Positions 1 through 34,917 of a stretch of 34,917 nt of DNA are shown here, one piece after another (the first letter of the stretch is position 1; each line of letters opens with the position of its first letter). The stretch covers positions 50,211 through 85,127 of the forward strand of contig NZ_AOMA01000125.1 in the NCBI RefSeq assembly GCF_000337895.1. Reading direction: 5' to 3'. Below the pieces are notes generated by a model. The model saw only the letters and a program-made list of their open reading frames with translations. It had not been told where the DNA came from and searched no databases. A program made the position numbers and the translations under genes. This stretch comes from Halobiforma nitratireducens JCM 10879. GTDB taxonomy: Archaea; Halobacteriota; Halobacteria; Halobacteriales; Natrialbaceae.

Positions 1-16
1 TGTGTATAAGAGACAG
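1..16. other. Tn5/Nextera mosaic-end adapter remnant at contig edge
   Basis: The first 16 bases (tgtgtataagagacag) are identical to the 3' 16 bases of the 19-bp Tn5 mosaic end used in transposase-based sequencing libraries. They are followed at once by haloarchaeal coding sequence. They are AT-rich against a GC-rich background and, when translated, add a false N-terminus (VYKRQ) to the first gene. This is a library artefact and not a biological element. Confidence 0.93.
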
Positions 17-1888
17 GCCTACGACCGCGTCGTGAGCGAACTCGAGCGCATCCGCGAGGAGTACGGCCCCGACGCGATGGGCTTTTTCGGCTCCTCGAAG
101 ACGTTCAACGAGGAGAACTACCTCCTCCAGAAGCTCGCCCGCCGGTACGGGACCAACAACGTCGACAACTGCACGCGGATGTGTCACGCCTCGACGGTCT
201 GGGCGCTGCGGACGAGTCTGGGCGCAGGGGCGATGACGAACAGCATGGCCGACCTCCGCGAGGAGTGTGACCTGTTCTGGATTCAGGGGGCGAACCCGGG
301 TGAACAGCATCCGATCGCCAACAGCCAGTACTTCCGGCAAGCGGTGTTAGACGGCGCGACGGTGATTCAGGTCGATCCCCACGCGAACAAGACCACTCGC
401 TCCTTCGGGATCGACGAAACCGATCGCCACCAGCACCTCCAGTTGAACCCCGGCACGGACATTCCGCTGCTAAACGTCGTCCTCAAGACGATTCTCGAGC
501 ACCACGAGGCCCACCCCGAGGACGGCTGGATCGACGAGGAGTTCGTCGCCGAGCGTACGGAAGGGTTCGAGCACCTGCGAGAGACGCTCGCGGACTTCGA
601 CAAGGCGGCCGCCGCCGAGGAGTGTGGACTGGAGCTCGAGGAGATCGAGCTGGCCGCCGAGAAGTACGCGAAAGCCGACAACGCCGCCATCTTCACGGGG
701 ATGGGGATGAGCCAGCACGCCTGTGGCGTCGACAACGTGCAAAACGAGATCAACCTCGCGTTGCTCACGGGCAACCTCGGTCGGCCCGGCACGGGCGTCA
801 ACCCGCTGCGCGGACAGAACAACGTCCAGGGGACCTGCGACGTCGGCGCGATGCCGAACGTCCTGCCGGGCTACCAGCTCGTCGACGACGACGAGGCCCG
901 CGAGTCCGTCGAGGAGGTGTGGGGATTCGACCTACCGGACGAGCCGGGCCTCACGAACGTCGAGTGTTCCCACGAGTTCGGCGACTCGGTGAAGGGACTG
1001 TACGTCATGGGCGAAAACCCCGTGATGAGCGAACCCGACGCCAACCGGGTCGAAGAACGTATCCAGGAAATCGAGTTCGTCGTCGTACAGGACATCTTCC
1101 CGACGGAAACCGCAGAGTACGCGGACGTGATCCTGCCGGCGACGACCTGGGCCGAGCGCGACGGCACCGTCACCAACACCGACCGGCGCGTCCAGCGGAT
1201 GCGCGGCATCGGGAGAGTTCACGAAAACACGAAACACGACCTCGAAATCCTCTCCGAGATCGGATCACGTCTCTTCGATCCCGTGGACTTCGACTTCGAC
1301 GGCCCCGAGGCAGTCTTCGAGGAACTCCGCGCGGTGTGTCCGATCTACCACGGGATGAGCTACGACGCGCTCGGCGAGGAGGGGCTGCACTGGCCCTGTT
1401 ACGAACCCGGCGACGAGGGCGACCCCTACCTCTACGCCGACGAGTTCGATACCGAGAACGGGCTCGGCCGGATCGAAGGTGTCAGCCACCAGCCGCCGGA
1501 GGAGACGCCGGACGACGAATACCCCCTGATCCTGACCACCGCGCGCCTCGAGGAACACTACAACACCGGGACGATGAGTACCCGTTCGCCGACGCTGAAT
1601 CGGCAGACACCGGAGAACTTCGTCGACATCCATCCCGCGGACGCCGACCGATACGGGATCGAGGACGGCGACGAGGTCGTCCTCAAATCCAGGCGGGGCG
1701 AAATCACGGTCGAGGCGCAGGTCACCGAAGACATCACGGAAGGCGTCGTCTGGACGACACCACACTTCGCGGCCGCCTCCGCGAACCGGCTCACGAACGA
1801 CGTACTCGACGAACGGGCCAAGATACCCGAGTACAAGGCCGCGGCCGCGGAGATCGACGTGAGCCTCGAGCCACCGGGAGACGAGTGA
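17..1888 (+). CDS. Formate dehydrogenase-like molybdopterin oxidoreductase, alpha subunit (5' truncated)
   Basis: C-terminal 623 residues of a bis-MGD molybdoenzyme of the FdhF/formate dehydrogenase alpha family, which oxidises formate or a related small substrate. The N-terminal iron-sulphur region and the true start lie off the contig. Visible parts: the active-site region NCTRMCHASTV, where a Cys occupies the position of the Mo-ligating Cys/Sec and is followed by the family's His; the MGD-binding segments GANPGEQHP, TGMGMSQHACGVDN, GNLGRPGTGVNPLRGQNNVQG and MGENPVMSEPD; and the C-terminal molydopterin dinucleotide-binding beta-barrel from about ILTTARLEEHYNTG to the end, including the typical AADRYGIEDGDEV-like segment. 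It ends in TGA at 1886-1888. The exact electron donor is not determined by sequence, and no accessory fdh gene is visible downstream. Confidence 0.88.
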   Translation, partial: AYDRVVSELERIREEYGPDAMGFFGSSKTFNEENYLLQKLARRYGTNNVDNCTRMCHASTVWALRTSLGAGAMTNSMADLREECDLFWIQGANPGEQHPIANSQYFRQAVLDGATVIQVDPHANKTTRSFGIDETDRHQHLQLNPGTDIPLLNVVLKTILEHHEAHPEDGWIDEEFVAERTEGFEHLRETLADFDKAAAAEECGLELEEIELAAEKYAKADNAAIFTGMGMSQHACGVDNVQNEINLALLTGNLGRPGTGVNPLRGQNNVQGTCDVGAMPNVLPGYQLVDDDEARESVEEVWGFDLPDEPGLTNVECSHEFGDSVKGLYVMGENPVMSEPDANRVEERIQEIEFVVVQDIFPTETAEYADVILPATTWAERDGTVTNTDRRVQRMRGIGRVHENTKHDLEILSEIGSRLFDPVDFDFDGPEAVFEELRAVCPIYHGMSYDALGEEGLHWPCYEPGDEGDPYLYADEFDTENGLGRIEGVSHQPPEETPDDEYPLILTTARLEEHYNTGTMSTRSPTLNRQTPENFVDIHPADADRYGIEDGDEVVLKSRRGEITVEAQVTEDITEGVVWTTPHFAAASANRLTNDVLDERAKIPEYKAAAAEIDVSLEPPGDE

Positions 1889-2039
1889 TCGCTCTCGACG
1901 TTTTGTCGATCGACTGACGGCTGCGACGAGACGGATTTTACGGTGATCGACCTCGAGACGGTTGACTGGCGTACTCCCGGCAGGTCCTTCCCGCCGACGA
2001 CACGGTGAACTCTCGAGGCACCCGGTACGACCCGAGCCC

Positions 2040-2468
2040 TCACGCCGAGAACGACTGCTCGGGTGGCTGGGCGTCGATGATCTCGAGTGGCTGGCGTTCG
2101 CCGGTCCGATCGAACGCACCGAGAGAGTCCTCCTCGTCGGTCCAGGGTGGTACCGCGACGAAGATCACCTCCGCGAGGTCGTCGCGTTTGGTGACCTCGA
2201 GCTCCCGCAGCGGGTGAGAGACGAACTGGCCCTGGGCCTGTCGGGCCGGCGTCGAGAGGTCGACGCCGAAGACGGCGTTGACCGCGTTGCCGGGGTCGGG
2301 GAGGAAAAAGTCCGTGAACACGGGCGTCTCCGACGGAATGGAGTCCGCGTCGCGACCCTCGAGCTCGCGGGCGGGCGTTACGGAGACGCCGGTCTCGATG
2401 CAATCGGGATCGGCGTCGCTCGCGAGATCGAGCAAGACGTCGACGAGCGCCCGCGTGATGTAGACCAC
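2040..2468 (-). CDS. Conserved haloarchaeal hypothetical protein, 142 aa
   Basis: An acidic 142-residue protein starting at a GTG (MVYITRALVDVLLDLA). The translation is typical of a real haloarchaeal gene, with balanced hydrophobic strands and an acidic surface, and no competing frame makes sense here. A central GQFVSHPLRELEVTKRDD followed by AEVIFVAVPPW weakly recalls the histidine region of JAMM/MPN-fold proteins. The second metal His and the upstream Glu of that motif are not evident, so I assign no function. It lies tail-to-tail with the formate dehydrogenase gene and in the same orientation as the next minus-strand gene. Confidence 0.62.
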   Translation of the reverse strand: MVYITRALVDVLLDLASDADPDCIETGVSVTPARELEGRDADSIPSETPVFTDFFLPDPGNAVNAVFGVDLSTPARQAQGQFVSHPLRELEVTKRDDLAEVIFVAVPPWTDEEDSLGAFDRTGERQPLEIIDAQPPEQSFSA

Positions 2469-2540
2469 GTCGCACCTTACGGACGGCGGGTAATTAGGTG
2501 TATTCCCCGCAAGTGCATCGCTCGTCTCGCCGTTTCGAAC

Positions 2541-3230
2541 CTAGACGGGAAGCAGCGACCGCACCGTCTTTGCATACAGCAGCGGCGTCCGTCGGCGCGA
2601 GCCATCGAGGGCGTCCTCGAGCGCAGCGGTCGCCTCGGAGAGCACTCCCGATCCGTGGCCCACGAGGACCCGTTCCGGACGGAGGCCACCGAGCGTGCTG
2701 CGAGGCGGCACGGCCCGCCGCATCGGGTGGACGCCGAGACGCTCGTCTCGGACGCAGAAGTAGTCAGCCGCACCGAGCGACTCGGCGACGACCAGCGTCC
2801 CGCCGTCGGGATCGTAGAGCGCAGCCTCCTGCCAAAATCGGTTGTCAACCACCGTGTACGCCTGTAGGCCAGTGTCGGCGAGTTCGTCGTCGAAGCGGGC
2901 GATCGGGGTCTCTTCGGGCAGGTCCTCGGCAACCCCCTCGAAGAAGTCGGGCAGGTAGACTGGCACGTCGTGGCGGTCGGCGACCGACGCGGCGTCGCGT
3001 TTGTGCCGGTCGAGCAGGACGACGACGCCGGCGACCTCGCCGAACTCGGCGAGCAGGTCGTCCAGTTCCTCCGCGTCGACGGGGTCGATCACCCAGACCT
3101 CGCCGTCGATCTCGAGGGCGTGGCTGGCCCGTCGCATGCGCTCGTCGGGGTGGGCGATCCAGCCGACGCCGCCGTCGAAACGATCGATCTCCTGGAAGTC
3201 GGTCGCGCGCTCGTCGATGCGGAAGCTCAT
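2541..3230 (-). CDS. Metallo-beta-lactamase-fold-like haloarchaeal protein
   Basis: 229 aa from the ATG at 3230 (MSFRIDERATDFQEI). This start is preferred over an upstream in-frame codon because a TATA-like gtttatga lies about 33 bases upstream on the minus strand. The segment SHALEIDGEVWVIDPVDAEEL, followed by VAGVVVLLDRHKRDAASVADRH and the late VLVGHGSGVL, follows the order of an MBL fold (substrate strand, H-x-x-x-D-like loop, late glycine-rich His loop). The canonical HxHxDH is reduced to DRHKRD, so it may bind metal differently or be non-catalytic. Function unknown. It is divergent from the VOC gene at 3370. Confidence 0.65.
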   Translation of the reverse strand: MSFRIDERATDFQEIDRFDGGVGWIAHPDERMRRASHALEIDGEVWVIDPVDAEELDDLLAEFGEVAGVVVLLDRHKRDAASVADRHDVPVYLPDFFEGVAEDLPEETPIARFDDELADTGLQAYTVVDNRFWQEAALYDPDGGTLVVAESLGAADYFCVRDERLGVHPMRRAVPPRSTLGGLRPERVLVGHGSGVLSEATAALEDALDGSRRRTPLLYAKTVRSLLPV

Positions 3231-3340
3231 GGAATCTACCGTCCCTAGGGACGCTCGCCTCATAAACGGGGCCCAAACGGCAACACCGGCGATCGCGGTT
3301 TATCTTCCGTCTGCAGTTTCGACCCCGACCGGCGACGGTT

Positions 3341-3350
3341 CTTTTATCGC
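3341..3350 (+). promoter_or_regulatory. TATA box of the VOC-family gene
   Basis: cttttatcgc is centred about 26 bases upstream of the GTG at 3370, the spacing expected for a leaderless haloarchaeal transcript. It supports choosing that GTG over starts further upstream in the same frame. Confidence 0.5.
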
Positions 3351-3369
3351 GCCTCGAGTAGGGACGGCC

Positions 3370-4101
3370 GTGCTCACTCGACTGGCCTGGCTCGCGCTCG
3401 AGGTCAAGTACCTCGAGCCGGCGCGAACGTTCTACGAGGAGACACTCGAGATGGCCGTCCGCGACGACCGCGCCAAGACGACGGCCCGAAGCGACGACGC
3501 CGGCGACGGTCCATCCGAGGTTGCCCTCGCCGCCGGCGACACCGATCTCGTGCTCCGTCGCCCCACTGGCGTTCCGCGAGGCGGGCTCCACACCCACTTC
3601 GCGCTCTCGGTCCCCGCCGACGAGTACGACGACTGGTGGGACCGCCTCGAGAAGCGGGGCTACGACCTCGAGGAGGCCCAGTTCGGCCCCGCGAGCTCGC
3701 TGTATCTCTACGATCCCGACGGGAACTGCGTCGAACTCGGACAGCGAGACGTCGAGGGGCCGGGCATCGACGGTCTCTTCGAGGTCGTCCTCGAGGTCGA
3801 GGACCTCGAGCGGGCCGAGACGTTCTACGCCGATCTCGGGTTCGAGACCGTCGATGCGGGCGACGATCGCACTCGCGTCCGGATGGATGGGCCGATGGCG
3901 CTGGAGCTGTGGGAACCTCACCTCGGGATCGCCGACGCCCGCGGCGGGGTCCACGTCGATCTCGGGTTCGAGACGAGCGAGCCGACCGCAGCGCTCGAGG
4001 GGGTCTCCGACCGGGTCGCTCGGGTCGACGAGGTCACGGACGAGCGAGTGGTCCTCCGTGATCCGGACAGTCACGTGTTGACGTTCGCGACGAACCCGTA
4101 G
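3370..4101 (+). CDS. VOC (glyoxalase/dioxygenase) superfamily protein, two domains
   Basis: 243 aa from the GTG at 3370, placed by the TATA box at 3341-3350. Two vicinal-oxygen-chelate modules are visible. The first begins LAWLALEVKYLEPARTFYEETLEM and ends at LYDPDGNCVEL. The second begins LFEVVLEVEDLERAETFYADLGFETV and ends at LRDPDSHVLTF. The DPDGN-x-VEL ending of module 1 carries the usual C-terminal Glu metal ligand, while module 2 has diverged at that position (HVLTF). The family includes extradiol dioxygenases, glyoxalase I and resistance proteins. The substrate cannot be told from sequence and the neighbours give no clue. Confidence 0.82.
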   Translation: MLTRLAWLALEVKYLEPARTFYEETLEMAVRDDRAKTTARSDDAGDGPSEVALAAGDTDLVLRRPTGVPRGGLHTHFALSVPADEYDDWWDRLEKRGYDLEEAQFGPASSLYLYDPDGNCVELGQRDVEGPGIDGLFEVVLEVEDLERAETFYADLGFETVDAGDDRTRVRMDGPMALELWEPHLGIADARGGVHVDLGFETSEPTAALEGVSDRVARVDEVTDERVVLRDPDSHVLTFATNP

Positions 4102-4218
4102 CCAGGCGCTCGCGGCGCGTTTGGCTTCGACGGTCGAACGATCCGTCTCCCGTCGCCGTCCGCTCTTGCAAGCCGACGACTTATCGACGCCAGCGGCTCA
4201 GGCCAAGACGGACTGTCC

Positions 4219-4716
4219 ATGACCATCGATTCAACAAAAGACCTCTTCGTCTCCGGCCTGAAACACGCTTACTACACCGAAAAGCGCCTCCTCGACGCCC
4301 TCGAGGAGCTCGAGGAGACATCTACGAACGAGAAACTGCGGTCCGGCTTCGCCCAGCACCGCGAGGAGACGAACGTCCAGATCGACCGCATCGAGGAGGT
4401 GTTCGACCAGCTCGACGTCGAGGCAGAAGCCGAAGAAGACCCCGTCGTCGAGGGGATGATCGAGGCACACGAGGCGTTTATGAGCAAGGACCCAAGCGAC
4501 GAGGCGATCGACCGGTTCAACATCGCCGCGGGCCAGCAGTCCGAACACTACGAGATCGCCACCTACGGGAACCTGATTCCGATGGCCGACCAGCTCGGGA
4601 TGGACGACGCTGCCGATACCCTCGAGGAGACGCTGCGCGAGGAGCAAGACGAACTCGATAGCCTCTCGGAGATGGGCGAGGAGTTTGATTACGGGGAGCT
4701 ATCGGTGTCGCAGTGA
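4219..4716 (+). CDS. DUF892 / YciF-type ferritin-like protein
   Basis: 165 aa from the ATG at 4219, with a TATA-like acttatcg about 35 bases upstream. The pattern TKDLFVSGLKHAYYTEKRLLDALEELEE, followed by FAQHREETNVQIDRIEEVFDQLDVEAE, then HYEIATYGNLIPMADQLG and LEETLREEQDELDSL, is the four-helix DUF892 (YciE/YciF) family. Its ferritin-like Glu/His residues (E in YTEKRLL, QHREE, SEHYEIA, REEQ) are present. Members are associated with stress responses, and their iron-binding chemistry is little characterised. It appears to be a single-gene transcript. Confidence 0.9.
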   Translation: MTIDSTKDLFVSGLKHAYYTEKRLLDALEELEETSTNEKLRSGFAQHREETNVQIDRIEEVFDQLDVEAEAEEDPVVEGMIEAHEAFMSKDPSDEAIDRFNIAAGQQSEHYEIATYGNLIPMADQLGMDDAADTLEETLREEQDELDSLSEMGEEFDYGELSVSQ

Positions 4717-4798
4717 GCGAGCCAAGAGGAGCGGTCCGGCGAGTTCGTCGATCGCGACCGTGATCGTGGCAGTGACCGTGTCCGAGGTCCGGACGGAC

Positions 4799-5089
4799 CT
4801 ACAGTCGCTCCGTGTTCACGTCAACACCCGGCGGCGTCACGATCAGGAACCCGCGGAAGTGTACCAGGTTTCCACCGCCCTCTTTCACATCGCGGGCGAA
4901 GTCCGAGGCCAACTCGTTGACGTCGCCTTCGACGTTCAGGACCAACACGTTTCCACTCGAGATCGCCTCGAGCCACTGCTCTCCCGGCGTCGTCCCGTCG
5001 AGGACGCCGAGCACGATGCTCCCCTCGAGGTCGAGTTCCTCGTCGATGTGTTCCTCGACCGCTCGCAGATCGAGGTCGAAATCGCTCAT
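4799..5089 (-). CDS. DUF5779-like small haloarchaeal protein
   Basis: 96 aa starting MSDFDLDLRAVEEHIDEEL and ending VTPPGVDVNTERL. It is a strongly acidic single-domain alpha/beta protein (VLGVLDGTTPGEQWLEAISSGNVLVLNVEGDVNELA, then LVHFRGFLIVTPPGV). I recognise it as the haloarchaeal family I associate with DUF5779, which has no known function. That name is from memory. The minus-strand promoter region has a cgtttttctcg element about 30 bases upstream, flanked by the inverted pair CCCCTCGA (5096-5103) and TCGAGGGG (5128-5135). It is divergent from the Lrp/TRASH regulator. Confidence 0.72.
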   Translation of the reverse strand: MSDFDLDLRAVEEHIDEELDLEGSIVLGVLDGTTPGEQWLEAISSGNVLVLNVEGDVNELASDFARDVKEGGGNLVHFRGFLIVTPPGVDVNTERL

Positions 5090-5234
5090 GTGGGCCCCCT
5101 CGAAGCGCGACGAGAAAAACGTTCCTCTCGAGGGGAAGACGACGAAACCGACCTCGCTGTGTGACCCTCGGGACGATCACCGAACGGATCGAACACGGGA
5201 TACACTCTTTTCGTTTCCCTTCGAACTCGACGGT

Positions 5235-5828
5235 ATGCGTGACCTCGACGAAACCGACCTCGAGATACTCGAACTGCTCACCGAAGACGGCCGGCGGCCG
5301 TACAAGGAGATCGCCGACCACGTCGGGCTCACCCCGCCGGCGGTCTCCGACCGGATCGCCCGCCTCGAGGAACAGGGCATCATCCAGGGCTTTACGATCG
5401 ACGTCGACCGCGAGAAACTGCGCGGCGAGACCGCCACACTGGTCGAGCTCGAGCCCGCGCCGGCAGCCGTCGGCGATGTCTACAGGGCGACCGCGGAACT
5501 CGAGGGTGTCGAGGCGATCTACGAGGGGATGGACGGCCGGGTGCTGGTCCACGCTACGCTGTCGACCGACGACATCCGCTCGTGGCTCGAGACCGAACTC
5601 GATCTGAGCGATCTCGAGGGGTACGACGTAACGTTGCTCTCGCGGTCCGATCGTCGGGTCGGCGTCTCGGCGGCCGGCTTCGCCCTCGAGTGTGTCGTCT
5701 GTGGGAAGGAAGTCACCGGCGACGGGGTCACGGCGACGGTCGGCGGGGAGGTCAAGACGTTCTGCTGTCCCTCTTGTGAAGATCGGTACGTCAGTCGCTA
5801 CGAATCCCATCAGGACGCACTCGACTGA
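5235..5828 (+). CDS. Lrp/AsnC-type transcriptional regulator with C-terminal TRASH domain
   Basis: 197 aa from the ATG at 5235 (MRDLDETDLEILELLTEDGRR). Residues ~1-60 are a winged helix (LDETDLEIL, then YKEIADHVGLTPPAVSDRIARLEEQGII), as in Lrp/AsnC regulators. Residues ~65-145 are a reduced ligand-sensing segment. Residues ~155-190 form a TRASH-type metal-binding knuckle with ECVVCGKEV and TFCCPSCEDRYVSRY. Known haloarchaeal proteins of this architecture sense copper and control a copper-exporting P1B ATPase. No such ATPase, metallochaperone or other metal gene adjoins this copy, so its target is elsewhere or its ligand differs. A tacactctttt element ~30 bases upstream is the likely TATA box. 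Confidence 0.87.
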   Translation: MRDLDETDLEILELLTEDGRRPYKEIADHVGLTPPAVSDRIARLEEQGIIQGFTIDVDREKLRGETATLVELEPAPAAVGDVYRATAELEGVEAIYEGMDGRVLVHATLSTDDIRSWLETELDLSDLEGYDVTLLSRSDRRVGVSAAGFALECVVCGKEVTGDGVTATVGGEVKTFCCPSCEDRYVSRYESHQDALD

Positions 5829-5833
5829 TCCAT

Positions 5834-5877
5834 TGGTGGACGAACGAACGCTATCCCCTCGTCTGGTGGACGAACGA
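5834..5877. repeat. Short direct repeat, two 14-bp copies 30 bp apart
   Basis: tggtggacgaacga occurs at 5834-5847 and again at 5864-5877, exactly 30 bases (about three helical turns) apart, just after the stop of the Lrp/TRASH regulator and upstream of leuA. It could be a cooperative regulator site or a chance local duplication. Confidence 0.5.
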
Positions 5878-6127
5878 CTAGGTTCGGGTCGAAGAATTAC
5901 CTCGAGGTGACCATCCGTCAACTCAGCGGCGCGCGCCAGCGTAATCGAACCCGAAAAATCGCTATTACCGAGTGGTATCTCCCCGCCGTGGCCGGTCGGT
6001 GGCGAACCGGGACCATATGATACCATGTCGTATTACCTGTATTAGGCCGTTGATGTCGTGTGGTTTTTCGAAACTGTTCGACCGGGAACACGACCCGTCG
6101 GCGGTCAATTCCGCCATCGGCACCAGA

Positions 6128-6135
6128 TTTATATA
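6128..6135 (+). promoter_or_regulatory. TATA box of leuA
   Basis: tttatata is centred about 31 bases before the ATG at 6163, so the transcript should begin around 6157. Upstream in-frame start codons of the leuA body (for example the ATG at 6053) lie before this promoter and are therefore poor candidates. Confidence 0.6.
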
Positions 6136-6162
6136 CGTTCTCCCGCCTGGGATTGGATTACA

Positions 6163-7414
6163 ATGTCTGTACAAGACGAGCAGTCCTCTGACACCAGTCA
6201 GGGGGGTCGAGTTCTTCCAGGGCACGTTAGATTCCACTGACGAAATAGAGTCAGCACGTGTTTTCGACACGACCCTGCGAGACGGTGAACAGTCGCCCGG
6301 TACTTCGTTCTCGTACGACGACAAGCGACAGATCGCCTCGATCCTAGACGAGATGGGGACCCACGTTATCGAGGGTGGGTTCCCCGTCAACTCCGATGCG
6401 GAGTTCGAGGCCGTTCGCGATATCGCGTCTTCGACGTCGACGACCACCTGCGGGTTGGCCCGCGTCGTCGACAAAGACATCGAAGCGGCACTCGATTCCG
6501 GCGTCGAGATGGTGCACACCTTCGTCAGCACCAGCGACGTCCAGATTGAGGATTCGATGCACGCCACGCGAGAGGACGTCCGGGAACGCGCAGTCGAATC
6601 GGTCGAACGCGTCAAAGAGGCGGGCGTGACCTGCATGTTCTCGCCGATGGACGCGACTCGAACTGACGAGGCGTTTCTGGTCGACGTCGTGGAAGCGGTC
6701 TCCGAGGTCGGCGTCGACTGGATCAACGTCCCCGACACCTGCGGCGTCGCCACGCCGGGGCGGTTCCGGGAGCTGATCGCGAAAGTCGGCGACCACACCG
6801 ACGCCCGGATCGACGTCCACACCCACGACGACTTCGGGCTGGCGACGGCCAACGCCTTGGCCGGCATCGAGGCCGGCGCTGACCAGGCACAGGTGTCGGT
6901 CAACTCCATCGGCGAACGGGCCGGCAACGCCGCCTACGAGGAGTTCGTGATGTCGGTCGAGTCGCTGTACCAGACCGACACGGGCATCGACACGACCCGC
7001 ATCACCGAACTCTCCGAGATCGTGGCCGACAAGAGCGGGATGGACACGCCCGGCAACAAGCCGGTCGTCGGCGACAACGCGTTCTCCCACGAGAGCGGCA
7101 TCCACGCCGCCGGCGTCATCGAGAACTCCGATACCTTCGAACCCGGCGTGATGACCCCCGAGATGGTCGGCGCACAGCGCCGACTGGTCATGGGCAAACA
7201 CACCGGCACCCACTCGGTACGCGAGCGACTCGAGGAACGGGGCTTCGACCCCTCCGACGAGGAGGTCCGCGCGGTCACTCGCCGCGTGAAAGACTACGGC
7301 GCGGAGAAGCGCCGTGTTACCGTCGGCGACCTGGAACGGTTCGCCGAGGAAGCCGAAGTCCCTCGTCGCACCGAGGACGAAAGCGAGCGAGAGCGGGAGG
7401 AGGTGCGCGCCTGA
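6163..7414 (+). CDS. leuA: 2-isopropylmalate synthase (LeuA/CimA family), apparent frameshift near the start
   Basis: Condenses acetyl-CoA with 2-oxoisovalerate, the first committed leucine step; a citramalate synthase role cannot be excluded. The HMGL-like TIM barrel is clear: RVFDTTLRDGEQSPGTSFS, VDVHTHDDFGLATANALAG, QVSVNSIGERAGNAAYEE and NAFSHESGIHAAGV, then GKHTGTHSVRERLEERGF. The protein stops about 50 residues after that, so the C-terminal allosteric LeuA domain of the long form is absent. The body is open in frame from upstream of the TATA box, but no ATG, GTG or TTG lies between the predicted transcript start and the catalytic RVFDTTLRDGEQ. The ATG at 6163 (MSVQDEQSSDTSQ) is in another frame and would stop at 6240. 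Removing one G from the G6 run at 6201-6206 joins it to VEFFQGTLDST. Either an indel (real or sequencing) or an unusual start is needed. Confidence 0.85.
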
Positions 7415-7580
7415 GAGATGACGGCGTCTTCCCCGATTTCTACCGGTCGTGAGCGACGGGTATCACAATCGCGCTCGAGGACGGCGCTTGGGGCCACCGA
7501 CGTGATCGACTCCCCTGAGCGCGAACGTTGCCCCGCTCCCAACAGTTATGTCCCTCGAGGCACCTACTCGTTGAGTAACG

Positions 7581-7667
7581 ATGCAACGCGCTCCCCTGTC
7601 GGCTCGCACCCGGGACGGCAGCGGCGCGTTCGCCGCGATCCGTATTCGTATTGTAGGGGCGTACTAG
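7581..7667 (+). CDS. Putative Ile/Val leader peptide of the ilvBNC operon (28 aa)
   Basis: A 28-codon frame with its ATG at 7581 and TAG at 7665-7667. Its last eleven residues are AAIRIRIVGAY: three Ile and one Val codon within six codons (atc, att, att, gta), directly in front of a perfect hairpin (7655-7672) whose loop contains the stop codon. A TATA-like gttatg (7545-7550) lies about 34 bases upstream, which would give a nearly leaderless start. Bacterial ilv operons use leader peptides rich in the end-product amino acids to couple ribosome stalling to RNA folding. The same layout is seen here upstream of ilvB, ilvN and ilvC. Translation and any regulation are inferred. Confidence 0.55.
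   Translation: MQRAPLSARTRDGSGAFAAIRIRIVGAY
7621..7636 (+). promoter_or_regulatory. Leader hairpin 1 within the putative ilv leader peptide
   Basis: gcggcg-cgtt-cgccgc is a perfect 6-bp stem with a 4-base loop, inside the leader-peptide frame just before its Ile/Val codons. It is immediately 5' of hairpin 2, so the two could form alternating or sequential structures depending on ribosome position. Confidence 0.45.
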
Positions 7668-7672
7668 CCCCT
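7655..7672 (+). promoter_or_regulatory. Leader hairpin 2 overlapping the leader-peptide stop codon
   Basis: aggggc-gtacta-gcccct is a perfect 6-bp stem with a 6-base loop. The 5' arm begins at the last base of the Val codon of the leader peptide, and the TAG stop spans the loop/3' arm boundary. The downstream bases ctctattact are moderately U-rich in RNA but not a strong U-tract. A third small hairpin, cggc-ttc-gccg, follows at 7696-7706. I propose these as an attenuator-like leader. Confidence 0.45.
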
Positions 7673-7741
7673 CTATTACTCCGTACCCACGATTTCGGCT
7701 TCGCCGTCGCATCGATTCTCGAGCGACCAGTTTCCACGCAG

Positions 7742-7852
7742 ATGAGCAACCAGCCACACACATCCACGACCGGACGACGGGCGTTCCCGCCCGCGTCCGC
7801 GGAGCACGATACGGATCGTAATCGCCAGCCTACGGCGGGTGAGTACCGATGA
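7742..7852 (+). CDS. Small ORF upstream of and overlapping ilvB (36 aa)
   Basis: ATG at 7742, reading MSNQPHTSTTGRR and ending TAGEYR with a TGA at 7850-7852 that overlaps the ilvB start as ATGA. The composition is hydrophilic, with no recognisable domain, no hydrophobic segment and no Cys. No TATA box lies at the right distance, so it would be translated from the leader transcript and could couple translation into ilvB. It may equally be a chance frame within the leader RNA. Confidence 0.3.
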   Translation: MSNQPHTSTTGRRAFPPASAEHDTDRNRQPTAGEYR

Positions 7853-9681
7853 GCGAACGCGCTGCAACCGTTTCGCCACCGGACGAACGAGCACAAGAAG
7901 AACAGAAACACGACCGAGACGCGTCCACGGCCGACGGGACGCCCGACCCGGTTACGTCGGGCGCGCAGGCAGTCGTCCGTGCACTCGAGAACGCCGGCGT
8001 CGAGTACGCCTTCGGGGTCCAGGGCGGCGCGATCATGCCCGTCTACGACGCGCTGTACGACTCCGAGATCACGCACGTGACGATGGCCCACGAACAGGGC
8101 GCGGCCCACGCGGCCGACGCCTACGGCATCGTCGCGGGCGAGCCGGGTGTCTGCCTGGCCACGTCGGGACCGGGCGCGACGAACCTGGTCACGGGCATCG
8201 CGGACGCCGACATGGACTCGGACCCGCTTGTCGCGTTGACCGGCCAGGTTCCGACGGAGTTCGTCGGCAACGACGCGTTCCAGGAGACCGACACGACCGG
8301 CGTCACGACGCCGATCACGAAGGACAACACCTTCGCGGCCGACCCCGACCGGGTCGGCGACGACGTCGGCGAGGCCTTTGCCCTCGCCGGCGAGGGCCGT
8401 CCCGGTCCGACACTGGTCGACCTGCCGAAAGACGTCACGAACGCCGACACCGAGGCCGAACCCGCCACGCCGGAGACGCCCGACACCTACGAGGTCCAGG
8501 AACGAGCCGATCCCGAAATCGTCGCGGAGGCGGCCGAGCGCATCGAGGCTGCCACCCGTCCGGCCATGCTGCTGGGCGGTGGCGTCATCAAAGGCGAGGC
8601 CAGCGAGACCTGCCGTGAGTTCGCCATCGAACACGAGATTCCCGTCATCACGACGATGCCCGGCCTCGGCGCGTTCCCCGAGGACCACGAGCTGTCGATG
8701 GAGATGGCGGGCATGCACGGCACCGGCTACGCCAACATGGCGATCACCCACTGTGACACGCTGATCGCCGTCGGTACCCGGTTCGACGACCGTCTGACCG
8801 GCGGCATCGAGACCTTCGCCCCCGACGCGGCGGTCATCCACGTCGACATCGACCCCGCCGAAATCTCGAAGAACATCCACGCGGACTACCCGCTGATCGG
8901 CGACGCCGACACCGTCGTCTCCCAACTGGCCGAGGCCGTCGATGCCTCGCCCGAAGCGACGAAGTGGCGCGCCCAGTGCCAGCAGTGGAAGTCGGAGTAC
9001 TCGATGGCCTACGACGTGCCGTCAGAGCAGAGCGGTGACGAACCTTCGACTTCGTCGAAGATGCCCGAGGACGAGCCGGTTCAGCCCGAGTTCGTCGTCG
9101 AGGCCCTAGACGAGGCCACCGACGACGACGCGATCGTCACCACCGGCGTCGGCCAACACCAGATGTGGGCCTGCCAGTACTGGACGTTCACCGAGCCCCG
9201 GACGTGGGTCTCGAGTCACGGTCTGGGGACGATGGGCTATGGCCTGCCGGCGGCGATCGGCGCGCGACTGGCGGCCGACGACGACCAGGAGGTCGTCTGT
9301 GTCGACGGTGACGGTTCGTTCCTGATGACGATGCAGGGGCTCTCGGTCGCGGTCCGTGAGAACCTCGACATCACGGTCGCCGTGCTCAACAACGAGTACA
9401 TCGGCATGGTCCGACAGTGGCAGGACGCCTTCTTCGAGGGCCGTCACGCCGCCTCGGACTACAACTGGATGCCGGAGTTCGACAAGCTCGCCGAGGCCTT
9501 CGGTGCACGCGGGTTCCGGATCGACGACTACGACGAAGTCGCCGATGTCATCGCCGAGGCCGTCGCCTACGACGGTCCCTCGGTGATCGACGTCCACATC
9601 GACCCCGAAGCGAACGTCTACCCGATGGTCCCAAGCGGTGGCGACAACGGTCAGTTCGCCCTGACGGAGGACCAGCTATGA
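7849..9681 (+). CDS. ilvB: Acetolactate synthase, large catalytic subunit
   Basis: 610 aa ThDP enzyme making 2-acetolactate or 2-aceto-2-hydroxybutyrate from pyruvate, the first common step to valine, leucine and isoleucine. The N-terminal ThDP-pyrimidine domain (after ~40 variable residues) has YAFGVQGGAIMPVYDAL and the catalytic Glu in AHEQGAAHAADAYG. The middle domain has ATRPAMLLGGGVI. The C-terminal ThDP-pyrophosphate domain has the GDGSF...LNN motif (GDGSFLMTMQGLS to AVLNNEYIGM). The length is normal, apart from a disordered N-terminus and a hydrophilic insert around EQSGDEPSTSSKMPEDE. The start codon overlaps the preceding small ORF, and the stop overlaps ilvN by 4 bases, which implies translational coupling. 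The proposed leader at 7581-7672 lies upstream. Confidence 0.96.
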   Translation: MSERAATVSPPDERAQEEQKHDRDASTADGTPDPVTSGAQAVVRALENAGVEYAFGVQGGAIMPVYDALYDSEITHVTMAHEQGAAHAADAYGIVAGEPGVCLATSGPGATNLVTGIADADMDSDPLVALTGQVPTEFVGNDAFQETDTTGVTTPITKDNTFAADPDRVGDDVGEAFALAGEGRPGPTLVDLPKDVTNADTEAEPATPETPDTYEVQERADPEIVAEAAERIEAATRPAMLLGGGVIKGEASETCREFAIEHEIPVITTMPGLGAFPEDHELSMEMAGMHGTGYANMAITHCDTLIAVGTRFDDRLTGGIETFAPDAAVIHVDIDPAEISKNIHADYPLIGDADTVVSQLAEAVDASPEATKWRAQCQQWKSEYSMAYDVPSEQSGDEPSTSSKMPEDEPVQPEFVVEALDEATDDDAIVTTGVGQHQMWACQYWTFTEPRTWVSSHGLGTMGYGLPAAIGARLAADDDQEVVCVDGDGSFLMTMQGLSVAVRENLDITVAVLNNEYIGMVRQWQDAFFEGRHAASDYNWMPEFDKLAEAFGARGFRIDDYDEVADVIAEAVAYDGPSVIDVHIDPEANVYPMVPSGGDNGQFALTEDQL

Positions 9682-10358
9682 GCGGGAACGACCGACAGCG
9701 CGGACTCGAGGGCCCGCCACCGGAAGAGCGGCCGACGCCGGACGGCCGGCGCAACGAGCAGGGGATTCGTATCGACCCCGAGGTCGAGGCGACCCACGAC
9801 CCGCGACGGACAGTGATTTCGGCGCTGGTCAAACACGAGCCCGGCGTCCTCGCCGAGGTCTCCGGTCTGTTCTCGCGCCGGCAGTTCAACATCGAGAGTC
9901 TAACCGTCGGCCCGACGACCGACGAGGACCGCGCCCGGATCACCCTCGTCGTCGAGGAGCCCGACCCCGGGATCGACCAGGTCAAAAAGCAACTGCGGAA
10001 ACTGATCCCGGTCGTCTCGGTTCGGGAACTCGAGCCCGACGCCATGCGTCGGGAGCTAGCGCTGGTGAAAGTCGACGCGGCCGACCCCGCGCAGGTGGCG
10101 GCCGTCGCCGACATGTACGACGCCACCGCCGTCGACTCGAGTCCGGAAACGGCGACGTACGAGGTCACGGGCTCGCGTCAGAAGATCGAGGCCGCGATCG
10201 AGACCTTCGAGCAGTTCGGCATCCGCGAGGTCGATCGTACCGGGATGACCGCGCTGGCCCGCGGCACGGACGAAACGACCGGGCCGACGCCCGCGGAAGC
10301 GAGCGTCTCGGCCGTCGAAGACGCGACGCAAACGAAATACACTGCGGACGACGATTAA
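9678..10358 (+). CDS. ilvN: Acetolactate synthase, small regulatory subunit
   Basis: 226 aa from the ATG at 9678, overlapping the ilvB stop. After a ~40-residue basic/acidic N-terminal tail comes an ACT domain ([35 protein letters not shown]), followed by the ALS small-subunit C-terminal domain ([29 protein letters not shown], then [15 protein letters not shown]). The family binds valine or another branched-chain amino acid and confers feedback control on IlvB. The FNIESLTVG segment at the ACT ligand interface is intact. A ~25-residue acidic tail follows the conserved part. ilvC starts one base after its stop. Confidence 0.95.
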
Positions 10359-10359
10359 C

Positions 10360-11409
10360 ATGACTGACGAGTTCACTACCGAGATCTACTACGACGACGA
10401 TGCGGACGTATCGACGCTCGAAGACGACACCGTTGCCGTGCTGGGCTACGGCAGTCAGGGCCACGCCCACGCGCTGAACTTAGCGGAGAGCGGCGTCGAC
10501 GTGGTCGTCGGCCTCCGTGAGGACTCTTCCTCGCGGTCGGCAGCCGAGGCCGACGGACTCGCGGTGACGACGCCAGCCGAGGCGGTCGCACAGTCGACCT
10601 ACGTCTCCGTGCTCGTCCCCGACACCGTCCAGCCGGCGGTCTACGAGAACGCCATCGAACCGAACCTCGAGGCAGGCGACACCCTGCAGTTCGCCCACGG
10701 GCTGAACATTCACTACAACCAGATCACCCCGCCCGAGGGCGTCGACGTGACGATGGTCGCGCCGAAGAGTCCTGGCCACCTCGTTCGCCGAAACTACGAG
10801 AACGACGAAGGGACGCCCGGGCTGCTTGCGGTCTACCAGGACGAGACCGGTGACGCCGACGAACGCGCGCTCGCGTACGCGAAGGCGATCGGTTGTACTC
10901 GTGCCGGCGTTATCGAGACGACGTTCCAGGAGGAAGTCGAATCCGACCTCTTCGGGGAGCAGGCAGTGCTCTGTGGCGGCGTCACTGCCCTGGTCAAGCA
11001 CGGCTACGAGACACTGGTCGACGCTGGCTATTCGCCGGAGATTGCCTACTTCGAGTGTCTGAACGAGCTCAAGCTCATCGTCGATCTGATGTACGAAGGT
11101 GGAAACATGGAGATGTGGAACTCCGTCTCCGACACCGCCGAATATGGCGGTCTCACTCGCGGTGAACGCATCGTCGACGACAGCGTCCGCGAGAACATGG
11201 AGGAAGTCCTCGAGGAGGTCCAGAACGGGGAGTTCACCCGCGAGTGGGTCCTCGAGAACCAGGCGGGTCGCCCGAGCTACACCCAGCTTCGCCAGGCCGA
11301 GAAAGAACACGAGATCGAGGAGGTCGGCGAACGCCTGCGCGACCTGTTCGCGTGGGCCGAAGAAGCCGACGCCGACGGAACCGAGCCGGAGGTTCCGGCC
11401 GACGACTGA
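10360..11409 (+). CDS. ilvC: Ketol-acid reductoisomerase (class I)
   Basis: 349 aa. Isomerises and reduces acetolactate to dihydroxyisovalerate with NAD(P)H and Mg2+. The Rossmann motif [17 protein letters not shown] is followed by the cofactor-specificity loop [17 protein letters not shown], whose Arg and Ser residues suggest the 2'-phosphate of NADPH. The all-helical C-terminal domain holds the Mg-binding acidic residues in [12 protein letters not shown] and the family block [19 protein letters not shown]. The length is that of the short class I form. It is followed after 39 bases by the small ilv-leu operon protein, with no promoter seen between them. Confidence 0.96.
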
Positions 11410-11448
11410 CGCGTATCGCTAGACGACCATACACCACACCAACCGACA

Positions 11449-11853
11449 ATGAGCGACCACGAGACGACCCGATCGAACGCGGAGCGGAACCGACCACGAC
11501 CGACAACCACAGCGAACCCGTCGACTGACGGCACGATGAGCACGATGGGCGCGATGGGCGACATCAGCCACACGAATCCCTACACAGGGGAAACAGCCGG
11601 CAACCTGTTCAACCGCGGCCCGATCGTGGCTACCGACGGGGGCGAACCGGCTGCGACTGATCCGAACGGGAACGGGAACGGGAACGGGAACGCGAACGCG
11701 AACAGGACCCAAGAGCGAACGACCACCGACACCGAGCCCACGTCGAAGACGATGAAAGACATCGAGCACACACCGCCCCACGACGCCGACGACGCGAACG
11801 ATGTCTTCGAGCGTGGCGGCGAACACGATCCCTCCGTAGAGGCCGAGGAATGA
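11449..11853 (+). CDS. Small acidic protein with a duplicated motif between ilvC and leuC
   Basis: 134 aa from the ATG at 11449; alternative in-frame ATGs are at 11536, 11545 and 11554. Two related segments stand out: [21 protein letters not shown] (about residues 38-58) and [21 protein letters not shown] (about residues 104-124). They share DI-x-HT-x-P-x(6)-A-N-x-x-F-x-RG, and each is preceded by Met. The linker includes a run of Asn-Gly/Asn-Ala dipeptides from hexanucleotide repeats at 11664-11702. No known domain, membrane segment or Cys is present. The stop overlaps the leuC start (ATGA), so it is cotranslated with the pathway genes. It may be an operon-specific accessory factor, but its function is unknown. 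Confidence 0.75.
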
Positions 11854-13271
11854 GCGAGGGGACGCTGTACGACAAGGTCTGGGATCGCCACAGGGTTACG
11901 ACCTTGCCGACCGGGCAGGATCAGCTGTTCGTCGGTCTCCACCTCATTCACGAGGTGACAAGCCCCCAGGCCTTCGGCATGCTGCGGGAGCGAGACCTCG
12001 AGGTCGCCTATCCCGAGTTGACCCACGCGACGGTCGATCACATCGTGCCGACGGCAGACCAGTCTCGCCCCTACGAGGAAGACGCCGCCGAGGAGATGAT
12101 GGCCGAACTCGAGGCGAACGTCCGCGAGGCCGGGATCGACTTTTCCGATCCCGACAGCGGCGACCAGGGGATCGTCCACGTCATCGGTCCGGAGCAGGGG
12201 CTGACCCAGCCGGGCAAGACGATCGTCTGTGGCGACTCCCACACCTCGACCCACGGAGCCTTCGGCGCGCTCGCGTTCGGGATCGGCACCAGCCAGATCC
12301 GGGACGTGCTCGCGACGGGCACCGTCGCCATGGAGAAACAGCAGGTACGGAAGATCCAGGTCGACGGCGAACTCGGCGAGGGCGTCGAAGCCAAGGACGT
12401 CATCCTCGAGATCATCCGTCGTCTGGGAACCGAGGGCGGCGTCGGCTACGTCTACGAGTACGCCGGCTCCGCCATCGAGGACCTGGGCATGGAGGGTCGG
12501 ATGTCCATCTGTAACATGTCCATCGAAGGGGGTGCTCGCGCGGGCTACGTCAACCCCGACGAGACCACCTACGAGTGGCTCGAGGAGACCGATTACTTCC
12601 AGGACCCCGAGCGGTTCGAGGAACTGAAACCGTACTGGGAGTCGATCCGATCCGACGAGGACGCCGAGTACGACGACGTCGTCACGATCGACGCCGACGA
12701 CCTCGAGCCGGTCGTCACCTGGGGGACCACTCCCGGCCAGGGGATCGGTATCACCGAGCCGATTCCTGCCCCGGAAGAACTGCCCGCGGACAAGCAGGAG
12801 ACTGCCCGTCGCGCACAGGAACACATGCGCGTCGAGCCCGGCGAGACCATGGCGGGCTACGGGATCGACGTGGCGTTTCTCGGCTCGTGTACGAACGCCC
12901 GCCTGCCGGACCTGCGACGGGCGGCCCGGATCGTCGAAGGCCGCGAGGTTCACGACGACGTCCGTGCGATGGTCGTCCCCGGGAGCCAGCGCGTCCAGGA
13001 AGCCGCCGAGCAAGAGGGGCTCAAAGCCGTCTTCGAGGAAGCCGGCTTCGACTGGCGCAATGCCGGCTGTTCGATGTGTCTCGGTATGAACGAGGACCAA
13101 CTCGAGGGCGACGAGGCCTGTGCCTCCTCGTCGAACCGGAACTTCGTCGGCCGCCAGGGGAGCAAGGACGGCCGGACGGTGTTGATGAACCCGCGGATGG
13201 TCGCTGCGGCGGCGATCACGGGTGAAGTGACAGACGTTCGTGACCTGCCGGAGACGGAGGTGACCGCGTAA
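11850..13271 (+). CDS. leuC: 3-isopropylmalate dehydratase, large subunit
   Basis: 473 aa aconitase-superfamily subunit. With LeuD it isomerises 2- to 3-isopropylmalate. The start ([16 protein letters not shown]) is canonical. Active-site blocks [21 protein letters not shown] and [17 protein letters not shown], and the cluster ligands in [10 protein letters not shown], give the three Cys of the [4Fe-4S] cluster. [22 protein letters not shown] near the end is the conserved substrate-loop region. It overlaps the preceding small gene by 4 bases and shares one base with leuD. Confidence 0.96.
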
Positions 13272-13918
13272 TGGCGGGCGAAGACGACGAGATCGACATC
13301 CCGGCAGTCGACTCGGTCTCGGGTTCGGGTATCCCGATCCAGGGCAACGACATCGACACCGACCAGATCATCCCGGCGCGGTTCATGAAGGTCGTCACCT
13401 TCGACGGACTGGGCGAGTTCGCCTTTTTCGACCAGCGGTTCACCGAGGACGACGACCTCAAAGCCCATCCGATGAACGAGGACCGGTTTCAGGACTCCTC
13501 GATCATGGTCGTCAACAGCAACTTCGGCTGTGGCTCCTCGCGCGAGCACGCTCCCCAGGCGCTGCTGCGCTGGGGGATCGACGCCCTGATCGGCGAGAGC
13601 TTCGCCGAGATTTTTGCGGGGAACTGCCTCGCGCTCGGCATTCCAACCGTCACGGCCGACGCCGAGACGATCGCGGAGATACAGGACTGGGTCGACGAGC
13701 ATCCCGACGGCGACCTCGAGATCGACGTCGCGGCCGAACAGGTCACGTACGGCGAGACGACCGTCGCCGTCACGGTCGACGACGCCCAGCGCAAGGCGCT
13801 GGTCGAGGGCGTCTGGGATACGACGGCGCTGATGAAGTCCAACGCCGGCGAAGTGCGGGAGACGGCCGCGGACCTGCCGTACGTCGAGTCGGATCGGATT
13901 TCCGACGCCGCCGACTGA
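13271..13918 (+). CDS. leuD: 3-isopropylmalate dehydratase, small subunit
   Basis: 215 aa aconitase swivelling domain. GNDIDTDQIIPARFMK is the N-terminal family signature, and NSNFGCGSSREHAPQALLRWG carries the conserved GCGSSREHA substrate-binding loop. The first ~15 residues ([15 protein letters not shown]) and the last ~35 are haloarchaea-like acidic extensions beyond the usual core. The start overlaps the leuC stop (TAATG), so the subunits should be made in step. leuB does not follow directly; it begins about 3.2 kb downstream. Confidence 0.95.
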   Translation: MAGEDDEIDIPAVDSVSGSGIPIQGNDIDTDQIIPARFMKVVTFDGLGEFAFFDQRFTEDDDLKAHPMNEDRFQDSSIMVVNSNFGCGSSREHAPQALLRWGIDALIGESFAEIFAGNCLALGIPTVTADAETIAEIQDWVDEHPDGDLEIDVAAEQVTYGETTVAVTVDDAQRKALVEGVWDTTALMKSNAGEVRETAADLPYVESDRISDAAD

Positions 13919-14192
13919 CGGTCCGTCCCGTTCGTGGACTCCCGGGAGACACGCGTTCCCTCGAACGAGTTGACGCCTGGGCGATGTCGACGATCCGGCC
14001 ACAGTCTCGCTCGCGGACGCTACCGTCCGCTTCGAGTACGCCGGCTATCGGGTGGCGATCGGCCCCGGCCCCGTGACGTGGGGTGACCGCGGTGGAACGG
14101 ACCTCGCGCTCGGAGGTCGACCCCTGACCGGCAAACGAGGCCCTCGAGCACAGTAGCGAAGAAAACATTTTCTTTGACAAACACGAACGAAC
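13919..14192. other. Gap after leuD with a startless open segment
   Basis: 274 bases with no complete gene. The frame from 13974 to the TAG at 14156 reads like haloarchaeal coding sequence (VSLADATVRFEYAGYRVAIG) but has no ATG or GTG at its head and a stop at 13971. It may be the remnant of a lost gene. The last 30 bases, with attttcttt near 14167, form the promoter of the membrane protein that follows. Confidence 0.3.
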
Positions 14193-14537
14193 ATGAACCG
14201 CCCATATCGGTACACGGGTGCTCTCGTTGCCGCGAGTGGGGTTACTGCCGGCGTCGCGAGGACAGGGCAGTCACAGTCACTGCACCTTCTTCTGGCGACC
14301 TTCCTGACGGTTGTGCTCGCCAGTGCCGTTTTGCTTCGGTACCCCGCGTTGCTGTGGGGGCGAAAGACCGACGATCGGGCGGCTGCAGCGGTGTTCGCCG
14401 GCGGAACGTCGTTCGGCGTCATGTCACTGGGATACGGCGTCGGCGAGACGTTTCAGGTCGGAGCTGCCGTTCTCGGGTTCGGACTGGCACTGCTCGGGAT
14501 GGCAACGGGCGCGTGGATGGCAGACGAACGCCAGTAA
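14193..14537 (+). CDS. Small integral membrane protein, unknown function
   Basis: 114 aa from the ATG at 14193 (MNRPYRYTGALVAASG), with an AT-rich promoter element 22-26 bases upstream. Three to four hydrophobic stretches are visible: ~8-24, LHLLLATFLTVVLASAVLL, VFAGGTSFGVMSLGYGV and VGAAVLGFGLALLGMATG. Short charged loops (LLWGRKTDDR) separate them. No known family motif was recognised. Together with the subtilase downstream it separates leuD from leuB. Confidence 0.6.
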   Translation: MNRPYRYTGALVAASGVTAGVARTGQSQSLHLLLATFLTVVLASAVLLRYPALLWGRKTDDRAAAAVFAGGTSFGVMSLGYGVGETFQVGAAVLGFGLALLGMATGAWMADERQ

Positions 14538-14637
14538 CCGTCGCTCGACGGTGGTTTCGCGACTCCGCAGTCCTCGCGACTGGACTCTTCACCGCCGACA
14601 GGCACGTTTAACCAGCCGGAGTGTCTCGAGCACGGTA

Positions 14638-17034
14638 ATGTCTCGCCTGACGATCGGTCCCCGCCCGGTCGGGCGACAGTCGAGAACGGCAGTTGCAGTC
14701 GTCCTCGGGCTCGCAATCGTGCTCGTCGCCGTGATCGCCCTCGCCGGCGTACACGGCGTGGCTGCGGCCAGCCCGTCCGATTCCGACTCCGCCCTCGCCC
14801 CCGCCCCCGACGAACCGGCACCGACACTCGAGAACGCCACCGACCCGACTCCCGACTTCGCGACGACCGACGCCGGCGGCGCGACGATCGATCCGGCTCT
14901 CGAGAACGCGAGCGGTGAGATACGGGTCATCGTCGAGTTCGAGCCCTCCGATGTCGACGCCACCGCCGACGCTCGCCGGGCTCACGCCACTGCGACCCAG
15001 GCACCGCTCGAAGCGTACGCGGCCGAAACAGCCGCCGTCGATCTCGAGCGGGGCTTCTGGATCGCAAACGTCGCGCTCGTGACGGTCGATACCGAGCGAG
15101 CGTCCTTCGAGGAGGTAGCAGCCGTGCCGAACGCGACTGCAGTTCGGCCCGAAGAGGTCGTCACGCCTGACCGCGCCGACGCCACCGACGAGGCCGGGGC
15201 GTCCCTCGTGGACGAGGAATCGAGCACTGCCCCCTCGTACGCCGACGGCCTCGAGCAACTGGCCGTTCCGCGTGCGTGGGACGAGTTCGATACCAGAGGG
15301 GAGAACACGACGGTTGCCGTACTCGATTCCGGCGTCGACGGCGACCACCCCGACCTCGAGATCGACGGCTGGAAGGATTTCTCCGCGGACCCCTCCGAGG
15401 AACCGGTCGACTACGACGGGCACGGCACCCACGTCACCGGGATCGTCGGGGCCGGCAACGAGAGCGGCACTCATCTGGGGGTCGCACCCGAGGCCGAACT
15501 GCTCCACGGGGCGGTCATCACCGAATGTGAGGACCGCTGTGTCGGCCGGGAGTCGGTGGTCCTCTCGGGTCTCGAGTGGGCCGTCGAAGCGGACGCCGAT
15601 GTCGTCACGATGAGTCTCGGCTGGTCGCAGTTCCGCCCGAGCGTGATCCGGGCCGTCGAGCACGCGAACGACGCCGGGACGGTGGTCGTCGCAGGCGCAG
15701 GCAACGGCGGCGAAGGGACGTCCCTGTCGCCGGCGAACGTCTACGACTCGATCGCCGTCGGTGCGATCGTCGATCCGGACCGCGTCGCCGGCTTTTCCGC
15801 GGGCGAGGAGATCGACACCGACGACGCCTGGGGGTCGGCCGCGCTCGATCACTGGCCCGACACGTACGTCGTTCCGGACATCGTCGCGCCCGGTGCAGGC
15901 ATCGAGAGTACGGCCCCTGGCGGCGAGTACGACTCCCGCAGCGGGACCAGCAAGGCCGCACCCCACGTCGCCGGCACGGTCGCTCTGGCCCAGTCGGCGA
16001 CCGCGGACGACCTCGAGCCCAAGACAGTCGCGGCCGCTCTCGAGACGACGGCCTGGAAACCCGACGGCGAACCCGAGCAGCCGGACACGCGGTACGGCGC
16101 GGGGATCGTCGACGCAGTCGCGGCGATCGACGAGGTCGGCGATCACGGAGCCATCTCCGGGACCGTCACAGATGGTGTGACAAACGCCTCGCTCGAGGGG
16201 GCGACAGTCGAGATCGTCGCGGAGGACGGCGAAAGTGTCGAGACGACCACCGACGCCGACGGCGCGTTCGAGCGGCTCGGCCTCGACCCCGGTGCGTACG
16301 AGGTCGTCGTCGAGAAGCCCGGATACGGGACGGCCCACGAATCGATGACCGTCGATACCGACGAGCAGGTCGCCCTCGAGATCGCCCTCGCTGGAGCGGG
16401 CGAGATCGAAGCGACGGTGACCGACGTTCACTTCGAGAGCGGGATCGGAGACGCGACGGTCGTCGCGAACGGCAGCTACGGGACGTACCCGGGGACAGTC
16501 GAGAACGCGACCGATGGCACCTACCGGATCGCGAACGTGCCGGCGAAGGGAGACGAATACGTCCTCGAGTTCCGTGCGGACGGGTACGAGGACGCGACGC
16601 AGACGGTGACGATCACCGGGGACGGTGACCGGAAGACGGTCGCGGAGTCGGTCGCACTCGAGGGCGATGCCGCACTCGAGATCACCGTCGAGAGCGAAGA
16701 CGGCGGGGCGATCCCCGATGCCGAGCTACTGCTCGAGCGTGACGACGGAACGGCCGCCGAGATCGACGACCGAACGGACGAGAACGGGACGGTGCTGGCG
16801 ACTGTTCCCGGGACGGGCGAGGCGTACGTGCTCGAGGCGTCAGCGGACGGCTTCACGACGGATGTCGTCGAGACCAGCTCCGTCGAGAGCGGTGTGACCG
16901 AAACCGTCACGGTGGTGCTCGCCGAGCCGCTGTTGCCGATGCCCGGCTTCGGCGTTGCGGTGGCTGCGCTCGCACTTTCACTCGCGCTCGCGGCGGTTGC
17001 GCTGCTCGCCACACGAGCGGCGGACCGACAGTGA
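14638..17034 (+). CDS. Secreted subtilisin-like serine protease (S8) with PGF-CTERM anchor
   Basis: 798 aa from the ATG at 14638, with TATA-like gtttaac ~30 bases upstream. Order: a signal peptide (hydrophobic ~residues 19-42); a propeptide-like region (IRVIVEFEPSDVDA to AVRPEEVVTPD); the S8 catalytic domain with Asp230 (VAVLDSGVDGDHPDL), His262 (DGHGTHVTG), Asn356 (VAGAGNGG) and Ser438 (SGTSKAAPHVAGT); about three carboxypeptidase-regulatory-like beta repeats (first ISGTVTDGVTNASLEGATV); and a C-terminal PMPGFGVAVAALALSLALAAVALL plus a basic tail. The last part is the PGF-CTERM tripartite signal, recognised by archaeosortase A for lipid anchoring. It is probably an extracellular, cell-surface protease. 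The Lys in GTSKAAPH replaces the more usual Met. Confidence 0.93.
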   Translation: MSRLTIGPRPVGRQSRTAVAVVLGLAIVLVAVIALAGVHGVAAASPSDSDSALAPAPDEPAPTLENATDPTPDFATTDAGGATIDPALENASGEIRVIVEFEPSDVDATADARRAHATATQAPLEAYAAETAAVDLERGFWIANVALVTVDTERASFEEVAAVPNATAVRPEEVVTPDRADATDEAGASLVDEESSTAPSYADGLEQLAVPRAWDEFDTRGENTTVAVLDSGVDGDHPDLEIDGWKDFSADPSEEPVDYDGHGTHVTGIVGAGNESGTHLGVAPEAELLHGAVITECEDRCVGRESVVLSGLEWAVEADADVVTMSLGWSQFRPSVIRAVEHANDAGTVVVAGAGNGGEGTSLSPANVYDSIAVGAIVDPDRVAGFSAGEEIDTDDAWGSAALDHWPDTYVVPDIVAPGAGIESTAPGGEYDSRSGTSKAAPHVAGTVALAQSATADDLEPKTVAAALETTAWKPDGEPEQPDTRYGAGIVDAVAAIDEVGDHGAISGTVTDGVTNASLEGATVEIVAEDGESVETTTDADGAFERLGLDPGAYEVVVEKPGYGTAHESMTVDTDEQVALEIALAGAGEIEATVTDVHFESGIGDATVVANGSYGTYPGTVENATDGTYRIANVPAKGDEYVLEFRADGYEDATQTVTITGDGDRKTVAESVALEGDAALEITVESEDGGAIPDAELLLERDDGTAAEIDDRTDENGTVLATVPGTGEAYVLEASADGFTTDVVETSSVESGVTETVTVVLAEPLLPMPGFGVAVAALALSLALAAVALLATRAADRQ

Positions 17035-17117
17035 GCCGCGTCGCACGCTGACGCGGTCGAGAACGGAAAGATGACGCGACCGATACCCTCTTTTCGCCGC
17101 CGGATCGATGGGTGGGT

Positions 17118-18098
17118 ATGACTCACGATATTGCCGTCATCCCGGGCGACGGGATCGGCACGGAGGTGACGCCGGCGGCCGTCGAGGTCCTCGAGGCCCT
17201 CGAGATCGACTTCGAGTTTCACGAGGCCGACGCAGGCGACGCAGTGAAAGCGGAGACGGGCGAGGCCCTTCCCGAGGAAACCGACGACCTCGCGGCCTCG
17301 GCCGACGCGACGCTGTTCGGCGCGGCCGGCGACACCGCCGCCGACGTGATCCTCCCGTTGCGGGAGGCCGTCGACTCGTTCGTCAACGTCCGCCCAGCGA
17401 CGGCGTACCCGGGGATCGACGCCGTTCGTCCCGAAACGGACCTGGTCTTTCTGCGGGAGAACACGGAGGGCGTCTACGCAGGCCACGAGGACCGGCTGAG
17501 CGAGGACGTGTCGACGCTGACGCGAGTGGTCACCGAATCCGCGTCCCGTCGACTCGCCGAGTTCGCCTGCGACTACGTCGAGGACGGTGCCCACGACGGC
17601 TTCACGATCGTTCACAAGGCCAACGTGATGCGGGAGACCGACGGCCGCTTCCGTGACACCGTCGCCGAGGTTGCGGACGAACGCGGCGTCGCAACCGACG
17701 AGGTACTGATGGACGCGTTCGCGACGCGGGTCTGTCTCGACCCCGAACAGTTCGACGTAGTCGTCTGTCCGAACCTCGCGGGCGACGTGCTCTCGGACCT
17801 CGCAGCGGGACTGGTCGGCGGACTCGGCCTGCTACCGTCGGCCAACGTCGGCCCCGAACGCGGCCTGTTCGAACCCGTCCACGGCACCGCACCCGACATC
17901 GCCGGTGAAGGTATCGCAAACCCCGCCGCGACGATTCTCTCCGCTGCGATGCTGGTCGAGTTCCTCGGCTACGACGAGGCTGGCGCTGCCGTCCGCGAGG
18001 CCGTCGAAGCGACGCTCGAGGAGGGGCCGCGAACGCCGGACCTGGGCGGTGACGCCTCCACGGACGAGGTGACGGCGGCGATCGTCGACCGACTGTAG
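17118..18098 (+). CDS. leuB: 3-isopropylmalate dehydrogenase
   Basis: 326 aa from the ATG at 17118 ([19 protein letters not shown]), chosen over a GTG two codons upstream. NAD-dependent oxidative decarboxylation of 3-isopropylmalate, the third leucine-specific reaction. Family motifs: [16 protein letters not shown] (substrate Arg/Glu), [14 protein letters not shown] (catalytic Lys), [47 protein letters not shown] (metal Asp residues) and [24 protein letters not shown] (NAD binding). Close relatives include isocitrate and homoisocitrate dehydrogenases; the leu context decides the call. It appears to be a separate transcript, because the subtilase gene and ~80 bases with a ctctttt element precede it. 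Confidence 0.92.
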
Positions 18099-18154
18099 GG
18101 TAGCGGGTTCCAGTCGGCACGAACGTTATCAGGGGGGCCGTGGTATCGCCGGCC

Positions 18155-19228
18155 ATGACTCGAGACGACACCCTCGCCGGCGTCCAGTCCCGTACCATCG
18201 AGACCGACCGCCTCGAGACCCACGTCCTCGAGTCGGGCAGTCACGACGGCGATGGCGAGACGGTGATCTTCGTTCACGGCAACGTCTCTTCTTCGCGGTT
18301 CTTCGAGGACGTGATGGCCGACTTGCCGACGCGTCAGTACGCGGTCGCGCCGGATCTGCGGGGCTACGGCGACACGGAGACGAAGCCGGTCGACGCGACG
18401 AACGGACTGGGCGACTTCGCGAACGACCTACGGGCACTGCTCACCGAACTGGACCTCGAGACGCCCGTAACGCTGGTCGGCTGGTCGAACGGCGGCGGCG
18501 TCGCGATGCGGTACGCGATCGACGATCCCGACGCGGTTCGACAGCTCGTGCTCGTCAATCCCCTCTCGCCGTACGGGTTCGGCGGGACGAAGGACCTCGA
18601 GGGGACGCCGTGCTTCGACGATTACGCCGGCTCTGGCGGGGGGATCGGCAACGACGCGTTCGTGTCTGGGCTGGAAGACCGTGACCGAGGCGAGGAGGGT
18701 GAGGCCAGCCCGCGGAAGATCCTCCGGACGTACTACGTCGATCCGACCCACGAGTTCGACGAAGAGCGCGAGGAGTCGTATCTGACGGGGATGCTCGATA
18801 CGACGACGGGCGACGGGAACTACCCCGGTTCGGCCGTCGATAGCGACAACTGGCCTGGCGTCGCCCCGGGTGAGACGGGCGTGAACAACGCCATCTCGCC
18901 GAAGTACTGCGAACTCTCGGAAATCACGGCGATCGATGGCGACGCGAAACCGCCCGTTCTCTGGATTCGGGGTGACTCCGATCAGATCGTCTCCAACGAA
19001 TCGCTGTTCGACCTCGGGACGCTCGGCAAGATGGGCGAACTGCCGGGCTGGCCCGGCGAGGACGCGTTCCCGCCCCAGCCGATGGTCGACCAGACCCGGG
19101 CAGTGCTCGAGGCGTACGAAGACGACGGCGGCGAGTTCGAGGAGGTCGGCTTCGGAAACACTGGGCACGCACCTCACGTCGAGGTACCAAGCGACTTCGT
19201 GCGGGAACTCGAGTCGGTGTTGCGGTAA
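18155..19228 (+). CDS. Alpha/beta-fold hydrolase
   Basis: 357 aa from the ATG at 18155, with TATA-like cgttatc about 30 bases upstream. Canonical alpha/beta hydrolase features: VIFVHGNVSSSRFFEDV (oxyanion HG), the nucleophile elbow GWSNGGG (Ser), the acid in LWIRGDSDQIVSNES, and His in GNTGHAPHVEVPSDF. There is a long cap insertion of ~120 residues between the nucleophile and the acid (YGFGGTKDLEGTP to ISPKYCELSEI), larger than in typical epoxide hydrolase or haloperoxidase relatives. The substrate is unknown. No operon partner is evident. Confidence 0.88.
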   Translation: MTRDDTLAGVQSRTIETDRLETHVLESGSHDGDGETVIFVHGNVSSSRFFEDVMADLPTRQYAVAPDLRGYGDTETKPVDATNGLGDFANDLRALLTELDLETPVTLVGWSNGGGVAMRYAIDDPDAVRQLVLVNPLSPYGFGGTKDLEGTPCFDDYAGSGGGIGNDAFVSGLEDRDRGEEGEASPRKILRTYYVDPTHEFDEEREESYLTGMLDTTTGDGNYPGSAVDSDNWPGVAPGETGVNNAISPKYCELSEITAIDGDAKPPVLWIRGDSDQIVSNESLFDLGTLGKMGELPGWPGEDAFPPQPMVDQTRAVLEAYEDDGGEFEEVGFGNTGHAPHVEVPSDFVRELESVLR

Positions 19229-19263
19229 GTGGCGGTCGGTACCAGCGGCCTGCCGTTTCGGCG

Positions 19264-20052
19264 TCAGGCGACCTCGAGTGCTGTCCGATCCGCGCCGGCG
19301 AGTTCGACCAGGGCGTCGGCCTCGAGCGGGTGACAGTCCCCGGGGACGACGAGCAGGTGCAGCGGATTGCCGAACTCCCGGCCGGCGAGTTCGGTCATCG
19401 TCCCGGCCTCGATTCGCGGATCGGGGCTGCCCGCGCGAGCGACGACGACGCCCACCAGCTCGGGGTACTCCTCGGCCAGCAGCTCCGCCCCGATGTCTGC
19501 GGTCATGTACTCGTCGTCGTCGGTCAGTTCGTGTCCAACCTTGATATCGAGGTAGACGACCGTGTGCAGCCCGTCCGCGCGGTTCGCTTCGAGTGTCTCC
19601 GTCACGCTACTGGGGAGGCCGTCGGCCCCGTGGGCGTAGGGGAACGGAAGGGTCGTCGCCTTGCCGAACCGGTAGTTCTGCAGGCCAGTCAGCGAACTGG
19701 CCGCCGTCTGGGCGGTGATGCCGTGGATCACCCGCGTCTCGATCCCGCGGTCGTGGGCCCGCAGCCGGAGGTCGACGTGTGTCGTCGAGATCATCGTATC
19801 GCCCGCCGTAAGGAAGGCGACATCCTCGTTCTCGGCCGCCTCGAGCATCTCGTCGGGCTCCTGTTCGACGCCCGCGCGGTCCCGGACCTCGATCTCGCAG
19901 TCGTGGTGGGCCTCGAGGTCCTCGATCGTTGTCCCGATCAGCGTACTGGTGTAGAACTCGGCGTAGACCCGGTCGGCGTTTCGCAGGGCTTCCCGGCCTT
20001 CGACGGTGATCGATCGCTCGTCGTAGAGCCCGAGACCGATGAACGTGAGCAT
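19264..20052 (-). CDS. dphB: Diphthine synthase
   Basis: 262 aa from the ATG at 20052 (MLTFIGLGLYDERSITVEGREAL); the 14 residues upstream in frame do not match the family. A SAM-dependent methyltransferase of the tetrapyrrole methylase fold that modifies the elongation factor 2 histidine during diphthamide synthesis. Motifs: FIGLGLYDERSIT (first glycine loop), YAEFYTS, VAFLTAGDTMISTTHVDLRLRA, GITAQTAASSLTGLQNYRFGKATTLPFP and VVARAGSPDP. Length and motif order are normal. It is transcribed against the upstream hydrolase gene and divergent from the metalloregulator. Confidence 0.94.
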   Translation of the reverse strand: MLTFIGLGLYDERSITVEGREALRNADRVYAEFYTSTLIGTTIEDLEAHHDCEIEVRDRAGVEQEPDEMLEAAENEDVAFLTAGDTMISTTHVDLRLRAHDRGIETRVIHGITAQTAASSLTGLQNYRFGKATTLPFPYAHGADGLPSSVTETLEANRADGLHTVVYLDIKVGHELTDDDEYMTADIGAELLAEEYPELVGVVVARAGSPDPRIEAGTMTELAGREFGNPLHLLVVPGDCHPLEADALVELAGADRTALEVA

Positions 20053-20187
20053 ACTCCTCGTACTCGCAGGCGGCGGGTCAAGGTTTCGAGTCACCGGTGG
20101 CCGTGCCCGTGGTCGTTCCCTCGAGCCCGACAGTACGACGAGACGAGCACAGTTTCCTGCTCGAGGTGTGTTTCGCCCAGGCCATAG

Positions 20188-20205
20188 TATTAGATGGGGC
20201 TAATA
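20188..20205. promoter_or_regulatory. DtxR-type operator upstream of the metalloregulator gene
   Basis: TATTAG-atgggg-CTAATA is an inverted repeat with perfect 6-bp arms, just upstream of the TATA box (aatttatt, 20223-20230) of the DtxR-family gene. The arms TTAG/CTAA match the outer half-sites of known DtxR/IdeR boxes. A second copy with the same spacing precedes the ZIP transporter gene. This suggests autoregulation. Confidence 0.6.
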
Positions 20206-20256
20206 ATACAATTCAACTGAGCAAATTTATTGTAGCCCGTCGAAAAACACCCGTCG

Positions 20257-20943
20257 ATGGATCTCAGTCCGATCGCGGAGGACTACCTCACGGTCATCTA
20301 CCACCTCGAGAACGAACACGAACGACCCGTTCGAACGGCCGAGATCGGCGACGAAATCGGCGTGACGGCACCGTCGGTAACGAGCATGCTCGACAACCTG
20401 GATGAAGAGGGGCTGGTCGACTACACGCCCTACGAGGGCGTCGAGCTGACCGAAGAAGGGGAGCTGGTCGTCCGTCGGCTGATCAGGAATCACCGACTGC
20501 TCGAGACGTTCCTGACCGACCACCTCGGCTACGACTGGACCGACGTCCACGAGGAGGCAGACCGACTCGAGCACTACGTCAGCGACGAGTTGGCACGCCG
20601 GCTCTCGGCGTTTCTGGGGGACCCGGCAACCGATTCCCACGGCGATCCGATCCCGAACGCGGATCTGACGATGCCCGAGGAAACACCGTATACGCCGTTG
20701 TCCGAGCGTGAGGTTGGCGAGACAGTCGTCATCGAGCAGGTACCCCACCGGGACCCCGACGTTCGGGAGTTCCTCTCGGACGCCGGCATCGGACCCGGTA
20801 CCAACGTAACGATCGACGACGTGCCGCCGGTCGATCTGCTCACCGTCGAACTCACGTCCGAGACTCGTACGGTAACGTTACCGGTCCGCGTTGCACGGCG
20901 TATTGGTACGCGATCCATAGAGAATCGAAGTGTATTAGACTAG
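20257..20943 (+). CDS. DtxR/MntR-family metal-dependent transcriptional regulator
   Basis: 228 aa from the ATG at 20257, 30 bases behind the TATA box aatttatt. Residues 1-65 are the winged helix (LSPIAEDYLTVIYHLENEHERPVRTAEIGDEIGVTAPSVTSML). Residues ~70-140 form the metal-binding and dimerisation domain (LIRNHRLLETFLTDHLGYDWTDVHEEADRLEHYVSDEL) with the usual His/Glu ligands. Residues ~150-220 are a FeoA/SH3-like domain (LSEREVGETVVIEQV to VTLPVRVARRIG). The family represses or activates metal-uptake genes in response to Fe2+ or Mn2+. It is flanked by two matching dyads and followed by a ZIP transporter gene, which is its probable target. Confidence 0.93.
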   Translation: MDLSPIAEDYLTVIYHLENEHERPVRTAEIGDEIGVTAPSVTSMLDNLDEEGLVDYTPYEGVELTEEGELVVRRLIRNHRLLETFLTDHLGYDWTDVHEEADRLEHYVSDELARRLSAFLGDPATDSHGDPIPNADLTMPEETPYTPLSEREVGETVVIEQVPHRDPDVREFLSDAGIGPGTNVTIDDVPPVDLLTVELTSETRTVTLPVRVARRIGTRSIENRSVLD

Positions 20944-20948
20944 TCTAA
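20933..20948. promoter_or_regulatory. DtxR-type operator upstream of the ZIP transporter gene
   Basis: TATTAG-actagt-CTAA, containing the 14-bp perfect palindrome ttagactagtctaa at 20935-20948. It overlaps the stop codon of the regulator gene and sits about 30 bases upstream of the TATA-like caaatat at 20974-20980. It shares TATTAG-N6-CTAA with the site at 20188-20205. Confidence 0.65.
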
Positions 20949-20973
20949 CTAACTCATTCCACCAAGCAAAGTT

Positions 20974-20980
20974 CAAATAT
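20974..20980 (+). promoter_or_regulatory. TATA box of the mini-ORF/ZIP transcript
   Basis: caaatat is centred 26 bases before the ATG at 21003, which predicts a leaderless transcript that starts with the mini-ORF and not with the ZIP gene at 21110. Confidence 0.5.
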
Positions 20981-21002
20981 CCCTTCTCGAAATCGGTGGG
21001 TG

Positions 21003-21113
21003 ATGAGAGATAGCTTGGCCAGTGGACACGTGTCGTCCACGACTACGATCGTATCGACGGTATCGCCGACGACGGAGTCACAGTCACAGTTGTCTTGGGG
21101 TGAGAACAGATGA
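21003..21113 (+). CDS. Leaderless mini-ORF overlapping the ZIP transporter gene (36 aa)
   Basis: ATG at 21003, reading MRDSLASGHVSSTTTIV and ending SWGENR, with a TGA at 21111-21113 that overlaps the ZIP start codon as ATGA. It is rich in Ser and Thr, with one His and no Cys. It is the first start codon of the predicted transcript, so its translation would deliver ribosomes to the ZIP gene. No homology is recognised. It could be a leader peptide, or it could be the product of an upstream misplacement of the ZIP start. Confidence 0.45.
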   Translation: MRDSLASGHVSSTTTIVSTVSPTTESQSQLSWGENR

Positions 21114-22042
21114 ACGATCGGGGCTCGGTCCCGCGACCGATTCTGGCGATTGCTCCAGTCGTCGTACTCGCCATCGTCGCGGGGCTGTTGTACTTCACCT
21201 CCCCCTTCGGAGATTTCGAGGGGATGGCGGAGGCATCGACGGCGGATGTGATGTGGATGATGACCATCATCGGGCTCCTCGCCGGAGTGATGCCGGTTAT
21301 GATCGGGATGTTGTGGTTCCCGTTCATCAAATCGCTCGATAGCCTGTGGGTACACGCGATGCTCGCGTTGTCGGCAGGTATCCTGGCGTTTATCGGCATC
21401 GAGATGGTCGAAGAGATGGTCGAGAGCGGTGAGGCGATGGCTGAGGCCGGAGCCAGCACGCAAGAACTCTCCATCGCAGGTATCGCTGGAGTCGTCACTG
21501 TCGTTGGGACGTTCTACCTGATGAAGATATTCAGCCAGTGGCGCTTGAACGCCGCGTTGGGTGAGACGAACGTCGGTCTCAAGGTAGGCTACATGATCGC
21601 GATCGGCCTCGGTCTCCACAGCGTCGGCGAGGGGCTGGCGATCGGGACCTCGTTTGCCACCGGGGCGTACTCGGCCGTGACCATCCTCATCATCGGCTTC
21701 GTCCTCCACAACATCACCGAAGGGCTGTCGATCGTCGCTGCTCTCGCCCGTGACGCCGCCCGCCCGCCGCTGTATCACTTCGCCGCCGTCGGTCTCCTCG
21801 CAGGCGGCCCGCTGGTGTTCGGCAGCTGGCTCGGGGTCTTTGCGTTCTCCCCGTTGATCGCAATCGTCTTCCTCGGGATCGGTGTCGGTGCCATCGTCGA
21901 AGTCATCTGGGAAGTCACGGAACTCGTCCGTTTCGACGCGGAGACGGTCGTCGGATGGACGACTGGCGTCCCCTTCGTCGGTGGCATCGTACTAATGTTC
22001 CTCCTCGAGGAGGTGCTCGTCGAGGGGATACTGCTCGGCTGA
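21110..22042 (+). CDS. ZIP-family metal transporter
   Basis: 310 aa from the ATG at 21110, with about eight membrane segments starting at PILAIAPVVVLAIVAGLLYF. The two ZIP signature helices are clear: GLGLHSVGEGLAIGTSF (TM4, HxxxEG) and GFVLHNITEGLSIVAAL (TM5, HxxxE). These form the binuclear metal site. An acidic loop after TM3 (IEMVEEMVESGEAMAEAG) replaces the His-rich loop of many eukaryotic members. ZIP proteins import Zn2+, Fe2+ or Mn2+. The DtxR-type regulator and operator upstream favour Mn or Fe. A GC-rich inverted repeat (gcgttc/gaacgc, 22045-22059) follows the stop. Confidence 0.92.
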   Translation: MNDRGSVPRPILAIAPVVVLAIVAGLLYFTSPFGDFEGMAEASTADVMWMMTIIGLLAGVMPVMIGMLWFPFIKSLDSLWVHAMLALSAGILAFIGIEMVEEMVESGEAMAEAGASTQELSIAGIAGVVTVVGTFYLMKIFSQWRLNAALGETNVGLKVGYMIAIGLGLHSVGEGLAIGTSFATGAYSAVTILIIGFVLHNITEGLSIVAALARDAARPPLYHFAAVGLLAGGPLVFGSWLGVFAFSPLIAIVFLGIGVGAIVEVIWEVTELVRFDAETVVGWTTGVPFVGGIVLMFLLEEVLVEGILLG

Positions 22043-22086
22043 GGCGTTCCGGGAACGCGCCGTTGCAACCGTCACACCAACAATCC

Positions 22087-22100
22087 GATTATCGATAATC
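22087..22100. repeat. 14-bp perfect palindrome in the ZIP-DapA relic gap
   Basis: gattatcgataatc reads the same on both strands and is AT-rich within a GC-rich intergenic stretch (22043-22296) that has no gene. It may be a regulator site. No adjacent promoter element was found at the expected distance. Confidence 0.45.
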
Positions 22101-22296
22101 AAGCGTGTGATCGGGGAAAGCGACGAGGCTACCGGTGACGGACGGTCGAGAGAGATCGGCCGTCTAACCGCTTCGCCGGGCCGGCAGAAAGCGAGCGACG
22201 ACGCTGGACCGATCGCAGGTTTCGGCAAGTGCTTCCACGAACTGGCGGAGCCGTGGGAGTAGATACGCTTTTGCGACTCCCCGAAAACCATCGGAT

Positions 22297-22629
22297 ATGA
22301 ACTTTCGCCTTCGACGGGCGCTCGCGGGGATCACGTGTCCGCTCGTGACGCCGTTCGACGTGGACGGGGAAGTCGACGAGACCCTGACCCCCCTGTCAGA
22401 CCTGGGCGATCACCCGTTGGCGGGCGGGACCAAGCGGAGAACGCCACTCCGGTCGGCCGTCTCGGAACCGGTCGAGGCTTGCGGCGAAGACGTGTTTACA
22501 CCGGAGACCAACGCAGCGGTCGCCTACCCAGACGTGGGTTCCGACGACGCCGTTCGGCGGCCGCTGGTCGAGGTGCCCCAGAACCGCTCGCGAATCGAAG
22601 CCGCCGTGGTCCCACTTCTCGAGACATGA
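22297..22629 (+). pseudogene. Relic of a DapA/N-acetylneuraminate lyase-family gene
   Basis: The 110-codon frame opens LAGITCPLVTPFDVDGEVDE, the N-terminal signature of the dihydrodipicolinate synthase/NAL family (G-x-x-x-P-x-V-TPF). It continues with a scrap resembling DHLLAGG-type helix sequence (DHPLAGG). It ends with segments reminiscent of the family's C-terminal part (TNAAVAY, then RPLVEVPQNRSRIEAAV). The ~300-residue family core, including the GTTGE loop, the catalytic Tyr and the Schiff-base Lys, is missing. A promoter-like atacgctttt remains 30 bases upstream. It looks like an internal-deletion relic that stayed open by chance. Its end overlaps the mutL start. Confidence 0.6.
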
Positions 22630-24980
22630 CCGGCGAATCTGATGCTTCCGCGGGCGATACGGAACGGTCGTCCAACGACGGGGACGCCAGTACCGACACC
22701 GAAATCCACCGACTCGATGAGGACACTGTCGCCCGGATCGCCGCCGGCGAAGTCGTTGAGCGGCCCGCCAGCGCAGTGAAAGAACTCGTCGAGAACAGCC
22801 TGGACGCCGACGCCTCGCGGGTCGACGTTACCGTCGAGGAAGGCGGCACCGAACTGATCAGGGTCGCCGACGACGGCAGCGGGATGACCGAAGCCGACCT
22901 GCGGGCCGCGGTCCGCCAGCACACGACGAGCAAGATCGAGGACCTCACGGACCTCGAGTCCGGAGTCTCGACGCTCGGCTTCCGGGGCGAGGCCTTGCAC
23001 ACCATCGGGTCGGTCTCGCGGCTGACGCTTCGCTCGAGGCCGCGGGACGGGAGCGAAGCGGGCACGGAACTCGTTTACGAAGGCGGCGACGTCGCCTCTG
23101 TCGAACCGGCGGGCTGTCCCGAGGGGACCGTCGTCGAGGTCGCAGACCTCTTTTACAACACGCCCGCTCGCCGGAAGTTCCTCAAGACCACGGCGACCGA
23201 GTTCGCCCACGTCAACCGCGTCGTCACGAGGTACGCACTGGCGAACCCGGACGTGGCGGTCTCGCTGACCCACGACGGCCGCGAGGTGTTCGCCACGACC
23301 GGCCAGGGCGACCTCCAGGCCGCGGTGCTGTCGGTCTACGGTCGCGAGGTCGCGTCCGCGATGATCCCGGTCGGGGCCGACGGAGACGATCTGCCGCCAG
23401 GGCCGGTCGACGCGATTTCGGGGCTCGTGAGTCATCCGGAGACGAACCGCTCGAGTCGCGAATATCTCGCTACCTACGTCAACGACCGGGCGGTGACCGC
23501 CGACGCGATCCGCGAAGGGATCATGGGAGCCTACGGCACGCAGTTGGGGAGCGACCGCTACCCGTTCGTGACCCTCTTCCTCGAGGTGCCCGGCGACGCC
23601 GTGGACGTGAACGTCCACCCGCGCAAGCGGGAGGTACGGTTCGACGACGACGATGCCGTCCGCCGGCAGGTCGACGCCGCGGTGGAATCGGCGCTGCTCG
23701 AACACGGGCTCTTGCGGTCGCGAGCGCCCCGCGGCCGCTCAGCGCCCGGCGAGGCACGCGTCGAGCCGGATCGGACCCCATCGTCGGCGAAGCGAGCGCG
23801 AGACGGAGATTCCTCGAGACAGACGGGGATGGACGACGCCGCGGGCGACGAGGACGACAGCAGGGAGTCGAAATCCCACGGACGTTCGGGTGACGAGGGC
23901 GACTCGCCGACCGCCTCCGACGGCTCCGACGAGGGGAGCAACGCGTCTCTGTCGAGGGCGGATACGGATGCGGATACGGCCGAGCCGGAGCCCGAGGAAA
24001 ACGCGGGTTCCGGAGCCGGAGGATCGACCACAGCGACTGGACCGACTCGAGGTGGCGGGGAAACGGATCGAAGTGGGGCCGAGGACAGTCCGGAACCGGA
24101 ACCGGAACCGGAACCAGAACCAGAACTGGAATCCAGCTCCGAGACGGCTCCATCGACAGCAGCGTCGGCCAGCCCAGACGATCCTGCTCCTGGTGCCAAG
24201 CGGCGAACCACGACACTCGAGTCCGGGGATGGCGACGACGAGCCGGACCAGCAAGCGACAAGCGACGCTCACACTCGCGACCGCGAGTCCGACCGCAAGC
24301 GCAAGTTCGACGGGCCCACCGAACAGCGGACGCTCTCGGGCGACCGGGCCACCGGCGAGCGGACCGACTTCGACTCGCTGCCACCGCTGCGGGTTATGGG
24401 ACAGCTGGACGATACGTATCTCGTCTGTGAGACGCCCGACGGGCTCGCGTTGATCGACCAGCACGCCGCCGACGAGCGGGTCAACTACGAGCGGCTGCGA
24501 GATGCCTTCGCCGACGACCCGCCCGCACAGGCGCTCGCCGATCCCGTCGAACTCGAGCTCACCGCCGCCGAAGCCGAGGCCTTCGCGGGCTATGCCGACG
24601 CCCTCGAGCGGCTGGGGTTCTACGCCGATCGGATCGACGGCCGAACGGTGGCCGTGACGACCGTTCCGGCCGTCCTCGAGGAGACACTCGAGCCCGAACA
24701 CCTGCGTGACGTGCTCACCTCGTTCGTCGAGGGCGATCGGGAAGCGGGCGCGGAGACGGTCGACGAACTGGCCGATGAGTTCCTCGGGGACCTGGCCTGT
24801 TATCCTTCGGTGACCGGAAACACCTCGCTAACGGAGGGGTCGGTCGTCGACCTGCTCGCGACGTTAGACGACTGCGAGAACCCCTACTCCTGTCCACACG
24901 GACGGCCGGTGGTCGTCCAGTTCGACGAGCGGGAAATCGAGGATCGATTCGAGCGAGATTATCCCGGTCACGGTGACTGA
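22626..24980 (+). CDS. mutL: DNA mismatch repair protein MutL
   Basis: 784 aa. The N-terminal GHKL ATPase has VARIAAGEVVERPASAVKELVENSLDA, DDGSGM and GFRGEALHTIGSVSRL, then FYNTPARRKFLK and the transducer with VNVHPRKREVRF. A long disordered acidic linker (~residues 375-585) includes a Glu-Pro dipeptide run from hexanucleotide repeats at 24091-24129. The C-terminal dimerisation domain carries the endonuclease motif DQHA-x2-E-x4-E (DQHAADERVNYERL) and CPHGRP, so this MutL should nick DNA itself, as in organisms without MutH. No mutS gene adjoins. The start at 22626 overlaps the DapA-family relic, and no clear TATA box is seen near it. Confidence 0.95.
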   Translation: MTGESDASAGDTERSSNDGDASTDTEIHRLDEDTVARIAAGEVVERPASAVKELVENSLDADASRVDVTVEEGGTELIRVADDGSGMTEADLRAAVRQHTTSKIEDLTDLESGVSTLGFRGEALHTIGSVSRLTLRSRPRDGSEAGTELVYEGGDVASVEPAGCPEGTVVEVADLFYNTPARRKFLKTTATEFAHVNRVVTRYALANPDVAVSLTHDGREVFATTGQGDLQAAVLSVYGREVASAMIPVGADGDDLPPGPVDAISGLVSHPETNRSSREYLATYVNDRAVTADAIREGIMGAYGTQLGSDRYPFVTLFLEVPGDAVDVNVHPRKREVRFDDDDAVRRQVDAAVESALLEHGLLRSRAPRGRSAPGEARVEPDRTPSSAKRARDGDSSRQTGMDDAAGDEDDSRESKSHGRSGDEGDSPTASDGSDEGSNASLSRADTDADTAEPEPEENAGSGAGGSTTATGPTRGGGETDRSGAEDSPEPEPEPEPEPELESSSETAPSTAASASPDDPAPGAKRRTTTLESGDGDDEPDQQATSDAHTRDRESDRKRKFDGPTEQRTLSGDRATGERTDFDSLPPLRVMGQLDDTYLVCETPDGLALIDQHAADERVNYERLRDAFADDPPAQALADPVELELTAAEAEAFAGYADALERLGFYADRIDGRTVAVTTVPAVLEETLEPEHLRDVLTSFVEGDREAGAETVDELADEFLGDLACYPSVTGNTSLTEGSVVDLLATLDDCENPYSCPHGRPVVVQFDEREIEDRFERDYPGHGD

Positions 24981-25026
24981 CGGCGCGACTCACGGCCCGC
25001 CTCCGGCGGTTTCGCCTTTACAGACT

Positions 25027-25050
25027 AGGAGAATGCCCCGGGGCTTGACC
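25027..25050. mobile_element. Possible solo IS200/IS605-type end or palindromic relic
   Basis: AGGAGAAT is followed by the palindrome GCCCCGGGGC (25035-25044) overlapping GGCTTGA. The same two words, AGGAGAAT and GGCTTGA, occur at 34829 and 34843 around another hairpin with almost the same spacing (15 against 14 bases). This order resembles ends of haloarchaeal IS200/IS605 elements as I remember them. No tnpA or tnpB coding remains, and the rest of the mutL-rtcA gap (24981-25305) shows no gene. Confidence 0.25.
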
Positions 25051-25305
25051 GCCGTCGCGGTCGTCGACGTGCGAGCGCCTGTGTTCTGTGGCCGGCGAGT
25101 CCAGTTGCACTGCGTTTCTCGTCGGTAAGTCGCGTTCGCGTTCGGTTGTGACCCGCCGAACGGTCGAAATTCGCGGACCCAGCGATCGCGATCGATCTCT
25201 CGGGACGGTAGCTGGAGCGGAAGCAGGGGGATGGGCCGTGGGCGAAAACGAGACCGGGACACGAACGACGGTACGGCTACGACCCTCGAGTCCGTACGTC
25301 CGCCC

Positions 25306-26433
25306 GTGACTCCGACGTACGAACTCGATGGGAACGACGCGGGCGGCCAGTTCGTCCGAACAGCGCTCACTCTCTCGGTCCTCGAGAACGAGCCGATCCG
25401 GATCGAGAACGTCCGCGGGAATCGACCGACGCCCGGACTCCGTCACCAGCACCTCGCGGTCCTCGAGACGATGGTCGAACTCTGTGACGCTGACGCGACG
25501 GGAGTCGAGCTGGGGGCAGAGACGATCGAGTTCGATCCGGGACTCGAGGCGGGGAGTGGAACCGACGGGGCGGCTGAGACCGACACGCCCCGACTCGAGG
25601 GCGGCAGGTACGAGGTCGACATCGGGACCGCCGGCAGCGTGACGCTGCTTTTCGACGCCGTATTGCCGCTTGCTGGCGTGCTCGAGTCGCCGCTTCGGAT
25701 AACTGTGACCGGCGGTACCGACGTGAAGTGGTCGCCCCCTATAGATTACGTTCGGCACGTGAAACTCCCGCTGCTCCGTCAGTTCGGGCTCGTCGCCGAC
25801 TGCGAGGTCGATCGCCGCGGGTTCTATCCCGACGGCGGCGGCGAGGTCACCCTCCGGCTCGCACCCTCGGCGATCGAACCCGTCGAACTCGACGAGCGTG
25901 GCGACCCTGAGACGGTACGGCTCTACTCGACCGAGTCCGAGTCGCTGAGCGAGCAGGACGTCGCCCACCGACAGGCCGAAGGCGCGCTCGAGCGCCTCGA
26001 GTGGCACGGCGACCTCGAGCGCCGGGAAACGACGGCGGAAAGCCCCTCGCCGGGATCGGCACTGGTGATCCGCGTCGATCACGCAGTGAGCGACGACGGG
26101 CAGCGGCGGCGAGCGGGACTCGCGGGGTTCAGTTCCCTCGGCGAACGAGGAACGCCGGCCGAACGCGTCGGCGAAGACGCCGCCGACGCCGCGAACCGCT
26201 TCCTCGAGGGAGCGGCACCCGTCGATCGACATATGGCCGACCAGTTGCTCGTCTACCTCGCGCTCGCCGGCGGACGAGTCCGGGTTCCAGCGATGACCGA
26301 CCACGTCGAGAGCAGTCTCGATCTGCTCGAGACCGTCGGGATCGCCGCGACTCTCGAGGAAGAGAACGGTGACGGAACCGAGGGGCCGACGACCGTCGCC
26401 GTCGACTCGAGCGAGACGCTTCTCGAACGGTGA
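25306..26433 (+). CDS. rtcA: RNA 3'-terminal phosphate cyclase
   Basis: 375 aa from the GTG at 25306 (VTPTYELDGNDAGGQFVRTAL), which matches the family N-terminus. An ATG at 25231 would add 25 charged residues, and no TATA box decides between them. RtcA uses ATP to convert RNA 3'-phosphate ends to 2',3'-cyclic phosphates through a covalent His-AMP. Motifs: LDGNDAGGQFVRTALTLSVL, NVRGNRPTPGLRHQHLA, IGTAGSVTLLFDAVLPL, RRGFYPDGGGEV, and the catalytic His codon at 26230-26232 in VDRHMADQLLVYLALAGG. An acidic insert (GLEAGSGTDGAAETDTP) is haloarchaea-like. An RtcB ligase is not nearby. Confidence 0.92.
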   Translation: MTPTYELDGNDAGGQFVRTALTLSVLENEPIRIENVRGNRPTPGLRHQHLAVLETMVELCDADATGVELGAETIEFDPGLEAGSGTDGAAETDTPRLEGGRYEVDIGTAGSVTLLFDAVLPLAGVLESPLRITVTGGTDVKWSPPIDYVRHVKLPLLRQFGLVADCEVDRRGFYPDGGGEVTLRLAPSAIEPVELDERGDPETVRLYSTESESLSEQDVAHRQAEGALERLEWHGDLERRETTAESPSPGSALVIRVDHAVSDDGQRRRAGLAGFSSLGERGTPAERVGEDAADAANRFLEGAAPVDRHMADQLLVYLALAGGRVRVPAMTDHVESSLDLLETVGIAATLEEENGDGTEGPTTVAVDSSETLLER

Positions 26434-26578
26434 GGTTGCAATCGTGGCGGCCGGTCGGGACCGTGCTCGAGCACACGGCTGGCGATTCCGACGAGTCGGC
26501 GGCCAAAATGGCGAAGCTCCGTCGTGAGACCGGCAGTGCTCCTCAGCCGGGGAGACGAGCCACGGCAGCAACAGTGAT

Positions 26579-26586
26579 CTTATACC
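26579..26586 (+). promoter_or_regulatory. TATA box of the mini-ORF/sugar kinase transcript
   Basis: cttatacc is centred 26 bases upstream of the ATG at 26609. It rules against a TTG start for the kinase at 26599, which would lie before the expected transcript start. Confidence 0.5.
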
Positions 26587-26608
26587 CCGGCCAACCGTTT
26601 GTCGACGT

Positions 26609-26653
26609 ATGACGACACTCCGACGCCGAGACCGACGGAGGGATCGGCCGTGA
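26609..26653 (+). CDS. Leaderless Arg-rich mini-ORF overlapping the sugar kinase gene (14 aa)
   Basis: ATG at 26609, exactly at the expected transcript start, reading MTTLRRRDRRRDRP. Its TGA overlaps the GTG start of the kinase (GTGA, 26650-26653). Seven of the fourteen residues are Arg, encoded cga, cgc, cga, cga, cgg, agg, cgg... in mixed codons. It may serve to load ribosomes for the kinase, or to slow them. No conservation can be judged here. Confidence 0.35.
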   Translation: MTTLRRRDRRRDRP

Positions 26654-27609
26654 GCGACGACGAACTCGTCACGTTCGGCGAAACCATGCTCCGGCTCTCC
26701 CCACCGGACCAGGAACGCCTCGAGGACACGCGCGAACTCGAGGTCCGTGCCGGTGGGGCCGAGAGCAACGTCGCGATCGCGGCAAAGCGACTCGGCACCT
26801 CCGCGACCTGGATGTCGAAGGTACCCGAGACGCCGCTCGGGCGGCGCGCGGTCGGCGAACTCCGCGAGCACGGTATCGACACCGACGTCGTCTGGAGCCA
26901 CCGCGGTCGTCAGGGCACTTACTACCTCGAGCGGGCCGGGGAACCCCGCGGGACAAACGTCATCTACGACCGGGAGAACACCGCCGTCTCGACCGCGAAA
27001 GCACGGGAACTGGACCTCGAGCGGGTCAAAAACGCCACGGTCTTTTTCACGACTGGGATCACGCCCGCACTCTCGTCGACGCTGCGGGATACGACCGCGA
27101 GCCTGCTGAAGGCAGCCCGTGAGGGCGGGACGACGACCGCAGTCGACTTCAACTACCGGCGAAAGCTCTGGTCTCCCGACGAGGCCAAAGAGACGATGAC
27201 CCAGCTTTTCCCGGGTATCGACGTGCTCGTGATCGCCGCGCGGGACGCCCGGACGGTCCTCGGGTTCGAGGGTGATCCCCGGCAGTTGGCCCACAAACTG
27301 GGGTCGCAGTACGATTTCGAGACCGTCGTCGTCACCCGTGGCTCCGAGGGCGCGATCGGCTGGCACGACAGCGTCGTCCACGAACAGCCGGCCTACGACA
27401 CCGACACCGTCTCCCGAATCGGGACCGGCGATGCCTTCACCGGCGCGTTCATCGCCCGCCGACTCGACGGTGACGATGTCCCGACCGCCCTCGAGTACGC
27501 GGCCGCGACGGCAGCGCTGAAGCGGACGATTCCCGGCGACGTAGCGCTCGTCAGCGAAGAAGAGGTCGAAGCCGTCGTTCGCGAAGGCGGTGAGGCCGTG
27601 TCACGGTAG
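26650..27609 (+). CDS. PfkB-family sugar kinase, probable 2-keto-3-deoxygluconate kinase
   Basis: 319 aa from the GTG at 26650 (VSDDELVTFGETMLRLSPPDQERL). PfkB/ribokinase fold: ELEVRAGGAESNVAIAAKRLG (substrate-binding Gly-Gly), TYYLERAGEPRGTNVIYDRENTAVS, VDFNYRRKLWSPDEAKETM, and the C-terminal anion-hole/catalytic motif RIGTGDAFTGAFIARRL with the base Asp in GTGD. The FGETMLRLSP start and VDFNYR block are typical of KDG kinases of the semi-phosphorylative Entner-Doudoroff pathway in haloarchaea. Fructose or other sugar kinase activity cannot be excluded. It is preceded by the Arg-rich mini-ORF. Confidence 0.85.
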   Translation: MSDDELVTFGETMLRLSPPDQERLEDTRELEVRAGGAESNVAIAAKRLGTSATWMSKVPETPLGRRAVGELREHGIDTDVVWSHRGRQGTYYLERAGEPRGTNVIYDRENTAVSTAKARELDLERVKNATVFFTTGITPALSSTLRDTTASLLKAAREGGTTTAVDFNYRRKLWSPDEAKETMTQLFPGIDVLVIAARDARTVLGFEGDPRQLAHKLGSQYDFETVVVTRGSEGAIGWHDSVVHEQPAYDTDTVSRIGTGDAFTGAFIARRLDGDDVPTALEYAAATAALKRTIPGDVALVSEEEVEAVVREGGEAVSR

Positions 27610-27746
27610 CTGGTAATCTCCACCGATCGCGACTGCACACGACCCAGCGAAAACCGACCCCGGACGGCCCCACGTTCGGATCGGAGCCGCGTCGATCAGT
27701 CACACCCGCGGGTAGTCTTTTCACGGACCGCGAACGTACTGTGTCC

Positions 27747-29175
27747 ATGGTACACGTAGCTATTCGTCGGCGGGTACGGCAGCGCCGGCGTCGCGGTCGC
27801 CGACGAACTTCTCTCACGCGTCGACGAAAGCGCCGACCTCGAGTTGCACCTGACCCTGATCGACGACGGCGATCCCGGCGGCGGGCTCTGTATCCTGCGT
27901 GGCTGCATGCCCTCCAAGGAAGTACTCTCGGCCGGGCAACACCGGTACCAGGCTCGCCAGGATGACCGCCTCGAGGGCGTTCCCGACCCCGATCCCGAAG
28001 CGGTCGTCGCCCGAAAAGACGACCACATCTCGGGGTTCGCCCAGCACCGTCGCGATCACGTCCACGAGCTGGCAACGCACGAGAACGTCGAATTCGTCGA
28101 CGACACTGCCCGGTTCGTCGACGACCGGGTGCTCGAACTCGACGCGTCGGGGCGGCGACTCGAGCCCGACTACGTCGTGATCGCGACGGGGTCGACGCTG
28201 AACGTCCCCGATCTTCCCGGAATCGACGAGGTGCCGTTCGACTCGAGTGCGGACGTACTGGACGCGACCGAGTTCCCGGAGTCGGGGATCGTCATGGGGT
28301 TTGGCTACATCGGGCTGGAACTCGCGCCGTACCTCAGCGAGGTCGGCGACGTCGATCTCACGGTGATCGAACACGACGACTACCCGCTCGACGAGATGGA
28401 ACCCGAGTACGGCGAGACGATTCTCGAATGCTACCGCGAGGAGTTCGGGATCGAGGTGCTGACGAACACCGACGAGAAACACCTCGAGCGGACCGACGAC
28501 GGCAGTGTCCGGCTGTCCGCCGAGCAGGAGGGCAAGGAACGAACGATCGAGGCGGAACGGCTCTACTGTTTCACCGGTCGGCGTCCGGCCCTCGACGGGC
28601 TGGGACTCGAGCACACCCGACTCGAGGCCGGCGAGAACTGGGTCGAGCCGACGATGCAGGCCGCAGACGACGGACGTGTGTTCGTCACCGGCGACGCGAA
28701 CGGGCGAGAGCCGATCCTCCACGTCGCGAAAGAGCAGGGCTTCGCAGCCGCCGAAAACATACTCGCCCACCATCGCGGCGAGGAACTCGAGCCCTACACC
28801 AACGTCCCCCACCACGTGATCTTCTCGGGGCTCGGAGTCTATCCGTTCGCCCGGATCGGCCACACGCCCGCGACCGTCGCCGAGTCGGGGATGGACGCGA
28901 TCGTCGTCTCCCGCGAGGCGTCGGACGACGGGGTCTTCAAGACGAAAGACCACCCCGAAGGGCGAGCGACGATCGTGGTCAACGCCGATGACGGCTCCGT
29001 GCTGGGCTACCAGGGGCTGCACCTTCACGCCGACGTGATGGCCAAGACGATGCAACTGGCCGTCGAGATGAAACTGGACGTTCGCGAAATTCCGGATCGG
29101 GCCTACCACCCGACGACCCCCGAAATCATCGACGGACTCGTTCGGGACGCCCGTGCCGAACTCGAGCGGCGGTAG
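27747..29175 (+). CDS. Dihydrolipoamide dehydrogenase-like FAD/NAD oxidoreductase, frameshifted near the start
   Basis: Class I pyridine nucleotide-disulfide oxidoreductase, 475 aa if one extra C at about 27765 is removed. The ATG at 27747 (MVHVAI) sits ~30 bases behind a cttttcac element. The remaining protein, from VGGYGSAGVAVADELL (the FAD GxGxxG loop) onward, is in another frame. After that: the redox pair GGGLCILRGCMPSK (Cys codons at 27889 and 27904), IATGSTLNVPDLPGIDEVPFDSS, the NAD loop MGFGYIGLELAPYLSEVG, VFVTGDANGREPILHVAKEQG and the C-terminal YHPTTPEIIDGL. Length, CX4C spacing and C-terminal His are those of an active enzyme. No 2-oxoacid dehydrogenase genes adjoin, so the partner is unknown. 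Without correction the FAD loop is lost. Confidence 0.85.
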
Positions 29176-29319
29176 GGGGAGAGGGGAGGGGGTCTCGGCT
29201 CGGAGCACGATCGAGCCGGGAACCGGCAGCGGTCACTCATACGGTTCGCTATCAGTCATTTTCGGCGCGACCGCGAGCCCTCCTGCGGTCGCGCCGGTAC
29301 ATCGGTACAGCATTCCGTA

Positions 29320-30057
29320 TCAGTGCTCGCCGACGATCGGTGGGAGGAGCTTCCGCTGGGCGGCTGCGAGGTGCTCCGCGAACGTCGCCCGATTGATACC
29401 GAGTTCGTCCGCAACGTCGCCCGCGTTCGCGCCCTTCGGATGCTCGAAGTAGTCCATCTCGATGGCCGTCTCGAGCACCTCGATCTGCCGGTCGGTGAGC
29501 GTGTCGCGGTCGACGTGGACGAGTGTCGCGTCGCTCGGATCGGTCTCCGAGCGGACGATCCGCTCGACCGACATCCCTCCAAACCGTGCGCGGAGTCGCT
29601 CGAGGATCGGACGGATCGCAGCCATCTCGGGGACGTGGAACGCGACGAACAGCGTGCCGTCTCGTACGTCGGCGTCCGCAACCGGGTAGCCGAACCCCTC
29701 GACGACTTCGCACGGACAGGTCCGATCCCGATCGCGTTCGAATCGGTACACCGCACGGGATTCATCGGCGAACACGGACTGGATCGGTACTGACGGTTCC
29801 GCCGAGTCCGGGTCCAAGTCCAAGTCCGGGTCCGAGTCCGAGTCCGAGCCCGAGCCCGAGTCCGTGCCCGAAGTCGGTAGCGATGCCGACCCCTCGGCCG
29901 GCGACTCGAGGACGAACTCCTCGACGGCCCGGTCGGAGTTCGGCTCTTCCGTCCACGAGATCGAACCGGCCGCCGTGCCGACCGTCTCCGAGACGGTCGC
30001 GACAGGACACTCCTCGGGAGACTCGATGCGAACCTCGATCCGAACCCCGGAGTCCAT
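29320..30057 (-). CDS. Bat-type (bacterioopsin-activator-like) HTH regulator
   Basis: 245 aa from the ATG at 30057 (MDSGVRIEVRIESPEECPVA); longer readings upstream in frame are not coding-like. The N-terminal ~180 residues form the sensor-like region found with this HTH (VADADVRDGTLFVAFHVPEMAAIRPILERL). The C-terminal HTH_10 is LTDRQIEVLETAIEMDYFEHPKGANAGDVADELGINRATFAEHLAAAQRKLL. A low-complexity Ser/Asp/Gly-rich linker (SGSGSDSDSDPDLDLDPDS) comes from hexanucleotide repeats at about 29804-29870. Members are numerous haloarchaea-specific regulators, some controlling phototrophy or DMSO respiration. The target here is unknown. Confidence 0.88.
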   Translation of the reverse strand: MDSGVRIEVRIESPEECPVATVSETVGTAAGSISWTEEPNSDRAVEEFVLESPAEGSASLPTSGTDSGSGSDSDSDPDLDLDPDSAEPSVPIQSVFADESRAVYRFERDRDRTCPCEVVEGFGYPVADADVRDGTLFVAFHVPEMAAIRPILERLRARFGGMSVERIVRSETDPSDATLVHVDRDTLTDRQIEVLETAIEMDYFEHPKGANAGDVADELGINRATFAEHLAAAQRKLLPPIVGEH

Positions 30058-30253
30058 ACGGGGACGGTCCACACGTGGTGTCAAAACGCTAGCCCAAAAC
30101 GTAGGCCGGCGTGACAGTCCGCTGTAACGAGACGCTGTCGCGGCCGCGGCCGGTCGAGCCGAACACATCTCGTAGACCGGCTCGCGGCCGGTTAATCCCC
30201 CACCGTATTGTGGCCCGGCTACCTTGCAAGTAGTCGGGATATAGTCGGCTGGG

Positions 30254-30421
30254 ATGACCGAACCCGGCGTACCGCTGTACGAGTTCGCGTGTCCTGCCTG
30301 CGGGGAGCGGACGACCGTCGACGACGAGGTACTGGAGGCACTGCTCGCATCCGGTTGCGTGTTTTGCGAATCCCCAGTCTCGAGAAGCGACTTCGAGCGG
30401 GTCCACAGTACCCGGTCCTGA
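30254..30421 (+). CDS. Zinc-ribbon microprotein (CPxCG type, DUF7560-like)
   Basis: A 55-aa protein from the ATG at 30254. Two Cys pairs, CPAC (residues 13-16) followed by Gly, and CVFC (35-38), are separated by an acidic helix (VDDEVLEALLASG). This is the pattern of haloarchaeal zinc-finger microproteins, with a short strand YEF before the first knuckle. I recall the DUF7560 zinc-ribbon family for this arrangement, but that name is not certain. Such proteins have been linked to regulatory phenotypes in Haloferax. It faces the Bat-type gene divergently across ~195 bases. A second CPxCG Pro/Gly is missing in the distal knuckle (CVFCES). Confidence 0.8.
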   Translation: MTEPGVPLYEFACPACGERTTVDDEVLEALLASGCVFCESPVSRSDFERVHSTRS

Positions 30422-30715
30422 TCACCGGCAGCCGATAGCGAATCGACCAGCGGCGTTTCGATGGCGTCGGCCGGTCGCGATTGCGATCCTCCGGGGTCGC
30501 CGTCCGACCGACGGAACGCGAGTTCGATCGCGGCAGGGTAGCCGACCGACCGCCCGTCGCTCGAGGGGATGTGAGTGGAGTGGAAACGAGGGCGAAGGGA
30601 GAAGGGGAATCGAACGCACGACCAGGCGTGCCACCCGGGGCAGAGACGGCGAATTTCGCTCCTCGTTGCCGTTGCTCCCCACCGCTTTTTCCGCCTCGAT
30701 GACCTACGCTGGGCC

Positions 30716-31279
30716 GTGACTCGGACTGGAGCGGTTCGCCGGGCGACGACCGACGACGTCTGGGCCGTCCACCGAACGGCGCGGGAAAGCTGGCACGCCG
30801 CGTACGACGACCTGCTCGGCCCGGACCGCGTCGACGAGATCGTCGACGACTGGTACGCACTCGGCGATCTCGAGTCGTCGATCGCAGACGCCACCGGCCG
30901 TGAGGACGCGCTCTTTCTCGTCGTGACGGCTGGCGAACGACGAGCGGACGGACCCAAGGAGACGAAGGCGACGGGGGTCGACGACGCGGACGACTGTCTC
31001 GGCTTCGCTCACCTCGTCCCGTGGCCCGAGGACCGGACGGTCGGCTACCTCGCGCGGATCTACGTTACTCCCGACCACTGGGGGGAAGGGATCGGAACGA
31101 CTCTCCTCGAGCACCTCGAGGACGAGATCGACGCCTTCGAGCGCTTTCGACTCGCCGTGCTCGCCGGCAACGACGTCGGCGTCTCGTTCTACGAATCGGC
31201 GGGCTTCCAGCGTGTCACGACGCGGGAGACTGACCTGGGCGACGGACTCGAGGAGTACGTGTACGAGAAACGGCTGTAA
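30716..31279 (+). CDS. GNAT-family N-acetyltransferase
   Basis: 187 aa from the GTG at 30716, which has a ctttttcc element ~30 bases upstream; ORF extension further 5' is not protein-like. The GNAT fold is clear: VRRATTDDVWAVHRTARESWHAAYDDLLG (strand 1 and helices), LGFAHLVPWPEDRTVGYLARIYVTPDHWGEGIGTTLLEHLE (motif A, with the acetyl-CoA loop HWGEGIG), FRLAVLAGNDVGVSFYESAGFQRV (motif B). It acetylates an unknown amine, possibly a protein N-terminus or a small molecule. A 15-residue acidic loop (GERRADGPKETKATGVDDAD) interrupts the usual strand 2-3 turn. The ~290-base gap before it (30422-30715) shows no gene. Confidence 0.88.
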   Translation: MTRTGAVRRATTDDVWAVHRTARESWHAAYDDLLGPDRVDEIVDDWYALGDLESSIADATGREDALFLVVTAGERRADGPKETKATGVDDADDCLGFAHLVPWPEDRTVGYLARIYVTPDHWGEGIGTTLLEHLEDEIDAFERFRLAVLAGNDVGVSFYESAGFQRVTTRETDLGDGLEEYVYEKRL

Positions 31280-31327
31280 GAGAGAGTTGCCTCGTTGGAG
31301 GCGGGAGAGTTGTTTCGTTCTTTTTCT

Positions 31328-31339
31328 AACTATAAAATA
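31328..31339 (+). promoter_or_regulatory. Strong TATA box in the GNAT-RNase R gap
   Basis: aactataaaata is the best TATA match in the window, and its centre lies 25 bases before the GTG at 31360. It lies within a ~320-base interval (31280-31600) that otherwise has only a doubtful small frame. Confidence 0.55.
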
Positions 31340-31359
31340 CGACAGTACGATAGCACGAC

Positions 31360-31557
31360 GTGAACCGGCGGTACCTGTTACTTGACACTGAAGCTACGTT
31401 CGTCGCGACGGAGGTGGGTGTCTGCCAGCGGATGGACGACACGAAGGCGAGTCGTGCGCGGCCGAGGCGGCCGAACAGTACTTCTTGGCGCTTGCAGACG
31501 GCGACAGGGAGCACTGAGTCGGCTATCGAACGTCGGGAACGGCAGCCCGGATGGTAG
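31360..31557 (+). CDS. Doubtful small ORF or gene relic behind a strong promoter (65 aa)
   Basis: A GTG-initiated frame (MNRRYLLLDTEATFVATEVGV) with ideal leaderless spacing to the TATA box, but its second half (RARPRRPNSTSWRLQ) is basic and unlike haloarchaeal proteins. Another frame of the same stretch (about 31390-31518) reads more naturally and ends AAEAAEQYFLALADGDREH. This suggests a small acidic, Cys-containing protein damaged by a frameshift. I cannot decide between a real small gene and a relic. Confidence 0.3.
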   Translation: MNRRYLLLDTEATFVATEVGVCQRMDDTKASRARPRRPNSTSWRLQTATGSTESAIERRERQPGW

Positions 31558-31600
31558 CACGTAGAGACGATGACGCCGCGTCGAAAACGCTACTATCGGA

Positions 31601-32902
31601 CTACAGCGTCTTCTCGGCCTCGTCGTCGTCCACGACTTCGATGCCGCGGTTGTTGACCGCCATCGGATCGAGCCCGACCTCCTCGAGGAACCCTTTGTAC
31701 TCGCGTTCGCACTGCTCTGCGTCTTTCTGCTTGTCGCTCGCGCGGTCACACAGTTCCACGAGGTTCTCGGGGACGTCGTTCTGGTAGACGATCCAGTGGT
31801 TGATCAGGTCCGAGAGACGGCGGATGGGGCTGGTGAAGTGGCCGTAAATCTCGAAGTTCAGCGCGTGGTGGCCGCCGAACGGGTCGTTCATATACTTCGC
31901 GCGGGGCATCACCTTCATCACGGCCCACTGGATCTTGTCGAGTTGGCGGCCCGGAGCCTCCTCGAGGGTCGCGTTGACCGCCTTCCGGGGGTCGTCCCAG
32001 GTACTGCCGGGGATGGAGACGCCGTCTAAGTCCTGAATCTCCTGGAGGGCCTCGGACCACTCGTCCGGACTCGGCTGTGGGTGAACGCGGTACATCGCCT
32101 CGACGCCGCGGTCCCACATCAGCGTGTGCGTGACGGCCTTGTTCGCCTTCAGCATGCACTCCTCGATGATGGTGTGGGCACGGTCCCGCGCAGGATTGAG
32201 CACGAGCGAGCCGTCTTCCTTTCGCTGTTCGTGCATCCGGTCGGCCAGTTCGTGGACCAGCTTGTTCTCCTCGTGCAGCGGTGCGTCGGGGTCGTCCAGA
32301 CGGTTCTCGGCCTGCGTGTAGGTGAGCCGTTCGTCGGACTGGATGACCGACTTGTAGATGTCGATGCTCTCGTAGCCCAGGGTCTCTTTGTCGAGGTGCA
32401 TCTCGACCGTGTGAGCGAGTCGGTCCTCGTTGGGAACGAGCGAGCAGACGGTCTCCGCGAGCACCGGCGGGAGCATGTGGATCGTGTAGCCGGGCAGATA
32501 GACCGTGTTACTCCGTTCGACGGCCGAATCCCACATCGCGGTGTCGGGATTGACGTAGTGGGTCACGTCGGCGATGTGGACCCAGAGCACGTACTCGTCC
32601 TCGCGTTCTTCGATCGAGAGTGCGTCGTCGAAGTCCTGGGCGTCGATGGGGTCCGTCGTCCAGGTCGTCAGATCGCGGAGGTCCTCGCGTTCGTCGACCT
32701 CCTCCCGGATTTCGTTCTGGACATCGTCGGTTCGCTGTTCGGCCTCCTCGAGCACTTCCGGCGGGAACCCGTCCGGAATCTCGAACTTCTCGAACAGTTC
32801 CTCGCGTTTGTTCTCGAGATGGCGAGCGAGGTCCTCGGAGATTTCGACGGGGCCCTGACCTTCGGCGGTACCGGCTTCGGCCTGGGCGTCTGCATCGGTC
32901 AT
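31601..32902 (-). CDS. rnr: RNB-domain exoribonuclease (haloarchaeal RNase R)
   Basis: 433 aa from the ATG at 32902 (MTDADAQAEAGTAEGQ). Hydrolytic 3'-5' RNA decay. The RNB catalytic domain fills almost the whole protein: DPIDAQDFDDALSIEE (Mg-binding Asp cluster), YVLWVHIADVTHYVNP, SNTVYLPGYTIHMLPPVLAETVCSLVPNEDRLA and GHFTSPIRRLSDLINHW (RNA-binding/catalytic end). The N-terminal cold-shock domains and C-terminal S1 domain of bacterial RNase R/II are absent, as known for halophilic archaea, which lack the exosome's companion forms of longer RNase R. It is divergent from the ABC transporter operon across ~110 bases. Confidence 0.93.
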   Translation of the reverse strand: MTDADAQAEAGTAEGQGPVEISEDLARHLENKREELFEKFEIPDGFPPEVLEEAEQRTDDVQNEIREEVDEREDLRDLTTWTTDPIDAQDFDDALSIEEREDEYVLWVHIADVTHYVNPDTAMWDSAVERSNTVYLPGYTIHMLPPVLAETVCSLVPNEDRLAHTVEMHLDKETLGYESIDIYKSVIQSDERLTYTQAENRLDDPDAPLHEENKLVHELADRMHEQRKEDGSLVLNPARDRAHTIIEECMLKANKAVTHTLMWDRGVEAMYRVHPQPSPDEWSEALQEIQDLDGVSIPGSTWDDPRKAVNATLEEAPGRQLDKIQWAVMKVMPRAKYMNDPFGGHHALNFEIYGHFTSPIRRLSDLINHWIVYQNDVPENLVELCDRASDKQKDAEQCEREYKGFLEEVGLDPMAVNNRGIEVVDDDEAEKTL

Positions 32903-33015
32903 GGGGACGGGTACGGACGTGGGAGTGAAAGTCGTGTCGGGACGAGAAGCAGGGTCGTTTCCCAGCCCGAATGTAAGAGAAAAACACATATGCCCTCGGC
33001 GAACAGTCAGACGAG

Positions 33016-33936
33016 ATGACCGCGATCGCCCTCCAGAACGTCGCCAAGCGGTACGGCGACGTTCGAGCCCTCCACGGAATCGATCTCGAGATCGAGCGTG
33101 GCGAGGTGTTCGGCTTCCTCGGTCCCAACGGCGCGGGGAAGTCGACGACCATCGACATCCTGTTGCACTACACCCATCCGACCGCGGGAACGGTCGAGGT
33201 CTTCGATCACGACGTGACCGAAACCCCCGTCGCCGTCCGGGAACGCGTCGGCATCCTCCCGGAAGGGTTCGCCCCGTTCGAGACGATGACCGGCCGCGAG
33301 CACCTCGAGTACGCGATCGAGGCAAACGACGCCGACGACGATCCGGACACACTCCTCGAGCGGGTCGGTCTCGACACCGAGGCAGCCGCTCGGCCCGCAC
33401 GCGGGTACTCGAAGGGGATGGCACAGCGGCTCGCACTCGCGATGGCGCTGGTCGGCAAACCCGATCTGCTGATCCTGGACGAACCCTCCACGGGGCTTGA
33501 CCCCCACGGGGTCCGTCGGATGCGTGAGATCGTCCGCGAGGAGCGTGATCGGGGCGCGACCGTCTTCTTCTCGAGTCACATCTTAGAGCAGGTCGAGGCG
33601 GTCGCCGACCGCGTTGCCATCCTCCGGGCGGGCGAGCTCGTCGCTGTCGATACGATCGACGGGCTCCGTGCGACCGGCGACGGCGGCGTCGATGCCGAAC
33701 TCGCCGTCGACCTCGCGGACAGTCCCACCGAGGAGCTTCGAACGGCCGTCGCCGGCCTCGAGGGTGTGTCCGACGTAACGAAACGCAACGGCCACCTCGT
33801 CGTCGCCTGTCGGGACGACGCGAAGGTCGCCGTCCTCGACGAGATACGGGACGCCGGGGGGACGGTACGTACCTTTTCGACGGACGAGGCGTCGCTCGAG
33901 GATCTCTTCGTCGCCTACACGGGGGGGTCCCGATGA
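33016..33936 (+). CDS. ABC transporter ATP-binding protein
   Basis: 306 aa from the ATG at 33016, with a TATA-like acacatat about 27 bases upstream. A single nucleotide-binding domain of the ABC-2/CcmA-like exporter class: Walker A LGPNGAGKSTT, Q-loop region VGILPEGFAPFETMTGREHLEY, signature GYSKGMAQRLALAMAL, Walker B LLILDEPSTGLDP, and H-loop FFSSHILEQVE. A C-terminal ~80-residue domain (ELAVDLADSPTEELRTAVAGLEGVSDV) is the DUF4162-like extension. The stop overlaps the permease start by 4 bases. Confidence 0.94.
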   Translation: MTAIALQNVAKRYGDVRALHGIDLEIERGEVFGFLGPNGAGKSTTIDILLHYTHPTAGTVEVFDHDVTETPVAVRERVGILPEGFAPFETMTGREHLEYAIEANDADDDPDTLLERVGLDTEAAARPARGYSKGMAQRLALAMALVGKPDLLILDEPSTGLDPHGVRRMREIVREERDRGATVFFSSHILEQVEAVADRVAILRAGELVAVDTIDGLRATGDGGVDAELAVDLADSPTEELRTAVAGLEGVSDVTKRNGHLVVACRDDAKVAVLDEIRDAGGTVRTFSTDEASLEDLFVAYTGGSR

Positions 33937-34748
33937 GCCGCGGCCGTGGATGGCGGCTGATCGCCCGCAAGGAGATCGGCGACGCTGTCCGGAACCGACA
34001 GCTGTACTCCAACGCCGCGATGTTCGCCCTCCTGTTTGGCTTCATGGCGTACATCTACGCGGACGCGGGCGGCTCTCCGCCGGCGGAGCTGGTCGGCTTC
34101 CTCTCGGCTCTCAGTATCGTCCTCGTGCCGGCCGTCGGGTTGATGATCGCGTACTCGGCGATCGTAAAGCGTCGATCGGACGGACAACTGACGCTTCTAC
34201 TCGGGATGCCCCACGACCGCAGGGACGTGGTGATCGGCTCCTACCTCGGCCGTGCCGCCGTGTTGCTGGTCGCGCTGGTCGTCGGCGTCGCCGCCGCGGC
34301 ACTCGTCGCCGTCCTCTTCGGTAGCGAGCTGAGTGCGGTCGCACTGTCCGGCTTCTTCCTCGCCACTGCGGCGCTTGGCGTCTCCTACGTGGCCATCGCG
34401 ATCTGTCTCTCGGCACTGACCCGCGACCAGACGTGGGCCTCGATCGGCGCGTTCGTCGCGTTTTTGCTTTTCGTCCTCGCGTGGCGGTACGTCCCGACGG
34501 GGATCGCGTACGCCTTCAACGGCTTCGAGTTGCCCGCGGCGGAACCGTGGTGGTTCCCCTACGTCGAGGTACTCTCGCCCAGCGTGGCCTACGAACAACT
34601 GCTCGAGGTCGTCGCCGAGGTCGGCGGCTACGCCACTGGTGACGGCCTCGACCGGACGCTGTCGGCCGTCGCCGCGGCGTCGCTACTGGGGTGGTGTATC
34701 CTCGCCCCGGCGGTCGGCTACCTGCAGTTCGCGAGAAGTGATCTGTGA
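33933..34748 (+). CDS. ABC-2 type transporter permease
   Basis: 271 aa from the ATG at 33933, overlapping the ATPase stop. Starts with the family's cytosolic LIARKEIGDAVRNRQLYSNAAMFALLFGFM segment. About six membrane helices follow: ~28-45, ELVGFLSALSIVLVPAVGLMIAYS, AVLLVALVVGVAAAALVAVLF, AVALSGFFLATAALGVSYVAIAICL, WASIGAFVAFLLFVLAWRYV and a C-terminal LLGWCILAPAVGYLQF. KRRSDGQLTLLLGMPHDRRDVVIGSYLGR is the conserved cytosolic loop of the NosY-like permeases. Together with the ATPase it forms an exporter of unknown cargo. No accessory substrate-binding gene is present. Confidence 0.9.
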   Translation: MSRGRGWRLIARKEIGDAVRNRQLYSNAAMFALLFGFMAYIYADAGGSPPAELVGFLSALSIVLVPAVGLMIAYSAIVKRRSDGQLTLLLGMPHDRRDVVIGSYLGRAAVLLVALVVGVAAAALVAVLFGSELSAVALSGFFLATAALGVSYVAIAICLSALTRDQTWASIGAFVAFLLFVLAWRYVPTGIAYAFNGFELPAAEPWWFPYVEVLSPSVAYEQLLEVVAEVGGYATGDGLDRTLSAVAAASLLGWCILAPAVGYLQFARSDL

Positions 34749-34789
34749 CCGAGGCGGGCAGGTCTTCCCCCACCCCACCGCTCGGGAAA

Positions 34790-34880
34790 CCCCGGCGTTC
34801 ACGCCAGAGAGAACAGTATACGAAATCAAGGAGAATACCTGCGGCTTGAGCCCCAGGATGAATCCGACAATTCGGAACCA
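34790..34880. mobile_element. Probable IS200/IS605-type element end at the contig edge
   Basis: After the permease stop come two structured segments: hairpin GGCGT-tc-ACGCC (34794-34805) and hairpin CCTG-c-GGCT-tg-AGCC-c-CAGG (34838-34857), the second preceded by AGGAGAAT and followed by ATGAATCC. The combination of a CGGCTTGAGCC-type hairpin with GGAGAAT and ATGAATCC resembles ends of haloarchaeal IS200/IS605/IS1341 elements, where the 3' end of tnpB encodes a guide RNA. No transposase coding is recognisable before the sequence ends at 34917. The assembly break would fit a repeated element. Confidence 0.35.
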
Positions 34881-34917
34881 ATCCACGTTCGACGCCTCAG
34901 TTCGGCTTTTCAATGCG

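Follow-up and report, generated by a model that had tools for sequence, protein, structure and literature searches.

The question raised by this locus is whether the gap between leuA and ilvB in Halobiforma nitratireducens holds a leader that senses the end products of the operon that follows, and how such a leader could act. The window, that is, the whole stretch of DNA analysed, comprises 34,917 nucleotides; its operon has the gene order leuA, ilvB, ilvN, ilvC, a small gene of unknown family, leuC and leuD (the features discussed are listed in Table 1). NCBIfam cut-offs were passed by ilvB, ilvN, ilvC, leuC and leuD, and leuA had strong matches to isopropylmalate synthase models, yet under their cut-offs. 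A preliminary description of this DNA had claimed an Ile/Val-rich leader ahead of ilvBNC, namely a 28-codon frame with three Ile codons and one Val codon in six (here termed uORF1). Both its coordinates and its codons were borne out, the operon genes behind it pass their models, and the Ile/Val/Leu tail is kept in relatives. In this respect the arrangement agrees with that of a bacterial attenuator leader: a short translatable frame with clustered end-product codons, located ahead of the cognate operon. Two further genes were noted in the surroundings. Upstream of leuA, on the same strand (4812-5828), lies a gene for an HTH regulator of the AsnC/Lrp type, the C-terminal part of which is a TRASH domain (PF24273, PF13404). 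The small gene between ilvC and leuC (11449-11853) encodes two HT.P..(L/V)F.RG repeats and had no match in NCBIfam or Pfam.

Table 1. Positions, in the window, of the leader features and of the genes on either side of them
Feature	Positions	Strand	Basis
leuA leader: TTTATATA 6128-6135, zero-frame ATG 6163, CTT 6214-6216, zero-frame stop 6238-6240	6128-6240	+	78 of 79 loci
Bridge frame (orfX, 144 codons), beginning right behind the leuA stop and reaching the start of ilvB	7418-7852	+	open in 70 of 76 loci
BRE (AA 7541-7542) and TATA-like box (GTTATG 7545-7550)	7541-7550	+	spacing, conservation over 79 loci
uORF1, leader peptide frame MQRAPLSARTRDGSGAFAAIRIRIVGAY then stop, predicted leaderless start; ATG 7581, TAG 7665-7667, in the leuA-ilvB gap	7581-7667	+	frame reading, conservation
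Control codons ATC CGT ATT CGT ATT GTA (Ile, Ile, Ile, Val)	7638-7655	+	3 Ile and 1 Val in 6
Conserved hairpin AGGGGC-GTACTA-GCCCCT	7655-7672	+	folding, conservation
G-poor tract, hairpin to internal ATG	7673-7741	+	TG (hence NUG starts) strongly depleted, 74 loci
uORF2, conserved internal ATG in bridge frame; TGA overlaps ilvB ATG (ATGA)	7742-7852	+	73 of 80 loci
ilvB, acetolactate synthase large subunit	7849-9681	+	TIGR00118, 687 bits (cut-off 538)
ilvN, acetolactate synthase small subunit	9678-10358	+	TIGR00119, 155.6 bits (cut-off 56.9); start approximate
ilvC, ketol-acid reductoisomerase	10360-11409	+	TIGR00465, 447.6 bits (cut-off 226)

The frame and its Ile and Val codons are conserved despite sequence drift: of 134 haloarchaeal regions examined upstream of ilvB, 128 had the leader. 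This total is made up of the window and 79 named loci (80/80), 28 further genomes (28/28, of which 20 had no match to the exact pattern and eight had one) and 26 genomes chosen for diversity (20/26, 18 recognized by script and two AT-rich ones by eye). The named loci, 80 in number, were fetched by IlvB, and 79 of them had upstream DNA (51 bases only in L112); the nearest IlvB to that of the window among them belonged to Halobiforma haloterrestris (91%). In the window and the 79 loci the motif occurred once each in the stretch searched. It should be noted that at least seven of the 134 regions repeat a species that was drawn from two collections, as in the pairs L094/L135 and L102/L140, whose peptides are identical; independent species are therefore fewer than regions. 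The leader was absent in five regions, three of them from one family (L224-L226), one from another (L223) and one from an otherwise leader-bearing family (L218); L228, with 432 bases upstream only, was counted as neither present nor absent. On reading the DNA by eye, a leuA-like frame in L223 and L226 reached ilvB or ended just short of it. At the level of genomes, the pattern ATTGTAGGGGN{1,10}CCCC was found in 283 of 392 members of the order and a reversed control pattern in 15. Outside the order it occurred in four of 93 genomes of the same phylum, which we took as chance, none of them having a stop in the loop. A search with the 28 residues in the window's genome and 60 relatives gave seven matches in other genomes between leuA and ilvB (peptide matches L008 and L010-L021 were dropped, as they were not beside ilvB), and a consensus search matched 66 genomes, including that of the window, out of 125 from the family.

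The codons next to the hairpin are both clustered and rare. Over 79 loci, 64% of the five codons that directly precede GGG encode Ile, Leu or Val, compared with 15.6% elsewhere in the leader. The Val codon is GTA in all 80 loci counted, whereas GTA makes up only 23 of the 3,873 Val codons (0.6%) in 77 ilvB genes of these loci. The preceding Ile position is filled by ATT in 67 loci, ATC in 11, ATA in one and GTC in one, and ATT makes up 118 of the 1,992 Ile codons (5.9%) of the same ilvB genes. The wider set adds GTA (L146, L147) and CTC (L221) at this position, which always holds Ile, Val or Leu, except in two AT-rich genomes (L217, L219) that have Phe or Ser there, keep Val-GTA and build the stem from other letters. 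On the IlvB tree of 77 loci, GTA underwent no change and the Ile codon seven, compared with at least 21 changes for the codon after GGG and at least 24 for leader length. The peptide end IVGA or IVGV is nearly invariant. Of 80 loci, 69 have their stop four to five codons downstream of the Ile codon, and the other 11 have it seven or nine codons downstream, beyond the hairpin. One locus, L107, had no in-frame ATG for the leader.

Upstream of these codons the picture is different. No protein-level constraint was found on the N-terminal leader codons in any frame, and a test of substitutions by codon position in uORF1 gave no signal (857, 945 and 1,017 for the three positions, 237 pairs); we therefore make no claim that the peptide product matters. 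Such a lack of constraint fits a leader peptide, without proving translation, and the pattern as a whole is, judged from the DNA, that of a frame read for its codons, the product being immaterial. The constraint could also reflect a nucleotide-level signal in TATTGTAGGGG, and the base preceding ATT is T in 73 of 80 loci; the exchanges among Ile, Val and Leu and the AT-rich cases argue against such a signal as the whole explanation. Over 76 loci, the uORF1 frame has no stop within uORF1, compared with 60 in the third frame, and the same frame has 28, 26 and 82 stops in three neighboring stretches, although the zero is partly built in because the ATG was picked as open to the motif.

A promoter of its own is predicted for the leader. 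The TATA-like element claimed upstream of the frame exists, 36 nt before the ATG in the window. Among the 79 loci that have an ATG, 64 place the best TATA-like hexamer 33 nt ahead of it. The consensus TTAT falls at -32 to -29, and A occupies position -37 in 74 of these loci and position -36 in 75; the box preceding the ATG was poor in L104 and L108. From the box-to-ATG spacing, the transcript is predicted to start at the ATG or a few bases away, and most transcripts of H. volcanii are described as leaderless (PMC7531240, PMC3986360). The phase between the TATA-like box and the motif is kept in 75 of 77 loci. We had considered this as proof of translation and dropped it once the bridge frame was found, since the bridge frame also forces indels of three and the phase is thus not independent evidence.

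The hairpin at the end of uORF1 had been described as a perfect one with the stop codon in its loop. The hairpin stood, and the T and A of the stop do lie in the loop; the G pairs, being the first base of the 3' arm, so that the stop straddles the border between loop and arm. In an extended form of 32 nt the hairpin folds at -13.7 kcal/mol, and only one of 200 shuffles was equally good. GGGG and CCCC occur in all 80 loci, and both arms are conserved although the spacing between them varies, being 5 bases in six loci, 6 in six and 8 in 67 (that of L115 was scored 0 by the script owing to a C-rich loop and is 8 by eye). RNAalifold formed the four core pairs in 42 to 44 of 44 aligned loci, and in 17 loci the stem is extended outward by at least three further pairs. 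Covariation, by contrast, which the preliminary description had looked to as a check, was not demonstrable (shuffles reached the observed values in 63 to 126 of 500), because the arms hardly vary. Of the two other hairpins of the window, the one inside the frame (7621-7636) is real, but a perfect hairpin of at least 6 bp occurs inside the frame in only six of 80 loci; that at 7696-7706 has 4 bp, as read from the letters. The leader RNA of the window (283 nt) folded better than all 200 shuffles, and its first 123 nt better than all but five of 200. The 17 bases behind CCCC are G-poor at all but two positions and form a C/A/U tract over 80 loci. In the alignment, a second conserved block, roughly GCAYCGnTTTC..CGACCAGC, was seen 30-45 nt behind the hairpin (about 7708-7730 in the window).

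The comparison with bacterial ilv leaders was not supported for the classical design with terminator and antiterminator. There was no terminator-like hairpin with a U-run at 7400-7900 of the window (a five-T run follows CCCC in L091), RNAalifold of 44 of the 80 loci gave no second conserved helix, and an alternative GCCCC partner within uORF1 was found in six of 80 loci only. Rfam gave no match in the window at gathering thresholds and none at E<=1 in 7400-7900, which means that no known riboswitch, T-box or other Rfam RNA was matched. With neither a U-tract terminator nor an antiterminator nor an Rfam match found in the window, this does not appear to be a standard bacterial attenuator.

The gap also contains a frame that the first reading had missed, together with a conserved ATG inside it. 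This bridge frame overlaps the leader and joins ilvB at ATGA. Of 76 loci with ATGA at the ilvB start, 70 (18 of 22 outside Natrialbaceae) carry it uninterrupted from there to beyond the end of leuA, and those 70 loci have an ATG or GTG at -4 to +6 nt of the leuA stop. Over 76 loci, it has 3, 1, 3, 4 and 0 stops in five successive stretches from leuA to ilvB, compared with many stops in the other two frames, except for the uORF1 frame inside uORF1. In the window uORF1 is the +1 frame of the bridge, as in 72 of 76 loci, the other four having another frame. Before the promoter the bridge shows some protein-level constraint (synonymous changes 0.44 vs 0.19 and 0.30), and behind the hairpin none was found (0.28 vs 0.22 and 0.38). 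Its internal ATG, kept in 74 of 79 loci by a slightly different rule from that of Table 1, opens uORF2, which we rejected as a separate ORF since it is the 3' part of the bridge frame; uORF2 and ilvB have the layout of a translationally coupled pair, with stop and start overlapping as ATGA in 73 of 80 loci. The internal ATG lies 53-110 nt behind the uORF1 stop, and the ATGs of the spacer are distributed 81:1:2 by frame. Between the uORF1 stop and this ATG, TG occurs 25 times, where 190 would be expected (0.13; 74 loci), compared with 758 vs 890 (0.85) in an inner part of ilvB. What had looked like a purge of start codons (one ATG vs 38 expected by base composition) turned out, with dinucleotides kept, to be TG depletion as such.

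On the basis of these data, a leader-peptide attenuator that senses the charging of Val- and Ile-tRNA appears to be the best explanation, with a probability of about three in four; the leader would most likely be a ribosome-position sensor that sets ilvBNC expression through an output step that we infer. RNA polymerase would start at the promoter within the gap, and a ribosome would start on uORF1 at or beside the 5' end, as promoter spacing suggests. If the GUA-reading Val-tRNA or Ile-tRNA is short, the ribosome should stall on AUU-GUA, where its footprint would hide the GGGG arm, so that no hairpin would form and expression would run into ilvBNC. If these tRNAs are plentiful, the ribosome would run on to the stop, which lies within the hairpin loop or shortly behind it, and depart, the hairpin would close, and the G-poor, ribosome-free RNA behind it would be exposed. 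The exposed RNA might then reduce read-through, most likely via the archaeal termination factor FttA (aCPSF1), and/or lower loading at the internal ATG that would feed ilvB through the ATGA overlap. On transcripts that begin at the leuA promoter and read through, ribosomes in the bridge frame would cross the hairpin in the other frame and could override the switch. We rank transcriptional output first, with roughly even odds. It is placed above an output by translation only because, according to a review, polarity in archaea is probably due to FttA (PMC12548453) and because Berkemer et al. report hairpins upstream of 503 termination sites in H. volcanii, and one hairpin that terminates 59% of transcripts in vivo (PMC7237163).

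An output by translation only uses the same sensor and overlaps with the preferred reading as a sub-case of it: hairpin and start-poor tract would gate initiation at the internal ATG of uORF2, and ilvB, the start of which overlaps the uORF2 stop, would be translated by termination-reinitiation. The conservation of uORF2, the strong frame bias of the spacer ATGs and the scarcity of TG in the spacer relative to inner ilvB are consistent with it, as are the NTGA overlaps and coupling described for H. volcanii (PMC12548453) and the report that AUG, GUG and UUG all work at 5'-UTRs without Shine-Dalgarno sequences (PMC3986360). However, the distance from the uORF1 stop to the internal ATG exceeds the coupling reach of about 30 nt given for H. 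volcanii (PMC12548453), and scanning from the 5' end is stated to be excluded in that organism (PMC3986360). In addition, TG is also depleted, though to a lesser degree, in uORF2 (48 vs 98 expected) and in the first 200 bases of ilvB (254 vs 457), and its shortage in the spacer is less marked outside Natrialbaceae (13 vs 46), so that other causes may be at work. We regard this variant as rather unlikely, though far from negligible.

If the tail [ILV]xIVGA with its stop were an arrest peptide, it would be a metabolite or the state of a protein, rather than an empty A site, that makes the nascent chain halt the ribosome; the nearly invariant last residues and the usual distance of the stop from the Ile codon would suit this, but the GGGGC stem accounts for Gly-Ala, an arrest peptide would have no need of rare codons, and in the 11 loci with a late stop that stop lies past the hairpin. 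This explanation seems improbable. Less probable still is a DNA operator: a regulator would bind the inverted repeat GTAGGGGC..GCCCC, and the frame would be incidental. Its arms are nearly invariant, some genera (for example, L117) have long perfect palindromes, and the gene for an AsnC-type HTH/TRASH regulator lies upstream of leuA; the variable spacing of GGGG and CCCC, the changed arms of L217 and L219 beside an unchanged GTA, the variation of the preceding codon within Ile, Val and Leu, and the retention of GTA where the 3' side does not pair with it all argue against an operator. Finally, the gap might be a small protein gene (orfX), of which leader frame and hairpin are by-products. The open bridge with its start codon near the leuA stop, its few stops and the excess of synonymous changes in its first part would be expected of a gene. 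However, protein-level constraint is missing behind the hairpin, the frame is closed there in five of 76 loci that retain leader and hairpin, uORF1 lies in another relative frame in four of 76, and it takes the uORF1 frame to make sense of the exchanges of Ile, Val and Leu before GTA, which leaves this possibility with very little to recommend it.

Should the attenuator reading prove right, Archaea would have their first amino-acid attenuator. Blombach et al. (2021) describe transcription attenuation as not known in archaea, and among the open-licence papers listed in our literature search none presented an archaeal leader-peptide attenuator in its title or abstract start; nothing on an ilvB leader of H. 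volcanii was found in the open-licence literature either. Among known systems, the ilvL attenuator of ilvBNC in Corynebacterium glutamicum is similar in its cognate operon, its short Ile/Val/Leu leader and its hairpins near the control codons, which are named as GUA and CUU (PMC11857589). It differs, according to the same source, in having a terminator, antiterminator and anti-antiterminator supported by mutations and an active leader-LacZ fusion, whereas the haloarchaeal leader has one short conserved hairpin, no U-tract in the window, a predicted leaderless start and an overlapping bridge frame. Actinobacterial ilvB leaders likewise have short frames with runs of Ile, Val and Leu codons that overlap a hairpin upstream of ilvB, but poly-U follows their hairpins, unlike in the window; in the ilvB leader of Streptomyces coelicolor, codon changes are reported to have had no effect, which is a warning for the haloarchaeal case (PMC1262725). 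The cys leaders of Mycobacterium, as this source presents them, share control codons near the stop and the lack of an intrinsic terminator, and their polyY motifs are weakly suggested as Rho-binding sites; they differ in the amino acid concerned, in having no conserved hairpin and in that Rho rather than FttA would be involved (PMC1262725). For the downstream part, termination-reinitiation at ATGA in H. volcanii resembles the way in which uORF2, or the bridge, joins ilvB, except that the coupling described there concerns gene pairs and the upstream frame here looks like a weakly conserved bridge over the leader (PMC12548453). As the leader is kept across most haloarchaeal families sampled, ribosome-mediated control in Archaea becomes testable by reporter swaps, and transcription-translation coupling and FttA-dependent polarity are likewise directly testable. 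The pathway can be bypassed by feeding in H. volcanii, which is open to genetic work: its ilvB1 and ilvC insertion mutants are reported to grow when given valine, leucine and isoleucine (PMC4300041).

A second unusual arrangement lies at the start of leuA (6128-6240 and 6214-7414), which is read in the +1 frame to 7414. In 78 of 79 loci, a zero frame that begins at an ATG with a TATA-like box reads through CGA or CGG GTT CTT C and meets its stop 15 to 33 nt beyond CTT, whereas LeuA is encoded in the +1 frame. Upstream of the motif FDTTLRDGEQ, as far back as that ATG, the LeuA frame has no ATG, GTG or TTG (the start codons scanned) in 68 of 78 loci and has one in 10; it contains a stop in the same interval in nine loci. 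CTT accounts for 1.7% of Leu codons in ilvB. These features suggest that LeuA lacks a start codon in its own frame and that leuA is probably reached by a programmed frameshift of +1 at CUU-C, where the Leu codon is both rare and conserved; the shift is perhaps tuned by leucine. Precedents for +1 frameshifts are prfB of Escherichia coli and Ty1 of yeast. A full-text literature search found nothing on a frameshift in haloarchaeal leuA, and for programmed frameshifts in archaea and Haloferax the one match dealt with Shine-Dalgarno use. As a side observation, the zero frame, MSVQDEQSSDTSQGGRVLPGHVRFH in the window and followed by a stop, has a leaderless-type promoter spacing and a CCTCTGAC/GTCAGGGG inverted repeat and leads to an almost invariant GTT CTT C. 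Taken together, branched-chain amino acid synthesis in haloarchaea may be under two ribosome-based sensors within one operon, neither of which turned up as described in our searches: a terminator-less, leaderless Val/Ile attenuator overridden by the bridge and a CUU +1 shift for LeuA; we propose this combination tentatively, at somewhat less than even odds.

Similar leaders were also sought elsewhere. In 30 trpC loci read for Trp leaders, seven chance frames with two Trp codons were seen, none of them directly upstream of trpC. Three genomes of a single genus (L154, L157 and L158) have the leader a second time, away from ilvB, as M..LIVGV and a stop on the hairpin; other second matches to the pattern (L160-L163) proved unlike leaders on reading. 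The second copies precede a free-standing small frame related to the small ilvC-leuC gene of the window (E 2e-11 to 7e-10), and in L157, which was read over its full length, a TATA-like box stands before the second copy.
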